Assembly (NCBI RefSeq): GCF_001570605.1
Contig: NZ_BBXG01000002.1
Location: 218,549-282,548 of the forward strand
Length of the DNA stretch: 64,000 nt
Reading direction: 5' to 3'
From: Herbidospora cretacea
Lineage (GTDB): Bacteria > Actinomycetota > Actinomycetes > Streptosporangiales > Streptosporangiaceae
Within the stretch, counting starts at the first letter, position 1, and each line of letters starts with the position of its first letter. Below, piece after piece: positions 1 through 64,000 of the stretch. Both the position numbers and the translations under genes were made by a program. The notes beneath the pieces were generated by a model. The model was not told the origin of the DNA. It saw nothing but the letters and a program-made list of their open reading frames with translations, and did no database searches.

Positions 1-1
1 C

Positions 2-571
2 CGGGTGCTGCGCTGGGCGGCGCTGCTCCACGACATCGGCAAGCCCAAGACCCGCAGGAACGAGCCCGGCAACCGGGTCTCCTTCCACCACCACGAGGTC
101 GTCGGCGCCCAGATGACCAAGCGCCGGCTGACCGCGCTGCGGTTCCCCAAGGAGGTCACCTCCGACGTGGCCCGCCTGGTCGAGCTGCACCTGCGCTTCC
201 ACGGCTACGGCACCGGCGAGTGGACCGACAGCGCGGTGCGCCGCTACGTCCGCGACGCCGACCACCTGCTCGACCGGCTCCACAAGCTGACCAGGGCCGA
301 CTGCACCACCCGCAACAAGCGCAAGGCCGCCGCCCTGGCCCGCACCTACGACCAGCTCGAAGAGCGCATCGCCAAGCTGGCCGACGAGGAGGAACTGGCC
401 AAGATCCGGCCCGAGCTCGACGGCAACGAGATCCAGGAGATCCTCGGCATCCCGCCGGGCCCCATGATCGGCAAGGCCTACAAGTTCCTGCTCGACCTGC
501 GGATGGACGAGGGCATGCTCGGCAAGGACGTCGCCCGAGCCCGCCTCCTGGAGTGGGCGGCCCAGAAGTGA
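2..571 (+). CDS. cca: CCA tRNA nucleotidyltransferase, C-terminal part (cut by window edge)
   Basis: The reading frame is open from the first bases, so this is the 3' part of a longer gene. The visible piece starts inside an HD domain ([11 protein letters not shown], then HHHEVVGAQ), which in actinobacterial CCA-adding enzymes follows the nucleotidyltransferase and RNA-binding domains. The tail carries the usual [18 protein letters not shown] motif of the poly(A) polymerase/CCA family C-terminus. The full enzyme repairs or adds the 3' CCA of tRNAs using CTP and ATP. The catalytic N-terminus lies outside the window. The stop overlaps the GTG start of bioA (GTGA), suggesting translational coupling. 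Confidence 0.88.
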
Positions 572-1788
572 GCGACCTGGTCGAGCTCGACCGGAGGCAC
601 GTGTGGCATCCCTATGCGACCGTGCCGCCCGCCGTGCCCACCCACGTGGTGGAGAGCGCCGACGGCGTGCACCTCCAGCTGCAGGACGGGCGTGAGGTCG
701 TCGACGGCATGTCGTCGTGGTGGGCGGCCATCCACGGCTACCGGGTGCCGGAGATCGACGCCGCGATCACCTACCAGCTCGGCCGGATGGCCCACGTGAT
801 GTTCGGCGGGCTCACCCACGAGCCGGCGATCCTGCTGGCCGAGCGGCTGGCCGCGATGACCGGCTACGAGAAGGTCTTCCTGGCCGACTCGGGCAGCGTC
901 GCGGTCGAGGTGGCGATCAAGATGGCCGTCCAGGCGACCGGGAAGCGGCGGCTGCTGACGGTCCGGGGCGGCTACCACGGCGACACGTTCGGCTGCATGT
1001 CGGTCTGCGACCCGGTCAACGGGATGCACCACATCTTCACCGGCGCGGTCGCCGAGCAGGTCTTCGCTCCGGTGCCGCCGCTGGGCTACGACGCCCCCGT
1101 CGACCAGGCCTACCTCGACGAGGTCGACCGGCTGGCGGGCGACCCGGCGGTGGGGGCGATGATCCTGGAGCCGGTCGTCCAGGGCGCCGGGGGGATGCGC
1201 TTCTACAATCCGGCCTACCTGCGGGCGTTCCGGGAGATCTGCGACCGCCACGGGCTGCTGCTGATCGCCGACGAGATCGCCACCGGCTTCGGCCGCTCGG
1301 GCGAGCTGTTCGGCTGCGACCACGCCGGGATCAGGGCCGACATCGTCACCGTCGGCAAGGCGCTGACCGGCGGTTACCTGACCATGGCGGCCACACTGAC
1401 CACACCCGAGATCGCCGAGCGCATCGGGCTGCTGATGCATGGGCCGACGTACATGGGCAACCCGCTGGCCGCCGCCGCGGCCGGCGCGTCCCTCGACCTG
1501 CTGGCCGAGCGCCCCTGGCGCGAGGAGGTCGGCCTCATCGAGCGGACCCTGCGCGAGGGCCTGGCTCCGGTGGAGGCCTCGGTGGCCGACGTACGCGTTC
1601 TCGGCGCCATCGGGGTCGTCGAGTGTCACGAGCCGGTGGACATGAGAAAGGCGCAGGACGCCGCTCTGGATCACGGCGTCTGGCTGCGCCCCTTCGGGAA
1701 GCTCGTCTACGCGATGCCGCCCTACGCCTGCACCCGGGAAGAGGTGGCGCTCATCGCTGCGGCGATGGTCGCGGCGGTCACGGCTTGA
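568..1788 (+). CDS. bioA: Adenosylmethionine-8-amino-7-oxononanoate aminotransferase
   Basis: Class III PLP-dependent aminotransferase of about 406 residues, the normal BioA length. It transfers an amino group from S-adenosylmethionine to KAPA to make DAPA in biotin synthesis. Diagnostic features are WHPYAT near the N-terminus, [10 protein letters not shown], the YHGDTFG loop, D235 in [11 protein letters not shown], and the PLP lysine K264 in [11 protein letters not shown]. The GTG start at 568 was chosen because it overlaps the upstream stop and removes a long non-homologous leader that the open frame would otherwise include. No other bio gene is in view. The 3' end overlaps the convergent MFS gene by 11 bp. 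Confidence 0.95.
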
Positions 1789-3079
1789 CGGCGACGGGCT
1801 CCACCTGCCGGACGACGGGAAGCACCGCCAGCCGGTAGGCGCCCGCCGCCACGAGGTAGAGCACGGTGATCATGGTCAGCACCACCACCGACCGGCCGTC
1901 GGGCGGCAGCAGCAGCGCCGACAGCGAGACCCCGGCCACCATCATGCCGTTGAACAGCAGGTCGTAGATCGAGAAGACGCGGCCGCGGTAGGCGTCGGCG
2001 ATGCCGCGCTGGACCACCACGTCGGTGCAGATCTTGCCGCTCTGGCCCAGGACGCCGGTCACGAAGCCGGTGACCAGGAAGCCCCATTGCTGGAACGGGA
2101 CGCACAGCAGGAACTCCAGCACCCCGCACACGGCCAGGGTGATCGGGATCCACGTCTCGATCCGGAAGTGCTGCGTCGCCCACGGCGTCAGGAACGCCGC
2201 CGCGAAGTAGCCCAGCCCCGAGGTGGCCACGACGCCGCTGAGCGCCATCAGCCCCACCTCGGCGTCGGTGGTGAAGTAGTAGCGGTAGAGCATCAGCACC
2301 ATGCCGAGCGACATGCCGTAGAGGACCCGGTGGGCGGCCATGCTCCCGAGGGCCGCGGCGGGTCCCCGCCGGTGGGCGATGTAGCGCACGCCGTCGACCA
2401 GCCCGCTGACGACGTGGCGCACGGCGTCACGCGCCTGCGGCCGGTCGGGGTCGAAGGAGGGGCCGAGCAGTTCCCGGCTCATCCGCCGGGCGATCAGCGC
2501 GCTGGACGCGAAGATCACACCCGAGATGAGCAGGATCCCGGCGGTGCCGAGGTGCTCGGGCCCGAAGATCCACCGCAACCCGAAGCCGACACCCGCGCCC
2601 ACGAACGTCACGACGGTCCCGGAGGTCGGCGTGACCGCGTTCGCGATCATGAGCGTGTCCTTGGGGACGACGTGGGGCAAGGAGGCCCCGAGCGCCGCGA
2701 GGAAGAACCGGTTGACGCCGAGCACGCCGAAGGCAGTGGCGTAGAACATCCAGTCGGGGGCCTGCAGCGCGACGACGACCGCCGCCAGCAGCAGGAGGGC
2801 CGCTCTGACCAGCGGGCCGACGACCAGGATCTGCCGCCGTGACCAGCGGTCGATGAACACCCCGGCGAACGGGCCGACGATCGAGTAGGGCAGCAGAAGG
2901 ACCGCGAAGGCGGCCGCGACATCGGCGACCGACGTCTGCTTCTCGGGACTGAAGAAGGCGTATCCGGCCACCGCGAGCTGGAAGATCCCATCGGAGAATT
3001 GAGAGACCAGGCGAGTGCCGAAGAGCCGTCGGAAGTCCCTGCCTCGCAGAACGACACGAAGATCTGAGACGTAGGACAC
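1778..3079 (-). CDS. MFS transporter (probable drug/metabolite exporter)
   Basis: About 433 residues with some twelve hydrophobic segments and the MFS cytoplasmic loop signature [11 protein letters not shown] between TM2 and TM3. The N-terminus [21 protein letters not shown] is typical of MFS_1 exporters in actinobacteria. The GTG at 3079 is preferred because homologues usually begin a few residues before this motif; ATGs at 3115 or 3124 would add about 12-15 residues and have no better ribosome site. The substrate cannot be inferred. It is convergent with bioA and divergent from idi. Confidence 0.8.
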
Positions 3080-3170
3080 GCCCGTCAGCCTACGCGTGGC
3101 CCAAGCCTGGGACATCAGGGTCATCCCGGATAGGGCAGAACCGGAACGGAAGAGACCGTAGTCTCATTGC

Positions 3171-3758
3171 GTGACGAACGATGAACACGTCGTACTTGTC
3201 GATCCCGAGGGCAACGCGGTGGGCACCGCCCCCAAGTCCACGGTCCACGGCACGGCGACCCCCCTGCACATGGCCTTCTCCAGCTACGTCTTCGACGGGT
3301 CGGGCAACGTGCTGCTCACCCGGCGCGCCGACCACAAGATCACCTGGCCCGGGGTGCTGACCAACAGCTGCTGCGGTCACCCCCTGCCCGGCGAGGGCCT
3401 TCCTTCGGCCGTCATTCGCCGGCTGTCCCACGAGCTTTCGCTGACCGTTTCCTCCGTCGACCTGCTGCTGCCCCGCTTCTCCTACCGCGCGGTCATGCCC
3501 GACGGCACGGTCGAACACGAGCTGTGCCCGGTCTACCGGGCGCTGGTGGGCGAGGAGCCGACCGCCAATCCCGACGAGGTCGGCAGCGTCCTGTGGATGC
3601 CGTGGAAGGAGTTCTCCGACCGGGTGCTGTCGGGCGAGCTGGAGATCTCCCCGTGGGCCACCGAGCAGCTCCCCCAGCTGGCCGCCCTCGGGCCCGACCC
3701 CCTGACGTGGCCGGTGGCCGATCCGGGTGAGCTTCCCGCGGCCGTACGCGATCTGTAG
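3171..3758 (+). CDS. idi: Isopentenyl-diphosphate delta-isomerase, type I
   Basis: A Nudix-fold enzyme of 195 residues that interconverts IPP and DMAPP. The catalytic cysteine lies in TNSCCGHP (C67/C68) and the second catalytic region is HELCPVY with the conserved glutamate. The length and the WPGVLTNSCCGHP block match bacterial type I IDI. The start is GTG. It stands alone, without mevalonate or carotenoid genes in view, so it probably balances the isoprenoid pool from the MEP pathway. A strong palindromic terminator follows immediately. Confidence 0.95.
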   Translation: MTNDEHVVLVDPEGNAVGTAPKSTVHGTATPLHMAFSSYVFDGSGNVLLTRRADHKITWPGVLTNSCCGHPLPGEGLPSAVIRRLSHELSLTVSSVDLLLPRFSYRAVMPDGTVEHELCPVYRALVGEEPTANPDEVGSVLWMPWKEFSDRVLSGELEISPWATEQLPQLAALGPDPLTWPVADPGELPAAVRDL

Positions 3759-3761
3759 GAA

Positions 3762-3800
3762 AGCCGAGGGGCCCCGGGATCATCCCGGGGCCCCTCGGCT
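3762..3800. terminator. Bidirectional terminator between idi and ino1
   Basis: Two perfect 19-nt arms (starting AGCCGAGGGG) around a single C form a 39-bp palindrome between the convergent stops of idi and ino1. It has no long U-tract, as is usual for high-GC actinobacterial terminators. It can serve both strands. Confidence 0.85.
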
Positions 3801-3805
3801 GTGGT

Positions 3806-4885
3806 CTAGCGCTCGACCTCGCCGCGGATGAAGGCCTCCACCGCGTCGCGGGCGTCGTCGTCGGAGTACTGCTCCGGCGGCGACTTCATGAAGTAGGAGG
3901 ACGCCGACAGGATCGGCCCGCCGATGCCTCGGTCGAGGGCGATCTTGGCGGCCCGGACGGCGTCGATGATGACACCGGCGGAGTTGGGCGAGTCCCACAC
4001 CTCGAGCTTGTATTCGAGGTTGAGGGGCGTGTCGCCGAACGAGCGGCCCTCAAGGCGGACGTAGGCCCACTTGCGGTCGTCGAGCCACGGCACGTGGTCG
4101 GACGGGCCGATGTGCACGTCGGCCTTGGCCATCTCGTGGGGGATCTGCGAGGTCACCGACTGCGTCTTGGAGATCTTCTTCGACTGGAGGCGCTTGCGCT
4201 CCAGCATGTTCATGAAGTCCATGTTGCCGCCGAAGTTGAGCTGGTAGGTGCGCAGCAGCTCCACACCGCGGTCTTCGAACAGCTTGGCCATCACCCGGTG
4301 GGTGATGGTCGCGCCGACCTGCGACTTGATGTCGTCGCCGACGATCGGCACCCCGGCGTCGGTGAACTTCTGGGCCCACTCGGGGTCGGAGGCGATGAAG
4401 ACGGGCAGCGCGTTGACGAAGGCGACCTTGGCGTCGATCGCGCACTGCGCGTAGAACCGGTCGGCCTCTTCCGAGCCCACCGGCAGGTAGGAGACGAGCA
4501 CGTCGACGCGGGCGTCCTTGAGCACCTGGACCACGTCGACCGCGTGGTCGTCGGACTCCTGGATGATCTCGCGGTAGTACTCCCCGAGGCCGTCGAGGGT
4601 CGGGCCACGCTGGACGTTCACGCCGAGCGGCGGCACGTCGCAGAACTGGATGGTGTTGTTCTCGGAGGCCAGGATCGCCTCGGAGAGGTCACGGCCGACC
4701 TTCTTGGCATCGACGTCGAACGCCGCCACGAACTCGACGTCGCCGACGTGGTAGTCGCCGAACTGGACGTGCATGAGGCCCGGCACACGCATGTCCGGGT
4801 CGGCGTCCTTGTAGTAGTGGACGCCCTGCACCAGTGAGGCGGCGCAGTTCCCCACACCCACGATGGCTACGCGCACCGAACCCAT
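3806..4885 (-). CDS. ino1: Inositol-3-phosphate synthase
   Basis: About 359 residues, the short actinobacterial form. It has an N-terminal NAD-binding glycine motif ([11 protein letters not shown]) and the conserved [11 protein letters not shown] and [12 protein letters not shown] blocks of myo-inositol-1-phosphate synthase. It converts glucose-6-phosphate to inositol-1-phosphate with NAD, feeding phosphatidylinositol and mycothiol synthesis. An AAGGAG ribosome site precedes the ATG. It lies 21 bp downstream of a PadR-type regulator gene in the same direction, so the two are probably co-transcribed and the regulator probably controls the pair. Confidence 0.95.
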
Positions 4886-4906
4886 CGCACTCGCTCCTTT
4901 GGATCG

Positions 4907-5500
4907 TTATTCATCGGAATCGGGACGTTTGTCCCGTTCTGATTGGCTTTTATCGGCTTGCGCCCGTTCAGTGTTGATCAGCTCGTTGAGCCAGCGGACC
5001 TCGCGTTCGACCGACTCCAGCCCGTGTCGCTGCAGCTCGAGCGTGTAGCTGTCGAGCCGCTCACGGGTTCGGGCCAGGGCCGTGCGGACGTTTTCCATTC
5101 GTTCCTCCAGGCGGCTGCGCCGCCCTTCGAGGATCCGCAGGCGCACTTCGGCCTCCGTGTGACGGAAGAACGCGAAGTGGATGCCGAAGCTCTCGTCCTC
5201 CCAGGAGGAGGGACCCGCCTGGGTCAGCAACTCCTGGAGACGCTCCTTGCCCTCGGCGGTGAGCTTGTAAACGATCTTCGACCGGCGGCCGAGGACCACG
5301 TCGTCCGGAGGCTCCTCCTCGACGATCAGGCCGTCGGTGAGCAAACCCTTCAAGCATGGGTAGAGCGAGCCGTAGGAGAACGCGCGGAACATCCCGAGCA
5401 GGGTGTTGAGGCGCTTGCGCAGCTCGTAACCGTGCAGCGGGTTCTCGTGGAGTGAGCCGAGGACGGCGAGCTCCAGGACGCCGTTTCTGGACCCGGTCAC
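4907..5500 (-). CDS. PadR family transcriptional regulator
   Basis: 197 residues: an N-terminal PadR winged helix (LELAVLGSLHENPLHGYELRKRL, then SYGSLYPCLKGL) followed by a long charged coiled region of the AphA-like Vir C-terminal type. The GTG start at 5500 is set by a near-perfect AGGAGGTG ribosome site; the frame is open much farther upstream but that part has no homology-like content. It sits directly upstream of ino1, an arrangement also known in other actinomycetes. A perfect inverted repeat just upstream (5528-5548) matches known PadR operators, suggesting autoregulation of padR-ino1. Confidence 0.93.
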   Translation of the reverse strand: MTGSRNGVLELAVLGSLHENPLHGYELRKRLNTLLGMFRAFSYGSLYPCLKGLLTDGLIVEEEPPDDVVLGRRSKIVYKLTAEGKERLQELLTQAGPSSWEDESFGIHFAFFRHTEAEVRLRILEGRRSRLEERMENVRTALARTRERLDSYTLELQRHGLESVEREVRWLNELINTERAQADKSQSERDKRPDSDE

Positions 5501-5527
5501 TGAAGCACCTCCTCGGTATGCTTGAGC

Positions 5528-5548
5528 GATGTATCGAGCTGATACATC
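5528..5548. promoter_or_regulatory. Probable PadR operator (perfect inverted repeat)
   Basis: GATGTATC-N5-GATACATC is an exact 21-bp palindrome 28 bp upstream of the padR GTG. PadR proteins commonly bind ATGTAT/ATACAT dyads. Its place between the padR start and the divergent PBP gene makes an autoregulatory operator likely; that it binds this PadR is inference. Confidence 0.75.
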
Positions 5549-5871
5549 TGAAGGATACGTCGCGCCGTCAGGGCACGCAACGCGGGGCAACGGTTGGGCA
5601 CGTTTTGGCAAAGGGACGTAATCTTGCCCACATGTGGTCACAGCGGACGGGAGTGGCGCGAGGGTCGACGCGACCTGGAACCGTGCCCGCACGCTGGGTA
5701 AAAGCCCGGTCAGCAAGGGCCCCGATGGCCCATGAATCCGGCGAATACCCCTCTGGGTCGCCGGAGAACCTGTCAAGGTTGTGACCGGAACCGTCTGGTG
5801 GTCTCGTACGTCCTCGGGACAGACGCCGAGTGGACGTCGCGAACATTCCCCACGAACTTTGACGAGGACGC

Positions 5872-8745
5872 GTGAGTAACAGCAGCTATGGCCCGGGACA
5901 GACGGGCGGCCCCTCGGAGGGTGCCGGTCGTGCGCCCCGACCTGGGCGGCGCCGTCGCTCGCCCGCCGAATCGGCTCCCCCTCAGGCACCGCAGCCCCCG
6001 CAGCAGCCGACCGGCGGCTGGGGACAGCCCCCCGCCCCGCAGCACCCCGCGCCGCACCCCGGCCAACATCCCGGCCAGCACCCTGGCCAGCACCCTGGCC
6101 AAAATCCCGGCCAGCATCCCGGCCAGCGGCCCCAGCCGAGCCGCCGCCAGGAGGCCGCCTTCGAGGACACCGCCTCCATGGGCGCCGTCCCACCCCCGGC
6201 GGGCGCAGGCCCCGGGATGGGTCCGGGCGCCGGCGGCCCCGGCCAGCCCACCCGCATCGGCCGCCCACCCGGCGGACCCGCCGGGAACCTGCCCTACCCG
6301 CAAGGTCCCAGGCCGGGCGCGCCGCAGCGTCCCGTCGAGGGCGAGTCGACCCAGATGATGGGCGCCAACGGCGGTCGCCGCCGCCGGGGCGGCCCGCCGC
6401 AGGCCCTGCCCGCCGGTGGTCCCGGCGGACCTGGCGGCCCGCGTGGCCCGCAGGGCCCCGACGACTTCGACGACGACGACGACGAGAAGCCGCGCCGCAC
6501 CGGCTGGCGCCGGTTCGTGCCCAACTGGAAGATCGTCGTGGCGGGCGTCACGGTGACCGTCGCCGGGGTGTTCGGGATGATCGCGATCGCCTACGCGAAC
6601 ACCCCCGTCCCCGACAAGAACGACGCGCAGGCCGAGGCGCTGGCCCAGGGCAGCACCGTCTACTACGCCGACGGCAAGACCCCGATCGCCCACCTGGGCA
6701 CAAAGCGCGTCATCGTCGACATCACCAAGATCTCCACCACGTTCCAGGACGCGGTCATCGCGATCGAGAACGACACCTTCCGCGAGGACTCGGGCATCTC
6801 CATCCCCGCGATGTTCCGGTCGGTGTGGATGACCGCCACCGGCCAGCAGCTCCAGGGCGCCTCGACGATCACCCAGCAGATGGCCCGTAACTACTACGAC
6901 GGCCTGAGCCAGGAGGTCTCGTTCAAGCGCAAGGTCATGGAGATCTTCGTCGCGGTGAAGATCAACAAGACGATGGAGAAGGACGAGATCCTGGAGCAGT
7001 ACCTCAACACGATCAACTTCGGCCGCGCCTACGGCATCGAGGCCGCCGCGCAGGCCTACTTCGGCAAGAAGGCCACCGCCGCCAACCTGACCGTCGAGCA
7101 GGCGGCCTACCTGGCCGCCCGCGTCCAGACCCCGAGCTGGTCGGCGGACGAACCGGCGCTCCAGTCGCGTTTCAAGGACGTCCTGAACGCGATGGCCAGG
7201 CTCAACCCGGAGAAGTACGGCAACCTGCCGGCCACGGCCAAGTTCCCCAAGACGGTCAAGGACCCCAACCTCGTCAACGAGATGGGCGGCCTGAAGGGCT
7301 ACATGGTCTCCGTGGTCATCAACGAGCTCATCAAGCAGCGCGGCATGACCGAAGACCAGATCAAGAGCAGCGGCTACAAGATCGTCTCCACCTTCGACCC
7401 GAAGCTCATGAAGACCGCCCAGCGGGTCGTCAAGAGCGTCATGTCCGGTGTGCCGAACAACCGCGAGGTGCACGCCAGCCTGGCGGCCGTCGACCCGACC
7501 AACGGCCGGGTGATCGCCTTCTACGGCGGCGACGACTACGTCAAGGACAGCTGGAACGAGCCCTTCGACTCCGCCAAGCAGGCCGCCTCGGCGTTCAAGC
7601 CCTACGTGCTGGCCGCCTGGCTGGAGGCCGGCTACAGCCTGAACAGCTGGCTGCCCGGCAACGAGACCGTGCCGAAGGAGATCCCCGGCCAGGCCAGGGG
7701 CGGTTTCACCAACGACCACGGCGGCCCGGCGGCGGTCACCGCGATCACCGCGACCTCGGCCTCGGTCAACACCGCCTACGTCTCGATGGCCTACAAGCTC
7801 GACCAGGACGCCGGGACGGTCGGCAAGCTCAGCGCGGTCCGTGAGATCGTGCTCGACTCAGGCTTCTCCGAGAAGCGCATGGACGCCGACATCAAGCGCG
7901 GCAACTACCAGTTCTCGATCGGCTCGGCCCCGGTCACCGCGGTCGAGCAGGCCGCCGGATATTCGATCTTCGCCAACGCCGGCAAGCACGTGAACTACCA
8001 CGTGGTCAAGGGTGTCTACCTGGGCAAGGAGCTCAAGTACCCCGAGCGCAAGCCGGTCAAGCAGGTCATCTCGCCCGAGGCGTCGGCCGACGCGGTCGTC
8101 GCCCTGGAAGAGGTCCTCAAGTCCGGCACGGCCGGCGGCCAGGGCATCGGCCGCCCGGCCGGCGGCAAGACCGGCACCAACAACGAGGAGAAGGAGGCCT
8201 GGTTCGTGGGGTTCACCCCGCAGGTCTCCACCGCCGTCGGCATGTACCGCGAGGAGTGCCGGACCAAGAGCGGCAAGGTCGTCCCCCCGGTCGACGCGCG
8301 CTGCCCCTGGTGGAAGGGCAAGTCGCAGGAGAAGAGCGACCCCAAGTTCACGATGGCCAACCCGTACAGCGAGCCCTATGAGGTGTCGCTGGGCTTCGCG
8401 GGCGCCAGCTTCCCGACGCGCATCTGGCGGGAGTTCATGCTGGAGGCGCACAAGAACAAGGAAGTCGTGCAGTTCCCGCCGAAGGCCGGGATCGGCAGCC
8501 CCGAGGACATCGTGCCCAGCCCGACCCCGACGCCCAAGCCGTCGGAGGAGGTCGTCGAGGAGCCGAGCCTCCCCTGGGAGGAGGACGGTCAGCCCGGCGA
8601 GAGCGAGTGCTTCCCCGGCGCCCCCGACTGTGAGGTCGACATCCCGAGCGAGGGCGGCGCGGAGGATCCCTTCGACCCGTTCAGTTCACCGGCCACACCG
8701 GCGCAGCCACAGGCGAATCCGGCGTCCACCGGACGGCGCTCCTAA
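5872..8745 (+). CDS. Class A penicillin-binding protein (transglycosylase/transpeptidase)
   Basis: 957 residues. A cytoplasmic proline/glycine/glutamine-rich tail (1-215) is followed by one TM helix (about 221-243), a GT51 glycosyltransferase domain with catalytic E299 in AIENDTF and GASTITQQMARN, then a transpeptidase domain with S573-A-F-K, S631-V-N and K766-T-G. It polymerises lipid II and cross-links peptidoglycan at the membrane. The usual ED of the GT51 EDxxF motif is EN here, but the catalytic Glu is present. The C-terminus is a low-complexity Pro/Glu/Ser stretch. The start is GTG, with a weak ribosome site. A strong hairpin follows. Confidence 0.95.
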   Translation: MSNSSYGPGQTGGPSEGAGRAPRPGRRRRSPAESAPPQAPQPPQQPTGGWGQPPAPQHPAPHPGQHPGQHPGQHPGQNPGQHPGQRPQPSRRQEAAFEDTASMGAVPPPAGAGPGMGPGAGGPGQPTRIGRPPGGPAGNLPYPQGPRPGAPQRPVEGESTQMMGANGGRRRRGGPPQALPAGGPGGPGGPRGPQGPDDFDDDDDEKPRRTGWRRFVPNWKIVVAGVTVTVAGVFGMIAIAYANTPVPDKNDAQAEALAQGSTVYYADGKTPIAHLGTKRVIVDITKISTTFQDAVIAIENDTFREDSGISIPAMFRSVWMTATGQQLQGASTITQQMARNYYDGLSQEVSFKRKVMEIFVAVKINKTMEKDEILEQYLNTINFGRAYGIEAAAQAYFGKKATAANLTVEQAAYLAARVQTPSWSADEPALQSRFKDVLNAMARLNPEKYGNLPATAKFPKTVKDPNLVNEMGGLKGYMVSVVINELIKQRGMTEDQIKSSGYKIVSTFDPKLMKTAQRVVKSVMSGVPNNREVHASLAAVDPTNGRVIAFYGGDDYVKDSWNEPFDSAKQAASAFKPYVLAAWLEAGYSLNSWLPGNETVPKEIPGQARGGFTNDHGGPAAVTAITATSASVNTAYVSMAYKLDQDAGTVGKLSAVREIVLDSGFSEKRMDADIKRGNYQFSIGSAPVTAVEQAAGYSIFANAGKHVNYHVVKGVYLGKELKYPERKPVKQVISPEASADAVVALEEVLKSGTAGGQGIGRPAGGKTGTNNEEKEAWFVGFTPQVSTAVGMYREECRTKSGKVVPPVDARCPWWKGKSQEKSDPKFTMANPYSEPYEVSLGFAGASFPTRIWREFMLEAHKNKEVVQFPPKAGIGSPEDIVPSPTPTPKPSEEVVEEPSLPWEEDGQPGESECFPGAPDCEVDIPSEGGAEDPFDPFSSPATPAQPQANPASTGRRS
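6055..6126 (+). repeat. Six in-frame 12-nt repeats in the PBP gene (HPGQ units)
   Basis: Six tandem 12-nt units encode H/N-P-G-Q in the cytoplasmic tail of the PBP. The third-base variation is small, so the array probably expands and contracts by slippage without breaking the frame. Confidence 0.9.
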
Positions 8746-8765
8746 GGCCGCCTGATAGACAAAGG

Positions 8766-8798
8766 TCGGGGTGTCGCCGGTACAGTGCGACACCCCGA
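8766..8798 (+). terminator. Hairpin terminator after the PBP gene
   Basis: 12-nt perfect arms TCGGGGTGTCGC / GCGACACCCCGA with a 9-nt loop, 20 bp after the PBP stop. It has no U-tract. Confidence 0.75.
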
Positions 8799-8817
8799 CA
8801 CCTGATCGAATGGCCTC

Positions 8818-10143
8818 ATGATGACCCGGACGACAGAAGCTCCCGGGCCGCGCGCGGCGGTCGTAAACGGACTCATTCCGTATGTGCCGCTAGGGCTGCT
8901 GGCCTCGTTGGGCGCGATCCTGGCCTATTACTGGAAGTCGGCCTGCCGGTTCGGCGGAGCCTGGAATTCCGGGATCGATCAGTACACGAACTTCTGCTAC
9001 ACCGACATCTATCCGCTCTGGTTCGCGCGCGGCCTGAATGAAGGAAAGATCCCTTACATTCAGGGCGACGTCGAATATCCCGTCGGCATCGGCGGGATCA
9101 TGGAGCTCGTGCGCCGGCTGTCGTTCGGCGACGCGGTCCGCTTCTACGACATCACCGTGATCATCATGGGCGTCTCCCTGGTGATCGGTGTGCTGTGCAT
9201 GGCCGCGCTGGCCGGGCCGACCCGTAAGTGGGACGCCCTCTGGTACGCGCTGGCGCCGGCGGTCATCCTGTCCGCGTACATCAACTGGGACCTGGCCGCC
9301 GGAGCGCTCGCGCTCGGCGGGCTGCTCGCCTGGGCGCGGGAACGCCACTACTGGGCCGGGGCGCTGCTGGCGCTGGCGGTGGCGACCAAGTTCTACCCGC
9401 TGATGTTCCTCGGGGCGATCTTCCTGCTGACCGTCCGCACCGCCAAGTGGGTGCCGTTCCTGAAGATGCTGGGCGCGGCGGTCGGGGTGTGGCTGCTGGC
9501 CAACGTGCCGATCATGATCGCCAACTTCGACGGCTGGACGCGCTTCTACACCTTCAGCAGCGAGCGCGGGGTCGACTGGGGCGGCCTGTGGTTCTTCTTC
9601 CAGAAGTACCAGTGGGGAATCCTGGCCGACGGCGAACACCTCAACCTGATGGCGATGATCGCGGTGGGCCTGCTCCTGCTCGGCATCGCGATCCTCACGC
9701 TGACCGCCCCGACCCGGCCCCGGCTGATGCAGATCTGCTTCCTGGCGCTGGCCGCGTTCATGGTCACCAACAAGGTCTGGTCGCCCCAGTACGTGCTGTG
9801 GCTGATGCCCTTCGCGGTGCTCGCCCGGCCGAAGTGGCCCTCGCTCGCGGTGTGGCAGGTGACCGAGGTCTGGTACTTCTTCGCCATCTGGCTCTACTTC
9901 GTCGGGATGGACCCGGCCCACGCCGCGCAGGGCATCGGCGACGGGCCCTACTTCCTGGCCGTGTGGGCGCGGGCGCTGGCGGTCGTCGGGCTGATGGCGC
10001 TGGTCGTGCTCGACATCCTGATGCCCGACCGCGACGTGGTCAGGGTCGCCGGGATCGACGACCAGGCGGGCGGGGTGTTCGACGGGGCGCCCGACCGGTT
10101 CGTGCTCAGACGCCGCCGCCCGGCCACGACCGAAGTGAGCTGA
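8818..10143 (+). CDS. GT87-family (DUF2029) polytopic membrane glycosyltransferase
   Basis: 441 residues with about ten hydrophobic segments. The luminal loop after TM1 has the acidic DIYPLWFARGLNEGKIPYI region that resembles the D-x-Y motif of GT-C enzymes such as mycobacterial PimE and GT87 proteins. Such enzymes use polyprenyl-phosphate sugars at the outer membrane face; the sugar and acceptor cannot be told. An ATG at 8821 is an equally possible start. The neighbouring gene 10147-11355 is a paralogue, and the two are only 3 bp apart, so they are probably co-expressed. Confidence 0.8.
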   Translation: MMTRTTEAPGPRAAVVNGLIPYVPLGLLASLGAILAYYWKSACRFGGAWNSGIDQYTNFCYTDIYPLWFARGLNEGKIPYIQGDVEYPVGIGGIMELVRRLSFGDAVRFYDITVIIMGVSLVIGVLCMAALAGPTRKWDALWYALAPAVILSAYINWDLAAGALALGGLLAWARERHYWAGALLALAVATKFYPLMFLGAIFLLTVRTAKWVPFLKMLGAAVGVWLLANVPIMIANFDGWTRFYTFSSERGVDWGGLWFFFQKYQWGILADGEHLNLMAMIAVGLLLLGIAILTLTAPTRPRLMQICFLALAAFMVTNKVWSPQYVLWLMPFAVLARPKWPSLAVWQVTEVWYFFAIWLYFVGMDPAHAAQGIGDGPYFLAVWARALAVVGLMALVVLDILMPDRDVVRVAGIDDQAGGVFDGAPDRFVLRRRRPATTEVS

Positions 10144-10146
10144 GGC

Positions 10147-11355
10147 ATGCGCTATGCCGCGCCGGTGTGGCTGCTGACGCGCGTCCTCGTCTTCCTGGCC
10201 GCGATGCAGATCATCCCGGTGGGCTTCCCGATGTCGTTCGAGAACGACATCCGGCTCTACTCCGACTGGTCGAACGTCCTGCTCAGCGGCCAGTTCCCCG
10301 ACAACGACGACAAGTGGCAGTATCCGCCGTTCGCGGCGGTGCCGATGCTGGTGCCCCACCTGCTGCCGTTCCTCGACTACCTGGTGTCGTTCTTCGTCAT
10401 CTCGATCCTGTGCGACCTGGGGATCCTGCTGCTGATCCGGCGGTTCTGCCGGCGCACCGGCGGCGGGCTCGGGGCGGTGTGGGCGTGGGTGGCCGGGCCG
10501 GTCCTGCTGGGGCCGCTGCTGATCGCCCGCTACGACCTGATGGTGGCGATCTTCGCGGTGGCCGCGCTGACCGCGTCGGTCGACCCGGCGGTCCGGGGGC
10601 TGTTCGTCGGCATCGGGTTCTCGATCAAGGTGTGGCCGATCGCGCTGCTGGCCGGGCTGCGGCGCTGGCGCGAACTGCTCACCGGCGGCGCCTCGGCGCT
10701 GGCCGCGACCGTGGTGGCCTGCGGCGCGACCGCGCTGATCATGCCCAACGCGCTCGACTTCCTCACCGCGCAGCAGGAGCGCGGGCTCCAGGTCGAGTCG
10801 ATGGCCGCGACGCCGTTCGTGCTGCTGCGCGCCGTCGGCCTGTGGGACGGCTTCTCCACCTACCAGCACGGCGCGATGGAACTGGCCGGGTCGGGGGTCG
10901 AGACCGCCACCCGGCTCGCCATCCTGGCCACCCCGCTCGCGGCGGTGCTGCTCCTGGTGTGGTGGCTGCGGGCCCACCCGACCGAGGCCACGTTCTACGA
11001 CGCGGCCCTGACGACGGTGCTGTTCCTCGTGCTGACCAGCCGGGTGCTGTCACCCCAGTACATGATCTGGCTCATCGGCCTGGCCGCCGTGGTGTTCTCG
11101 GTGCCGGGGTCGAGCCAGAAACCGGTCGCCTGGCTGCTGCTGGCGGCCACGCTGCTGACCGGGATCACCTATCCGTGGGTCGAGGAAGACTACTCGTGGA
11201 AGGGCGACCTGCCCGGGACCCTGGTCCTGGTCGCCCGCAACGTGGTCTTGCTGGTGGCGGCGGTGGAGTCGTTCAGACGCCTGTGGACGAGCACACGACG
11301 ACCCCCGGTTCAAGACTCCGACGGGCAGGAACGAGAAGCCGTACCCACTTCTTGA
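10147..11355 (+). CDS. GT87-like polytopic membrane protein, paralogue of upstream gene
   Basis: 402 residues, strongly hydrophobic with about ten TM segments. It shares with the preceding gene the acidic DIRLYSDWSNVLLSG motif near the first loop, the WQYPPFAAVP block and the LTSRVLSPQYMIWLIGL block (compare VTNKVWSPQYVLWLMP upstream). This supports a GT-C type mannosyltransferase-like role, possibly as the partner of the upstream protein. The C-terminal 25 residues are hydrophilic. No terminator is evident before the convergent nfo gene. Confidence 0.78.
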   Translation: MRYAAPVWLLTRVLVFLAAMQIIPVGFPMSFENDIRLYSDWSNVLLSGQFPDNDDKWQYPPFAAVPMLVPHLLPFLDYLVSFFVISILCDLGILLLIRRFCRRTGGGLGAVWAWVAGPVLLGPLLIARYDLMVAIFAVAALTASVDPAVRGLFVGIGFSIKVWPIALLAGLRRWRELLTGGASALAATVVACGATALIMPNALDFLTAQQERGLQVESMAATPFVLLRAVGLWDGFSTYQHGAMELAGSGVETATRLAILATPLAAVLLLVWWLRAHPTEATFYDAALTTVLFLVLTSRVLSPQYMIWLIGLAAVVFSVPGSSQKPVAWLLLAATLLTGITYPWVEEDYSWKGDLPGTLVLVARNVVLLVAAVESFRRLWTSTRRPPVQDSDGQEREAVPTS

Positions 11356-11415
11356 TCGTGGGAATCCGCAGACTTTATCCACAGGCTGTGGAAGAGTTCG
11401 CGCTCGGGATCTGCC

Positions 11416-12189
11416 TCAAGACAGGTTCTTCCTGAGGAAGGCGATGTCCTCGGCCTGGCCGTCGCCGGGCGTCTCGACCACGATCGGGGCGCCCGCCTGG
11501 CGGCAGATCTCCAGGATGAGCTCGGGGTCGATCTGGCCGTGGCCCAGGTTCGTGTGACGGTCGGCGCCCGAGTCGAACGCGTCGCGCGAATCGTTGCAGT
11601 GGACCAGGTCGATGCGGCCGGTGATGGCCATGACCCGGTCGACGATGCCCTCCAGGTCCTCCCCGGCGGCGTGGGCGTGGCAGGTGTCGAGACAGAACCC
11701 GATCTTCTCGGGCTCGCGGGCCTTCGAGGTCACCGCGTCCCACAGGCGCGCGATGGTGTCGAGGTGGCGGGTCATCGCGTTGTCGCCGCCGGCGGTGTTC
11801 TCGATCAGGACGGGGATCGGGCAGTCCATCCGCTCGAAGACCTTGCCCCAGTTGTCGAAGCCCTTCTGCGGATCCTCGCCCTTGTTCAGGTGGCCGCCGT
11901 GCACGATCAGCCCGGTCGCGCCGATCTCGGCGGCGGCCTTGAGCTGGCCCTCCAGCAGCTTGCGGCTGGGGATGCGGATGCGGTTGTTCGTCGTGGCGAC
12001 GTTGATCAGATAGGGAGCGTGGACGAAGACCTGAACGTCAGAATCGCGGATCGCGTCGGCGCTCTCGGGCATGACCGGGCCCTTGAACCCCTGCGGATCA
12101 CCGAGGAAGAACTGGACCACCTCGGCCTCCCGGGCGGCGGCGTGGGCCAGCGGGTCGTCCTGGTCGACATGAGCTCCGATTCGCACCAT
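11416..12189 (-). CDS. nfo: Endonuclease IV-type AP endonuclease (deoxyribonuclease IV)
   Basis: 257-residue TIM-barrel protein of the AP endonuclease 2 family. The metal ligands are recognisable: HAPYLIN, VHGGH, LIENTAGG, CLDTCHAHAAG, HCNDS, TNLGHG and VVETPG. It cuts 5' of abasic sites in base-excision repair. The length is slightly shorter than E. coli Nfo (285) but normal for actinobacteria. It is transcribed towards the GT87-like pair and convergent with it. Confidence 0.92.
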   Translation of the reverse strand: MVRIGAHVDQDDPLAHAAAREAEVVQFFLGDPQGFKGPVMPESADAIRDSDVQVFVHAPYLINVATTNNRIRIPSRKLLEGQLKAAAEIGATGLIVHGGHLNKGEDPQKGFDNWGKVFERMDCPIPVLIENTAGGDNAMTRHLDTIARLWDAVTSKAREPEKIGFCLDTCHAHAAGEDLEGIVDRVMAITGRIDLVHCNDSRDAFDSGADRHTNLGHGQIDPELILEICRQAGAPIVVETPGDGQAEDIAFLRKNLS

Positions 12190-12300
12190 GCCTTCGAGCC
12201 TAACGGGCTTTTCGCGGGCGTTTCAAAGGTGATCGTCCGGGCAGTCGCGAGTGCGGTTGACGCGCCCTGCGACTCGCGCGTCGCGACATAAGGAGACGAC

Positions 12301-12477
12301 ATGCGCTACCGGGTCGGGAGCTTCATCCTGCTGATCTACATCCTGGTCGGCATTTACGTGGCGTGGACCTACGACTACCTCACGCCCGGCATTCTGCGAG
12401 ACATCGCCGAAGCCCTTCTTTCGATCTTCCTCTGGTTCCTCGTCCTGCTGGGCGTGGATCTGCATATCGGTAAGTGA
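12301..12477 (+). CDS. Small membrane protein (58 aa), actinobacterial hypothetical
   Basis: ATG preceded by a good AAGGAG site. The product begins MRYRVGSFILLIYILVGIY and has two hydrophobic helices (about 8-22 and 40-55) separated by a DYLTPGILRDIAEA linker. A strong terminator follows the stop. Function unknown. The clean ribosome site, hydrophobic pattern and terminator support a real gene. Confidence 0.7.
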   Translation: MRYRVGSFILLIYILVGIYVAWTYDYLTPGILRDIAEALLSIFLWFLVLLGVDLHIGK

Positions 12478-12491
12478 CTTCGCCTTTCATG

Positions 12492-12528
12492 CGAAAAGGG
12501 CCGTGGCGGTGAGCCACGGCCCTTTTCG
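12492..12528. terminator. Bidirectional terminator
   Basis: Perfect 16-nt arms CGAAAAGGGCCGTGGC / GCCACGGCCCTTTTCG with a 5-nt loop, ending in a T-rich side on each strand. It lies between the 58-aa gene and the convergent 105-aa gene. Confidence 0.9.
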
Positions 12529-12537
12529 TAAGTGTGC

Positions 12538-12855
12538 TCAGACGAAGCCGCCGTGCGCGATGCCCAGACCGACGCCGACGAAGGAGGCGACGATGCCCAT
12601 GATGTTGAACACCCGCTGAGGCGTCGTCACCGAGATGAACTGGGAGAACAGTCCGGTGACGAAGCCGACCGCGCCCAGCCACGACGCCGGGACGTGCAGG
12701 GACACGACGAACCCGAAGACGAAGGCGAACACCCCGATCACGAACACCGACAGGCACAGGGTGTTCTGGAGGCGATGAGGCCGGCCGTCGGTGTTGAGCG
12801 TGAACCTGCGCGGCGGTTGTGTGACGGGATCCAAGATGTGTGGCATTGGCGCCAC
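12538..12855 (-). CDS. Conserved hypothetical membrane protein (105 aa)
   Basis: About 105 residues: a polar N-terminus (MPHILDPVTQPPRRFTLN) and three hydrophobic segments, the first two around FVIGVFAFVFGFVV and AVGFVTGLFSQFI. The GTG at 12855 has an AGGAG site six bases upstream; an ATG three codons later is also possible. It reads away from rpsF, and the shared intergenic region probably holds both promoters. No function can be assigned. Confidence 0.65.
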   Translation of the reverse strand: MAPMPHILDPVTQPPRRFTLNTDGRPHRLQNTLCLSVFVIGVFAFVFGFVVSLHVPASWLGAVGFVTGLFSQFISVTTPQRVFNIMGIVASFVGVGLGIAHGGFV

Positions 12856-12921
12856 CCCCTTCTCCTATCCTCCACCGTTGATTCCCGTGCGGGACGGGAC
12901 ACAACCGCCGCCCTGGTAGCC

Positions 12922-13001
12922 TTGACAGGCCGCGTCTGCTAAGGACGCGTGTTTTTCCTCCTGTCACGGCAAGTCGTCGTGGCCGCAGAGTCCAGAGGAG
13001 G
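12922..13001 (+). promoter_or_regulatory. rpsF leader: TTGACA box and possible S6:S18-type structured leader
   Basis: A TTGACA hexamer lies at 12922-12927. Downstream, CCTCC at 12957-12961 can pair with GGAGG (12997-13001), which is the rpsF ribosome site. An inner hairpin (CACG 12965-12968 with CGTG 12978-12981) is followed by a CCG-containing bulge. This layout resembles the S6:S18 ribosomal-protein leader, which has a CCG bulge near the ribosome site. The structure is judged by eye only. Confidence 0.35.
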
Positions 13002-13012
13002 TTGGATTCCGC

Positions 13013-13303
13013 ATGCGTCGATACGAGATGATGGTCATCCTCGACCCGTCCCTCGATGAGCGCACCGTGCAGCCCTCACTCGACCAGTTCCTCGCCGTCG
13101 TCCGCAACGACGGTGGCACTGTCGAGAAGGTCGAGGTCTGGGGCCGCCGTCGGCTGTCCTACGACATCGACAAGAAGTCCGAGGGCATCTACGCCGTCGT
13201 CGACCTGTCGGCCGAGCCGGCCACGGTCAAGGAGCTGGACCGCCAGCTCAACCTCAATGAGGGCATTCTTCGTACGAAGGTGCTGCGTCCCGAACTTCAC
13301 TGA
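13013..13303 (+). CDS. rpsF: 30S ribosomal protein S6
   Basis: 96 residues starting [16 protein letters not shown], the standard bacterial S6 start, with the [21 protein letters not shown] core. It binds 16S rRNA in the 30S platform with S18, encoded two genes downstream. The ATG has a GAGGAGG site that may be masked by leader structure. First gene of the rpsF-ssb-rpsR-rplI operon. Confidence 0.98.
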
Positions 13304-13371
13304 CGTTTTGTCGGAGCCTGGCTTTACGCTGGGCGACTAATACGTCGGCGGGATACGAAAGGCAACGACCG

Positions 13372-13932
13372 ATGGCAGCAGGCGACACCACAATCACCAT
13401 CGTCGGCAACCTTGTCGACGACCCCGAGCTCCGCTTCACGCCCACGGGGCAGGCGGTGGCCCGGTTCCGCATCGCGTCCACTCCGCGGTTCCTCGACAAG
13501 CAGACCAACGAGTGGAAAGACGGAGAGGGCCTGTTCCTCACCTGCAACGTCTGGCGTCAGGCGGCGGAGAACGTCGCCGAGAGCCTCCAGCGCGGCATGC
13601 GGGTGATCGTGCAGGGCCGGCTGCGCCAGCGGTCGTACGACACCAAGGAAGGCGAGAAGCGCACCGTCTACGAGGTCGAGGTCGACGAAGTCGGCCCCTC
13701 GCTGCGCAACGCCACCGCCAAGGTCAACAAGACGGCCCGTCAGGGCGGCGGCGGAGGCGGCTTCGGCGGCCCCGCCAACGACCCCTGGGCCTCGGCGTCC
13801 CCGGCCCCGTCCGGTGGCGGCGGCTTCCAGGGCGGCGGCGGTAACAGCGGCGGTGGCGGCGGCTACGGCGGCGGCAGCCCTCAGGGCGGCGGCGGCTTCG
13901 GCGGCGACTACAGCGACGAACCGCCTTTCTAA
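13372..13932 (+). CDS. ssb: Single-stranded DNA-binding protein
   Basis: 186 residues. An N-terminal OB fold (about 1-115; [24 protein letters not shown], and [18 protein letters not shown]) is followed by a glycine-rich linker and the acidic tip SDEPPF, which in SSB recruits replication and repair partners. Its position between rpsF and rpsR is the normal place for the housekeeping SSB. The glycine linker is coded by GGC/GGT runs and could vary in length. Confidence 0.97.
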
Positions 13933-13995
13933 ATCCACCCGTAATAACCGAGCGACCATTCCCGCCTCGCGCGGGGCTCTGAAAGGAGCACCACG

Positions 13996-14232
13996 ATGGC
14001 CAAGCCGGCACTGCGCAAGCCCAAGAAAAAGGTTTGCCTGTTCTGCCACGACAAGATTTCCTACGTCGACTACAAGGACACGGGCCTGCTGCGGAAGTTC
14101 ATCTCCGACCGCGGCAAGATCCGCGCCCGCCGGGTGACGGGCAACTGCACCCAGCACCAGCGTGACGTCGCCACCGCGATCAAGAACGCCCGCGAGATGG
14201 CGCTGCTGCCCTACACCTCGACCGCGCGCTGA
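13996..14232 (+). CDS. rpsR: 30S ribosomal protein S18
   Basis: 78 residues. It contains the [15 protein letters not shown] segment with a CxxC pair and the [23 protein letters not shown] block. The cysteines (CLFC, then C in NCTQH) suggest the zinc-binding (C+) form of S18; some actinobacteria also keep a cysteine-free paralogue for zinc starvation, which is not seen here. A GAAAGGAG ribosome site precedes the ATG. Confidence 0.97.
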
Positions 14233-14250
14233 GAAAGGAGCCTTGGGAAA

Positions 14251-14697
14251 ATGAAGCTCATTCTGACGACTGAGGTCTCCGGCCTCGGCGCCCCTGGCGA
14301 CATCGTCGAGGTCAAGAACGGCTACGGCCGCAACTACCTCATCCCGCGCCAGTACGCGATCCTGTGGACCCGCGGCGCCGAGACCCAGATCTCCTCGATC
14401 AAGAAGGCGCGCGACGCCCGCGAGATCCGCGACCTGGGCACGGCCAAGGAGGTCGCCGGTCAACTGGGCGCCCTCAAGGTCAAGCTGAAGACCAAGGCCG
14501 GCGCTTCGGGCCGCCTCTTCGGCTCGATCACCACGGGCGACATCGCCGACGCCGTCAAGGCGGCCGGCGGCCCCACGCTCGACCGCCGTCGCATCGTCAT
14601 CGACAACGCGATCAAGACCACCGGCACCCACCGGGTCAGCGTCAAGCTGCACCCCGAGGTCGCCGCCGCGGTCGACATCGAGGTCCTGGCCAGCTAG
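14251..14697 (+). CDS. rplI: 50S ribosomal protein L9
   Basis: 148 residues: MKLILTTEVSGLGAPGDIVEVKNGYGRNYLIPR is the N-terminal L9 domain, then a long helix and the C-terminal domain with GRLFGSITTGDIADAV. It bridges ribosomes at the L1 stalk base. It is the last gene of the operon and is followed by a hairpin terminator. Confidence 0.98.
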   Translation: MKLILTTEVSGLGAPGDIVEVKNGYGRNYLIPRQYAILWTRGAETQISSIKKARDAREIRDLGTAKEVAGQLGALKVKLKTKAGASGRLFGSITTGDIADAVKAAGGPTLDRRRIVIDNAIKTTGTHRVSVKLHPEVAAAVDIEVLAS

Positions 14698-14712
14698 CCG
14701 GTCCTTCGACGT

Positions 14713-14744
14713 GAGCCCCCTCCGGCGCGAGCCGGCGGGGGCTC
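14713..14744. terminator. Terminator between rplI and the MATE gene
   Basis: 14-nt arms (GAGCCCCCTCCGGC and its partner ending GGGGGCTC) with one mismatch and a 4-nt loop, between the convergent stops of rplI and the MATE exporter gene. Confidence 0.8.
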
Positions 14745-14746
14745 TG

Positions 14747-16060
14747 TCATGTCCGGGTCACGCGCGAGGTCATGGTGGGGCCGCTGACCAGCCATTTCGA
14801 GCCGTAGGCGCGGGTGCCCAGAGTGGCGAGGCGGGCGGCCATCCAGACGCCCATGGCCAGCCACAGGCCCGGCAGGCTGCTCGCGACCAGGGCGACCGGG
14901 AGGAAGGCGACGGTGGTCCCGACCGCCGCCCAGGCCAAATAGCGCTGGTCCCCCGCGCCGATCAGCACCCCGTCCAGGACGAACACCACGCCCGCGAGGG
15001 GCTGGAGCAGGGCCACGATCCAGATGATCGACGTGAGCGCGGCCGTGACCGCGGCGTCGGCGTCGAAGATCCTGGGGATGACCGGCGTGGCGGCCAGCAC
15101 CCCCAGGCCGAGCACCACACCCGAGCCGACGCCCCACAGGATCATCCGCCACGTCGCCCGCCGCGCGGCCGTCACCGCCCCCGCGCCCAGTTGACGGCCG
15201 ATGATCGCCTGCCCGGCGATCGCGATGGCGTCGAGGGCGTAGGCGAGCAGGGTCCAGATCTGGAAGACGATCCCGTGCGCGGCCACCTGGGCGGTGCCCA
15301 TCCGGGCCGCCATCACGGTGGCCACGATCAGCACGATCCGCAGGCAGACCGTTCTGATCAGGATCGCGATCCCGGCCAGGCCGGAGGCCTTGATCCCGGG
15401 GACGTCGGGACGCAGCGACGCGCCGTCCCTGCGAGCCCCCCGGACGACCATGACCAGGTAGGTCACCGCCATGAGGGTCTGCGCGGCGGCGGTGCCGGAG
15501 GCGGAGCCGGCCAGGCCCCAGTCGAGGCCGAGGACGAACCACGCGTTGAGCGCCGCGTTCAGGGCGAACCCGCCGACGGAGACGACCAGGGGAGTCACCG
15601 TGTCCTGGAGACCGCGCAGGACGCCCGTGCCGGCGAGGACCAGGAGCATGCCCGGAGCGCCGAGCAGGCTGACGCGCAGATAGGTCACGGCGTCGTCGAC
15701 GACGCCCGGTTCGGCTCCCACCAGGCCGACCAGCCACGGCGCCAGCGGCCAGCAGACCACGACCACGGCCAGACCGATTCCCGCCGCGAGCCACAGTCCG
15801 TCCATCCCGCGCTGGACGGCCTCCCGCCGCGCCCCGGCTCCGATCCCGCGCGCCACGGCGGCGGTGGTGCCGTAGGCCAGGAACACGCATAGATTGACGA
15901 CGGTCGCGAGAATCGTGCCCGCGACGCTCAGCGCGGCGAGGGAGCCGGTGCCGAGGCGTCCGACGATGGCGTAGTCGGCCAGCAGGAAGAGGGGTTCGGC
16001 GACGAGCGCCGCGAACGCGGGGATGGCGAGCCGGAGGATCTCGCGATCGTCGGGGGACAT
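14747..16060 (-). CDS. MATE family efflux transporter (DinF-like)
   Basis: 437 residues with about twelve hydrophobic segments in two related halves. The N-terminus DREILRLAIPAFAALVAEPLFLLADYAIVGRLGT is characteristic of the DinF branch of MATE sodium- or proton-coupled drug exporters. A MATE gene between rplI and dnaB is also found in streptomycetes. It is divergent from dnaB, and the shared region holds the DnaA-box cluster. Confidence 0.9.
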   Translation of the reverse strand: MSPDDREILRLAIPAFAALVAEPLFLLADYAIVGRLGTGSLAALSVAGTILATVVNLCVFLAYGTTAAVARGIGAGARREAVQRGMDGLWLAAGIGLAVVVVCWPLAPWLVGLVGAEPGVVDDAVTYLRVSLLGAPGMLLVLAGTGVLRGLQDTVTPLVVSVGGFALNAALNAWFVLGLDWGLAGSASGTAAAQTLMAVTYLVMVVRGARRDGASLRPDVPGIKASGLAGIAILIRTVCLRIVLIVATVMAARMGTAQVAAHGIVFQIWTLLAYALDAIAIAGQAIIGRQLGAGAVTAARRATWRMILWGVGSGVVLGLGVLAATPVIPRIFDADAAVTAALTSIIWIVALLQPLAGVVFVLDGVLIGAGDQRYLAWAAVGTTVAFLPVALVASSLPGLWLAMGVWMAARLATLGTRAYGSKWLVSGPTMTSRVTRT

Positions 16061-16090
16061 GAAGTCATTCTGCCGGGCCGGAAAATTCTT

Positions 16091-16230
16091 TTATCCACAG
16101 GGGGTGGATAACGTATGTGCAGCTCAGAGCGTTATCCACAGACATGTGGAAAGGTTGTCCACAGGCTAATCCCCAAGCTACCCACACCCTTGAGGGCTTC
16201 GTCCACAGGTTGTCCACAGAGTTATCCACA
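16091..16230 (+). promoter_or_regulatory. Cluster of DnaA-box-like nonamers upstream of dnaB
   Basis: Five exact TTRTCCACA boxes lie on the + strand at 16091-16099, 16132-16140, 16155-16163, 16210-16218 and 16222-16230. Two one-mismatch copies lie at 16103-16111 (- strand) and 16199-16207, with a weaker - strand copy at 16145-16153. All are within 140 bp in the 261-bp gap between the MATE gene and dnaB. TTATCCACA and TTGTCCACA are established bacterial and actinobacterial DnaA boxes. dnaA, dnaN-recF and rpmH are not adjacent, so this is probably a DnaA-controlled promoter or DnaA-titration site rather than the main origin. Confidence 0.8.
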
Positions 16231-16321
16231 GGGCCGCGTTGCTGATGGCGAGAGGTGGCGGGAAACTGTCGGAGGCGTCATCTACAAATGAGGGTGGGTG
16301 CGAGCGAGGGGGGAGGGCCAA

Positions 16322-18877
16322 GTGAGCGTCGTCGACTTCTCCGGCGGGCCTTCCGAGCCGTCGTTCGAGCGAACCCCGCCCCACAACATCGAGGCCGAGC
16401 AGTCCGTCCTCGGCGGCATGATCCTCTCCAAGGACGCCATCGCCGACGTCGTGGAAGTCCTCCGCTCCGACGACTTCTACCGCCCGGCCCACCAGATCAT
16501 CTACGAGATCATCACCGACCTCTACGGCCGGGGCGAGCCCGCCGACGCCGTCACGGTCTTCAGTGACCTGCAACGCCGCGGCGAGGTCGGCCGCGTGGGC
16601 GGCGGGGCCTACCTCCACACCCTGACCGCCGTCGTCCCCACCGCCGCCAACGCGGGCTACTACGCGAAGATCGTCCGCGAACAGGCCGTGCTCCGCCGCC
16701 TCATCGAGGCCGGCACCCGCATCGTCTCCTACGGCTACGGCGGCCAGAACGAAGAGGTCGACGACCTGGTCGACCGCGCCCAGGCCGAGATCTACAAGGT
16801 CACCGAGCGCCGCACCTCCGAGGACTATCTGCCGCTCTCGGAGATCATGCCCGCCGCCCTCGACGAGATCGAGGCCATCGGCAGCCGGGGCGGCCAGATG
16901 GTCGGCGTCCCCACCGGCTTCCAGGACCTCGACGCCCTCACCAACGGCCTCCACCCCGGCCAGATGATCGTTGTCGCGGCCCGCCCGGCCATCGGCAAGG
17001 CCCTTGCCCTCGACACGCCACTTCCCACCCCGACCGGCTGGACGACCATGGGTGACGTGGCAGTCGGAGACCAGCTCATCGGCGCCGACGGCAAGCCGAC
17101 GACAGTGGTGGCCGCGACCGAGATCCTCGAAGGCAGGCCCTGCTATGAGGTCGAGTTCAGTGATGGCGCGGTGCTCGTGGCCGACGCCCAGCATCAGTGG
17201 CTGACCAGAACTCGATCCGAGCGGCGCAACGGCCTTCCCGGTTCCGTCGTGACGACCGAGCAGATCGCTCAGACGCTCCGTCGTCCCTCTGCCGATCGGC
17301 GCCTCAACCACGCGGTGCCGGTCGCCTCCGGAGTGGTCCTGCCCGAGGCCGATCTGCCGGTGCCGCCTTACACGTTGGGTGTCTGGCTTGGCGACGGGAA
17401 CAGTGCCACGGCGATGTACACGAGCGCGGATCCTGAGATCGCGCAGCACATCGAGGCCGAAGGTCTGCGCGTTGTCAGGGCCGGTGATTCGCTGCGCTAT
17501 CGCATCCAGTTTTGCGAGGCAGAGGCGATCCCAGCCCGGACCTGTGTGGTCTGCGGTGCGTCGTTCGTGCCACGCACATCACAGGTGCGCACCTGCGGTC
17601 AGTCCTGTGGCGGCCGGGCCAGGTTCCTGTCGGCCCCGGTTCCCGCGCCGACCTGTCCCGATTGCGGCCGGCCGTCAACCGGGATGCGCCAGTGTCAGAA
17701 GTGCCGTGACAACCACGGAACCCTGCAGGCGGTGCTGCGCAGCATCGGTGTGCTGAACAACAAACACATTCCGGCGGGCTACCTTCGCGCGTCCGAGGAG
17801 CAGCGGCGGGCCCTGCTGGCCGGGCTGCTCGACACCGACGGTTACGTCAACAAGACGGGGACGGTCGTGCTCGCCCTGACCAACCGTCGGTTGGCGGAGA
17901 ACGCCTGGGAGTTGGTGCTCAGTCTCGGCTACAAGGCCACCTGGACGGAGAAGCCCGTGCCTGGTCGCACCGTCGAGTCGTCGACCAGCTACGCCATCAC
18001 GTTCACGCCGGCTGACCGGGTTTTCCGGCTCGCTAGAAAGGTCGCCCGACAGACTCTTCGCGATCACCCGACGACGCGACTGCGCTACATCACCGATGTC
18101 CGGCCGGTGGCAAGTGTGCCGGTGAGGTGCGTTGAGGTGGACAACGATGCCCACCTTTATCTCGCCGGGCGCACCTGGATCCCGACCCATAACTCGACGC
18201 TAGGGCTAGATTTCGCCCGTTCTGCGGCTATCAAGCATGGAATGACCACTGTGGTCTTCTCGCTGGAAATGTCCAGAAACGAGATCACCATGCGCCTGCT
18301 GTCCGCCGAGGCCAGGGTCGCCCTCCACTCCATGCGCTCCGGCATGATGAACGACGACGACTGGACCCGCATGGCCCGCCGCATGGGCGAGGTCGCGCAG
18401 GCCCCCCTGTTCATCGACGACTCCCCCAACATGTCGATGATGGAGATCCGGGCCAAGTGCCGCCGGTTGAAGCAGCGCAACGACCTCAAGTTCGTGATCG
18501 TCGACTACCTCCAGCTGATGAGCTCCCCGAAGAAGACCGAGAGCCGCCAGCAGGAAGTGTCGGAGCTGTCCCGTGCGCTCAAGCTCCTGGCCAAGGAGCT
18601 GGAGGTCCCCGTCATCGCGATCTCCCAGCTGAACCGTGGCCCGGAACAGCGAACCGACAAACGCCCACAAGTGAGCGATCTACGCGAATCGGGCTCGATC
18701 GAGCAGGACGCCGACATGGTCATCCTGCTCCACCGTGAAGACGCCTACGAGCGCGAGTCCCCGCGGGCCGGTGAGGCCGACCTGATCGTGGCCAAGCACC
18801 GAAACGGCCCCACCGCCACGGTGACCGTCGCCTTCCAGGGCCACTACAGCCGCTTCGTCGACATGGCCGCCCACTAG
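16322..18877 (+). CDS. dnaB: Replicative DNA helicase DnaB with in-frame intein
   Basis: Precursor of 851 residues; removal of the 398-residue intein leaves a 453-residue hexameric helicase of normal size. The N-terminal domain begins FERTPPHNIEAEQSVLGGM. The RecA-like domain has Walker A (ARPAIGK, then ST after splicing), Walker B KFVIVDYLQLMS, and ISQLNRGPEQR followed by DLRESGSIEQDADMV. It unwinds DNA at the fork with DnaG primase. GTG 16322 is preferred because GGGAGG lies five bases upstream; another GTG at 16298 is in frame. The first ~25 codons after the intein use rare triplets (CTA twice, TCT, CGT, ACT) unlike the rest of the gene. Confidence 0.96.
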   Translation: MSVVDFSGGPSEPSFERTPPHNIEAEQSVLGGMILSKDAIADVVEVLRSDDFYRPAHQIIYEIITDLYGRGEPADAVTVFSDLQRRGEVGRVGGGAYLHTLTAVVPTAANAGYYAKIVREQAVLRRLIEAGTRIVSYGYGGQNEEVDDLVDRAQAEIYKVTERRTSEDYLPLSEIMPAALDEIEAIGSRGGQMVGVPTGFQDLDALTNGLHPGQMIVVAARPAIGKALALDTPLPTPTGWTTMGDVAVGDQLIGADGKPTTVVAATEILEGRPCYEVEFSDGAVLVADAQHQWLTRTRSERRNGLPGSVVTTEQIAQTLRRPSADRRLNHAVPVASGVVLPEADLPVPPYTLGVWLGDGNSATAMYTSADPEIAQHIEAEGLRVVRAGDSLRYRIQFCEAEAIPARTCVVCGASFVPRTSQVRTCGQSCGGRARFLSAPVPAPTCPDCGRPSTGMRQCQKCRDNHGTLQAVLRSIGVLNNKHIPAGYLRASEEQRRALLAGLLDTDGYVNKTGTVVLALTNRRLAENAWELVLSLGYKATWTEKPVPGRTVESSTSYAITFTPADRVFRLARKVARQTLRDHPTTRLRYITDVRPVASVPVRCVEVDNDAHLYLAGRTWIPTHNSTLGLDFARSAAIKHGMTTVVFSLEMSRNEITMRLLSAEARVALHSMRSGMMNDDDWTRMARRMGEVAQAPLFIDDSPNMSMMEIRAKCRRLKQRNDLKFVIVDYLQLMSSPKKTESRQQEVSELSRALKLLAKELEVPVIAISQLNRGPEQRTDKRPQVSDLRESGSIEQDADMVILLHREDAYERESPRAGEADLIVAKHRNGPTATVTVAFQGHYSRFVDMAAH
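17000..18193 (+). other. Class 3-type intein with LAGLIDADG homing endonuclease inside DnaB
   Basis: 398 residues inserted after K226 of the helicase, within the Walker A loop. It begins with Ala (ALALDTPLPTPTGWTTM), not Cys or Ser. It has H65 and W67 in block B (ADAQHQW), C377 in block F (VRCVEVDN), T396-H397-N398 at the end and Ser as the +1 residue. W, C and T at these positions are the signature of class 3 inteins, which splice through the block F cysteine. LAGLIDADG motifs are GVWLGDG (D132) and LLAGLLDTDG (D280). Between them lie two four-cysteine sets (182/185/199/203 and 219/222/232/235) that look like zinc ribbons. Confidence 0.92.
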
Positions 18878-18932
18878 TCCAGGTGATCGTTAGGCTTCGG
18901 GCTTTCCGCCGGATCGCCTGGAGAGTCCCCCG

Positions 18933-20321
18933 ATGCGCATGGCGAAGTTCTTCTGGTGGGCGGCCGTTCTGCTGTCGCTGTGGGAATTTCTGGTTCTGCT
19001 GGTCTCCCCCGACAGAGGCTCAGCCAGGGCCACGGTCGTCTGCATGAGCGCCGCCCCTCTGGAATTCGAGCCGCCAGGCTTTCCCGCCGTGGCGGCCGGA
19101 GCGCTGGACCTCTGGTTCACCCTGGCTCAGCCGGTGCTGCTGGGCCTGATCGGATTCTGGGCGATCAGGTCGAAAGGGAAGTGGGGTGTGGCGGCCCTGG
19201 GCCTGGTGGTCGCGGTCCTCCCGGTCGGGCTGAGCGAGGCGGCAGAGTGGCTGGCCCCGGACGAGCCGTTCCTGTGGCGGGAGTGCCTGAACGAGCAACT
19301 CCCCCAGCAGCCCGTCTCGGTTCCGTGGCTGGTGCTGACCTGGGTGAGCTCCCCCGCTGTCATGGTCGTCCTGGCCGGGATCGCGAAGGCGGATGTCCGG
19401 CCGGGGGCGAGGGACCTCGGCCGGGCCGCGGCGGCGTCGGCCGTCGTCGTGGCGGTCTCGCTGGTGCCGGTGCTGCTGGCCTCGCCGCCCGAGAACTCCG
19501 ACGGCACGCCCCGCTACGCCGTGTCGGCAGGCGGTGGGCGGCCCTATGTCGTCGACCTTCAGACGGGGGAGCCGGTGAGCATGCTGCCTGCGGCGAGCCG
19601 GGCCTACGGCGCCTATCTGGAGATCGTCCGCGATGTCGAGCCCGATCGGTTCGTGGCCGCGCTGGCGAGCCGGTCGGGAAACCACTTCCGCCTCTATCGG
19701 CTGACCATGAACCCCGATGGCAGGTTCACGGTCGACGAGCGGCTGACCCCTACCATCAGGGGCTCGGCCAACGGCCTGGCGGTCTCGCCGCAGGGCCGGA
19801 TCGCGTACGGCTACTCGACCGCCGCCGGGAGCTTCGTCGGCACGCTGGAGCGTGAATGGCCGGCCGGCGGGTGGGGCGTCCAATGGCTCGACGAGAGGAC
19901 GCTGGCGCTGCCTGGCGACACCTCGCAGGTGAGCGGGCTGGCCACACTCGACGTCGGCACCGGGGTGGTAGGGAGCGTCCCGGTGCCCGACGCCAGTAAG
20001 GCGCTGCTGGTGCTTCCCGACGGGCGGCAGGTGCGGGCGGTCGGCTGGCCGACCCGGGAGGTCGTGCTGCACGACGGGGTGCGGCTGGTGAAGAAGCTGT
20101 TCACGATCGACTGCGGGCACATCGAGTCGGTGGTGGCCGCGCCGACCGGTCGTCATCTGCTGGTCGGGGTCGACCGGGCGGCCGAGGAGATGGACCGGAG
20201 CCCGATCGCGGGGCTGCCCCCGTGTGGGGGCGACCCGGCCCGGTTGGTGCGGGTCGACGTCGAGTCGGGGGCCGTGACGGTCGTGCCGGGGGAGAACGAG
20301 CCCTACGTCGAGGCCTGGTGA
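18933..20321 (+). CDS. Hypothetical membrane protein with C-terminal beta-propeller-like domain
   Basis: 462 residues. There are about five hydrophobic segments in the first ~180 residues, then an extracytoplasmic part with repeated short beta patterns (GGGRPYVVDLQTGEPV, ANGLAVSPQGRIAYGY, RLVRVDVESGAVTVV) like WD40/YVTN propeller blades. No catalytic motif was recognised. The stop overlaps the convergent phosphodiesterase gene by 19 bp. Function unknown. Confidence 0.65.
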   Translation: MRMAKFFWWAAVLLSLWEFLVLLVSPDRGSARATVVCMSAAPLEFEPPGFPAVAAGALDLWFTLAQPVLLGLIGFWAIRSKGKWGVAALGLVVAVLPVGLSEAAEWLAPDEPFLWRECLNEQLPQQPVSVPWLVLTWVSSPAVMVVLAGIAKADVRPGARDLGRAAAASAVVVAVSLVPVLLASPPENSDGTPRYAVSAGGGRPYVVDLQTGEPVSMLPAASRAYGAYLEIVRDVEPDRFVAALASRSGNHFRLYRLTMNPDGRFTVDERLTPTIRGSANGLAVSPQGRIAYGYSTAAGSFVGTLEREWPAGGWGVQWLDERTLALPGDTSQVSGLATLDVGTGVVGSVPVPDASKALLVLPDGRQVRAVGWPTREVVLHDGVRLVKKLFTIDCGHIESVVAAPTGRHLLVGVDRAAEEMDRSPIAGLPPCGGDPARLVRVDVESGAVTVVPGENEPYVEAW

Positions 20322-21046
20322 GGGACGACCCGATAGTGGGTGGCCAGGTGTTCGCCGTCGAACACGTGGAGGGCGAAGCCCGGCGGCTCGTCCAGAGTGA
20401 CGGGCGGGCGGGCCTCGGTCTCGTAGGGCGTCAGGCTGGTGCTGACCACGCCGGGGCCGAGCAGCAGCGGCAGGCCGGCGAAGGTGGTGGCGCCGGCGGT
20501 GTGGGCGTGCCCGGAGATGACGGCGACCACGTTGGAGTGGCGGCCGAGCACGTCGGCCAGGTCGCCGGGGTTGCGCAGCCCGATGCCGTCCACATAGGGG
20601 ACGTGGATGGTGGACGCCTGGTGGTGCATGCCCACGAACGCCTGTCCCGGCGCTTCGGCGAGGGTCTCGTCGAGCCAGGTCAGCGTCTCGGGGTCGAGCC
20701 GGCCCTCGGCGCGGCCGGGGATGCTCGAATCGGCCAGGACGATGCTGAACGTCCCCACCCGCAGCACCTGGTTCACCGGGGCGTCGCCGTCGGAGTCGAG
20801 CAGGACCTCGCGGAACGGGCCGCGTGAGTCGTGGTTGCCGGGGCAGATCAGCGTCGGGTGGCGGGTCGTGAGGATCTTGCGGGCGATCTCGTATTCGGCC
20901 GGGGATCCGTTGTCGGCGACGTCGCCCGTCACGATCACGGCGTCGACCGTCAGGCCGTCGATGTGGCGCATGACCTGTTCGGCGCGTTCGGTGGCGCGGG
21001 GTCCGCCGTCGATGTGGGTGTCGCTCACCTGGGCCACGACGATCAT
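20303..21046 (-). CDS. Calcineurin-like metallophosphoesterase (CpdA-type 3',5'-cyclic nucleotide phosphodiesterase)
   Basis: 247 residues with all metal motifs in order: QVSDTHIDG, VTGDVADNG, PGNHDSRG, GMHHQ and SGHAHTAG. This is the class III cyclic-nucleotide phosphodiesterase/Icc fold. The actual substrate (cAMP, nucleotides or phospholipid heads) cannot be told. ATG 21046 is chosen because AAGGAG lies five bases upstream; the GTG two codons earlier overlaps that site. It starts 9 bp after the SRPBCC gene, so the two probably form one operon. Confidence 0.85.
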   Translation of the reverse strand: MIVVAQVSDTHIDGGPRATERAEQVMRHIDGLTVDAVIVTGDVADNGSPAEYEIARKILTTRHPTLICPGNHDSRGPFREVLLDSDGDAPVNQVLRVGTFSIVLADSSIPGRAEGRLDPETLTWLDETLAEAPGQAFVGMHHQASTIHVPYVDGIGLRNPGDLADVLGRHSNVVAVISGHAHTAGATTFAGLPLLLGPGVVSTSLTPYETEARPPVTLDEPPGFALHVFDGEHLATHYRVVPHQAST

Positions 21047-21055
21047 CGGCACTCC

Positions 21056-21511
21056 TTAGACGGGGCCTCCCACGCTACCCTTCAGCCTTTCGGCGAGGAT
21101 GCGGGCTCGGGCCAACTGCACCTTGCGGGCCTCGCCGGCGGCGTACCGGATGATCAGGGAGGGCGCCGACAGGGTGAGGGTGTCTTCCATGCGGGTCCCG
21201 GTTCCTTCGGCGCTGAGGTCGAACCTGTACGCCATGCGCACCCCGCCCGGGCTCTTGACGTCTCCCCACACGGCGCTGTCGTCGGTGAAGAGCTCGACCG
21301 CGATGGGGTTGTCCCACTTGACGAACCCGAAGAATTTGAAGCGCTCGGTGGCGGTGTAGCGGACGACTCCGGGGGTGGACCTGTCCACACCTTCGACGGC
21401 GACGACGATCGGAGAGAGGCCGATGTAGTTCTCCGGTGTCGTCAGGTGTTCCAGGACGACCTTGAGATCGGCGTCAATGTGGAACGTGTTCTTCAACACC
21501 TGAACCCGCAC
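21056..21511 (-). CDS. SRPBCC/polyketide-cyclase-like protein
   Basis: 151 residues with the START-like pattern: an N-terminal strand (VLKNTFHIDADLKVVLEHLTTPENY), a SRYRF-type strand centre (GVRMAYRFDLSAEGTGTRMEDTLTL) and a long C-terminal helix (AGEARKVQLARARILAERLKG). Such proteins bind hydrophobic ligands; the ligand here is unknown. GTG start with a CGGAGG site. Confidence 0.7.
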   Translation of the reverse strand: MRVQVLKNTFHIDADLKVVLEHLTTPENYIGLSPIVVAVEGVDRSTPGVVRYTATERFKFFGFVKWDNPIAVELFTDDSAVWGDVKSPGGVRMAYRFDLSAEGTGTRMEDTLTLSAPSLIIRYAAGEARKVQLARARILAERLKGSVGGPV

Positions 21512-21538
21512 GCTGGGCCTCCGGGGTAGAACCTGATC

Positions 21539-22309
21539 TTATCTCGCGAATTCTGCCATCTCTCGGCGAGTGTGATCGTCGGCCGGAAAGAACGATTCGA
21601 TGGCCAACTCGGCGACGGTTACGTCAAGGGGCGTGCCGAAGGTCGCCATGATGCTGAAGAAGCGGAGTTCGCCGTCTCTGTGGCGCAGCCGCAGCGGGAT
21701 GAAGATGTCGCCGGGGCCGGGGAACTCCACCTCGGGTTCGGGCTGGTCGCAGGGGTAGGCGCGGATCTCCTCGTACAGGGAGGTGAGCTCCGGGTCGCCG
21801 GTGAAGGAGATCTGGCGGCGCAGGCGGGCGAGCAGGTGGGCGCGCCATTCGCCGTGGTTGACGATGCGCGGCGCCAGGCCCTCGGGGTGGAGGGAGGCGC
21901 GCAGCACGTTGGCGGTCAGGTCGGGGTCGATGCCGTCGGCGAGCAGGGCGAGGCCGGCGTTGGCGTCGACGAGGTTCCAGCGCTGGTCGACGACGACCGC
22001 GGGGTAGGGCTCGTGGCCGGTGAGGACCTGCCGGATGGCCGCTTGGATGGCGGCCATCCGGGGGGAGCTGAGGGAGGTCTCGCCGTAGACCGGGGCGAAA
22101 CCGGCTGACAGCAGCAGGCGGTTCCGCTCCCGGAGCGGCAGGTCGAGACAGTCGGCGATGCGGAGGACCATCTCCCGGCTGGGGCGGGCCCGGCCGGTCT
22201 CGAGAAAGCTGATGTGCCGGGTGGAGATGTCGGCGGCGACGGACAGGTCGAGCTGGCTCAGGCGGCGGTTCTCCCGCCATCCGCGGAGCAGGGGGCCTAC
22301 TGCGGTCAT
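21539..22309 (-). CDS. XRE-type regulator with MmyB-like ligand-binding domain
   Basis: 256 residues. An N-terminal helix-turn-helix (LLRGWRENRRLSQLDLSVAADISTRHISFLETGRARPS) is followed by the PAS-like MLTR/MmyB ligand-binding region (PAVVVDQRWNLVDANAGLALL, and FFSIMATFGTPLDVTVAELAIESFFPAD). Such regulators in actinomycetes often control an adjacent or divergent oxidoreductase or exporter and bind fatty-acyl ligands. ATG 22309 is chosen because GGAGGTG precedes it; the earlier GTG at 22333 would bury that site. Which genes it controls is unknown. Confidence 0.88.
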   Translation of the reverse strand: MTAVGPLLRGWRENRRLSQLDLSVAADISTRHISFLETGRARPSREMVLRIADCLDLPLRERNRLLLSAGFAPVYGETSLSSPRMAAIQAAIRQVLTGHEPYPAVVVDQRWNLVDANAGLALLADGIDPDLTANVLRASLHPEGLAPRIVNHGEWRAHLLARLRRQISFTGDPELTSLYEEIRAYPCDQPEPEVEFPGPGDIFIPLRLRHRDGELRFFSIMATFGTPLDVTVAELAIESFFPADDHTRREMAEFAR

Positions 22310-22367
22310 CGTCACACCTCCGAACGTAGACACTGGTGGGTCACCCGGGCGATTACCCGCCAGGTAA

Positions 22368-23126
22368 TCACGACCACCGGAAGAACCGGACGGCGGCGAT
22401 CCCGGCGACCAGGCCCCACGCGACCATCACGCCGATGTTCATCCACTCCGCGGTGCCGGTGGCCAGCATGTCGATCAGGGCCGCGCCGAAGGCGCCCGAC
22501 GGGGTGAACTCGGAGATGGTGCGCAGCAGGTCGGGCATCAGGGCGTGGGGCACCCACATGCCGGCGAAGAACAGCGAGGGGAAGAACACCGCCATGCCGA
22601 GGCCCTGGACGATCCGGGAGGTGGAGGCGAGCGCGGCCAGCAGCAGCCCGATGGCGAACGACGACACCATGCCCAGCAGCAGGATCCCGGCGAAGGCGAG
22701 GGGCGTCTTGGGGAAGGGGACGTCGTACACGAGATTGGCCAGGACGAGGATGAGCACGGTGGTCAGCACCGACATGGCGACGTTGAGCGTGAGCTGGACC
22801 CCGAGCACGGTGATCGGGCTGACCGGTGTGGTCGACATCCGCTTCAGGATGCCCCGCTCCCGGTAGGTCACCAGCACCGTCGGCAGCAGCGAGAACGCGC
22901 AGGTCAGGACCGACAGGATGATCATGACTCCGGGGAGGTGGGTGTCGATCGGCCGGAGCCCGCCGAGAGCGGGGTCGGGGACCGTGAAGTCGGGGATCGT
23001 GCCGCCGAGGATCAGCGTCAGGGCGATGGGCAGGCCGACGGCGAAGAAGACGACGGCGGGTTCGCGCAGGTAGAGCTTGGTCTCGACAGCGGTCAGGCGG
23101 CGGACCTGGGGAGTGGTGACGGCCAT
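22368..23126 (-). CDS. ABC-2 type transporter permease
   Basis: 252 residues with six hydrophobic segments of the ABC2_membrane fold. It begins RRLTAVETKLYLREPAVVFFAVGLPIALTLI. Together with the ATPase encoded just upstream (39-bp gap) it forms a drug/lipid-type exporter of the DrrAB or daunorubicin-resistance kind. The transported molecule is unknown. Confidence 0.88.
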   Translation of the reverse strand: MAVTTPQVRRLTAVETKLYLREPAVVFFAVGLPIALTLILGGTIPDFTVPDPALGGLRPIDTHLPGVMIILSVLTCAFSLLPTVLVTYRERGILKRMSTTPVSPITVLGVQLTLNVAMSVLTTVLILVLANLVYDVPFPKTPLAFAGILLLGMVSSFAIGLLLAALASTSRIVQGLGMAVFFPSLFFAGMWVPHALMPDLLRTISEFTPSGAFGAALIDMLATGTAEWMNIGVMVAWGLVAGIAAVRFFRWS

Positions 23127-23165
23127 GTCAGGCAGAGCTCCTTGGGTGGTGGGGGTGGGGGCAGG

Positions 23166-24020
23166 TCATTCGCCGGTGAGGGCGAGGAAGGCGTCGTCCA
23201 TCGAGCTGGTCTCGGTCTTGAGGTTGGAGATCGCCGAGTCGGGCAGGGCCGTGACGATCGCCCGCAGCACGTTCTGGTCTCCGGTCACGGTCACGTGTCC
23301 GGCCTCGACGGCCACCGAATGCACCTCGGGCAGCGACCTGAGGCTGTCCACCGGCACCGTCGACCGGAAGGTGATGCGCTGCACGCCGCCGGTCCGCGAG
23401 ATCAGACCGGCCGGGGTGTCGACGGCCAGGACGGCGCCTCCGGCGATGACCGCGACCCGGTCGCAGAGCCGTTCGACCTCTTCCATGAAGTGGCTGACCA
23501 GCAGCACGGTCACGCCGCGGTCCCGGACCCGGCTGATCAGCTCCCACGTCTCGCGCCGGGCCTGCGGGTCGAGGCCGGTCGTGAGCTCGTCCAGGATCGC
23601 GATTCTGGGGTTCCCGACCAGGGCCAGCGCGATCGACAGGCGCTGCCGCTGGCCGCCCGACAGTTTGGCGAAGCCGACCTTGGGGTCGAGCCCGACCTCG
23701 TCGAGCAGCTCGGTCACCGAGGCGGGGTTGGCGTAGAAGGAGGCGTACAGGTCGAGGGCCTCGCCGACGCGGAGCTTGTCGGGCATGATGCTCTCCTGGA
23801 GCTGCACCCCCACCTGCTGCTTGATGTCGGCGTCGACGCGGATGGTGCCGCCGTCGGGCTTGCGCAGGCCCGCCACACACTCGACGGTCGTGGTCTTGCC
23901 GGCGCCGTTGCGGCCGACGATCCCGTAGATCTCGCCCTCTTCCACGGAGAACGAGACATCCCTGACGGCGACCTTGTCGCCGTACTGCTTCCGCAGGTTC
24001 TGCACCGTGATGATTGCCAT
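23166..24020 (-). CDS. ABC transporter ATP-binding protein (DrrA-like)
   Basis: 284 residues. Walker A is GRNGAGKTTT, the signature is LSGGQRQRLSIALAL, Walker B is IAILDELTTGLDP and the switch is LLVSHFMEE. The ATP domain occupies residues 1-215 and the C-terminal extension is like DrrA. ATG 24020 begins MAIITVQNLRKQYG, where the family starts; upstream frame is not homologous. It reads divergently from a NarL-type two-component pair, which may control it, as is common for such exporter/kinase sets. Confidence 0.93.
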   Translation of the reverse strand: MAIITVQNLRKQYGDKVAVRDVSFSVEEGEIYGIVGRNGAGKTTTVECVAGLRKPDGGTIRVDADIKQQVGVQLQESIMPDKLRVGEALDLYASFYANPASVTELLDEVGLDPKVGFAKLSGGQRQRLSIALALVGNPRIAILDELTTGLDPQARRETWELISRVRDRGVTVLLVSHFMEEVERLCDRVAVIAGGAVLAVDTPAGLISRTGGVQRITFRSTVPVDSLRSLPEVHSVAVEAGHVTVTGDQNVLRAIVTALPDSAISNLKTETSSMDDAFLALTGE

Positions 24021-24152
24021 GCCGAGAACGTTAGAAATTCGCGAGCTCGGAGGTAATGCGTCTGGTAACCCGGCCGGGGTGGAGGAAACCCCACCCCCCT
24101 CGGGCGGCTTCACCCACTCCCGCCGGGGCTGGGACGCGGTCACACTGATCGC

Positions 24153-25640
24153 ATGAAGCAGGTCAGATCGCTCGGATACGGGCTCGCGCTGTCGGCGTTG
24201 GTGTTCGTGCAGATCCCGGTCGCGCTGGTGTCGATCCTAGGGGTGGTGGTGTCGACGGTCCTGGGCATGGTGTTCCTGCTGGAGCCGTCGGTACGGCTGA
24301 TCCGCTTCATGGCCGGCATCGACCGCAACCTGATGCGCCGCTGGGTGGGGGTGGACATCCCCACCCCCTACCGCCCCAAGCCGCCGCCGCTGGTGCGGGC
24401 CCGTGACGGCTACTACCACCACAAGGGCAAGCGCTACCGCACGGCGACCTCCCCGCACATCGACCGGATGCTGGCCTGGGTGATCACCGACCCGGCGACC
24501 TGGCGCGAGCTGGTGTGGATCATCCTCGACCCGTGGACCCGGTCGGTGCTGGCCCTGGGGCCGACGTTCGTCATCGGCTGGGGCGTCTGGCTGACCGTCG
24601 TGGAGGGCCTGTACTGGGGCCTGGCCCTCTCCGTCGTGGCCTTCTTCCTCGCCCCCGCGGCGCTGAAGAACTATGGCCTGTACGCCCTGGCCCTGCTCGG
24701 CCCCACGGCCAACACCCAGCTCGTCGGGCAGGTCAACAGGCTCAACCAGGTCAGGGCCGACCAGCTCGACCTCCAGGCCGCCGAGCTCCGCAGGATCGAA
24801 CGCGACCTCCACGACGGCGCGCAGGCCCGCATGGTGGCCGTCGGCATGACGATCGGGGCCGCCGAACATCTCGTCGACAGCGATCCGGCCGCCGCGAAGG
24901 CGCTGCTGGTGAAGGCCAGGGAGTCGTCGGCGACCGCCCTCCAGGAGCTCCGGCAGCTCGTCAGGGGCATCCACCCGCCCGTGCTGGCGGAACGGGGGCT
25001 CGGCGACGCCATCAAGGCGCTCGCCCTCGACAGCCCGCTCAAGGTCAAGGTCCACGCCGACCTGCTGGAGCGGCCCGAGTCGCCGGTCGAGTCGGCGGTC
25101 TACTTCGCCGTCAACGAGTTGCTGGCCAACGCGTCGCGGTACGCGTCCAAGGTCACCATCGACATCAGCCGGCGCGGCCGGGCGCTGCGGGTGACGGTGT
25201 CCGACGACGGGCCGGGCGGGGCGAAGGCCGTGCCGGGAGGGGGACTGGCCGGCATCGAGCGGCGGCTGGCCGCCTTCGACGGGGTGCTGGCCCTGTCGAG
25301 CCCGCCCGGCGGCGGCACCACGGCGACCATCGAGGTGCTCGACGCGCTGCCCGGCGACGACGAGGACGTCGAACCGGTCAACGCGCTGCCGAAGGGCTGG
25401 CGCGGCCTGGTCTACGCGCTCTGCTGGAGTCTGTGCTGGCTGCCGCTGTTCCCGCAGGGCCTGGTGGCGACGTTCATGCTGATCTTCCAGCCGGAGGAGC
25501 GGTCGTGGTTCCTGGCCCTGTACATGCCGGCTCCGTACCAGTGGCCCACGGTCGCGGTCATGATCGCGCTCGGCGCCACCATGCTGGCCACCGGCATTCG
25601 GCTGAACCCCGCAGTCGCCAACAAGCCGGGCGTATGCTGA
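24153..25640 (+). CDS. NarL-type sensor histidine kinase with extra C-terminal membrane segments
   Basis: 495 residues. There are about four N-terminal TM helices (two before residue 60 and two around 128-175), then HisKA_3 with phospho-acceptor H220 (ERDLHDGAQARM) and an HATPase domain with the N box FAVNELLANASRYA and G boxes DDGPGG and GGGLAGIERR. After the kinase core, residues about 415-485 form two or three further hydrophobic helices, an unusual C-terminal membrane anchor. It pairs with the response regulator 6 bp downstream. It is divergent from the ABC exporter. Confidence 0.93.
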   Translation: MKQVRSLGYGLALSALVFVQIPVALVSILGVVVSTVLGMVFLLEPSVRLIRFMAGIDRNLMRRWVGVDIPTPYRPKPPPLVRARDGYYHHKGKRYRTATSPHIDRMLAWVITDPATWRELVWIILDPWTRSVLALGPTFVIGWGVWLTVVEGLYWGLALSVVAFFLAPAALKNYGLYALALLGPTANTQLVGQVNRLNQVRADQLDLQAAELRRIERDLHDGAQARMVAVGMTIGAAEHLVDSDPAAAKALLVKARESSATALQELRQLVRGIHPPVLAERGLGDAIKALALDSPLKVKVHADLLERPESPVESAVYFAVNELLANASRYASKVTIDISRRGRALRVTVSDDGPGGAKAVPGGGLAGIERRLAAFDGVLALSSPPGGGTTATIEVLDALPGDDEDVEPVNALPKGWRGLVYALCWSLCWLPLFPQGLVATFMLIFQPEERSWFLALYMPAPYQWPTVAVMIALGATMLATGIRLNPAVANKPGVC

Positions 25641-25646
25641 GCGATC

Positions 25647-26294
25647 ATGAGGGTCGTACTCGCCGAAGACCTCCACCTGCTGCGCGAGGGCCTCGTCCAC
25701 CTGCTCCGCGCCCATGAGTTCGACGTGGTCGCCGCGGTGGAATCGGGCCCCGAACTGCTGGACGCCCTGGTCACCCACCGCCCCGACGTCGCGGTCGTGG
25801 ACGTGCGGCTCCCGCCCACCTTCACCGACGAAGGTCTCCAGGCCGCGCTGGCGGCCCGCAAACAGGTCCCCGGTTTACCGGTCCTGGTGCTCTCGCAGCA
25901 CGTCCAGCAGCTCTACGCCCGCGAACTGCTCGCCGACGGCACCGGCGGCATCGGCTACCTGCTGAAAGACCGGGTCTTCAACACCGACCAGTTCATCGAC
26001 GCGGTGAAGCGGGTGGCCGGCGGCGGCACCGCCATGGACCCCGACGTGATCGCCAAGCTCATGGTCAGCAACGCCCGCAACGAGCCGATCGGCAGGCTCA
26101 CCCCGCGCGAACGCGAGGTCCTGGAGCTGATGGCCGAAGGGCGCTCGAACGCCGCCATCGGCCAGCGCCTGTTCCTGAGCGAGAGCGCCGTGGGCAAACA
26201 CACGGCCAGCATCTTCGGCAAACTCGCCCTCGCCCCGAGTGATGACGACAATCGGCGGGTATTGGCGGTTCTGGCATACCTCAACGGCCGCTGA
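25647..26294 (+). CDS. NarL/FixJ-family response regulator
   Basis: 215 residues: a receiver domain with phospho-acceptor D52 (VAVVDVRLPP), acidic AED near the N-terminus and a lysine (K in LLKDRV), then a LuxR-type HTH (LTPREREVLELMAEGRSNAAIGQRLFLSESAVGKH). It follows the kinase gene by 6 bp and is probably its partner. Candidate targets are the divergent ABC exporter genes. Confidence 0.95.
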   Translation: MRVVLAEDLHLLREGLVHLLRAHEFDVVAAVESGPELLDALVTHRPDVAVVDVRLPPTFTDEGLQAALAARKQVPGLPVLVLSQHVQQLYARELLADGTGGIGYLLKDRVFNTDQFIDAVKRVAGGGTAMDPDVIAKLMVSNARNEPIGRLTPREREVLELMAEGRSNAAIGQRLFLSESAVGKHTASIFGKLALAPSDDDNRRVLAVLAYLNGR

Positions 26295-26369
26295 TCGAGA
26301 TACGGCGGGTTTTGTCGGTGGTGATGGGTAGCGTGTCGTCACTGCCCGTGGTGAGGTCGGAGGTCAAAG

Positions 26370-27461
26370 GTGAAAGTCCAGGTCAACCGCGACGTGCTGG
26401 CTGAGGCCGTGGGCTGGTGCGCCCGCGTCCTGCCGACCCGTCCGGCTCTGCCGGTGCTGACCGGCCTGCTCCTCGAAGCATCCGGTGAGCTGCGCATCTC
26501 CGCGTTCGACTACGACGTGTCGGCCCGTGCCGAGGTCGACGCCTCGGTGGCCGAGCCGGGTCAGGTGCTGCTGCCGGGCCGGGTGCTGGCCGAGATCGTC
26601 CGCAGCCTGCCGGGTGAGGTCGTCGACATCACCACCAGCGGCACCGAGGCGGTGCTGACGTGCGGGAGCGCCGAGTTCGGGCTGCTCACCATGCCCGCCG
26701 ACGACTTCCCGATCCTGCCGCCGATGCCCGCCAAGGTCGGCGCGGTCGGCGGCGGACTGTTCGCCTCTGCGGTCGCCCAGGTCGCGGTGGCCGCCAGCCG
26801 GGACAACACGCTGCCGATGCTGACCGCGATCCGCGTCGACACCGACGGCGTCAACATGACGATGGCGGCGACCGACCGCTACCGCATCGCCGCCCGCGAC
26901 TTCCTGTGGCATCCCGAGGGCGAGGCCACCGCCCACGGCGCGATGATCCCGGCGAAGGTCCTGGTCGACGTGGCGAAATCCCTGCGTGCCGGAGAGGTGA
27001 GCGTCTGCCTGGGCGGCAACGTCGCCGGTTTCGAGAGCGCGGGCAAGTCGACCACGGTCCGCCTGCTCGACGAGCAGTTCATCGACTACCGCTCCCGGCT
27101 GAACGGCGACTGGGGCATTAGGGCCACGGTCAGCGTCCAGCCGTTCCTTGAGGCGATCCGCCGGGTGGCCCTGGTCTCCGGCCCTCATTCGGCCGTGCGC
27201 CTGTCGTTCTCCCAGGGCCAGGTGCTGATCCAGGCCGCGGGCGACGAGATCGGCCGGGGCGCCGAGGTGATGGAGGCCGACCTCGACGGCGACGACATCC
27301 TGATCGCCTTCCAGCCCCACTTCCTGCTCGAAGGGCTGGCCGGGGTCGAGACCGAGCAGGCGGTGCTGCACCTGGAGTCGCCGACCCGCCCGGCTCTGAT
27401 CACCGACGCGGGTGACGACCCGGCGTTCCGCTACCTCGTGATGTCGCTGCGGATCAACTAG
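26370..27461 (+). CDS. DnaN-like sliding clamp (probable beta-clamp paralogue)
   Basis: 363 residues with three-domain beta-clamp features: MKVQVNRDVLAEAVGWCARVLPTRPALPVLTGLLL, then NTLPMLTAIRVDTDGVNMTMAATDRYRIAARD, and a C-terminus FRYLVMSLRIN instead of the usual YLLMPVRL. It is not flanked by dnaA or recF, the housekeeping dnaN context, so it is probably a second clamp. A GTG start follows GGAGGTC. The stop overlaps the convergent FadR-type gene by 4 bp. Whether it forms mixed clamps or serves a special polymerase is unknown. Confidence 0.85.
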   Translation: MKVQVNRDVLAEAVGWCARVLPTRPALPVLTGLLLEASGELRISAFDYDVSARAEVDASVAEPGQVLLPGRVLAEIVRSLPGEVVDITTSGTEAVLTCGSAEFGLLTMPADDFPILPPMPAKVGAVGGGLFASAVAQVAVAASRDNTLPMLTAIRVDTDGVNMTMAATDRYRIAARDFLWHPEGEATAHGAMIPAKVLVDVAKSLRAGEVSVCLGGNVAGFESAGKSTTVRLLDEQFIDYRSRLNGDWGIRATVSVQPFLEAIRRVALVSGPHSAVRLSFSQGQVLIQAAGDEIGRGAEVMEADLDGDDILIAFQPHFLLEGLAGVETEQAVLHLESPTRPALITDAGDDPAFRYLVMSLRIN

Positions 27462-28144
27462 TCGAGCTCGCCCGTCTCGGTGAGGGCGATCAGGATGTGC
27501 TCCATGCACGCGTGCCCCGCGTGCTCGGCAGCCGTGGCGTCGCCCGAGGCGATCGCCCGCAGGATGCCGTCGTGGGGGATGTAGTTCTGCTCCAGTGAAC
27601 CGCCGGCCGCCGCGATGCTGGTGCGCAGCGCCGCCGAGAAGTCGACGTAGAGGTCGATCAGCACCCGGTTGTGGGTGGCCTGCACGACCGCGACGTGGAA
27701 GGCCAGGTCGGCCTCGACGAACGCGTCGACGTCGCCCGAGGCCCAGGCCTGCTCGCGCCGGGTCAGCGCCGCCTGGATGTTCGCGATGTCGCTGTCGCTC
27801 CGCCGGGTCGCCGCCAGCCGGGCCGCCTCGACTTCGAGCGCCCGCCTGACCTCGAGTATCTCGAGCTGCTCAGCGGCCCGGAGCCGCCGCGCCATCGCGC
27901 CGGACAGCTCACTGATGGCCCTGACGTAGGTGCCGTCGCCCTGACGGCAGTCGAGCAGCCCGGCGTGGGTCAGCGCCCGCACGGCTTCACGAACCGTGTT
28001 GCGCCCCACCCCGAGCTGCTCGGCCAAAACCGTCTCGGTGGGGATCTTGCCGTTCAGCTTCCACGATCCCGAAGTGATCTGCTCCTTGAGCTGATCGATC
28101 ACCTGGTCCACGAGAGACGCCCGCTGCGCCGTACGCAGACTCAC
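27458..28144 (-). CDS. FadR-subfamily GntR transcriptional regulator
   Basis: 228 residues: an N-terminal winged helix (GSWKLNGKIPTETVLAEQLGVGRNTVREAVRALTHAGLLDCRQGDGTYV) and a helical FCD ligand-binding domain with the metal-type residues D, H and H (EADLAFHVAVVQATHN, and HDGILRAIASGD). FCD regulators respond to carboxylic-acid metabolites. GTG start with AGGAGG upstream. A 9-bp inverted repeat lies 24 bp upstream, probably its own operator. Confidence 0.92.
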   Translation of the reverse strand: MSLRTAQRASLVDQVIDQLKEQITSGSWKLNGKIPTETVLAEQLGVGRNTVREAVRALTHAGLLDCRQGDGTYVRAISELSGAMARRLRAAEQLEILEVRRALEVEAARLAATRRSDSDIANIQAALTRREQAWASGDVDAFVEADLAFHVAVVQATHNRVLIDLYVDFSAALRTSIAAAGGSLEQNYIPHDGILRAIASGDATAAEHAGHACMEHILIALTETGELD

Positions 28145-28167
28145 AACAGTCCGCCTCCTAAGGGGAA

Positions 28168-28196
28168 ACCAGTCATCCCATGAGTCAATGACTGGT
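28168..28196. promoter_or_regulatory. Inverted repeat, probable operator of the FadR-type regulator
   Basis: ACCAGTCAT-N11-ATGACTGGT is an exact 9-bp dyad just upstream of the regulator start. It is overlapped by the palindrome GGTCGACC (28194-28201) and contains TGAGTCA in its spacer. FadR-type sites typically carry TGGT/ACCA ends, as here. Confidence 0.6.
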
Positions 28197-28258
28197 CGAC
28201 CCTAATTATTCCAGAGCTTCCGGCACAAATCCGGTGCTCTAGGAGGCTTGTCTGGCTC

Positions 28259-29587
28259 TTACCGGGTGAGCACCGCGGGTGCGACGATCCCCGGCATGTT
28301 CGCGTGGACGCCCACCGCTTCGAGCGCCCTACGATACGCCTTCGACTGATCTTCGCGGGAACCGGCCTGGCCCCAGAGGTCGCCCAGCTCACGCCAGGTG
28401 CGGGCCGCCTCGCGGTCGGGCGCGGGCCCGGTCGCGGCAAGCAAGTCCTGCGCCTTGCGAAGCTCCGTGGAGGCATCTTGGGACCGTGCCAAATGGACTT
28501 CCGCCAGCACGAGATAGGCGGTCGCGGGAATCGTGCCCCGGATGCCGACGAGCTGGTCGAGAGCGCGATTGGCCAGGTCACTGGCGCCTTCGGTGTCACC
28601 GGAGCGCAGGCGCACCGACGACATCACGATCAGGCTGCGAGCGTGGTCGAGGTGTTCGGACGGGAAAGCGCCCAGCACCGAACCGGCGGACGCGGCCAGG
28701 ACATTGGCGCGGTCCAGATCGGCGTCTTCGGGGTGGGTGGCTGTGATCTTCGCCCAGGTCATCGCGATGCGGGCCATCCGGACCGCCATGCGCGACGGCC
28801 GTCCGGCCGCGATCGCGTCCTCCGCGAGCTGCACCGCGAGCGCCGAGTCCTCCCCTTCTGCGGCGGTCACGCTGGCCTGCCAGAGCGCGAGGATCTCGGT
28901 CGTTCGGTCTTCGACCTGCGGCAGCCCATTGGCCACGAGCACGCGGTCGACGAACGGAAGTCCGGTCTCGGTCTCGGCAAGCGCGGCGGCCAGCTCCACG
29001 GCGAGCTCACCCTGGGTCACCCCGAGGGCCTCGACACGGGCCAGCGCGTGCGCTCCAAGGTCACGGGCGCGAGCAAGGTCGCCGGCCCGGTGGTAACACC
29101 GGCAGAGGGCGACGGTAAGGGGCAGTGCGGCCAGGCGCTCGGGGTGGGCGCCGGCCTCCCGCCGGAGTCGTTCGTATGCTTCGACGGCCCGGCCGATGCG
29201 ACCCTGCGCCTCAAGCGCGCGGGCCCGGCCGAGACGGGCGTGGGCGGCGAGCATGGCGTTGTCCTCGCCGGCCGCCTTGACGATGTCACTGAATCGGTCG
29301 GCCGCCATGGCCGGGTCGCCGTGGTGCAGCTCGAGTTCGGCGTGCCGGAGGCCAAGCTCGGTGTCGATCCGCTGACGCGGCTCGATTCCGTGAAGGAGGA
29401 ACTCCGTCGTACAGCCGAGTCGCTCGGCGAGAAGGCGGGCGACGACGGGCGTCGGCGTTCGCTTCCCCGATTCGATGAGAGAGACGTAGCTGTCGGACAG
29501 ATCGGGCCCAGCGAGCTGGGCCTGGGACATGCGCCTGCTCAGTCGCAGCGCTCGGACGCGGTCGCCTATGGTTCCCTGACTCGGCAT
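28259..29587 (-). CDS. XRE-family regulator with TPR-like C-terminal domain
   Basis: About 442 residues. HTH in the first 65 (GDRVRALRLSRRMSQAQLAGPDLSDSYVSLIESGKRTPTPVVARLLAERL), then helical repeats through the rest (AHARLGRARALEAQGRIGRAVEAYERLRREAG; HLARSQDASTELRKAQDLLAATG). This is the PlcR/Rgg-like or XRE-TPR plan often used for peptide sensing. ATG 29587 is chosen as it directly precedes the HTH. Target and ligand are unknown. Confidence 0.85.
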   Translation of the reverse strand: MPSQGTIGDRVRALRLSRRMSQAQLAGPDLSDSYVSLIESGKRTPTPVVARLLAERLGCTTEFLLHGIEPRQRIDTELGLRHAELELHHGDPAMAADRFSDIVKAAGEDNAMLAAHARLGRARALEAQGRIGRAVEAYERLRREAGAHPERLAALPLTVALCRCYHRAGDLARARDLGAHALARVEALGVTQGELAVELAAALAETETGLPFVDRVLVANGLPQVEDRTTEILALWQASVTAAEGEDSALAVQLAEDAIAAGRPSRMAVRMARIAMTWAKITATHPEDADLDRANVLAASAGSVLGAFPSEHLDHARSLIVMSSVRLRSGDTEGASDLANRALDQLVGIRGTIPATAYLVLAEVHLARSQDASTELRKAQDLLAATGPAPDREAARTWRELGDLWGQAGSREDQSKAYRRALEAVGVHANMPGIVAPAVLTR

Positions 29588-29732
29588 CTGTTCTCTCAGG
29601 GCAGGGGATTGGTCAATGGTCCCGCCATGATGGCACGAAGCTGTCGAATCGGGTAACCCTCCCGTCAAGAATCCCGAGGGCGAACTATGTTCGCTCCTCG
29701 GGAATCCTTGCTGGAAAGCGGCATTTCGGACG

Positions 29733-30263
29733 CTAGTCGTCCGAGTCGTCCTTGTTCGGGAAGATCATCTGGCAGACCTCGAGGTAAAGGGTCTCGGGGT
29801 ACGGAATGTAAGGGACCGTCCGCAAGGCCTGGTCTTGACCGGCCGATTCCATGACGAATTCCCCGTAGCCCAGGATCCGGCCCATGAGGTCACGCTGGAA
29901 GCTCATGTCGGTGACCTTGCCGAGGGGCATCATCGCGACCTTCCGGGTGATCAGCCCGGTGGCCAGCATCATCCGCTGGGACGTCACGACGAAGTAGTCG
30001 ACCGACCACTCCGCCACCTTCCAGACGAAGCGGATCAGCAGCAGAAGCCAGGCCCACCAGATGATGACGAGGGCCTGGCCGTTTTCGCCGGCGCCGAGAA
30101 ACTGGCTGGCGAGTCCCGCGAGGATCAGGCCGCCGAAGATCTCGGCGACCGGACGGAGCAGCACGGCCGGATGACGCCGGACCATGATGACCTGGTGCTC
30201 GTGGGGAAGTAAGTAGCGGTTGACGGAGGACGGGGCCGAGTCCCCGTGGGTGACCAGTCTCAT
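29733..30263 (-). CDS. PH-domain (DUF304/bPH2) membrane protein
   Basis: 176 residues. Two hydrophobic helices (about 38-80) are followed by a bacterial PH domain (DYFVVTSQRMMLATGLITRKVAMMPLGKVTDMSFQRDLMGRILGYGEFVMESAGQ). It resembles YdbS-like membrane proteins of unknown cell-surface role. The start ATG overlaps the stop of the 52-aa gene (ATGA). Confidence 0.85.
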   Translation of the reverse strand: MRLVTHGDSAPSSVNRYLLPHEHQVIMVRRHPAVLLRPVAEIFGGLILAGLASQFLGAGENGQALVIIWWAWLLLLIRFVWKVAEWSVDYFVVTSQRMMLATGLITRKVAMMPLGKVTDMSFQRDLMGRILGYGEFVMESAGQDQALRTVPYIPYPETLYLEVCQMIFPNKDDSDD

Positions 30264-30418
30264 GACAGTCGCGCGAAGAATTGGGCGACTGAGTTGGCAC
30301 CGTTGACGACCCCCGTGACCGCGCCGGTCACGGTGTCAGCGGCGTCATGCGGCCGCGACAAGAGGTAGAAAGCCACCAGAGCAACAGCTCCCCACTTGAG
30401 AATCTTCTTGACCTGCAC
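30260..30418 (-). CDS. Small hydrophobic protein (52 aa) coupled to PH-domain gene
   Basis: GTG start, product MQVKKILKWGAVALVAFYLLSRP followed by a polar tail; the first half is one TM helix after a basic N-terminus. The stop overlaps the ATG of the PH-domain gene by four bases (ATGA), a strong sign of translation. An in-frame stop lies three codons upstream, so the start is fixed. Similar short proteins beside DUF304 genes are common in actinomycetes; function is unknown. Confidence 0.7.
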   Translation of the reverse strand: MQVKKILKWGAVALVAFYLLSRPHDAADTVTGAVTGVVNGANSVAQFFARLS

Positions 30419-30501
30419 TTGCCGTCACCACTCCCACTGAGTCATAGATTACCCAGGCACCTGGTTCGGTAAAGCGCATAAAGCCGGAACTACCGGCCTC
30501 G

Positions 30502-30696
30502 CTATGACTCCGTCGCGGTAGCGAGAACCTGGAGATGCCGGCGCGCGATGCGCTCCACCAGCCCGGGATAGGCGTGACCCGTCACTTCCACGGCCCCATG
30601 GTGGGCGGCCTGAATACAGCGTGTGACTGTGGCGGCCGGATGGACACCGGCGAATTCGTCACGGAGCGCGGCCTCGACCTGCTCGTACTGACTCAT
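30502..30696 (-). CDS. Small three-helix protein (64 aa)
   Basis: MSQYEQVEAALRDEFAGVHPAATVTRCIQAAHHG, then PGLVERIARRHLQVLA. The pattern matches the small actinobacterial proteins annotated as three-helix-bundle dimerisation domain. A GGGAGAG ribosome site precedes the ATG. Function unknown. Confidence 0.65.
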   Translation of the reverse strand: MSQYEQVEAALRDEFAGVHPAATVTRCIQAAHHGAVEVTGHAYPGLVERIARRHLQVLATATES

Positions 30697-30719
30697 GGCT
30701 CTCCCTGGTGCGCGCCCCC

Positions 30720-30764
30720 ACGTACAGCGAGTGACGCTAAAGAGACGTCGTCACTACTGTACGT
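30720..30764. repeat. Long interrupted inverted repeat between upp and the 64-aa gene
   Basis: Nested dyads: ACGTACAG/CTGTACGT (8 bp) outside and AGTGACG/CGTCACT (7 bp) inside, around a 12-nt loop. It is 28 bp after the upp stop and 24 bp before the 64-aa gene start, both on the minus strand, so it may be the upp terminator, an operator for the small gene, or both. Confidence 0.6.
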
Positions 30765-30791
30765 ACCCGAGCAGTCACCAAGTGTAACTAA

Positions 30792-31430
30792 TCAGACGAC
30801 ACCGTAGAGCCGGTCTCCGGCGTCGCCCAGGCCGGGGAGGATGTAGCCCAGTTCGTTGAGACGCTCGTCGAGACCGGCGGTGACGACCTTGATGGGGCGG
30901 CCCGAGTCGTGGAAGACCGACTCCAGGTGGGCCAGGCCCTCGGGGGCGGCCAGGAGACACAGTGCGGTCACGTCTTCGGCGCCGCGGGCGAAGAGGAACT
31001 CGATGGCGGCCGACAGGGTGCCGCCGGTGGCGAGCATGGGGTCGAGCACGAAGCACTGCCGGCCGGAGAGGTCCTCGGGCAGGCGGGTGGCGTAAGTAGA
31101 GGCCTCCAGGGTCTCCTCGTTGCGGATCATCCCGAGGAAGCCGACCTCGGCCGTGGGGAGCAGCCGCATCATCCCGTCGAGCATGCCGAGGCCCGCCCGC
31201 AGGATCGGCACTACCAAAGGTGTGGGGCGGGAGAGTCGTACACCCTGAGTGGAGACCAGGGGTGTCTCGACGGTCACCTCGCTGACGCGCACGTCACGCG
31301 TGGCCTCGTAAGCGAGGAGGGTCACCAGTTCGTCAGCCAGCCGCCGGAAGGTCGGCGAGTCGGTCCGCACGTCACGAAGTGTCGTGAGCTTGTGCGAAAC
31401 GAGCGGATGATCAACGACATGGGTCTCCAT
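30792..31430 (-). CDS. upp: Uracil phosphoribosyltransferase
   Basis: 212 residues: [13 protein letters not shown] at the N-terminus, the [13 protein letters not shown] block, and the PRPP-binding loop [15 protein letters not shown]. It makes UMP from uracil and PRPP in pyrimidine salvage. Normal length. It reads divergently from the tadA cluster. Confidence 0.97.
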
Positions 31431-31496
31431 GGGTACAGAAGGTACCGCGTAGCGGAACAGACATCCGAACCCGCCCGGCGGTTTTGATCACAATTT

Positions 31497-31524
31497 GCGC
31501 GACAACCGGACGGGGGTGTCGCGC
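31497..31524. promoter_or_regulatory. 8-bp dyad in the upp/tadA-cluster divergent region
   Basis: GCGCGACA-N12-TGTCGCGC lies about 66 bp upstream of upp and 45 bp upstream of the first tadA-cluster gene. It may be an operator for either promoter; there is no further evidence. Confidence 0.35.
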
Positions 31525-31569
31525 GTCTGAAACCATTACGGCCGTGATGACCGCGTCCGTGGAGACCAG

Positions 31570-32058
31570 ATGACCGACGAAGACGTACTTGACTTCGCCA
31601 TCGTGGTCTACCGCGAAGACGACCAGTGGGAAGCGGAGATGCTCCCGGTGGCGCTCACCTCTGACCTCAGAGGTCTCCTCCAGGCCCTTCGCCAGCAGCC
31701 CAGCAGCGCCGGAACGATTGGCCTGGTGGCTGTGGGGGATGACTTCTTCGTGGCATTACGGGTCTTCGGCGAGCGGGTGAGTGTCTTCCTGTCCGACATC
31801 ACCGCGTCGTGGGAGTGGCCGCTGGCGCGGCAGGTCCTCGACTTCATCGACATCCCGGTTCCCGAGGAGGAAGAGCTCGACAGCGTGCTGCCCGCGGGCG
31901 ACCTGTCGGTCTTCGCCGACCTCGGCCTCGACGAGATGGAGCTGGGGGCGCTGTCAGGCGACCGCGACCTCTACCCCGACGAGGTGCTGTTCAGCATCGC
32001 CGCCCGACTCGGATTCCGCGACCCCTTCGAACGCGCCGTCGACGCCATCATCGGCTGA
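31570..32058 (+). CDS. tRNA adenosine deaminase-associated protein (first copy)
   Basis: 162 residues, acidic. The family is known in actinobacteria as a gene adjacent to tadA; its biochemical role is not established. Recognisable features are DFAIVVYREDDQWEAEMLPV near the N-terminus and ADLGLDEMELGALSGDRDLYPDEVLFSIAARLGF at the end. The tandem gene downstream has the same plan. Confidence 0.8.
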   Translation: MTDEDVLDFAIVVYREDDQWEAEMLPVALTSDLRGLLQALRQQPSSAGTIGLVAVGDDFFVALRVFGERVSVFLSDITASWEWPLARQVLDFIDIPVPEEEELDSVLPAGDLSVFADLGLDEMELGALSGDRDLYPDEVLFSIAARLGFRDPFERAVDAIIG

Positions 32059-32077
32059 GAAACCTCGGGACCTCGCC

Positions 32078-32560
32078 ATGCCCACGCGAACCAATCTCTT
32101 CGCCGCCGCTTTCCTGCGAACCAACGGCCGCTGGTCGGGGGCCGAGGTCGACCTGTCCGAGGCCGAGATCGCCGACGACGTCGGCGACGCTGTCAGCGAG
32201 GCCCTCGGCCTGTCCGGCGACGAGCTCGTGCTGCTCTGCGTCGAGGTCGAGGACGAATGGTTCGCCCTCGTCCGCTACGAGGGCGAGCTCGACCCCCGGG
32301 TGTTCCTATCCGACGCCCAGGCCGGGGCGAGCGACCCGCTCGGCGAGCTGTTCGCCGAGCTGGCCGGCATCGCGGTCGACAAGGAGACGCCCGACCTCGG
32401 GGTCCGGCCGGGTGGTGACTTCGAGCTGCTGGCCGACTTCGGGCTGCGCGCCGAGGAGCTGCTGGAGCTGAGCGTCGAGGAGGGCATGCTGCCCGCCGAC
32501 GTCCTGTCGGTCGTGGCCGAGCGCCTCTCGTTCGGCGAAGAGCTCGACCGGCTCAGGTGA
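32078..32560 (+). CDS. tRNA adenosine deaminase-associated protein (second copy)
   Basis: 160 residues, a divergent paralogue of the previous gene: compare FAAAFLRTNGRWSGAEVDLS with DFAIVVYREDDQWEAEMLPV, and ADFGLRAEELLELSVEEGMLPADVLSVVAERLSF with the first copy's C-terminus. ATG 32078 follows a CTCGGGACC spacer. The stop overlaps the tadA GTG start (GTGA), so expression is coupled with the deaminase. Confidence 0.78.
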   Translation: MPTRTNLFAAAFLRTNGRWSGAEVDLSEAEIADDVGDAVSEALGLSGDELVLLCVEVEDEWFALVRYEGELDPRVFLSDAQAGASDPLGELFAELAGIAVDKETPDLGVRPGGDFELLADFGLRAEELLELSVEEGMLPADVLSVVAERLSFGEELDRLR

Positions 32561-33015
32561 TCTCGTACGACCAGGTGATGGGCCTGGCCCTGCTTGAGGC
32601 CGCCGAGGCGGGTGAGCGGGGCGAGGTGCCCGTCGGGGCCGTTGTGGTGGATGCGGGCGGCCGGGTTCTGGCGCGGGCCGGGAACGCCCGGGAGTCGTCC
32701 GGCGATCCGACCGCCCATGCCGAGATCCTGGCCCTGCGGGCCGCGGCTTCGGCGCTGGGCGAGTGGCGGCTGCCCGGTTGCACCCTCGTCGTGACGCTGG
32801 AGCCCTGCACGATGTGCGCGGGGGCCGCCGTGCTGGCCCGGGTCGACCGGATCGTCTACGGGGCCGTCGACGAGAAGGGCGGGGCCGTGGGGTCGCTGTG
32901 GGACGTGGTGCGCGACCGGCGGCTGAACCATCGGCCTGAGGTGATCATGGGCGTACGGGAGGAAGAATGTTCTTCGCTCCTTTCGGCCTTCTTCGCCGCG
33001 CGGCGCCAACAGTGA
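32557..33015 (+). CDS. tadA: tRNA-specific adenosine-34 deaminase
   Basis: 152 residues. The zinc deaminase motif is complete: H54-A-E56 in PTAHAEILAL and P-C84-x-x-C87 in LEPCTMCAGA. It makes inosine at the wobble position of tRNA-Arg(ACG). The GTG start overlaps the preceding stop. A tRNA-Ser gene follows after 24 bp. Confidence 0.93.
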   Translation: MISYDQVMGLALLEAAEAGERGEVPVGAVVVDAGGRVLARAGNARESSGDPTAHAEILALRAAASALGEWRLPGCTLVVTLEPCTMCAGAAVLARVDRIVYGAVDEKGGAVGSLWDVVRDRRLNHRPEVIMGVREEECSSLLSAFFAARRQQ

Positions 33016-33039
33016 CCGGAGTCCGGTAAGCTGCTGCGC

Positions 33040-33127
33040 GGTGGTGTCTCCTAGTGGCCGATGGAGCGCGCCTCGAAAGCGCGTGTAGGGCAACCTACCG
33101 TGGGTTCAAATCCCACCACCACCGCCA
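33040..33127 (+). tRNA. tRNA-Ser (anticodon CGA)
   Basis: 88 nt including encoded CCA. The acceptor GGTGGTG pairs with CACCACC; the anticodon loop CTCGAAA gives anticodon CGA (33074-33076), reading UCG; a long variable arm (TGTAGGGCAACCTACC region) and T arm GTGGG-TTCAAAT-CCCAC are those of class II tRNA-Ser. Confidence 0.95.
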
Positions 33128-33132
33128 CATGA

Positions 33133-33163
33133 AAAGGCCCGGTGCTCACAGCACCGGGCCTTT
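33133..33163. terminator. Terminator after tRNA-Ser(CGA)
   Basis: AAAGGCCCGGTGCT / AGCACCGGGCCTTT, perfect 14-nt arms, 3-nt loop, ending in T residues. It lies between the tRNA and the convergent 96-aa gene, so it can serve both strands. Confidence 0.9.
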
Positions 33164-33170
33164 CGTGTTT

Positions 33171-33461
33171 CTAGAGTTCGAGAACGCGGGCGTGCAGGAC
33201 CGACCGCTGGTGCAGCGCCGCGCGCAGGGCCCGGTGGAGCCCGTCTTCCAGATAGAGCTCGCCTTCCCACTGCACGACGTGCGGGAAGAGGTCACCGTAG
33301 AAGGTGGAGTCCTTGGCCAGCAGAGAGTGCAGGTCGAGGACGGCCTTGGTGGTGATGAGAGCGTCCAGTCTGACCTGGCGGGGCGGAATCTGCGCCCACT
33401 CTCGATGCCCGAGCCGGTGCTCGGGATAGGGACGTTCGTCGCCGACCAACTTAAAGATCAC
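33171..33461 (-). CDS. Conserved actinobacterial protein of unknown function (96 aa)
   Basis: MIFKLVGDERPYPEHRLGHREWAQIPPRQVRLDALITTK, then YLEDGLHRALRAALHQRSVLHARVL. Closely similar proteins occur across streptomycetes and relatives; some databases label them antitoxin-like, which the sequence does not prove. The EDGLHR motif recalls ParB-like nuclease folds. There is no ribosome site before the GTG; a TAAACT hexamer ends seven bases upstream, so a leaderless transcript is possible. Confidence 0.7.
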   Translation of the reverse strand: MIFKLVGDERPYPEHRLGHREWAQIPPRQVRLDALITTKAVLDLHSLLAKDSTFYGDLFPHVVQWEGELYLEDGLHRALRAALHQRSVLHARVLEL

Positions 33462-33494
33462 GCTATGTAGTTTATGAGACGAAGGTGGGCGGGG

Positions 33495-34355
33495 TCAGAT
33501 CGACCCGGAGAACGTGTCACATCGGGCGGGATCCCCTGATTTGTAGCCGTTCGTGAACCAGGTGACCCGCTGTTCCGAGGTGCCGTGGGTGAACGCGTCC
33601 GGGTTCACCTGGCCACCGCTCTTCTGCTGGATCGAGTCGTCGCCCACCGCCGAGGCGGCGGCCAGCGCCTCCTGGATGTCGGCGTCGGTGAAGGGCTTGG
33701 CGAAGAAGCCGGTGTCCACGGCGTTCTTGGCCCACACGCCGGAGTAGCAGTCGGCCTGGAGCTCCACCCGTACCGATCCGCTTTCCGCGCCCTCGCCGCC
33801 GCTCTGCTCAAGCGTGCCCGTCAGGTTCTGTACGTGGTGGCCGTACTCGTGCGCGATCACGTAGGCCTGGGCGAACGGGGTGTTCTTGGCGCCCAGCTGC
33901 GATTCGAGCTGGTTGAAGAAGCTGAGGTCGAGGTAGACATAGCGGTCGACCGGGCAGTAGAAGGGCCCCACGGCCGACTCGGCCGCGCCGCACTCGGTCT
34001 GGACGCCCTGCTCGAAGAGGGCCGTCTTGGCCGGCTGGTAGCCGTCGACCTTGGTGGCCCAGTAGTCCTGAAGGCTGTTGACCACGCCGACGACCCTGCA
34101 CTGTTCGTCCTGGTCGGCGTCGGTGCCCTTCTGGCACTTCTCGCTGAGGTTGCCGGACGACGGCTGGACGCCGGGGTTCTCCGCGCCTCCGCCACCGGTG
34201 AGACCACCGATGTCGAAGCCGAAGACGAGAGCGACGATCAGCGCGATGATGCCGGCCGCGCCGCCGCCAACCGCAAGCCCGCCACCGGGGATGCCACCCC
34301 GGCCGCGGTTCTCGACCTGAGAGCCGTCGAGCTGTGCTTGGTCGTCGAAATCCAT
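33495..34355 (-). CDS. Neutral zinc metallopeptidase (YpfJ family)
   Basis: About 286 residues. One TM helix (about 30-50: GGAAGIIALIVALVFGF) follows a glycine-rich cytoplasmic leader; the outer domain contains the zinc motif VIAHEYGHHVQ and the later ELQADCYSGVWA typical of the family. Four or more cysteines probably make disulphides. The peptidase substrate is unknown. ATG 34355 was chosen for MDFDDQAQLDGSQVENRGRG, the usual start. A hairpin lies just upstream of it. Confidence 0.88.
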   Translation of the reverse strand: MDFDDQAQLDGSQVENRGRGGIPGGGLAVGGGAAGIIALIVALVFGFDIGGLTGGGGAENPGVQPSSGNLSEKCQKGTDADQDEQCRVVGVVNSLQDYWATKVDGYQPAKTALFEQGVQTECGAAESAVGPFYCPVDRYVYLDLSFFNQLESQLGAKNTPFAQAYVIAHEYGHHVQNLTGTLEQSGGEGAESGSVRVELQADCYSGVWAKNAVDTGFFAKPFTDADIQEALAAASAVGDDSIQQKSGGQVNPDAFTHGTSEQRVTWFTNGYKSGDPARCDTFSGSI

Positions 34356-34390
34356 GACGGCGTGACTTCCCCGGAGAAGGGCGATCATGC

Positions 34391-34417
34391 GCCGGCGCCT
34401 CACGTGGAGGCGCCGGC
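34391..34417 (-). terminator. Hairpin after the secreted-protein gene
   Basis: Perfect 11-nt arms GCCGGCGCCTC / GAGGCGCCGGC, 5-nt loop, directly after the stop of the secreted protein gene and before the metallopeptidase start on the minus strand. No U-tract. Confidence 0.75.
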
Positions 34418-34425
34418 TCGGCAGG

Positions 34426-34797
34426 TCACCAGTTGTTGATGCGGATCGACATCCGGGCGCAGTTGTCCAGGCGGCCGTAGTAGCTGCTGTACAGGCCGCC
34501 GACCGTGATCTGCACGGCTCCGGTGCCGCGGTAGACCACCTTGCCGTTGACGGCGTCCACGAGCTTGAAGCGGATCTCGCTCGGATCGCAGATGGGATTG
34601 GGGATGTAGGACTCGAACGTGGTGATCTGGATGTAGTGGCCGGTGGGATGCGCCTGGACGTTCCCCGTCGAGCAGGTGGTCCAGAAGTTCTGGACGGTGC
34701 ACTCGGAGTTGGCCGCCAGAGCGGCCGAGGCGGGCAGCAGGGCCGCGCCCACGCCGAGGGCCAGCGCGGCGGCCGCCATTCTCTTACGGATCTTCAT
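34426..34797 (-). CDS. Secreted protein of unknown function (123 aa)
   Basis: ATG with a GGAGAG site. A clear Sec signal peptide (KIRKRMAAAALALGVGAALLPASAALA, cleavage after ALA) leads into a small domain with four cysteines (SECTV, TTCST, ICDP, DNCAR). Mature size about 95 residues. No family was recognised. Confidence 0.75.
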   Translation of the reverse strand: MKIRKRMAAAALALGVGAALLPASAALAANSECTVQNFWTTCSTGNVQAHPTGHYIQITTFESYIPNPICDPSEIRFKLVDAVNGKVVYRGTGAVQITVGGLYSSYYGRLDNCARMSIRINNW

Positions 34798-34997
34798 GAT
34801 CTCTCCTTCTCTCGGCTGGACGACTCCGAGTGAAGGAAGGAGCGGTATAGGTCGGGTATACGACCCTTGTGGCCTGCGGGAACTCGTTGGCGGGCGAGGT
34901 GGGCGCGGCCGGTTGGCGCCGGGTGCGGGGCCTGCCCGGGGCGGTGGGCGGTGTGAGGGTGGGCGGAGCCGTAACGGAAAGTGGCTTTGAAAAGGAA

Positions 34998-35030
34998 GAA
35001 GGGGCCGGTCGCAAATCGACCGGCCCCTTC
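34998..35030. terminator. Strong hairpin between the secreted-protein promoter region and tRNA-Ser(GGA)
   Basis: Perfect 14-nt arms GAAGGGGCCGGTCG / CGACCGGCCCCTTC with a 5-nt loop. On the minus strand it lies immediately after the tRNA and is followed by TTCCTTTTC, fitting a tRNA terminator. Confidence 0.85.
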
Positions 35031-35033
35031 TGG

Positions 35034-35122
35034 TGGCGGAGGATAGGGGATTTGAACCCCTGATCGGTCTCCCGAAACACGATTTCCAATCGTGCGCCCT
35101 AGGCCAACTAGGCGAATCCTCC
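35034..35122 (-). tRNA. tRNA-Ser (anticodon GGA)
   Basis: 89 nt with encoded CCA on the minus strand. The acceptor GGAGGAT pairs with ATCCTCC; the anticodon loop TTGGAAA gives GGA (+ strand 35085-35087), reading UCC/UCU; the variable arm is long and the T arm is AGGGG-TTCAAAT-CCCCT. It is the second serine isoacceptor within 2 kb. Confidence 0.95.
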
Positions 35123-35212
35123 GCCGAGAAGCTTACATGACTTCGCGCATGCGCTGTCCTTCCGATCCGGAGCACTGGGCGCGGGTGGTCGGGGCGGCGG
35201 CTAGACTGTCCT

Positions 35213-35304
35213 CGGACCCCTCGCGCGGCGTCATCCTGTGAACCTCCCCAGGGCCGGAAGGCAGCAAGGATAAGCGGGCTCTGGCGGGTGTGCGGGGGGT
35301 TCTT
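35213..35304 (+). ncRNA. ffs: Signal recognition particle 4.5S RNA (small bacterial type)
   Basis: The conserved apical element is exact: GTGAACCTCCCCAGG, GCCGGAAGGCAGCAAGG, ATAAGCGGGCTCTGG. The ends GGACCCCTCGCGC and GTGTGCGGGGGGTTC pair to close the helix. A TAGACT -10-like box lies at 35201-35206. It scaffolds Ffh in co-translational targeting. The location directly before dnaX is common in actinobacteria. End positions are approximate by a few bases. Confidence 0.95.
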
Positions 35305-35339
35305 TGCTTCCGGTTCTGCTCTCCCCGAGGAGACCGTCC

Positions 35340-37934
35340 ATGAGTCTCGCGCTCTACCGCAAATACCGTCCTGGGACGTTTGCAGAGGTCAAAGGGCAGG
35401 AGCACGTCACCGACCCGCTCCGCCAGGCCCTCAGAAGCGGGCGCGTGAACCATGCCTACCTCTTCAGCGGGCCCCGGGGATGCGGCAAGACGTCGAGCGC
35501 GCGGATCCTCGCCCGGAGCCTCAACTGCGAGCAGGGGCCGACTCCCGATCCGTGTGGCGTGTGCGAGTCCTGTGTCGCCCTGGCCCCGACGGGCGCCGGC
35601 CACCTCGACGTGATCGAGATCGACGCCGCCTCTCACGGTGGTGTCGACGACGCGCGTGACCTGCGCGAACGGGCTTTCTTCGCGCCCGTGTCGGCGCGGT
35701 TCAAGATCTACATCATCGACGAGGCGCACATGGTGACCCGCGAGGGTTTCAACGCGCTGCTCAAACTCGTCGAGGAGCCGCCGCCCCACCTGAAGTTCGT
35801 CTTCGCGACGACGGAACCCGAGAAGGTCATCGGGACGATCAAGTCCCGCACCCACCACTATCCGTTCCGCCTGATGCCTCCGGCGACTCTGAAAGCGCTC
35901 ATGGAGGAGATCCTGGCGTCAGAGGCGGTGCCGTTCGAGCCCGCGGCGCTTCCTCTGGTCGTACGCGCGGGGGCCGGCTCGGCCCGGGACTCGCTGTCGA
36001 TCCTCGACCAGCTTCTCGCCGGGGCCGACGAGAACGGGATCACCTACTCCCGCGCGGTGTCCCTGCTCGGTTACACCGACGGCGACCTCCTCGACGAGAT
36101 CGTCGGAGCCTTCGCCCGGCGGGACGGCGGGCTGGTCTTCCAGGCGGTGAACCGGGTGATCGAGGGCGGCCACGACCCCCGCCGGTTCGCGACCGACCTG
36201 CTGGAGCGGTTCCGCGACCTGGTGATCCTGGCGAACGTGCCCGAGGCGGCGGCCAACGGTCTGCTCGACCGGCCTGCCGACGAGCTGGAACGCCTCCAGG
36301 CACAGGCCGCGGCGATGGGGCCGGCGGAGCTGACCCGGGCGGGGGAGATCTTCAACGCCGGCCTGACGGAGATGCGGGGGGCTGCCTCTCCTCGGCTGCT
36401 GCTTGAGCTGATGTGCGCCCGCATCCTTCTTCCGGCGGCGGAAGGCGGCGAAGCGGCCATGCTCGCCCGCCTGGAGCGGCTGGAACGCGACGGCGTTCCG
36501 CAGGGTGGCGGGGGCCAGTACGCCTCGGGGCCGGGAGCTCCTTCTTACGCGGGCCGGGCGCAGCCGGGGCATATGGGGTCGGCCGGTCAGCCCAACTATC
36601 AGAGCCATACCGCGCAGCCTGGGGCTCAGCAGGGTCAAGCTTCTGGGGCTTACCCAGGCCATGCCGCGCAGCCGGGATCACAGTCCGGTGGTCACCCCGG
36701 CCATGCTTCGCAACCGGGGTCTGCGCAGGTCGAGACCTCGCAGTCCGTGGCTCGCCAAGCTCATGCCTCGCAATCTGGGGCTTACGAAGGTCACACGTCG
36801 CTGCCAGGGACCTCGCCCGGCCAGCCTGGGTCTCAGCAGGAGCAAGGCTTCCAGGTTGGCGCGCAGTCGGGGCAGGCGTCGCAGGGTGATGCGGCGAACG
36901 GTTCGGCTCCGCAGTCCGGCTCTCAGCAGGGGCAGTCTGGCGCTGGCCAATCGGGTGGGGCCCCGGTAGGCGCGAGCCCGCAGGGTGTCGACGACTGGCC
37001 CGAGACCGTGAAGCCTGGCTCGGGTGGTGTCCCCGCAGCTCGGGCCGCTGCTCCCCCGGCCGATGACTGGCCGGCGGCCGTCAAGCCCGGGGCTGGTGGG
37101 CCGTCCGCTGCCGATGTCCCGTCGGGAGCGCAGACGAACGCGCCTCCGCCTGCGCAGGCCGGCGCCCCGCCGCCTGCTCAGCCGAGTGCCCCGCAGGTGC
37201 CTGCCAGTGCCGGCGTTGTGGCGCAGGTGTGGCCGCAGGTGTTGGAGGCGGTCAAGAACCGGCAGCGGGTCGCGTGGATGATCATCAACGCCCAAGGTCG
37301 CCTGCTGGGCGCCGAGGGGAACGTGGTGACGGTCGGCTTCGAGAAGCCGGGAGACGTGCAGGGGTTCCTCAAGGGCAAGCGCGACGAGGTCGTCGCCGCC
37401 GCCCTGGGGGACGTGCTCGGTGGTCACTGGCGGGTCGACGTCGTCACGGGCGGCACGGGCGGTGGGCAGTCGACCCGTCCTTCGCAGCCCACGCCGCCAC
37501 CGGCGCCTCCGCCGCCTCCGGTTCAGCCGTCTGCGCCGGTCCAGTCAGCCCCGGCGGCTCAGCAGACCCAGTCCGCCCAGGCGGCGCCCGCTCGGGAGTC
37601 CGCTCCGGCGCGGAGACAGCCGGAGAAGGCGTCCACCGACGAGTCGTGGCCTGACGCGCCGACCGACGAGTTCGAACGCCCCGCCCCGCAGTCGGCCTAC
37701 GAGGCCCCGCCGCCCAGGGCGTCCCAACCGGCGACGCCGGCACCCCGCCAGGCGACCTCCGCGCCCGCCCGGCAGGCCTGGCCTGATGCGGTGCCCGCGC
37801 GGGCGAAGAAGTCCGACGAAGACGACGTCGACCCCGACAACGACGCCGACGTCGACTCCGACGGCCTCTCAGGCCTGGCCTTGCTGCAGAAGGAACTGGG
37901 CGGCCGGGTCATCCAGGAGATCGACCACTCCTGA
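35340..37934 (+). CDS. dnaX: DNA polymerase III subunit gamma/tau
   Basis: 864 residues. The AAA+ core begins MSLALYRKYRPGTFAEVKGQEHV; Walker A is GPRGCGKTSS (44-53), zinc cysteines are C63, C72, C75 and C78, and the DEAH-like IIDEAHM box is at about 126-131. The clamp-loader core ends near residue 370. A long low-complexity Q/G/P/S/A-rich insert follows (about 400-600), then a tau domain that contacts polymerase (WPQVLEAVKNRQRVAWMIIN) and an acidic tail. Start by GAGGAG upstream; earlier in-frame TTG rejected. Confidence 0.97.
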   Translation: MSLALYRKYRPGTFAEVKGQEHVTDPLRQALRSGRVNHAYLFSGPRGCGKTSSARILARSLNCEQGPTPDPCGVCESCVALAPTGAGHLDVIEIDAASHGGVDDARDLRERAFFAPVSARFKIYIIDEAHMVTREGFNALLKLVEEPPPHLKFVFATTEPEKVIGTIKSRTHHYPFRLMPPATLKALMEEILASEAVPFEPAALPLVVRAGAGSARDSLSILDQLLAGADENGITYSRAVSLLGYTDGDLLDEIVGAFARRDGGLVFQAVNRVIEGGHDPRRFATDLLERFRDLVILANVPEAAANGLLDRPADELERLQAQAAAMGPAELTRAGEIFNAGLTEMRGAASPRLLLELMCARILLPAAEGGEAAMLARLERLERDGVPQGGGGQYASGPGAPSYAGRAQPGHMGSAGQPNYQSHTAQPGAQQGQASGAYPGHAAQPGSQSGGHPGHASQPGSAQVETSQSVARQAHASQSGAYEGHTSLPGTSPGQPGSQQEQGFQVGAQSGQASQGDAANGSAPQSGSQQGQSGAGQSGGAPVGASPQGVDDWPETVKPGSGGVPAARAAAPPADDWPAAVKPGAGGPSAADVPSGAQTNAPPPAQAGAPPPAQPSAPQVPASAGVVAQVWPQVLEAVKNRQRVAWMIINAQGRLLGAEGNVVTVGFEKPGDVQGFLKGKRDEVVAAALGDVLGGHWRVDVVTGGTGGGQSTRPSQPTPPPAPPPPPVQPSAPVQSAPAAQQTQSAQAAPARESAPARRQPEKASTDESWPDAPTDEFERPAPQSAYEAPPPRASQPATPAPRQATSAPARQAWPDAVPARAKKSDEDDVDPDNDADVDSDGLSGLALLQKELGGRVIQEIDHS

Positions 37935-38103
37935 ACAGCAGGTCCGTTGCCCGTGTAGCGCAACCAAGAGCGGTGGCGCTCGGCCAGGCACAGGCCGGCT
38001 GGCCGCGAAGGCCCCACGGGCGAGCACTTCGGCCCGGCCGCAGGGCCTAGGGGCGTTTTCGCTTCCGGGAGGTTCAGACCTCGGGCCGGCCCTGAACTGG
38101 TTG

Positions 38104-38571
38104 CTATTCGCTTCTGATTCCCTGGACCACGGCCATCAGGTCGTCGGGGGTCAGGGGGTTCTCGGTGATTCTCACGGTCAGGGCTACGCCCGGGGAGTCG
38201 AGCCAGAACGCCTCGGTTCCGGTGGCCAGCCCGGGGGTCCCGTCCTTCGAGAACTCCTGTAGGTCCCAGGTCTCGCGTTCGTCGTATTCCGTCAGGAACT
38301 CCTTCAGGGACGGCAGATCGGTCAGGGCGTCGCCTCTGAGGACCGCCACGCGGAGGTCGGCCTGGTGGCCGTCGGGGGTTTCGCGTTCCCACACGCGGGT
38401 CTCGAAGGTCACGTCTTCCCACTCGGACTGGAAGTCGCTCACCGACTCTCCGGTGACCGCCGGGACGTGGGTGATCGCGAAGCCGCTGACGGTGCCGCCG
38501 TCGCGGGAGGGCGAGCCGGCGGCGGGGGCGGACATCGCCAGGACGCCGGCCATGAGGAGCGTGCCGATCAT
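38104..38571 (-). CDS. Secreted or lipoprotein-like protein of unknown function (155 aa)
   Basis: Signal peptide MIGTLLMAGVLAMSAPAAGS without a lipobox cysteine, then a soluble domain with several charged strands (VSDFQSEWEDVTFETRVWERETPDG; FWLDSPGVALTVRITENPLTPDDLMAVVQG). AAGGAG precedes the ATG. It is 12 bp downstream of the GAF-type regulator gene, so probably in one transcript with it. No function can be assigned. Confidence 0.7.
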   Translation of the reverse strand: MIGTLLMAGVLAMSAPAAGSPSRDGGTVSGFAITHVPAVTGESVSDFQSEWEDVTFETRVWERETPDGHQADLRVAVLRGDALTDLPSLKEFLTEYDERETWDLQEFSKDGTPGLATGTEAFWLDSPGVALTVRITENPLTPDDLMAVVQGIRSE

Positions 38572-38583
38572 GTGGTGCTCTCC

Positions 38584-39918
38584 TTAGAAGGAGTGAGTGA
38601 GGCGGACCGACGCAGCCGCGTGGCGGTGGTCCTCCGCCGGGACGACCGACATGATGCGCTCCAGGATCGCGACGTCGTCGTGGCCTCCGCTGGTCTGTGC
38701 ATAACTCCAGAGGTGGGTGGCGGTGCCCTTGCCCAGTATCTCGGACCTCACTCGGGCTTCCAGTTCGTTCCGTTCGCGGCGGATCGCGGGGGACTCCGAG
38801 CGGGAGAGCAGCGGGCCCTGGTAGCGGGCCACGACGGTGTCGAGGTCTCCGGTGGTCAGCGCCCTGCGGACGGCCAGGAGGTCGGCGGTGACCTCGCCGA
38901 CCAGGCGATAGGGCTTGGCGGCCACGGCGCCGGGGAGCTGCGCGCGGAGGCGGTGGATCTCGGCGCGGATGGTCACGGGGTTGCCGTCGTCGCCGTACAG
39001 GAGGAAGGAGAGCTGTTCGGCGGTCAGGCCGCGGGGGTGGGTGGCCAGGAGGGTCAGGATCTCGGCGTGGCGGAGGGAAAGGGTGATGCGGCTGCCGCCG
39101 TATTCGGCGGACGGGGTTCCGCCGAGGACGGTCAACGACAGGCGGGGGACGGTTCCGCGACGGGGATTGACCAGGTAGGAGTCGCCGAGGAACTCCACGT
39201 CGCCCACGCGGCCGTCGGGGAGGACGAGGCGGTCGCCCTCGGACGGGAGTGAAACACGTTCCCCCCGGAACCGGTCTCCGGTGATCACCCGGCCGCTGCA
39301 CGACACCAGCACCCCCGAGCGGGCGGCGTGGCGGCTGCGGACGCGTTCGTCGTTCTCGTTCATGCGCAGCGCCAGGTGGCTCTCGGCCAGTTGGGCGGCG
39401 GCGCCGATCAGGGCGACCGTGGCGGGGGGCAGGGAGCGGGCGATGCCGCTGATGTCGACGCAGCCCAGGACGTCGCCGGTGTCGGGGTCGACGATCGGGG
39501 CGCCGACGCACGACCAGCCGTGGAGGGCCTCGACGAGGTGTTCGTCGGCGTAGACGCTCGTGGGGGCCCCGGCGGCCAGCGCGGTGCCGATGCCGTTGGT
39601 GCCGACGGCGGACTCCGACCAGGCGAAACCGTCGGCCAGGCCGATGCGGTCGCCGTGGCGGAGGACCTCGCGGTGGCCGTCGCGCCAGAGGATGTTCCCG
39701 TCGGCGTCGGTGACCACCATGATGTGGGCCGCCTCGTCGGCGATCTGCAGCAGGGTGTGATGGAGCAGGGGCAGCAGCTCGCGCAGCGGATGGGCGGCTC
39801 GCGCCGCGGTGACGTCGCTGGTGTCGTACACGAAAGGAGCTGTTCTGGCCCCCGGATCGACCCCGGCGGCGAGTGATCGGCGCCAGGACGCCGAGATGAT
39901 CGTGTCGCGAGATCTCAC
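38584..39918 (-). CDS. GAF-domain regulator (AcoR-like N-terminus with OmpR/SARP-like C-terminus)
   Basis: About 444 residues. The N-terminus has the sigma54-regulator-like SASWRRSLAAGVDPG motif, and a GAF domain (VTDADGNILWRDGHRE, then GTNGIGTALAAG) with the CVDISG end. There is no AAA+ domain; instead residues 280-350 form a winged-helix-like segment (LSLRHAEILTLLATHPRGLTAEQLSFLLYGDD). Such proteins occur near aldehyde/alcohol dehydrogenase genes in actinomycetes, but none is adjacent here. GTG 39918 is preferred over an upstream TTG. Confidence 0.8.
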   Translation of the reverse strand: MRSRDTIISASWRRSLAAGVDPGARTAPFVYDTSDVTAARAAHPLRELLPLLHHTLLQIADEAAHIMVVTDADGNILWRDGHREVLRHGDRIGLADGFAWSESAVGTNGIGTALAAGAPTSVYADEHLVEALHGWSCVGAPIVDPDTGDVLGCVDISGIARSLPPATVALIGAAAQLAESHLALRMNENDERVRSRHAARSGVLVSCSGRVITGDRFRGERVSLPSEGDRLVLPDGRVGDVEFLGDSYLVNPRRGTVPRLSLTVLGGTPSAEYGGSRITLSLRHAEILTLLATHPRGLTAEQLSFLLYGDDGNPVTIRAEIHRLRAQLPGAVAAKPYRLVGEVTADLLAVRRALTTGDLDTVVARYQGPLLSRSESPAIRRERNELEARVRSEILGKGTATHLWSYAQTSGGHDDVAILERIMSVVPAEDHRHAAASVRLTHSF

Positions 39919-40024
39919 AGGCCACAATCTCCAGGAGTAACCGATTGATCGCAACCTGTATGCAACGTTCCGGTGGCTACGTTTGGTCTGCCACCCCGGG
40001 CCGCGGCCGACCCAGGGTGGAAAA

Positions 40025-40065
40025 GGCCGGGTCTCGGACGCTTGGAGGGGGGCCGGGACCCGGCC
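40025..40065 (-). terminator. Hairpin upstream of the GAF regulator, possible attenuator
   Basis: GGCCGGGTC / GACCCGGCC, 9-bp arms, 23-nt loop. On the minus strand it is followed by TTTT. No coding gene upstream on that strand would need it, so it may be a leader attenuator for the GAF regulator. Confidence 0.35.
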
Positions 40066-40172
40066 AGGGCAGCACCAATGAACACGCTCCGTGCTCCGGT
40101 GTCAGATGAGCGGCAAACACCGTAGGCTCGTCGGGACGAACAACGTCTCCGGTCGCTGAGGAGCGCACGATT

Positions 40173-40505
40173 GTGAACCCAGAAGTCAACCTGCAGCAGT
40201 TGCTGGAGCAGGCTCAGCTCATGCAGCAGCAGCTCGTCTCGGCGCAGCAGGAGCTCAACGACGCCGAGGTTCAGGGAAGCGCGGGCGGGGGCCTGGTTGT
40301 GGCGACCGTCAACGGCAGTGGCGAGCTGCTCGAACTGAAGATCAACCCGAAGGTCGTCGACTCCGGCGACGCCGCCGAGACGGTCGAGACGATCGCCGAT
40401 CTGGTCATCGCGGCCGTGCGTGACGCCGTCCGCGCCGCCGGCGAGCTCCAGCAGGAGAAGCTCGGTCCGCTGTCGCAAGGCCTCGGCCAGCTTCCAGGTT
40501 TCTAA
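40173..40505 (+). CDS. YbaB/EbfC family nucleoid-associated protein
   Basis: 110 residues, glutamine-rich helix at the start ([22 protein letters not shown]) then [21 protein letters not shown], the typical YbaB sandwich. It binds DNA as a dimer. GTG start. It lies directly before recR (3-bp gap), the conserved arrangement. Confidence 0.95.
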
Positions 40506-40508
40506 GTC

Positions 40509-41108
40509 ATGTACGAAGGCGTCGTCCAGAACCTGATCGACGAGCTGGGCCTGCTGCCCGGCGTCGGTCCCAAGAGCGCGCAGCGCATCGCCTTCCATCT
40601 GCTGTCGGCCGATCCCGCCGACGTGAAAAGGCTGGCCCACGCACTTCTCGAAGTGAAGGAGAAGGTGCGTTTCTGCCGCGTCTGTGGCAACGTGGCCGCC
40701 GAGGAAGAGTGCCGGATCTGTCGTGATCAGCGCCGCGACCCCCATGTCATCTGTGTGGTCGAGGAGTCGAAAGACGTCGTGGCCATCGAGAAGACGCGCG
40801 AGTTCCGGGGGCGCTACCACGTGCTCGGGGGCGCGATCAGCCCGATCGACGGGGTCGGCCCCGACGACCTGCGGGTCCGCGAACTGATGGCCCGGCTCGC
40901 CGACGGCGAGGTGACGGAGCTCATCCTCGCCACCGATCCGAACCTTGAGGGCGAGGCCACGGCCACCTATTTGGCCCGGCTCGTCAAACCGATGGGTTTA
41001 AAGGTCACTCGGCTGGCCAGCGGTCTGCCCGTCGGCGGCGATCTGGAATACGCCGACGAGGTCACCTTGGGCCGCGCTTTCGAAGGACGGAGACTGCTGG
41101 ATGTTTGA
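40509..41108 (+). CDS. recR: Recombination protein RecR
   Basis: 199 residues: an HhH motif near the N-terminus ([17 protein letters not shown]), a C4 zinc finger ([16 protein letters not shown]) and a Toprim domain ([28 protein letters not shown]). With RecFO it loads RecA at gaps. It overlaps the next gene by 8 bp, indicating one operon ybaB-recR-DUF5063. Confidence 0.97.
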
Positions 41109-41634
41109 CGAAGAGTGGAAGGACCTGGCCGACCGGGTCGGCGGGCACGCCCAGAACTACATCGACGGCCTGACCAGGCTGGCGGGCGGCGAGGGCGGCG
41201 ACGCGATCCTGCCGCTGCTGCTGGTGGAGGTCGCCCAGGTCAGCCTGGCGGGTTCCCAGCTCGCCGCGGTCCACGACGTGATCCTCCAGGGCAACGTCGA
41301 GCCCGCCCTGAGCGAAGACCCCGACATCGACCCGCTGCGGGTGGCGCTGGCGGCCCGGCTGGGCCCGGTCGACGACTACGCCGAGGTGTTCGACCCCTAC
41401 AAGGACACCTCGGTCACCCCCTACCGGCTGTCCGACGACCTGACGGCGGTGGCCGCCGACCTGATCCACGGGCTGCGCCACTACAAGGCCGGCCGGCCTC
41501 TTGAGGCGATCTGGTGGTGGCAGTACTCCTACTTCAACACTTGGGGCAACCACGCCGGGGCGGCACTGCGGGCACTGCAGGCACTGGTGGCGCACACGAG
41601 GCTCGATGTGGCCGAAGAGGTGACAGTGGTCTGA
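41101..41634 (+). CDS. DUF5063 family protein
   Basis: 177 residues, mainly helical, beginning [22 protein letters not shown] with an aromatic [22 protein letters not shown] block typical of the family. In actinobacteria it is usually found between recR and ask, as here. Function unknown. The overlap with recR suggests joint translation. Confidence 0.85.
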
Positions 41635-41662
41635 GCACTGTCCACATGCTGGGCTAACTCAG

Positions 41663-41690
41663 TTGGCCCTCTGAGACCCACAGATAGAAT
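41663..41690 (+). promoter_or_regulatory. Probable promoter of the ask-asd operon
   Basis: TTGGCC (41663-41668) and TAGAAT (41685-41690) are separated by 16 bp, and the ask GTG lies 36 bp after the -10 box. Consensus-like for a housekeeping sigma factor. Confidence 0.5.
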
Positions 41691-41726
41691 GTGAGCTCCA
41701 CGTCCTGATTCGTTCGGAGATACCCA

Positions 41727-42997
<1,271 letters not shown>

Positions 42998-43001
<4 letters not shown>

Positions 43002-44071
43002 GCACCAAGCCCACCCTCGCCCTCGTCGGCGCGACCGGTGCCGTCGGCACCGTCATGCGGGAGATCATCTCCGGCCGGGAGGACATCTACGGCGAGATCC
43101 GCCTGGTCGCCTCGGCCCGTTCGGCCGGCAAGCTGCTGTCGGTCCGTGGTGAGGACGTCGCCGTCCAGGCCCTCGCGCCCGAGGTGTTCGACGGCGTCGA
43201 CATCGCCATCTTCGACGTGCCCGACGAGGTGTCGGCCACCTGGGTGCCGATCGCGGCCGAGCGCGGCGCGATCGTCATCGACAAGTCGGGCACCTTCCGG
43301 ATGAACCCGGAGGTGCCGCTGGTGGTCCCCGAGGTCAACCCGGGCGACGCCGCCAACCGCCCGCTGGGCATCGTCTCGACCCCCAACTGCACCACGCTGT
43401 CGATGATGGCGGCCATGGGCGCGCTCCACGAGGAGTTCGGGCTCACCGAGCTCGTCGTCTCCTCCTACCAGGCCGTCTCGGGCGCCGGCGTCGCCGGTTC
43501 CGCTCGTCTCTACGACGAGGTCGAGGCCCTGGCCGGCGACCGCACCGTCGGCACCACCGCCGGTGACGTGCGCAAGGTGCTGCAGAACAAGCTCGGTGAC
43601 GGCGACGACACCTTCCCGGCGCCGGTCGCGTTCAACGTCGTGCCGTGGGCGGGCTCGCTCAAGGAAGACGGCTGGGCGTCCGAGGAGCTGAAGCTGCGCA
43701 ACGAGTCGCGCAAGATCCTCGGCATCCCGTCGCTGAAGGTCTCGGCCACCTGTGTCCGCGTCCCGGTGATCACCACCCACTCGCTCGCGGTCCACGCGAC
43801 CTTCGAGCGTGAGATCACCGTGGCCGACGCCCACCGCATTCTTGAGGCGGCGCCGACCGTCGTGCTGGTCGACGACCCGGCCAACGGCGTCTACCCGATG
43901 CCGATCGACGTCGTGGGCACCGACCCGACCTATGTCGGCCGGGTGCGGCAGGCCCTCGACTTCCCCAACACGCTCGACCTGTTCGTCTGCGGCGACAACC
44001 TGCGCAAGGGCGCGGCCCTCAACGCGGCCGAGATCGCCGAGCTGATCGTCGCCACCGAGTTCACCGACTAG
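42998..44071 (+). CDS. asd: Aspartate-semialdehyde dehydrogenase
   Basis: 357 residues. NADP motif [13 protein letters not shown], catalytic C131 in STPNCTT, and the SYQAVSGAG block. It reduces aspartyl phosphate made by the preceding kinase. ATGA overlap with ask shows an operon. Convergent with the following secreted-protein gene. Confidence 0.98.
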
Positions 44072-44080
44072 CACCACGGG

Positions 44081-44686
44081 CTAACGGAACAGGATGTCCC
44101 AGTGATTGCTCTCCCGGGCGAACAGGTCCTGCTCGGGAGAGATATACAGCGCTGAGCCGTCGCCACGCTTGCCGTGCGGCGTCAGCTTGCGCGTGATGTA
44201 GCGGTCGAGGCAGCGGTTCGGCGCCAGGTCGATCTTGTAGCCGTTGCCGTGGCTGTAGGTGCCCGCGGCGTGGCCGGTCTCGGTTCCACCGGTCACGACC
44301 AGCCGGCAGCCCGACATGCGCCTCAGCTCGATCGTCTTCAGCAGCGTGCCGAGCCTGACGGTGTGCAGCGACGTGCAGGTCGATCGGTTCTTGTCGACGC
44401 AGTTGCCGGTGGAACTCCAGCCGAGGCCCGCTTCACGTATTCGGTTCATCGCGTAGTTGTGGTGGAGGCGGGTGTTCATCGCGCGGCGCCAGGTCCAGTA
44501 ACGGACCTTCAGGACCCCTGTACGGAATGCGGTGCGCACCCCATGGGGAGCCTCGGCCGGGCGGAAGGTCAGCATCCGGTGTGGCTTGACGCGCTGGGTG
44601 TCGGCGTTGGCCACCGGGCCGGGAAGCGTGACCAGGGCGAGAACGGTCAAGCCGGCGACACCCCAGCCGGTCGTGCGTTGGGTCAT
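44081..44686 (-). CDS. Secreted protein with M15-like peptidase features
   Basis: About 201 residues. A signal peptide (GWGVAGLTVLALVTLPGPVANA) precedes a domain with VTGGTETGHAAGTYSHGNGYKIDLAPN and ending NHWDILF. The H-x-x-G-x-x-x-D and final HW pattern resembles the M15/DD-peptidase zinc site, suggesting a peptidoglycan hydrolase. Proof of fold needs a profile search. ATG 44686 has a GGGGAAG site; the upstream extension is unlikely. Confidence 0.55.
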   Translation of the reverse strand: MTQRTTGWGVAGLTVLALVTLPGPVANADTQRVKPHRMLTFRPAEAPHGVRTAFRTGVLKVRYWTWRRAMNTRLHHNYAMNRIREAGLGWSSTGNCVDKNRSTCTSLHTVRLGTLLKTIELRRMSGCRLVVTGGTETGHAAGTYSHGNGYKIDLAPNRCLDRYITRKLTPHGKRGDGSALYISPEQDLFARESNHWDILFR

Positions 44687-44845
44687 ACTACTTCCCCCAT
44701 TACTCTGCGTAGCGCGGTGGGGGAGCTTGATCACAGGCTTAACTCCCACACCGAGCCGGGAGCCACCCCCGGAGAGGCCGACTGTTTGGGGTAACTCGGC
44801 CATCATCTGGTGGGTTCATGACCTGACGGGGGCTGGAGACGTACA

Positions 44846-45502
44846 GTGACCGATGTGCCCAGGTCGAGCAGGGAGCTCATCGTGGAGACCGCGCTGCGGC
44901 TGTTCCGCGAGCGGGGGTACGACGCGACGACGATGCGCGCGATCGCGGCTGAGGCGGGTGTTTCCGTCGGCAGCGCTTATTACTATTTCTCGTCCAAAGA
45001 GCAGCTGATTCAGGCCTATTACGATAGGGCGCAATCGGCTCACGAGGCGGCCAGCCGCGATATTCTCGCGCGCGAAAGGGCGTTCGCGCCCAGGTTGCAT
45101 GGGGTGCTCTCCGCGTGGGTACGGGTTTCCGAGCCCTATCACGCGTTCGCGGTGAAATTCTTCAAGCACGCGGCCGAGCCGGACAATCCGCTGAGTCCGT
45201 TCAGCTCGGAATCGGCGCCGGCCCGGGATTCCTCGGTCGCGCTTTATCGCGAGGTCGTCGAGGGGTGCGCCGATCGGATGGACTCCGAATTGCGGAGCGA
45301 ACTGCCGGAGCTTCTCTGGCTGCTGTCGATGGGGATCGTGCTGTTCTGGGTGCACGACACCTCGCCCGGATGCGAACGCACCTATCGGCTCATCGACCGC
45401 AGCGTGCCGTTGGTCGATCGTTTGGTCGCGCTTTCCTACCTGCCGGGTTTGCGTGGGGTGACACGAGATTTCATCGAGGTGGTCCGCGAATTGCGGGAAT
45501 GA
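44846..45502 (+). CDS. TetR-family transcriptional regulator
   Basis: 218 residues: the HTH block SRELIVETALRLFRERGYDATTMRAIAAEAGVSVGSAYYYFSSKEQLIQAYY is classical. The C-terminal helical domain is unknown in ligand. GTG start. The next gene, a membrane protein, is 19 bp downstream in the same direction and may be its target. Confidence 0.92.
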   Translation: MTDVPRSSRELIVETALRLFRERGYDATTMRAIAAEAGVSVGSAYYYFSSKEQLIQAYYDRAQSAHEAASRDILARERAFAPRLHGVLSAWVRVSEPYHAFAVKFFKHAAEPDNPLSPFSSESAPARDSSVALYREVVEGCADRMDSELRSELPELLWLLSMGIVLFWVHDTSPGCERTYRLIDRSVPLVDRLVALSYLPGLRGVTRDFIEVVRELRE

Positions 45503-45521
45503 TCTGATTACTCTCTGTCAC

Positions 45522-46286
45522 ATGGCATGGGTCTTCTGGTTTGTGGCGATTGTCGTGGTGGCCCTGTTCGCGGTGCTGACGTGGCTGCGGCGGAGCGGAC
45601 GGGCCGACGAAGAAGGCGGCGCGGGGCCGATCGACTTCGCGGTCAACCTCGCCCTGGCGGTGTTCCTCGTCGTCGTCGCCTATGCCGTGGTGCTGTGCCG
45701 GGATGCCATTTCGGCGTCCGACGCCGACGTGAGGGCTGAGTCGGAGAGCCTGGTCGAGCTCTATTGGGCGGTGGCTCCCCTGCCCAGGTCGTCTGAGGTG
45801 CGGAATCTGGTGCGGTCGTACACGGCCCAGACGGTCGAGCTCGATTGGCCGCGCATGCGCGAGCAGTCGCTCGACGGGCGGACCGGGGTGACGCTCGACT
45901 CGCTGCGGACCGCGATGCTCCGGCTGCCCTCGACCGACACCGAACTCCGCGCCGAGGCCCTCGCGCGGGCGGCCGAGGTGTCGCACGCGCGGGCGGCTCG
46001 GGCGGACAACGCCACTTCCGGCCTCGAACCGCTGTTCATGGGGTCGATGATCATCTCGGGGTTGCTGGTGATCGCCCTGCCATGGGCGCTGCGACGGCGG
46101 CCCACGGTGCCGTCGGTGATCGCCGACGTGGTCCGGGTGGCGACGGTGGTGACCGGGATCGTGGTGATCCAGCTCATCTCGCACCCCTACGGGATCGAGG
46201 GCGCGGTGGACCCTGGGCCCCTCAAGGAGGCCCAGGTGCGGTTCGACCAGATCGACCGCTTGATCCCTAGCGACGGCGCCGCCTGA
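45522..46286 (+). CDS. DUF4239-like membrane protein
   Basis: 254 residues with four TM helices: one at the N-terminus (VFWFVAIVVVALFAVLTWL), one at about 45-63 (VNLALAVFLVVVAYAVVLC), and two near the C-terminus. The soluble part between is acidic and helical. This resembles the bestrophin-like DUF4239 family. The last 20 bp overlap the convergent proline-rich gene. Confidence 0.65.
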   Translation: MAWVFWFVAIVVVALFAVLTWLRRSGRADEEGGAGPIDFAVNLALAVFLVVVAYAVVLCRDAISASDADVRAESESLVELYWAVAPLPRSSEVRNLVRSYTAQTVELDWPRMREQSLDGRTGVTLDSLRTAMLRLPSTDTELRAEALARAAEVSHARAARADNATSGLEPLFMGSMIISGLLVIALPWALRRRPTVPSVIADVVRVATVVTGIVVIQLISHPYGIEGAVDPGPLKEAQVRFDQIDRLIPSDGAA

Positions 46287-47490
46287 GCACCGCCCCCGCC
46301 GCCACGGCGATCACCGCCGTGAACATCACGACGACGACCGACTGCCGGTCGGTGGGGCGATGCGCGTCGTTGTCGGCCATCCGCTTCCTGGCCCGGACGA
46401 TCGCCCCATCCGCCACAGGCGCCGTGTCGATCCGAACCGGGGGCGGAGCGGGCGCGTCGGCAGGCGGTGCCACGGCAGTGGGCGCGGGCGCATCTGCCGC
46501 AGGACCGGCGGGTGCGGGCGCAGTCTGAGCGGGAGCATCCGCGGCCGGGGTGTTCGCGGGTGGCGCAGCGGGTCCAGCAGGTGGTTCGGGAGCGGCTTGG
46601 GCGGCGGGCGGCTGAGCCTGGCCGGGCTGGTTCACGGGCTGGGCCGGGCTGTCCGGCTGCTCTCCAGAGGCCGGCCTTTCCGTCGTCGCCGGGTTCCTTT
46701 CCTGTACGGGCTGAGCACGCACCTTGGTGTCGATGGGTTGCCCGGCGTTCCGCGGTGACGCGGGGTCGGGGCCTTGCGGAGAGGCTCCTCGCGCCGGCGG
46801 CGCGGCACTGGGCCCGTTCACGGACGGCGCATCGACTACAGGTGCGGCCTGAGGCGGCGTATCCACAGCGGGGATGTCCACAACAGGTCTATCCACAGGC
46901 TGTGGTTCCACAGTGGGCTTGTGCGCAGTAGGCGTTTCCGCAGCGGGCGTTTCCACAGCCGGGGTTTCCACAGCCGGGGTTTCCACAGCCGGGGTTTCCA
47001 CAGCGGGGGGATCTACGGGGCGGCTGTCCACGGGGCGGCTGTCCACGGGGCGGCTGTCCACGGGGACTGGGTTCGCCGGGCGGCTTTCCACAGGCGGTTC
47101 TGGGAGCTGAGCGGCGGCCGGTGGCTCCACGGTCGCGGGCGGAAGGGCGGCGGCGCGTGGCGGAAGCGGGGAGATGGTCAAGTCCAGCCACGTTTCCAGC
47201 GGTGCGTTCACTGCGACTGGTGGCGACGCCGGCAAGGGTCCGGGCGTGATGAGGGTGGTTGCCGGGGATTCCGCCGTCGGGGCGGTCACCACGGCCAGGG
47301 GGATCCAGCGGGATTCCACGGTCGGGGTCGGTCGGAATGCCCAAGGCTGGAATGCCCACGGCCGGAGGGCCCATGGCAGGAGGGCTCGGGGGAGGCGGGT
47401 CGTGTGGTTCCGTTCGCAGGTCACCTGGACCCACGGGCCGTGGACTTCCGCGTGACAGGACGTTCTTACTTCCACCGGGATATCTGCCAT
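46267..47490 (-). CDS. Proline/alanine-rich repeat protein with C-terminal membrane anchor
   Basis: About 407 residues. Start at ATG 47490 (MADIPVEVRTSCHAEV). A first segment of about 70 residues is weakly structured; the next 270 residues are mostly Pro, Ala, Val and acidic residues, with units VDSRP and AVETP; a final TM helix (VVVVMFTAVIAVAAGAVL) and RRRRR tail follow. This looks like a membrane-anchored extended stalk or cell-wall spacer, but no function is established. The coding frame is supported by in-frame repeats rather than homology. Confidence 0.5.
   Translation of the reverse strand: MADIPVEVRTSCHAEVHGPWVQVTCERNHTTRLPRALLPWALRPWAFQPWAFRPTPTVESRWIPLAVVTAPTAESPATTLITPGPLPASPPVAVNAPLETWLDLTISPLPPRAAALPPATVEPPAAAQLPEPPVESRPANPVPVDSRPVDSRPVDSRPVDPPAVETPAVETPAVETPAVETPAAETPTAHKPTVEPQPVDRPVVDIPAVDTPPQAAPVVDAPSVNGPSAAPPARGASPQGPDPASPRNAGQPIDTKVRAQPVQERNPATTERPASGEQPDSPAQPVNQPGQAQPPAAQAAPEPPAGPAAPPANTPAADAPAQTAPAPAGPAADAPAPTAVAPPADAPAPPPVRIDTAPVADGAIVRARKRMADNDAHRPTDRQSVVVVMFTAVIAVAAGAVLRRRRR
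46933..47065 (-). repeat. 15-nt minisatellites in the proline-rich gene
   Basis: Five 15-nt units like GTTTCCACAGCCGGG (46933-47007) and three identical CGGCTGTCCACGGGG units (47021-47065), which encode AVETP- and VDSRP-type repeats on the minus strand. The near-identity of the units indicates recent expansion. Confidence 0.9.
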
Positions 47491-47522
47491 TTCTTCGTTG
47501 TAGCAGGTCAGAGGGCATTTAC

Positions 47523-47548
47523 TTGACGTACCGAACGGTTGGTATGCT
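47523..47548 (+). promoter_or_regulatory. Promoter with TetR-like operator before the LLM gene
   Basis: TTGACG (47523-47528) and TATGCT (47543-47548) flank a short 14-bp spacer that is itself an imperfect palindrome TACCGAACGGTTGGTA (47529-47544), a TetR-type arrangement. The short spacer weakens the promoter call. The LLM GTG is 32 bp after. Confidence 0.4.
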
Positions 47549-47579
47549 CGTGGCCTCAATCGAAGAGCCGGGAGGCACT

Positions 47580-48527
47580 GTGGCGCGCTGGGGAATCACC
47601 GTCCCGTTCGCGGGGAGCGGGCTCGATCGGGATCTGATCGCCGAGCTGCCGTCTCTCGGTTACACCGACGCGTGGTCGGCCGAGGTCAACGGCAACGACG
47701 GGTTCACGCCGCTCACGCTGGCCGCCGAGTGGGCTCCCGAACTCCGGCTCGGCACGGCGATCGTGCCGGTCTCGACGCGGGGGCCCGGCCTGCTGGCCAT
47801 GACGGCGGCGACGGTCGCCGATCGGGCGCCGGGGCGGTTCCTGCTCGGCATCGGCGCCTCCTCCCCCGCGATCGTCGAACGGTGGAACGCCGGCGAGTTC
47901 GTGAAGCCCTTCGCCCGCACCCGCGACACGCTGCGGTTCCTGCGCAGGGCGCTGAACGGGGAGAAGGTCAGCGAGACCTATGAGACCTTCTCGATCCAGG
48001 GCTTCAAGCTGGAGAAGGCTCCGACGACGCCGCCGAAGATCGTCTTGGCCGCGCTCCGGCCGCGCATGCTGCGTCTCGCCGCCGAGGAGGCCGACGGAGC
48101 GATCACGAACTGGCTGTCGCCGGGTGACGTGCGGAAGGTCAGGGGCGAGATCCACGACGACACCGAGCTGATCGCGCGGCTGTTCGTCATCGTCAGCGAG
48201 GACGCCGACCGGGTGAGGGCCATCGGGCGGCGGATGATCGCCGGTTATCTGACGGTGCCGGTGTACGCCGCTTTCCACGACTGGCTGGGGCGCGCGGAAG
48301 TGCTGCGGCCGATGCACGAGGCCTGGGCGGCGGGAGACCGGCAGGCGGCGCTGAAGGCCATCCCCGACGAGGTGGTCGACGATCTGATCATCCATGGGAC
48401 GGCGGAGCAGTGCCGGGCGCGGGTGAACGAATACGTGGAGAACGGGCTCACGACCCCTGTTCTGGCCCCGCTCGACCTGGGTGACCTGCCGATGGACCAA
48501 ACGGTGAGAAATCTGGCCCCGCAGTAA
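47580..48527 (+). CDS. LLM-class F420-dependent oxidoreductase
   Basis: 315 residues, TIM-barrel luciferase-like: RWGITVPFAGSGLDRDLIAELPSLGYTDAWSAEVNG, then LAAEWAPELRLGTAIVPVSTRGP, GRFLLGIGASSPAIVERWNAGEF and APTTPPKIVLAALRPRML. The pattern fits the actinobacterial F420 subclass. GTG 47580 is chosen for GGGAGG seven bases upstream, not the ATG at 47544. Substrate unknown. Confidence 0.85.
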   Translation: MARWGITVPFAGSGLDRDLIAELPSLGYTDAWSAEVNGNDGFTPLTLAAEWAPELRLGTAIVPVSTRGPGLLAMTAATVADRAPGRFLLGIGASSPAIVERWNAGEFVKPFARTRDTLRFLRRALNGEKVSETYETFSIQGFKLEKAPTTPPKIVLAALRPRMLRLAAEEADGAITNWLSPGDVRKVRGEIHDDTELIARLFVIVSEDADRVRAIGRRMIAGYLTVPVYAAFHDWLGRAEVLRPMHEAWAAGDRQAALKAIPDEVVDDLIIHGTAEQCRARVNEYVENGLTTPVLAPLDLGDLPMDQTVRNLAPQ

Positions 48528-48556
48528 CGGAACCAACGCCGCAAAGTCCTCCGTTA
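48525..48556 (+). terminator. Possible hairpin terminator after the LLM gene
   Basis: TAACGGA / TCCGTTA, 7-bp arms with an 18-nt loop, starting at the LLM stop. Weak. Confidence 0.35.
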
Positions 48557-48587
48557 TCGGGGCAAAGGGCCGGGCAGGGAGGCAATC

Positions 48588-48953
48588 ATGGTGAAGGCAC
48601 GGCGGGCGGCGCAGGCGTACAAGGCCTACCAGGATCTTTCACGGCCCGGCAGCCCCGGGTTGGGCGCCCGCATTCGCGCCCTGCCCCGCATGCTGTCCGG
48701 GGCGATGCGCGGTGACTACCGCGAGCTGGGCAAGGGCAAGCTGGCCCTCATGGGCATGGCGATCCTCTACATCGTCAGCCCGGTCGACGTCGTCCCGGAG
48801 GCGCTGTTCCTGGCGCTCGGCGTGGTCGACGACTTCGGGGTGTTCCTCTGGCTGGCGTCCTCGCTCCTCGGCGAGAGCGGCCGCTACGTCGACTGGGAGC
48901 GCAAGCGGATGGCCATCTCCCCCGAGGTGGACCTCAACCGCCGCCACGCCTGA
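48588..48953 (+). CDS. DUF1232 (YkvA-like) membrane protein
   Basis: 121 residues with the family motif ILYIVSPVDVVPEALFLALGVVDDFGVFLWLASSL near the centre, giving a short TM pair. GGGAGG site upstream of the ATG. Function unknown. Confidence 0.85.
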   Translation: MVKARRAAQAYKAYQDLSRPGSPGLGARIRALPRMLSGAMRGDYRELGKGKLALMGMAILYIVSPVDVVPEALFLALGVVDDFGVFLWLASSLLGESGRYVDWERKRMAISPEVDLNRRHA

Positions 48954-49022
48954 GCGCGGCGGTGAATTCCGCTCCGGATCTCGGCCGGCCACTCCGGAGG
49001 CGTAACGGAGAATGAGGCTTTT

Positions 49023-50219
49023 CTAGATCTCCTCCTGGCGGAGCCAGGCTCTCGACGGGAGCGGGTGGCCGAAGAGGCGGGCGGCGTTGCCGTAGGCCAC
49101 CCGGGCGATGTCGGCCGGCGGGAGGCTGCCCAGTCGCTGCGCGACCGAGCGCTGGGTGTCGGGCCACGACGACTCCGCGCGGGGGTAGCCGCTCTCCAGG
49201 AGCACGTGTTCCATCCCCACGGCCATGCGCACGCCGCTCAGCGCCGTGTCGTCGAGCGTCCCGAAGAAGAAGTTGCGGCGCAGGACCTCGCTGGGGCGTA
49301 AACCGCCGTCCCAGGCGGACTCGCTCGACACCGGGTGGTCGAGCGCGTAGTCGGCGCGTTCGGCCAGCATCGGGAGCCAGCCGACGCCGCCTTCGACGAT
49401 CAGGATGCGGAGGCCGGGGAAGCGCAGCGGGACGCCCGACCACAGCCAGTCGGCGCAGGCGAACATGGCGGTCGAGGGCATCAGGGTCGTGATGGCCTCG
49501 ATGGGGGTGTCGGGGGAGGGCACGGGGGCCCACGACGAGGCGCCGGTGTGGAGGCAGACGACGGTGCCGGTCTCCTCGCAGGCGGCGAGGAACGGGTCCC
49601 AGTGGCCGCTGTGGATCGACGGCAGGCGCAGGCGGGTCGGGAACTCGGGGAAGACGACGGCCTTGAAGCCGCGGGCCGCGTTGGCCTTGATCTCCTTGGC
49701 GGCGACCTCGGGGTCGGGGAGCCAGGGGAGCTGGAGGGCGATCACGCGCTCGGGGTAGGTGCCGGCCCACACGTCGACGTGCCAGTCGTTCCAGGCCTTC
49801 ACCAGGGCCAGGCCGAGGTCCTGGTCGCGGGTGCGGGCGAAGGCCACACCCGCCTGGGTGGCGAGCATGCCGGGGAAGTTGAGGGCCGCCCAGATCCCGG
49901 CACGGTCCATATCCTCGATGCGCGCGTCGACGTCGTAGCAGCCGGGGCGCATGTCGTCGAAGCGGACCGGGTCGAGGGTCCACTGGTCACGCGGGCGGCC
50001 CGCGCCGACGTCGATGCCCGCCGCGGGGTAGGTCGCGCCGCCGTATCGCCACACCTGATGGCCCGCGTCGGTGTCGACGACCTTGGGGGCCGCGTCGCGG
50101 TATTTGGCGGCGAGGCGGTTCTCGAAGACGTCGGGCGGCTCGATCACATGATCGTCGACTGAGATGATGACAAAATCCCGCCGCCTCGGCTCAGGGTCGG
50201 GAAGCAGCGGGGTACTCAC
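49023..50219 (-). CDS. Amidohydrolase-2 family metal-dependent hydrolase
   Basis: About 398 residues. The family opens with VIISVDDHVIEPPDVFENRL and has DPFLAACEETGTVVCLHTGASSW and the CADWLWSGVPLRFPGLRILIVEGGVGWLP stretch, matching ACMSD-like amidohydrolases common in actinobacterial catabolism. GTG 50219 is chosen; a TTG seven codons upstream is less likely, and no clear ribosome site is seen. The substrate cannot be told. Confidence 0.85.
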   Translation of the reverse strand: MSTPLLPDPEPRRRDFVIISVDDHVIEPPDVFENRLAAKYRDAAPKVVDTDAGHQVWRYGGATYPAAGIDVGAGRPRDQWTLDPVRFDDMRPGCYDVDARIEDMDRAGIWAALNFPGMLATQAGVAFARTRDQDLGLALVKAWNDWHVDVWAGTYPERVIALQLPWLPDPEVAAKEIKANAARGFKAVVFPEFPTRLRLPSIHSGHWDPFLAACEETGTVVCLHTGASSWAPVPSPDTPIEAITTLMPSTAMFACADWLWSGVPLRFPGLRILIVEGGVGWLPMLAERADYALDHPVSSESAWDGGLRPSEVLRRNFFFGTLDDTALSGVRMAVGMEHVLLESGYPRAESSWPDTQRSVAQRLGSLPPADIARVAYGNAARLFGHPLPSRAWLRQEEI

Positions 50220-50288
50220 AGCAGTCAACGGTAGGGCCAAGGAATAACGCCAAACAAGCTGGCAGGTCTCCGGTTGGTATCCGTTGGT

Positions 50289-51083
50289 TCACGTCACGGC
50301 GTGGCTGGTCGCCTCATCCGCCCCACCATTATCAGTGGTTTGCCGCCGATCGTGAAGCTCTCGGCGGATGAGAAGGATCCAGCCGCCGATCGCCACCCCG
50401 ATGAACAGCCACCACTGCACTCCGTAGGCCAGATTGAGCCCTCCGCCACCACCCGCTTCGGGGGCGGGCACGGGTTCGGGGGCGTTCTCGGAAATCGGCT
50501 GCTGTTCGATGAGATCGACATAGCCGCCGTAGAGGGGAGATCCGACGACGCCGCCGAGGGAGCGGTCGTCGATGAGGAGGATCTGGCCCTCCGGTAGCCC
50601 CTCGCGGTGGATGATGCCGGTCGTCTCGGTGGTCTCGGCGGGGCGCAGGCGGCCCGTCAGGGTCACCTGGCCGCCGGGGGGCGGCGGGACGTCGGGGCGC
50701 GAGTCGGCGGTCGCGCCGGCCTTGACCCAGCCCCGGTTGACCAGGACGGCGCCGCCGGGCGTCTTCAGGGGTGTGAGGACGTAGAAGCCGACCTGGGTGT
50801 TCTGGGTGCGGCGGCGGACCAGGAGCTCGTGGGCCGCGTCGTAGGTGCCGGTCGCGGTGACCCTGCGGTATTTGTCCTTCTCCGGTACGGCTCCGCCCAC
50901 GCTCGTCAGCGTCTCGAACGGCACCGGCGGCGCCGACAGGTTGGTGGAGTTGCGGTCTTCGGCGGCCGAGCGGGATTCGTACCGCCCGAACTGCCACCGG
51001 CCGAGGAAGACGAAGGCCGGGATCACCAGCAGCACCACGACATGCAGCGCCAGCCAGCGAGGGGTCAGCAGGAACCGGTACAC
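50289..51083 (-). CDS. SURF1-family protein (cytochrome oxidase assembly)
   Basis: 264 residues with a TM helix at each end (LALHVVVLLVIPAFVFLGRWQ and YGVQWWLFIGVAIGGWILLI) and the outer domain with the SURF1 motifs RRVTATGTYDAAHELLVRRR and VLVNRGWV. It assists insertion of heme a into cytochrome aa3 oxidase. GTG start. Confidence 0.92.
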   Translation of the reverse strand: MYRFLLTPRWLALHVVVLLVIPAFVFLGRWQFGRYESRSAAEDRNSTNLSAPPVPFETLTSVGGAVPEKDKYRRVTATGTYDAAHELLVRRRTQNTQVGFYVLTPLKTPGGAVLVNRGWVKAGATADSRPDVPPPPGGQVTLTGRLRPAETTETTGIIHREGLPEGQILLIDDRSLGGVVGSPLYGGYVDLIEQQPISENAPEPVPAPEAGGGGGLNLAYGVQWWLFIGVAIGGWILLIRRELHDRRQTTDNGGADEATSHAVT

Positions 51084-51102
51084 GCCCTACAGACTAGGGA
51101 CC

Positions 51103-51594
51103 CTAGGCGGTGCCCCTGACGCGGGCTCCCGGGCCGGGCACCGGGGTGATCTCGCGCGGTCCCGCCAGGGTGTGGCCCTCGGCGCACCGCAGCTCCAGCG
51201 TGACGGGGGCGCCGCAGCCGCGGTGGGTGACCAGCAGGGGCGGGCCCTCAGGGTCGGACTCGTAGCGGTCGCCCCAGTGCATCAGCGCGATCAGGATCGG
51301 ATAGAGGTCGCGGCCCTTGTCGGTGAGGCGGTATTCGTCGCGCTGGCGCTGGCCGGGCTCCTGGTAGGGGACCTTGCGCAGCATGCCCTCGTCGACGAGG
51401 CGGGTGAGCCGGGCGCTCAGGACCTGGCGGGGCGCGCCGGTGCCGGCCTGGAGGTCGGCGAAGCGGCGGACGCCGTTGAAGACCTCCCGCAGCACCAGAA
51501 AGGTCCACTTCTCGCCGACGACGGACAGTGTGCGTTCGATGGAGCAGTTGTCCAGGTGGAACGCACTTCGCGGCAGGACGTCCATGGCAGGCAT
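51103..51594 (-). CDS. HxlR-family transcriptional regulator
   Basis: 163 residues. MarR-like winged helix with CSIERTLSVVGEKWTFLVLREVFNGVRRFADLQ near the N-terminus and the wing RLTRLVDEGMLRKVPYQEPGQRQRDEYRLTDKGRDLYPIL. The HxlR cysteine (C17) can be redox-active in relatives. Divergent from a GNAT gene, with an inverted repeat in between. Confidence 0.93.
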   Translation of the reverse strand: MPAMDVLPRSAFHLDNCSIERTLSVVGEKWTFLVLREVFNGVRRFADLQAGTGAPRQVLSARLTRLVDEGMLRKVPYQEPGQRQRDEYRLTDKGRDLYPILIALMHWGDRYESDPEGPPLLVTHRGCGAPVTLELRCAEGHTLAGPREITPVPGPGARVRGTA

Positions 51595-51612
51595 CGTAAA
51601 ACATCACCTTCC

Positions 51613-51636
51613 CTGTCAGCTGAGTCTACTTGACAG
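51613..51636. promoter_or_regulatory. Inverted repeat in the HxlR/GNAT divergent region
   Basis: CTGTCA-N12-TGACAG, with GTCT...AGAC just around the right half. It is 19 bp from the HxlR start and 28 bp from the GNAT start, a good place for an HxlR operator controlling both genes. Confidence 0.5.
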
Positions 51637-51664
51637 ACCCAGATGGGCAAGAAACGCTGAGTTC

Positions 51665-52162
51665 ATGCAGAGAACTCAGGTGGAGATCCGGCCGACCGGG
51701 CCGGACGACGCGGACGGGGTGCGCAAGTTCCTGCTCGACCTCTCGCTGCACACGCAGACCCGCCGCTTCTTCGCCGGGCTCACCCGGCCCAGTGCCACGC
51801 TGGTCGGGTCGATGCTGGCCAGGGACGACCGCCGCGACGCCCTCCTCGCCCTGGCCGACGACCGGGTCATCGGCCATGCGATGGCCTACCGGAAGGACGA
51901 CGAGGCCGAGATCGCCGTGGTGGTCGCGGACGAGTGGCAGAACCAGGGGATCGGTTCGCGGCTGATCAGGGAGTTGCTGGACCGGGCGGCCGGGACCCGG
52001 TGGCTGACCATGGACGTCATGGGCGAGAACCGGAGGGTTCTGTCCATGATCAACCGAGCCTGGCCGGACGCCGTGATGGCCGTCGAACACGGCTCGGTTC
52101 AGGTCAGAACAGGTCTCGCATTTGCAGAACAAAGCTCTGTTAGGCCACCATTGGTGGTGTGA
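51665..52162 (+). CDS. GNAT-family N-acetyltransferase
   Basis: 165 residues. Motif A EIAVVVADEWQNQGIGSRLIRELLDRA holds the acetyl-CoA P-loop (QNQGIG). Start ATG 51665. The stop overlaps the GTG of the TetR gene (GTGA). Substrate unknown. Confidence 0.88.
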   Translation: MQRTQVEIRPTGPDDADGVRKFLLDLSLHTQTRRFFAGLTRPSATLVGSMLARDDRRDALLALADDRVIGHAMAYRKDDEAEIAVVVADEWQNQGIGSRLIRELLDRAAGTRWLTMDVMGENRRVLSMINRAWPDAVMAVEHGSVQVRTGLAFAEQSSVRPPLVV

Positions 52163-52746
52163 AGAGCGCGAAGATCGGTCGAGACGGGCGAACCCGGATC
52201 ATGGACGGCGCCCTGCGCCGTTTCAGCCAGGACGGCGTCTCCGCCACCACGCTGGCCAGCCTCCGCGAGGAAAGCGGCGTCAGCGTAGGTAGTTTCTATC
52301 ACCATTTCGCCAGCAAAGAGCACGTGTTCGGGGTGCTCTACGCCGAAACCCTGGCGATGTACCAGGAAGCGTTCATCACCCGACTTCTCGCCAACGAAGA
52401 GGCCCGCGGCGGCATCGAGGCGGTCGTCGCCTTCCACATGGAGTGGTGCGGCGAACACCCCGAGCGGGCCCGGCTGCTGATCAGCGAACGGCCGCCCCGC
52501 CGCGAGGAGCCCGGCGGCGCCGAGGTCGCCGAGTCGCGGCGGACCTTCTTCCGCCAGGTCGCCGACTGGTGGCGGCCCCACATGAAAGACGGTCGGCTCC
52601 AGAACGTCCAGTCGACGATGTGTTACGTACTGTGGCTCGGCCCGGCCCAGGAGATGTGCCGCCTGTGGTTCGCCGGGGCCCACCAGCCGACCGACGAGGA
52701 GATCAGGGCGCTCGCCGAGGCGGCCTGGGCGAGCCTGCGCGGCTGA
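52159..52746 (+). CDS. TetR-family transcriptional regulator
   Basis: 195 residues: MDGALRRFSQDGVSATTLASLREESGVSVGSFYHHFASKEHVFG is the HTH. The ligand domain is unknown. It overlaps the GNAT stop, suggesting joint expression, and its 3' end overlaps the convergent zinc-ribbon gene. Confidence 0.92.
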   Translation: MKSAKIGRDGRTRIMDGALRRFSQDGVSATTLASLREESGVSVGSFYHHFASKEHVFGVLYAETLAMYQEAFITRLLANEEARGGIEAVVAFHMEWCGEHPERARLLISERPPRREEPGGAEVAESRRTFFRQVADWWRPHMKDGRLQNVQSTMCYVLWLGPAQEMCRLWFAGAHQPTDEEIRALAEAAWASLRG

Positions 52747-53020
52747 CGATCCAGGCCAGCTTGTTGAGGGAGATCTCCAGCCGCAGGTCGTGGCGCTGAC
52801 GCCGCATCCCGGGCACCGCGATCGTCCGCTGCACGGCGTAACGACCTCGCGCCGGGTAGCCGAACCCCAGCTCACCCGGCAGGACCCGGAGATCGTCGCG
52901 GTTCCCGCACGACGGGCAGGTCCACGAGACCAGGTCACGGCCCCGGTTGTAGTCGTGGCACGCGCGGAAGTAGTCGTCGGGCCGGAATCGCGAGCCGCAG
53001 GCCAGGCACGGTAATAGCAC
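52703..53020 (-). CDS. Zinc-ribbon protein of unknown function
   Basis: 105 residues with two CxxC pairs (LPCLACGSRF and TCPSCGNRDD) flanking an RACHDYNRGRD segment, then beta strands. GTG start with GGAG six bases upstream. Overlap of 44 bp with the TetR gene end is unusual but the ribosome site and motif support it. Confidence 0.65.
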   Translation of the reverse strand: MLLPCLACGSRFRPDDYFRACHDYNRGRDLVSWTCPSCGNRDDLRVLPGELGFGYPARGRYAVQRTIAVPGMRRQRHDLRLEISLNKLAWIVSRAGSPRPPRRAP

Positions 53021-53108
53021 GGCAAACTCCCCGATGAGGTTGTCCGGGTCATACGCCCGCCTGCTTGACCGCCACTTGCAAAGCGCTTACGGCGCTAGAT
53101 TGCTCTGT

Positions 53109-54548
53109 GTGGACGCACCATCTGACCTGCTCGTTCGGCTCCGCGACCGGTTCCTGGAAGCCGGCTACACGATCGACGGCGTACGCGAACGGCTCGGCGA
53201 CACCGCCGCCTCGGCGCTGGCTCGGGAGGAGCTGGTCCCGGCGCTGCGCGCCACCCGTGACGGCGACTCGCTGGGGACCCTGATCCGCTTGTGGTGGCTG
53301 GGGGTGCCGGTCAGCACGGCCGCCGCCGACCTGCCGCTCCACGAGCTGCTGCGCAGCGGGCTGCTGATCAAGGTGGGTGACACCGTCCAGGCCAACGTGC
53401 ACATCCAGCCGTGGGAGACCGGCGGCTATGTGGTGTCCGACCGGAAGGTCCGGCCCGGTGACCCGGCGCTGCGGCGTGACCACGTCGTGGGGGCGGGCGG
53501 GGCGTCGGCCAACCTCGCGCAGCTTGTTTCACGTGAATCCGTCGACCGGGCGCTCGACCTGGGCACCGGCTGCGGGGTGCAGGTGCTCCATCTCGCCGGC
53601 CGGGCGAGCGAGATCACCGCGACCGACGTCAACGCGCGGGCGCTGCAACTGGCCCGGCTGAGCTGGGGGCTCTCCGGGGTCGCCGAGGTCGAGACGCGCA
53701 AGGGATCGATGTTCGACCCGGTCGGCGGGGAGCGCTACGACCTGATCGTCTCCAACCCGCCCTTCGTGATCTCCCCCGCCGGGCGGCTCACCTACCGAGA
53801 GACGGGTTACCGGGGCGACGAGTTCTGCCGCGACCTCGTCCGGCAGGCGCCGGCCCATCTGACCGCCGGGGGCACCTGCCACCTGCTGGCCAACTGGCTC
53901 CACGTGCGCGGGGAAGACTGGCGCGACCGCGTCGGCGGCTGGCTTTCCGGCACCGGCTGCGACGGCTGGGTGGTGCAGAGAGACGTACAGGATCCGGCCG
54001 AATACGTGGAACTGTGGCTGCGCGACGCCGCCGAGCAGGGCACCCCGGCCTATCGCGACCGCTACGACGAATGGCTGGAGTGGTTCGCGGAGCAGGAGGT
54101 GGAGGGCGTCGGGTTCGGCTGGATCACCCTCAACGACTCGGGCTCCCTCGATCCGGTCGTACGGATAGAGCAGCTCACCCACCAGGTCGAGCTCCCCGTG
54201 GGGGGCTACGTCGACCGGGTCCTCGACGCGATCACCACCGCCCACCGGCTGAGCGACGACGACCTCCTCCAGGCGGCGCTGACCCTCGCCGACGGCGTGC
54301 TCGAAGAGCGGGTCGGGCAGCCGGGCGCCGACGACCCGTCGGTGATCCGGCTGCGGCAGACCCGGGGGCTGCGCAGGACCGCCGACGTCGGCACGGTTGA
54401 GGCCGCGCTGGCCGGGGTCGTCGACGGCGAGCTCACCACCGGCGCGCTGCTGGGCGCCATCGGCGAGCTCATCGGGAAACCCGGGCTGACCGAGACCGAG
54501 AGCGTGCGCCGGCTGATCGCCGAGGGGTTCTTCGCAATCGGGCGTTGA
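53109..54548 (+). CDS. Two-domain SAM-dependent methyltransferase (DUF7059-type N-terminus)
   Basis: About 479 residues. Domain one (1-105) is a helical regulator-like region; then a class I methyltransferase core with DLGTGCGVQVLHLA (motif I), ITATDVNARAL and the catalytic tetrapeptide NPPF (IVSNPPFVIS), as in N6-adenine or protein-glutamine methyltransferases. A C-terminal helical part follows. The GTG at 53109 has no ribosome site, but TAGATT ends eight bases upstream, suggesting a leaderless message; an upstream start would overlap that box. Confidence 0.85.
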   Translation: MDAPSDLLVRLRDRFLEAGYTIDGVRERLGDTAASALAREELVPALRATRDGDSLGTLIRLWWLGVPVSTAAADLPLHELLRSGLLIKVGDTVQANVHIQPWETGGYVVSDRKVRPGDPALRRDHVVGAGGASANLAQLVSRESVDRALDLGTGCGVQVLHLAGRASEITATDVNARALQLARLSWGLSGVAEVETRKGSMFDPVGGERYDLIVSNPPFVISPAGRLTYRETGYRGDEFCRDLVRQAPAHLTAGGTCHLLANWLHVRGEDWRDRVGGWLSGTGCDGWVVQRDVQDPAEYVELWLRDAAEQGTPAYRDRYDEWLEWFAEQEVEGVGFGWITLNDSGSLDPVVRIEQLTHQVELPVGGYVDRVLDAITTAHRLSDDDLLQAALTLADGVLEERVGQPGADDPSVIRLRQTRGLRRTADVGTVEAALAGVVDGELTTGALLGAIGELIGKPGLTETESVRRLIAEGFFAIGR

Positions 54549-54848
54549 TCGATCGTCAAGCGCCGTGGGAGATGGTGATCTCGGGCGGAGAACCCGGGGG
54601 TAGGGACTCCGCCCAGCCCGGCCGGTCGTTTCAGAGAGGCGGCTGGCGATCACCAAGGCGCAGGCGTGGACGGCTATCGGGCCCCCCAGCGCGCCGGGTG
54701 AGAGCAGCGACCGGCCGGGCTCACCTGCTTTTCGAGGCAGATTCACAGCGCGAGCCACGGCCGGCCTTCGGCCGTCCGCGTCTCACTCTCCACGCCGAAG
54801 GGAACCCAAGTGATCAATCACGTCCGGATGACCAGGCTCGACGACGAC
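54549..54848. other. 300-bp intergenic region with one hairpin
   Basis: Between the methyltransferase gene and the convergent SARP gene. One hairpin (ACGGCCG / CGGCCGT, 54757-54775) may terminate transcripts from both sides. A GTG-initiated 42-codon frame at 54810 overlaps the SARP gene end antisense and is not convincing. Nothing else is recognised. Confidence 0.6.
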
Positions 54849-57776
54849 CTAGGTCTCGACGCGATCGCTGAGCAGCTTTCTTACGTCATCCGCCTCAGCG
54901 GACCCGAGCCGGATGAACAGGTCGAGGGCCTTCTCTAACGCGTCGCGGCTGCGCGTGCGGCTGCCGAGCCCGCGCAGCGCCTTGCCCAGCGCCGTCAGCG
55001 ACTGCGCCTCCCCGTAGGGGTGGGTGATCTCCCGGCTGACCTGGAGGGCCTGCTCGGCGTGCCGGGCGGCCTCCTGGAAGCGTTCGGCGGTGATCAGGGT
55101 GTTGGCCAGGCGGACGCAGACGCGCTGCTCCCAGACCCGCTGGTTGCTGGCGCGGAAGAAGTCGAGACATTCGGCGTGGTGCACGACGGCCTCGTTCAGG
55201 CGGCCGACGTAGGACAGCACGACGCCCAGGTGGTAGCGGGCCCTGGCCACGCCGGGGCCGCTGCCGATCTCGCCGAAGATCTGCAGGCCCTGCTCCGACA
55301 CGGAGACCGCGTCGGCGGCCCGGCCGAGGAGCAGCAGGTCGCGGGCTGAGTAGCTGAGCACCAGCGCCTCCCCCGCCAGGTTGCCGCTCTCGCGGTAGAC
55401 CCGGGTGGCCCGGCTGAACCAGTCGAGCGCCTCCGGGTGCTTCCCGAGGCGTCCGGTCACCACGCCGAGGGCGTTGTAGATCTCGCCGAGGACCACGTGG
55501 TCACCGGTGCGTTCGGCGACGTCGAGCGCGCCGCGGAACTCCTGGTCGGCCTCGGCCAGCCGGTTCACCCCGAACAGCATCCGGCCGCGCACGTAGCGGG
55601 CGCGCAGCTTGGTCGGGTCGCCGCCGGCGTCGATCAGGGCGCGGGTGCGCAGGTCGAACTCGCGGGCGAACGCGCCCGCCTCCAGCAGCGGCTCCATCGC
55701 GACCAGCAGGTCACCGGCGGCGGTGAGATCGGCACCTTCCTCCGCCACCTGCCCGAGCATGGCGAACAGGTCGTCGGCCTCGGCGGCGAGCCACGCCACC
55801 GACTCGTCGGCGGAGGCGAAGGTGTGGCCGCGCGTGCCGATGACGGTCAGGCTGTCGGCGACCTTGCTGCCCTCGTAGGCCAGGCGGTGCGCCGCGCGCG
55901 CCGAACCCAGGTAGAAGCCGAGCAGGCGGCGCAGCGCCTGGTGGCGGTCCTCCGGGGTGTCGGTCTCCTCCGACTGGCGGCGGGCGAACAGGCGCAGCAG
56001 GTCGTGGAAGCGGTAGCGGCCCGGCGCGGGCGCCTCCAGCAGGCTGACGTCGACCATCGACTCCAGCAGGTCCTCGGTCTCGACCAGGCTCAGGTCCAGC
56101 ACCGCCGACGCGGCCGGGGTGGAGATGTCGGAGCCGTTGGGCAGCGACAGCAGCCGGAACGCGCGGGCCTGGCGGGGGTCGAGCTGGCCGTACCCGAGGG
56201 CGAAGGTGGCGGAGACGGCCAGGTTGCCGATCTTCATCTCGTCGAGGCGGCGGCGCTCGTCGGCCAGCCGGGGGACGAGCGAGGCGACCGTCCACGCCGG
56301 GCGGGAGGCCAGCCGGGCGGCCACGATCCGGACGGCCAGCGGGAGGAAACCGCAGGCGGCGACCACGTCCATGGCGGCGGCGCGTTCGGCCGCGACGCGT
56401 TCGGGACCGGCCACGGCCGAGAACAGGGCGAGCGCCTCGTCGGGCTCCATCACGTCGAGGTCGACCAGGCGGGCCGCCGGGAGGTCGGCGAGCTTGCCCC
56501 GGCTGGTGATGAGCGCGGCGCAGCCCGGGGCGCCGGGAAGCAGGTGTTCGACCTGGTCGGCGTCGCGCGCGTTGTCGAGCAGCACGAGCATGCGCCGGTC
56601 GCCCAGCAGTGAGCGGAACAGCGCGGCCCGGTCGGCCAGGCCGTCGGGGATGACGTCGACGGGGATGCCGAGCGCGCGCAGGAACGCGGCCAGCGCGGTC
56701 TCCGGCGGGGTCGGTTCGCGGCCGTATCCGCGCAGGTCGGCGTAGAGCTGGCCGTCGGGGAAGGTGTCGTGCAGCAGGTGGGCGACGTGCACGGCCAGGG
56801 TGGTCTTGCCGACGCCGCCGATGCCGCAGATGGCCGCGACGGGGACGCCGTCGGTGGCTGACAGCAGGTTGAGCAGCCGGTTCACGAGCGTCTTGCGGCC
56901 GGTGAAGTCGGTCACGGCGGCCGGGAGCTGCGCGGGCTTGGGCATCTCCACGACGGGCTGGGGCTCGGCGGGTTCGTCCACGGGCTTGGCCGTGGGCCGG
57001 ACGAACGCCAGCGCCGGGTCGGCGGCCAGGATGCGGCGGTGCAGTTCGGTGAGCTCGGAGCCGGGGTCGATGCCGAGCTCCTCGACGAGGGCGTTGCGGG
57101 TGTCGGTGAAGACGGCGAGCGCCTCGGCCTGCCGGCCGCAGCGGTAGTAGGCGAGCATGAGCTGGGCGCGCAGGCGTTCGCGCAGCGGGTGGTCGTCGGT
57201 CAGCACCATCAGCTCGGAGATGACCTCGGCGTGCCGGCCGAGCTCCAGGTCGAGGTCCATCAGCGTCTCGACGGCGGCGATGCGGCGCTCCATCAGGCGC
57301 TCGCGCTGCGATTCGGCGTAGGGGCCGACCGCGCCGGCCAGCGGCTCGCCGCTCCACAGCGACAGCGCCTCGCGTAAGGTCCCGGCGGCCCGGTCGAGCT
57401 GCCCCGCCTTGCGGGCGGACTCGCAGGCGTGCGCGGCCTTCTCGAATCTGCCCAGGTCGAAGGCGTCGTCGGGGAGCCGCAGCGCGTAGCCCTTGCCGAC
57501 CGAGGTGAGCAACTGCGGTGGTGTACGGGGAGAGCGGTCAGGCTCCAGCGCCGTGCGCAACCGGGAGACGTAGGTGCGCAGCGCGCCCAGCGCCCGGGGC
57601 GGCGCGTCCTCGCCCCAGACGGCGTCGATGAGTTCGGTCGGGGTGACCGCGCGGCCCTCGCGGAGCAGCAGCATCGCCAGGATGGACCGCTGCAGCGGGG
57701 TGCCGAGGTCGAGCTCGGCGTCGTCTCGCCAGGCTCTGACGGGTCCGAGTACCGCGAAGCGGAGCTGACCAGACAT
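54849..57776 (-). CDS. AfsR/SARP-type regulator with BTAD, NB-ARC and TPR domains
   Basis: 975 residues. OmpR-like DNA-binding domain (about 15-100), BTAD (105-250; LTELHRRILAADPAL at the end), a linker, NB-ARC ATPase with Walker A ICGIGGVGKTTLAVH (316-330) and Walker B-like RMLVLLDNARD, then a TPR region (about 690-950). AfsR-type proteins activate secondary-metabolite genes after ATP binding. AGAGGG site before the ATG. A palindrome and a -10/-35 promoter lie upstream. Confidence 0.95.
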   Translation of the reverse strand: MSGQLRFAVLGPVRAWRDDAELDLGTPLQRSILAMLLLREGRAVTPTELIDAVWGEDAPPRALGALRTYVSRLRTALEPDRSPRTPPQLLTSVGKGYALRLPDDAFDLGRFEKAAHACESARKAGQLDRAAGTLREALSLWSGEPLAGAVGPYAESQRERLMERRIAAVETLMDLDLELGRHAEVISELMVLTDDHPLRERLRAQLMLAYYRCGRQAEALAVFTDTRNALVEELGIDPGSELTELHRRILAADPALAFVRPTAKPVDEPAEPQPVVEMPKPAQLPAAVTDFTGRKTLVNRLLNLLSATDGVPVAAICGIGGVGKTTLAVHVAHLLHDTFPDGQLYADLRGYGREPTPPETALAAFLRALGIPVDVIPDGLADRAALFRSLLGDRRMLVLLDNARDADQVEHLLPGAPGCAALITSRGKLADLPAARLVDLDVMEPDEALALFSAVAGPERVAAERAAAMDVVAACGFLPLAVRIVAARLASRPAWTVASLVPRLADERRRLDEMKIGNLAVSATFALGYGQLDPRQARAFRLLSLPNGSDISTPAASAVLDLSLVETEDLLESMVDVSLLEAPAPGRYRFHDLLRLFARRQSEETDTPEDRHQALRRLLGFYLGSARAAHRLAYEGSKVADSLTVIGTRGHTFASADESVAWLAAEADDLFAMLGQVAEEGADLTAAGDLLVAMEPLLEAGAFAREFDLRTRALIDAGGDPTKLRARYVRGRMLFGVNRLAEADQEFRGALDVAERTGDHVVLGEIYNALGVVTGRLGKHPEALDWFSRATRVYRESGNLAGEALVLSYSARDLLLLGRAADAVSVSEQGLQIFGEIGSGPGVARARYHLGVVLSYVGRLNEAVVHHAECLDFFRASNQRVWEQRVCVRLANTLITAERFQEAARHAEQALQVSREITHPYGEAQSLTALGKALRGLGSRTRSRDALEKALDLFIRLGSAEADDVRKLLSDRVET

Positions 57777-57785
57777 CAGACGCCC

Positions 57786-57800
57786 TCTTTGTACCTATCG
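57786..57800 (+). repeat. 15-bp repeat, copy 1 (TCTTTGTACCTATCG)
   Basis: Matches TCTTTGTATCTATCG at 58076-58090 at 14 of 15 bases, and 17 of 19 with the three bases before it. It lies in the SARP leader. Confidence 0.7.
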
Positions 57801-57805
57801 GAAAG

Positions 57806-57819
57806 ATTTCGATCGAAAT
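57806..57819. promoter_or_regulatory. Perfect palindrome in the SARP gene leader
   Basis: ATTTCGATCGAAAT, an exact 14-bp palindrome 30 bp upstream of the SARP ATG, inside its predicted 5' UTR. A candidate repressor site. Confidence 0.5.
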
Positions 57820-57845
57820 GAGACAAGGGCGCCTTACGGCCACGT

Positions 57846-57874
57846 ACCCTATCTTCTTGGCGCAACCCTGTCAA
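57846..57874 (-). promoter_or_regulatory. Predicted promoter of the SARP gene
   Basis: On the minus strand TTGACA (57874-57869), exact 17-bp spacer, and TAGGGT (57851-57846). Good -35 and spacing with a variant -10. It places the start site about 60 bp before the SARP ATG. Confidence 0.55.
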
Positions 57875-57941
57875 CCTAGCCTTCAAGATCATCCGCCCTA
57901 GCTCTCTCGGATACCAGAGGAAAGTTATGGGTCTGTGATGT

Positions 57942-58000
57942 TTAGATAGTTGTGATCATGGAGACATTACTATCTAACTACTTATGTATTAGATAACTAA
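57942..58000. promoter_or_regulatory. Cluster of TTAGATA-type sites
   Basis: TTAGATAGT at 57942-57950 and its exact inverse ACTATCTAA at 57969-57977, plus TTAGATAACTAA at 57989-58000. Three copies of TTAGATA in 60 bp, in both orientations, look like operator or AT-rich control sites. Confidence 0.5.
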
Positions 58001-58022
58001 GGGCAGCCTTACGGGCTGCCCT
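58000..58022. terminator. Hairpin in the control region
   Basis: AGGGCAGCC / GGCTGCCCT, perfect 9-nt arms, 5-nt loop. Confidence 0.6.
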
Positions 58023-58047
58023 ATGGATAGATGAATAGCAATAGATA

Positions 58048-58074
58048 AGGCCAACGGCACTGAGCCGTTGGCCT
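58048..58074. terminator. Strong hairpin terminator in the control region
   Basis: AGGCCAACGGC / GCCGTTGGCCT, perfect 11-nt arms, 5-nt loop, followed on the + strand by CTCTTTG. Terminator-like on both strands. Confidence 0.8.
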
Positions 58075-58075
58075 C

Positions 58076-58090
58076 TCTTTGTATCTATCG
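58076..58090 (+). repeat. 15-bp repeat, copy 2 (TCTTTGTATCTATCG)
   Basis: Partner of the copy at 57786-57800, 290 bp away, overlapping the T-rich tail of the hairpin 58048-58074. Confidence 0.7.
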
Positions 58091-58115
58091 CTAGGACCGC
58101 TCCAAACAGCGGGAA

Positions 58116-58138
58116 GGGCCAGCGATTAACGCCGGCCC
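58116..58138. terminator. Imperfect hairpin in the control region
   Basis: GGGCCAGCG / CGCCGGCCC with one mismatch around an ATTAA loop. Confidence 0.5.
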
Positions 58139-58261
58139 CCCAGCTCCCAGCGCTGTGTGTGAGCACCACACTAGATCGTTTTAGCCTTCCAATCCAGCAA
58201 ATTCGGACGACAAGTTTATGTCTGCACCAAACTCTCAGCTTCGACTACCCATAGTGACAGT

Positions 58262-58288
58262 AAGTGCACTTAGAGAAGTTATAACTTC
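58262..58288. promoter_or_regulatory. Two adjacent palindromes, AAGTGCACTT and GAAGTTATAACTTC
   Basis: Exact 10-bp (58262-58271) and 14-bp (58275-58288) palindromes separated by three bases. Likely protein-binding sites in the element control region. Confidence 0.5.
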
Positions 58289-58527
58289 CGTCCGAAACTG
58301 TGTCTCTGTCAACTTGACCTAAGCCGAAACACGGGCATAGCCTTGCATCACTCGCTCCCCAGACCAGGGGCAACACCTCTCGACCGGTGCGCGCGTACAG
58401 CCCGCCCCTGTATCGGGGGCCTGGGGGGCGAGACATAGACTTTGATACTTCTGCATGGTTGCGTGTTTGACTTCAAGCTATGGGGGCATGAAGGAATACA
58501 TAACTATGCTTACGGGGGCTTGACCAT

Positions 58528-59445
58528 ATGCCGGCAACTGCCGGGGCACTTTTGGTGCCCCACCTCTCCCACTCCACTTTGGGCTGTCATTCGAGTTGCC
58601 CGAAGAGCTTCTACCTAAAGAAGGTCGCGAAGCTTCCTCAGGTTCCGTCGATGGCCGCCGTTGGCGGCAAGGCCGCTCATAGCCTGATCGAGTTCTGGGA
58701 TCTCGAAGGCGGGCCCTCATGGTCCATTGAGGACTGGGAAGACGAAGCAAGTGCCGTGCTGGACGCTGAGGTTTCTCGGACGGAGACCGAGAGCGGAATC
58801 CCCATGGATGAGTGGCGGGTTTCAGGTCGAGCCACCAAGGCGCGGCCCAACAAGGAAGACATCGAGTGGTGGCGTGCCGAGCTACCCAAGATGGGCCAGA
58901 TGTACGCCGAATGGCGCGAGAAGACCGCATGGGAGATCTGGATCACACCCGATGGCGAACTGGCCGTCGAGCTTGAGATCAAAGTTCCGCTCCCTGATGT
59001 GGAAGTGCCGTTTCTCGGCTACATCGATCGCGTCTTTGTCGAGCCCGACACGGGCGCCCTGGTGGTCTGGGATGCCAAGTTCGGCTCACAGTCGCCTGAG
59101 GATCTGGTGCAGCTCTCGCGATACCGGATGGGCCTGGAGCTTCGCTACGGCGTTCAGGCGCAGTATGGGGCGATCTACAAGGGTCGCACGGGCGACCTGA
59201 TACCGATCTTCAAGGACGGCAAGACGCTGATGCCCCTCAGCCACCTGTCGTCCAGCATCGTGGCCGGCGACATCGAAGCCCAGTGGCGACTCATACAGAC
59301 CGGCGCATACCCGGCATCCCCCGGCCGGCATTGTTCATGGTGCGACGTGCGAAACAGTTGCACTCACGCCAAGGGGCGCGACGCATGGAAGCACGATCCG
59401 AGCCATCCCGGCTACAAGCCGTCGGCTCTGACTCTGGCGGCATAG
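58528..59445 (+). CDS. PD-(D/E)XK (RecB/Cas4-like) nuclease with Fe-S-type cysteines
   Basis: 305 residues. N-terminal HLSHSTLGCHSSCPKSFYL; conserved GGKAAH (H51); nuclease acids D167 in GYIDRVF and D182-A-K184 in VVWDAKFGS; Q195 in VQLSRYR; and C269-x2-C272-x5-C278 near the C-terminus which with C24 would make the AddB/Cas4-style iron-sulphur knot. Such enzymes process DNA ends in phage recombination. A GTG at 58555 is an alternative start and avoids a hairpin in the first codons. Confidence 0.85.
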   Translation: MPATAGALLVPHLSHSTLGCHSSCPKSFYLKKVAKLPQVPSMAAVGGKAAHSLIEFWDLEGGPSWSIEDWEDEASAVLDAEVSRTETESGIPMDEWRVSGRATKARPNKEDIEWWRAELPKMGQMYAEWREKTAWEIWITPDGELAVELEIKVPLPDVEVPFLGYIDRVFVEPDTGALVVWDAKFGSQSPEDLVQLSRYRMGLELRYGVQAQYGAIYKGRTGDLIPIFKDGKTLMPLSHLSSSIVAGDIEAQWRLIQTGAYPASPGRHCSWCDVRNSCTHAKGRDAWKHDPSHPGYKPSALTLAA

Positions 59446-59463
59446 CCCGCCTGGCAATCCTTC

Positions 59464-59611
59464 GGCGGAGCTCTCGGCTCCGCCTTGAAGCCGATAAGGC
59501 TTTTCGTCTACTTGCCCGCGATGATTCGCGGGATTCTCGCCGTTTCGGCATCTCTTAAACACCAAAGAGCCACCCCATCCGCCCGCTAGCGCTTTAAGGG
59601 TGGCTCTTTGG
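59464..59611 (+). terminator. Array of four hairpins after the nuclease gene
   Basis: GGCGGAG/CTCCGCC (59464-59484), AAGCC/GGCTT with T tail (59488-59504), CCCGCGA/TCGCGGG (59515-59532), and a 14-bp perfect stem CCAAAGAGCCACCC/GGGTGGCTCTTTGG with a 22-nt loop (59562-59611). The first two are a likely terminator; the last, 56 bp before the next ATG, could be an attenuator or a second terminator. Confidence 0.75.
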
Positions 59612-59666
59612 CTTCGACCTCGGAACGCTTTCAGGTGTTCCGCTGTTTCCCCCTAAGGATAGCATT

Positions 59667-60143
59667 ATGGATTACGGTATCCAAGCTTCTCTGCGTAAGG
59701 GCGAAGATCCCCTGATCAACGTTCGCGGCGCGAACGCGGCAGAGTTCGAAGAGAACCTTGACTTCGTCGCCGGGAAGCTGGAGAAGATCAAGGCGGTTGC
59801 CGCAGACCTGAACACGGTTCCGACTGGCGTTGGTCTGATCGAGCAGGAACTTGGTGGCCAGACGATTGCCGAGATTCCCACGCCCGGGTATCCGCCTGCG
59901 CAGCCTCAGCAGTGGCCCCAGCCTCAGCCTGTGTGGAATACGCCTGTTCCGCCTGTCGCTCAGCCGGCACCGATGATGAGCACCTATTGCAGCCGATGCA
60001 TGACTGCTCCGGTGTGTAGCACCTGCGGTCAGGGTGCCAACCCTTCTCCGAAGAGTGTAAAGAACGGTCAGTATCACATCCACGAATGCCCGACCGGCAA
60101 CAGGGACCACAAGGGCCAGTGGTGCAACCCGCCTAAGGGTTAA
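59667..60143 (+). CDS. Actinophage-type protein with C-terminal zinc-binding region
   Basis: 158 residues. N-terminal ASLRKGEDPLINVRGANAAEFEENLDFVAGKLEKI is of a kind seen in actinophage early proteins; a proline/glutamine-rich middle (about 73-100) leads to CSRC, CSTC and HIHECP with a final C, a probable zinc ribbon. Possible ssDNA-binding or replication accessory; function unproven. AAGGA precedes the ATG. Confidence 0.65.
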   Translation: MDYGIQASLRKGEDPLINVRGANAAEFEENLDFVAGKLEKIKAVAADLNTVPTGVGLIEQELGGQTIAEIPTPGYPPAQPQQWPQPQPVWNTPVPPVAQPAPMMSTYCSRCMTAPVCSTCGQGANPSPKSVKNGQYHIHECPTGNRDHKGQWCNPPKG

Positions 60144-60145
60144 AG

Positions 60146-61018
60146 GTGCTGGCTCTTCATCGCAGCCTTGATGGAGAGCAAAGCCGGGGTGAGGCGCTTC
60201 CTCCCGTGTGGCCATCCATGGAAGCCGCACAAGTACGTTTCTACCGGTCGGCTCTTCATATGTCGGTCGGCCGCCCGGGAGGCGGCAAATCCATCTTTGG
60301 TCTGAATCACGCTATCAAGGTGCGCGTTCCCACGCTCTATGTCTCATGCGACATGAGCCGTTTCACATTTGCCGCCCGCGCGGCGGCACTTCTCACAGGC
60401 GATTCCACGACTTCTATCAAGGAGATCGTGAAGTCTGCCCACGGCAAGGAGAAATACCGTGCTGCGCTTAGGTCGCTAGACCATTTGTTTCTGGCGTTTG
60501 AGAAACGCCCTTCTGCGGAAGAACTGGAAGACATCATTGATGCTTTCCGGGAGCGATGGGGAATTCCGCCAGAGCTCATCGTGATCGACAACATGATGAA
60601 TCTCTTGCCCAATGCGGCCGACGAATGGTCGGGGCTGCGGGAGATGGCGCATGTTCTCGACTACTTCTCCGATGAACTCGGAGCCGCAGTTCATATGTTG
60701 CACCATACGAACATCGGTGGCCAGAAGCTTGACCGGCCCTCACCCATGGATGCGGTCAAGGGAAAGATCGTCGAACTGCCGAGCCTGATTCTCAGTATCG
60801 GCAAGACCGATGATCGCCTCTGGTGGGCTGCCGTCAAGAACCGTGAAGGCCGGGAAGATCCCGGCGCCAACAACCCGCATCACTTCCTCTTGAATCCTCA
60901 AACGCTCGCCATCAGCGAGCCCCTACCGCAATACCCGTTCGTTCCCTATCAGGCCTCTCCGGCGCTCTCAGCGCCATACAGGGGCAATTCTGCGATGGAT
61001 CTCATGGTGATGGATTGA
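60146..61018 (+). CDS. DnaB-like/RecA-fold ATPase (phage replicative helicase domain)
   Basis: 290 residues. Walker A GRPGGGKSIF (42-51), SCDMSRFTFAARAAALLTG, Walker B ELIVIDNMM (about 141-149), and the HMLHHTN sensor strand. It is only the C-terminal motor of DnaB with no N-terminal primase-binding domain, as in many actinophages. GTG start, 2 bp after the previous stop. It overlaps the next start (TGATGA). Confidence 0.85.
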   Translation: MLALHRSLDGEQSRGEALPPVWPSMEAAQVRFYRSALHMSVGRPGGGKSIFGLNHAIKVRVPTLYVSCDMSRFTFAARAAALLTGDSTTSIKEIVKSAHGKEKYRAALRSLDHLFLAFEKRPSAEELEDIIDAFRERWGIPPELIVIDNMMNLLPNAADEWSGLREMAHVLDYFSDELGAAVHMLHHTNIGGQKLDRPSPMDAVKGKIVELPSLILSIGKTDDRLWWAAVKNREGREDPGANNPHHFLLNPQTLAISEPLPQYPFVPYQASPALSAPYRGNSAMDLMVMD

Positions 61019-61251
61019 TGAAGTGTTATTCATGCCGCACGGGTCGATGCCGCGGTTGCGCCGGACTCCGATCGTGCGAGTGTCGTCACAGCAAGCCCCC
61101 AACGCTCGTCATTCGGCCGGACGGTATTCCGTCGAGCCTGGCCTTTGGCTTTGATGTGCCGGCCGTTGAGACTCCAGTTTTCAGCAGCCCGGTAGAGACA
61201 AGCACTACCGACTACAGCTCTTCGTCGTCGAGTGGTTGCGATGTCAGCTAA
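61018..61251 (+). CDS. CxxC-rich small protein
   Basis: 77 residues. MKCYSCRTGRCRGCAGLRSCECRH gives six cysteines in 20 residues (Zn binding), then a low-complexity Ser/Thr/Pro tail. Small CxxC proteins of this type are frequent in actinophage early operons. ATG overlaps the upstream stop. Confidence 0.7.
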   Translation: MKCYSCRTGRCRGCAGLRSCECRHSKPPTLVIRPDGIPSSLAFGFDVPAVETPVFSSPVETSTTDYSSSSSSGCDVS

Positions 61252-61378
61252 GCCCACGCAAAAGGGCATCGCTATTGCTGCTCTAGCTGGAGTGGCATTG
61301 GCGGTTGCTGCGCTGCCCCAAAACCCGAAGCCCGTCAGCTCAGAAATCGTTGAAGAAAATGACGGATGCAAGGGTTAG
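61241..61378 (+). CDS. Small membrane protein (45 aa)
   Basis: MSAKPTQKGIAIAALAGVALAVAALPQ then a polar tail ending NDGCKG. One TM helix. Overlaps the preceding gene by 11 bp and the next by 20 bp. No ribosome site of note; reality rests on dense phage packing. Confidence 0.5.
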   Translation: MSAKPTQKGIAIAALAGVALAVAALPQNPKPVSSEIVEENDGCKG

Positions 61379-61853
61379 CCGGGGCCGAAAGAGTGAAGAC
61401 TATGTGGCAGAGGATCTCACGGACATTTATCCGGACGCGATCCCACCAGAAAGCGGACACGTCGGCGTTGACGTTCTCAATACTCCTGGCCTCGCCATTG
61501 AGGTCAAAGCCAGACGTAATTTCCGTCCCCTTGAATGGTCCCGCCAGGCAGCACGTAATAGTGGTCCTGGTGACATTCCTCTGAACGTCGTCAGGATGAC
61601 CGGCCAAGGGCCGGCAGCCCTGGACGAATGGCTGACCTTCACCCCTTGGCGTTTCGCCAAACTTCTCATCAAGAAGGCTGGCTATGGAACGGCAACTCCT
61701 TCCCTGGGAACAGGAAGTGCCTCCGCGAATTCTCAAGCTGATTCATTTTGGACTGGAGACCGGCTGGCACGATACGACGAGCTTAGTCGCGCGCTTCAAA
61801 CACCCGACGGAGCAACCATTCTTCGCGAAATGGATGCTCTCGCCAGACGGTAA
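61359..61853 (+). CDS. Resolvase-like PD-(D/E)XK endonuclease
   Basis: 164 residues. SRGRKSEDYVAEDLTDIYPDAIPPESGHVGVDVLNTPGLAIEVKARRNFRPLEWSRQ has the acidic D...ExK nuclease core; comparable actinophage proteins are annotated as Holliday junction resolvases. The segment after residue 108 (61684 on) overlaps another frame by 170 bp, so the C-terminus may be shorter in function. Confidence 0.7.
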   Translation: MTDARVSRGRKSEDYVAEDLTDIYPDAIPPESGHVGVDVLNTPGLAIEVKARRNFRPLEWSRQAARNSGPGDIPLNVVRMTGQGPAALDEWLTFTPWRFAKLLIKKAGYGTATPSLGTGSASANSQADSFWTGDRLARYDELSRALQTPDGATILREMDALARR

Positions 61854-61986
61854 GTACCGTTTCGACCAGGCTCGCGTACTGAGGAAAGCGGGGGGCCTAG
61901 CCCCCCTCAACTTCCGAGACATCCCCATCTACATGCAAGACCCATCAGTGATTGAGGAGACAGATCCTAATGCTTGCCAAGACTGA
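61684..61986 (+). CDS. Phage hypothetical protein (100 aa)
   Basis: MERQLLPWEQEVPPRILKLIHFGLETGWHDT, then AKWMLSPDGKYRFDQARVLRKAGGLAPLNFRDIPIYMQDPSVIEE. The PFFAKWML...GKYRF...DPSVI pattern occurs in actinophage proteins of unknown role. Heavily overlaps the resolvase-like gene. Confidence 0.65.
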   Translation: MERQLLPWEQEVPPRILKLIHFGLETGWHDTTSLVARFKHPTEQPFFAKWMLSPDGKYRFDQARVLRKAGGLAPLNFRDIPIYMQDPSVIEETDPNACQD

Positions 61987-62218
61987 GACCCGTGATGTCC
62001 AGAAGACCGTGACGGAGACCGAGAAGGTTTATGTCCTGGAGCTGAGCAAGGAAGAGGCCGCGATCCTCGCGGAAATCGCCGGCACTGTGGGCGGTTCAAA
62101 CAAGACCGTTCGAAAGTTCGTCGACCCGCTTTACAACAGGCTTTACGACTTCGGGCTGGTCAACCTGGGTTTCAAGCGCAAGTACGTTGAAGGCCACCTG
62201 AAGACCATCGGCAACTAA
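61970..62218 (+). CDS. Phage small protein, family A copy 1 (82 aa)
   Basis: MLAKTETRDVQKTVTETEKVYVLELSKEEAAILAEIAGTVGGSNKTV. GAGGAG upstream. Its first half is paralogous to the next gene (ETEKVYVLELSKEEAAIL against ATEEVVILEMNRTEATTL). Function unknown. Confidence 0.7.
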   Translation: MLAKTETRDVQKTVTETEKVYVLELSKEEAAILAEIAGTVGGSNKTVRKFVDPLYNRLYDFGLVNLGFKRKYVEGHLKTIGN

Positions 62219-62246
62219 TCCGCACTGCCCTTAAGGAGACAAGGCA

Positions 62247-62489
62247 ATGAAGGTTGAAGTCAAAGAGCGCCAGATTGAGAAGGTCCAGACCGCGACTGAA
62301 GAGGTGGTGATTCTGGAGATGAACCGGACGGAAGCCACCACCCTTCGATCCCTCCTGGGATATGTGTCCGGCTCCGAGACGTCCAGTTGGCGTCGTGACA
62401 CCGCAAACATCGGCTTCGCCCTGGACGGCGCGGGTATCGAATTCACCTATCGGTTCACGGGTGGCATCACCGGCAAGAGACTGTCCTGA
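62247..62489 (+). CDS. Phage small protein, family A copy 2 (80 aa)
   Basis: MKVEVKERQIEKVQTATEEVVILEMNRTEATTLRSLLGYVSGS; the C-terminal half has no clear match to copy 1. AAGGAG before the ATG. Function unknown. Confidence 0.7.
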   Translation: MKVEVKERQIEKVQTATEEVVILEMNRTEATTLRSLLGYVSGSETSSWRRDTANIGFALDGAGIEFTYRFTGGITGKRLS

Positions 62490-62490
62490 G

Positions 62491-62808
62491 ATGAGTACTC
62501 GGGTTGAGCGCCTCACGAAGGCGCTCGCCTTTCTTGAGGCGAATGAGTGGACTCAGGGTGGCTTTACGGCGACCCTGGCTGATGGCGCCACGGCCTATTG
62601 CGCCGAAGGCGCATACCGGACGGCCAACGGCTTCCCCGTCACCGGATTCTCCTTCGAAGCGTCACCGGATCTCTCCTTCTTCCGTGAGGTGACTCCGATC
62701 GGTGAAGCCCTCTGGGAATTCAACGACGACGAGACCAGGACCAAGGATGACGTCGTGGCCCTCTTTGAGAAGGCTATTCAGAAGGCCAAGGAGGAAGCCG
62801 ATGGATGA
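62491..62808 (+). CDS. DUF6197-like protein, copy 1 (105 aa)
   Basis: LTKALAFLEANEWTQGGF, then ATAYCAEGA and IGEALWEFNDDETRTKDDVVALFEKA. The GW-x-QG, C-x-x-G-A and WN-D...RT-x-x-x-V pattern is that of DUF6197 proteins found in actinobacteria and phages. It overlaps the next gene by 8 bp. Confidence 0.65.
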   Translation: MSTRVERLTKALAFLEANEWTQGGFTATLADGATAYCAEGAYRTANGFPVTGFSFEASPDLSFFREVTPIGEALWEFNDDETRTKDDVVALFEKAIQKAKEEADG

Positions 62809-63148
62809 GATTATTGCTCTTCTCAAGACGGGCCGTCGGCGGCTTACCGAGGGGGGTTGGATTCAGGGCGCCTTTGAGGCCGGCGGCAAGTATTGCTCGC
62901 TCGGATCTATCCGCGCGGTCCCTCACGTCTTCCTGAATGCGCGCACGGGCGAGTTCGCCGTGTACTGGGCAGCCCGGAACGCTCTTCACGCGACCCTTGA
63001 GAAGCGCGATCAGCTCCCCGCCCACGATGATCTCGGGTTCGGCGGAAGCGTCGCCTGGTGGAATGACCGGCCTGAGCGCACCAAGGAAGAAGTCATCCAG
63101 CTTTTCGACGAGACGATTGAAAGGCTTGAGCGTGGAAGCGCAGACTAA
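62801..63148 (+). CDS. DUF6197-like protein, copy 2 (115 aa)
   Basis: GRRRLTEGGWIQGAFEAGGKYCSLGSIRAV, then SVAWWNDRPERTKEEVIQLFDETIERL: the same plan as copy 1 with clear W-x-QG, YC-x-x-G and WNDRP-RT motifs. GAGGAAG upstream. Overlaps the next gene by 17 bp. Confidence 0.65.
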   Translation: MDEIIALLKTGRRRLTEGGWIQGAFEAGGKYCSLGSIRAVPHVFLNARTGEFAVYWAARNALHATLEKRDQLPAHDDLGFGGSVAWWNDRPERTKEEVIQLFDETIERLERGSAD

Positions 63149-63530
63149 GAAGACTTTCAATCTGGGCCGAGGTGGGCTAGCCGAGATCCGCGGTGGGGTT
63201 CCGTGCTTCTGTGCGCTGGGAATCGTGGCCCACGAGAGAACCGGAAAGTCCTTCGAAGAGATCAAGGCGAAGCCGGATTACGGCAGCCTGATCAACAGCA
63301 CCGACGTGATCAAAATGGCAGAGGCCATTTGGGGTTCTGCCGAGGCTGCCAAACGGTATGGCTCCAGCGCTGCCGAGTTGGTAGAAGAAGCGAACTTCTC
63401 ATACTCCGACGTCTACGGCCCCAACGACAGTTGGGCATCGGTCCATCTGATTCAGGCCGCGCTCAAGGCTGTTGGCATCGACGTCGATCTGATCGACATG
63501 AGGAGATATCCGAGTGGAAACAACTACTGA
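63132..63530 (+). CDS. Phage small protein, possibly distant DUF6197 relative (132 aa)
   Basis: GTG start; GGVPCFCALGIVAHERTGKSFEEI resembles the middle of the two preceding proteins (C-x-L-G), but the ends differ. Helical C-terminal half with KMAEAIWGSAEAAKRYG. Function unknown. Confidence 0.55.
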   Translation: MEAQTKKTFNLGRGGLAEIRGGVPCFCALGIVAHERTGKSFEEIKAKPDYGSLINSTDVIKMAEAIWGSAEAAKRYGSSAAELVEEANFSYSDVYGPNDSWASVHLIQAALKAVGIDVDLIDMRRYPSGNNY

Positions 63531-63714
63531 TCCGGCTCTAGCTCAAGGCGTCGCTCAGTACGTCGCCTATCGCCGGCACGTCGGCAAGCTTGCCGATCGG
63601 ATCAACGATCAGCTTTCACTCCTCACCCCGGGCAATCCCGGGGACTGGGAGATTCTCCGCACCGTTCGTGCGCTCTTGGACGAAATCCCCATCCTCCCCG
63701 AAGGAGCAAAGTAA
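63514..63714 (+). CDS. Phage hypothetical protein (66 aa)
   Basis: GTG with GAGGAG site; METTTDPALAQGVAQYVAYRRHVGKLADRIND, helical. Overlaps the upstream gene by 17 bp and the next ATG by one base. Confidence 0.6.
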   Translation: METTTDPALAQGVAQYVAYRRHVGKLADRINDQLSLLTPGNPGDWEILRTVRALLDEIPILPEGAK

Positions 63715-64000
63715 TGACTGACTATGTTTCTCGCACTCCCGTGAAGGCTCACCTGGTGTCCGACGCCACCACCAAGGCAGAGCTTGCCGCGGTCGTCGGC
63801 CTTGAGCACGTCAAGGGTTGCTGTGGCGTGACCGATCACGGCTACCAGGTCCGCTCGTCGCAGGGCGCGACGTGGCGCTATGCGGGCACCGGGATGTACG
63901 TCGTGAAGGATGGCGGCAAGGTTGACATTATCGGTGTCAACACGTTCGAGCGGATGTACAAGCCGGCCGCGTCGGCCGCCAAGAGCGAGACCGCGAAGAG
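63714..64000 (+). CDS. Phage hypothetical protein, truncated by window end
   Basis: At least 95 codons: MTDYVSRTPVKAHLVSDATTK, then a VKGCCGVTDHGYQVRSSQGATWRYAGTGMYVVKDGG segment and an acidic/lysine tail. AAGGAG upstream. The C-terminus lies outside the window. Function unknown. Confidence 0.6.
   Translation, partial: MTDYVSRTPVKAHLVSDATTKAELAAVVGLEHVKGCCGVTDHGYQVRSSQGATWRYAGTGMYVVKDGGKVDIIGVNTFERMYKPAASAAKSETAK

Follow-up and report, generated by a model that had tools for sequence, protein, structure and literature searches.

In this work we describe an intein that interrupts the DnaB protein of Herbidospora cretacea in its Walker A loop, at the site known as DnaB-b. The intein has 398 aa and is encoded at 17000..18193 on the + strand of the window, that is, the whole stretch of 64,000 nucleotides that was analysed, which is part of contig 2 of a genome of 8.28 Mb. 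The data make it likely that this intein belongs to class 3 and is mobile, and that its homing endonuclease carries a double zinc ribbon built on eight cysteines (the Cys8 module) that serves homing and not splicing.

The host gene (ORF 16298..18877, + strand) codes for 859 aa and is a dnaB interrupted by the intein, with the N-extein at 16298-16999 and the C-extein at 18194-18874 plus the stop codon. Its identity as DnaB was established with TIGR00665 (539.4 bits for a cut-off of 385.25), and the N- and C-terminal DnaB domains of Pfam were both matched. The intein is bordered by ARPAIGK upstream and STLGLDF downstream, splitting the Walker A motif between GK and ST, and this P-loop position corresponds to site b in the work on M. 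smegmatis DnaB (PMC6195587). The rplI gene (14251-14697, named by eye) is located upstream of dnaB, the surroundings of which look like an ordinary chromosomal setting. Between these two genes there is one on the - strand (14747-16060) that resembles, also by eye, a MATE-type transporter gene.

The first-pass annotation of this DNA had proposed a class 3 signature composed of Ala1, W67, C377, T396, the terminal HN and a +1 Ser, and this signature was borne out when the sequence was aligned with the solved structures of two inteins of the class. In phmmer searches against the PDB, residues 1-83 and 364-398 were aligned with 6rix (DnaB1 of M. chimaera, PMC7664689; E 3.5e-46) and residues 1-70 and 363-398 with 6bs8 (DnaBi1 of M. 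smegmatis; E 4e-41), and in both structures the same residues are found at the positions of A1, W67, the block F Cys and T-H-N. The placement of W67 and C377 was checked in this way, and neither of them falls outside blocks B and F, respectively. By sequence and alignment we located, all on the + strand, the non-nucleophilic first residue Ala1 (17000..17002), Cys48 (17141..17143), which corresponds to C48, the redox partner in DnaBi1, block B at residues 61-67 (A-D62-A-Q-H65-Q-W67; 17180..17200), the block F nucleophile Cys377 (18128..18130) and Thr396-His397-Asn398 with the +1 Ser (18185..18196), so that the block B H65, the C-terminal H397-N398 and the +1 Ser nucleophile are all present. Because the W-C-T triplet is the published definition of the class (PMC6195587, PMC5050341), the Herbidospora DnaB intein is, as judged from its sequence, class 3 by that definition.

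These residues were followed in a larger collection. Of 245 loci screened, 226 gave an intein by a flank pattern and 19 gave none (empty alleles, other genes, L081, L123 and several fetched regions); the 226 inteins represent 207 distinct ones, of which 183 lie at DnaB-b, with L130 as the only viral one, and 24 elsewhere. In a first set of 117 distinct inteins, viral ones included, A1, C48, D62, H65, W67, C377, T396, H397 and N398 are all invariant, and in the complete set of DnaB-b inteins W67, C377 and T396 are kept in 183/183 and Cys48 in 182/183. A1 is also kept in all of them, but both this residue and the terminal HN are required by the flank pattern, of which W67 and C377 are independent.

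The intein was matched by LAGLIDADG_3 (36.7 bits, cut-off 22.5) and by Hom_end (31.6, cut-off 21.1), and no other LAGLIDADG_3 match was found in the genome. The first LAGLIDADG motif (block C; residues 124-133, 17369..17398) was placed by sequence and model, the block D region (NNKHIPAGYL; 17756..17785) by sequence alignment and motif 2 (block E; residues 273-281, 17816..17842) by profile match, sequence and model, all of them on the + strand; D132, K255 and D280 are present in blocks C, D and E, and each LAGLIDADG helix ends in an acidic residue. The AlphaFold2 model of the intein, built with 71 sequences, has a pLDDT of 93.7 and a pTM of 0.89, and its best match among solved folds was PI-SceI, a class 1 intein (E 4.1e-17, TM 0.60 by query), class 3 mini-inteins giving a target TM of 0.81-0.87. 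The predicted cleavage site of the endonuclease lies in the Walker A codons of a dnaB that has no intein.

Two sets of four cysteines with knuckle spacing, C182xxC185-x13-C199xxxC203 (17543..17608, + strand) and C219xxC222-x9-C232xxC235 (17654..17704, + strand), lie between the two LAGLIDADG motifs and were delimited by sequence and conservation. In the AlphaFold2 model the first LAGLIDADG half holds this module between a strand (166-171) and a helix (242-248), with a pLDDT of 82-91 across ten-residue blocks from 171 to 240, and two short helices (201-204 and 233-240) start near the last Cys of each quartet; such a modelled placement of a helix near the end of each Cys set recalls that of treble-clef knuckles. 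Each module Cys is kept in 115-117 of the 117 DnaB-b inteins in which at least 80% of the region is filled, the mean majority frequency of the 46 other columns in the same inteins being 0.69. According to this, chance Cys pairs are ruled out by Cys conservation across DnaB-b inteins, and the figures are similar in the Streptosporangiaceae subset, formed by 48 inteins not chosen by module patterns (Cys kept in 46-48, other columns 0.64). The first-pass annotation had also considered that the two Cys4 sets are additions to the standard fold, in agreement with which a sister intein has been deprived of the module by an in-frame deletion and many homologues do not have it.

DZR_2, the double zinc ribbon family of Pfam, was matched at E≤0.1 by 41 of 46 aligned modules (best E 2.5e-6; 0.0031 for the window module), which were chosen by their Cys pattern, their own Cys conservation being therefore uninformative. 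As the window module scores 17.7 bits, under the Pfam cut-off of 27, we term it zinc-ribbon-like and do not file it as DZR_2. With the same threshold, phrog_1333, a family of unknown function, was matched by 46/46 modules, a PHROG HNH-endonuclease family by 35/46 and NinG by 13/46. The genome contains seven phrog_1333 matches, among which only the intein reaches the Cys part of the family (93-156), the other six being confined to family positions 13-105, and no donor of the module was found in the same genome (next match, E 0.18). When the module alone was compared with solved folds no match was obtained at E≤0.001 (best E 1.2), its stand-alone model being weak (pTM 0.41). We consider the Cys8 insert a probable pair of zinc-binding ribbons.

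Regarding its function, the mean net charge of module residues 182-241 is +4.6 in 118 inteins, in which the LAGLIDADG half preceding the module averages -4.1 and the half following it +2.8. Because the module is basic, is located inside the endonuclease and tends to vanish together with nuclease residues (see below), a specialised DNA-binding module, as the first-pass annotation had suggested, is a plausible reading of the insert. Alternatively, the module could be a zinc knob with a purely structural role, stabilising the fold of the endonuclease and making no contact with DNA. Cys ribbons are frequently just fold stabilisers, as is generally known, and several homologues with a short loop at this place keep both catalytic Asp, but the basic charge of the module, its resemblance to the Cys modules found in HNH and NinG nucleases of phages and the weak HTH match that the L243 intein gives in this position (best E 0.011), together with a segment of L130 that is HTH-like by eye, make this alternative somewhat unlikely.

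The relationship between module and nuclease was analysed in the Streptosporangiaceae, in which 198/297 genomes have an intein match at E≤0.001, not all of them at dnaB. The loci of this family consist of 30 listed matches, L007 and L008 and 100 regions, taken mostly in score order from the listed matches of those 198 genomes, and because of this choice some leaning towards module-bearing rows remains. Among 113 Streptosporangiaceae inteins, a full module goes together with both Asp in 35 and with Asp loss in 8, and a partial or absent module with both Asp in 28 and with Asp loss in 42, an association with an odds ratio of 6.6 (Fisher p 1.6e-5, for rows that are not independent and not tree-corrected). 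We also carried out a paired test on a tree built without the module and Asp columns, from which the genome-contig set (best 80 of 485 matches), found partly by module patterns, was excluded. In 13 independent Asp-differing pairs the module differed in the same way in 6.7, in the opposite way in 0.3 and not at all in 6.0 (median p 0.031), and in the reverse test, with module-differing pairs, the figures were 6.1 versus 0.4 with a median p of only 0.0625. On the other hand, 28 of the 63 Asp-intact inteins are without a full module, indicating that the module is not obligatory for an intact-looking nuclease. Nuclease and module vary among DnaB-b inteins and W, C and T never do. As the module tends to go with the catalytic Asp and the splicing triplet is always kept, we assign the module to the endonuclease and not to splicing, and the possibility that it is required for splicing is ruled out by the module losses in which the triplet is kept.

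Individual losses take several forms. The L007 intein, from another genome of the genus (G005), has 337 aa and is 90% identical to the window intein over shared columns; it is devoid of 61 residues of the latter, and of the module only the last CxxC remains. The sequence CCAGT is found at both ends of the window stretch that corresponds to this deletion, which would fit a slip between short CCAGT repeats. L167 and L178 retain quartet 2 or most of it, and L189 and L190-L193 retain no CxxC pair.

These data bear on the idea that DnaB splicing is tuned by the Cys8 module acting as a sensor of zinc or of redox state, whose zinc loading or oxidation would change the splicing rate, beyond the inhibition by zinc and peroxide that is already known. 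It is the case that splicing of DnaBi1 is inhibited by zinc at C118 and by a C48-C118 disulfide, and that C48 and the block F Cys form a peroxide-sensitive disulfide (PMC7360933, PMC6195587), the equivalent C48-C377 pair of this redox switch being conserved in the Herbidospora intein. However, the zinc and peroxide effects are those of mini-inteins, which have no module of this kind; moreover, modules have been lost or cut in L007, L167, L189 and others with the triplet intact, and their loss accompanies nuclease decay, so a sensor seems very unlikely. The frequent decay of the nuclease, with at least one catalytic Asp lost in 50/113 Streptosporangiaceae inteins, could also mean that the endonuclease of the Herbidospora genome is already inactive and its module a relic under no selection. 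We find this unlikely because both Asp, Lys255 and the eight Cys are intact in the Herbidospora intein and the frame is open, and because, in 48 filled Streptosporangiaceae inteins, module Cys are lost at 1/288 positions when the Asp are intact and at 6/96 when one of them is lost.

Our best reading is therefore that the double zinc ribbon may help the homing endonuclease to hold or read its dnaB target. By analogy with the mechanism published for class 3 inteins, C377 of block F would attack the N-terminal splice junction, the N-extein would be transferred to the +1 Ser and Asn398 would cyclise, with the release of mature DnaB. The predicted cut at the Walker A codons of an empty dnaB would be followed by repair copying the intein in, and in this process the basic Cys8 ribbon would hold two Zn ions and either provide further contacts with DNA or make the protein-DNA interface stiffer.

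The intein is carried by 3/7 genomes of the genus, the other four having an uninterrupted P-loop at the same place, and its nearest named relative among the best 80 of 485 matches is that of Herbidospora daliensis (84%). In a draw of 396 Actinomycetota genomes, 35 gave a match at E≤1e-10 and only three, the Herbidospora genome included, a full-length match in one piece. Class 3 inteins of other hosts were separated almost cleanly from DnaB inteins in a FastTree phylogeny (24 other-site rows, 2 changes). A recent transfer into the Herbidospora genome is unsupported, given that the identity of the window intein is lower than that of the exteins for every relative listed (within the genus, 84-90 versus 98%). 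As a separate observation, the DnaB_C match breaks near profile position 201 in L137 and L138 (G006 and G004) and in L140/L164 (G005), as if an intein were present at the second known site (a), in which case G005 would have both.

The probable phage origin put forward by the first-pass annotation held only in part. Such an origin has been published for the class; the mycobacteriophage terminase inteins (TerL1-c and -e), although residing in host proteins other than DnaB, are class 3 and form one clade with mycobacterial DnaB-b inteins (PMC5050341), and related phage inteins are found, 32-45% identical to the Herbidospora intein among the 40 listed of 706 records. The places occupied by these listed phage inteins span ~980-1060 bases, close to the 1011 of the module-less L007. 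Furthermore, two viral DnaB helicases (L117 and L130) have an intein at the same dnaB site, and that of L130 is 57-66% identical to chromosomal ones with exteins at 30-32% (25 pairs listed), values that fit an intein exchange between phage and chromosome. The module itself, however, could not be traced to phages in the searches made. It is missing from both L117 and L130, and its exact form was not found in any of 17 viral loci; in 16 viral loci several CxxC pairs in the endonuclease part were seen only in L127, with one in L124, and the viral locus L123 has a single CxxC in the loop. A tblastn search with the module returned 10 phage records at E 0.2-0.7, and the same module was not found in the two that were inspected. 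These are the best match, terL of Tetrasphaera phage TJE1, which was rejected since it is HNH-like with CxxC modules in another frame. At L248:1503-2240, in this same phage, the annotated terL continues into an intein-like region, and the HNH-like and twin CxxC sequences are in a different frame that ends in a stop.

Other class 3 inteins also have additions in the loop that bears the module. L173, an intein of the same family in a conjugation-type ATPase (by eye), has a two-quartet module in the same loop, with similarity to the window module (BLASTP E 3e-5, single comparison) and to DZR_2 (E 7e-4); L127, in a viral ATPase, has a different Cys set, L118 a weak HNH-type match (E 0.01-0.02) and L243 the weak match to HTH families mentioned above. 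The segments of L123, L127, L130 and L202 gave no family match in profile searches, the HTH-like one of L130 being recognized by eye. From these few and weak matches it is possible, though we propose it tentatively, that class 3 inteins can accept different, exchangeable DNA-binding modules at one docking site, namely the loop that follows the final strand of the first LAGLIDADG half. If this were true, module exchange would re-aim or tighten homing, and class 3 inteins would be natural zinc-finger meganucleases.

Some additional features of this collection are worth recording. L175, L182, L208, L214, L218, L224 and L233, from genomes of the same family, are class 3 inteins at the Walker A motif of ATPases that by eye are FtsK/SpoIIIE-type-like, with the flank MPHxLxAGATGxGK followed by S. 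In the alignment, L025 and L127 have an additional insert that follows block B and precedes the first LAGLIDADG motif, and such an insert is also found in L176, L177, L181, L183-L186, L188, L202 and L244; in L022, L026, L027, L030 and L033, of ~500 aa, it was judged by length only. It often includes an HREAxAVVGxEF-like segment, and the example searched, L202, gave no PHROG match. In the DnaB-b inteins L220, L204 and L171 this same interval, from block B to the first LAGLIDADG motif, contains long stretches that are repeated or of low complexity.

Class 3 inteins, dnaB site b and the presence of LAGLIDADG endonucleases in inteins are already known. The inteins of M. smegmatis (DnaBi1; 6BS8, 6OWN) and M. 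chimaera (DnaB1; 6RIX, 6RIY) share with the Herbidospora one the class 3 residues, Cys48 and the block F Cys, and DnaBi1 also shares its P-loop site b (PMC6195587). The solved mycobacterial chains, of 139-146 aa, are nevertheless devoid of endonuclease and Cys8 module, both of which the Herbidospora intein has, and the mycobacterial DnaB-b inteins studied in PMC5050341 are without endonucleases (mini-inteins also in PMC7360933). PI-SceI (the VMA intein, VDE) likewise combines a splicing domain and a LAGLIDADG endonuclease, but, unlike the Herbidospora intein, is described in PMC7282813 as having no zinc finger. A parallel in organization is that of yeast HO and WHO, in which an intein-type LAGLIDADG endonuclease is likewise joined to a Cys-X-X-Cys zinc finger domain, which in HO holds residues essential for cleavage; PMC7282813 terms them the only known intein-zinc finger fusions. 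In contrast to the Herbidospora intein, their finger is C-terminal, the proteins are free-standing and HO does not splice (PMC7282813). Local similarity to the Cys module is also shown by the zinc modules that NinG and HNH endonucleases of phages possess (phrog_1271, phrog_171 and Pfam NinG), but these are other nuclease families and the matches are weak.

In the portions of the intein literature that we searched, no earlier description of a double Cys module in an intein endonuclease was found. Full-length DnaB inteins may be listed by Tori and Perler, who reportedly widened the class 3 definition, or in InBase. What appears to be new, on the grounds of sequence comparison, is a class 3 intein at DnaB-b that bears an endonuclease and, within it, two conserved and probably zinc-binding ribbons. 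With this insert, zinc modules would have been joined to an intein endonuclease for a second time, separately from yeast HO/WHO, and, unlike the yeast case, the insert sits inside an intein that still keeps its splicing residues. Moreover, the natural pairs of inteins with and without the module would be a testing ground for the effect of added modules on meganuclease specificity, and the Herbidospora-type intein is a candidate scaffold for engineering.
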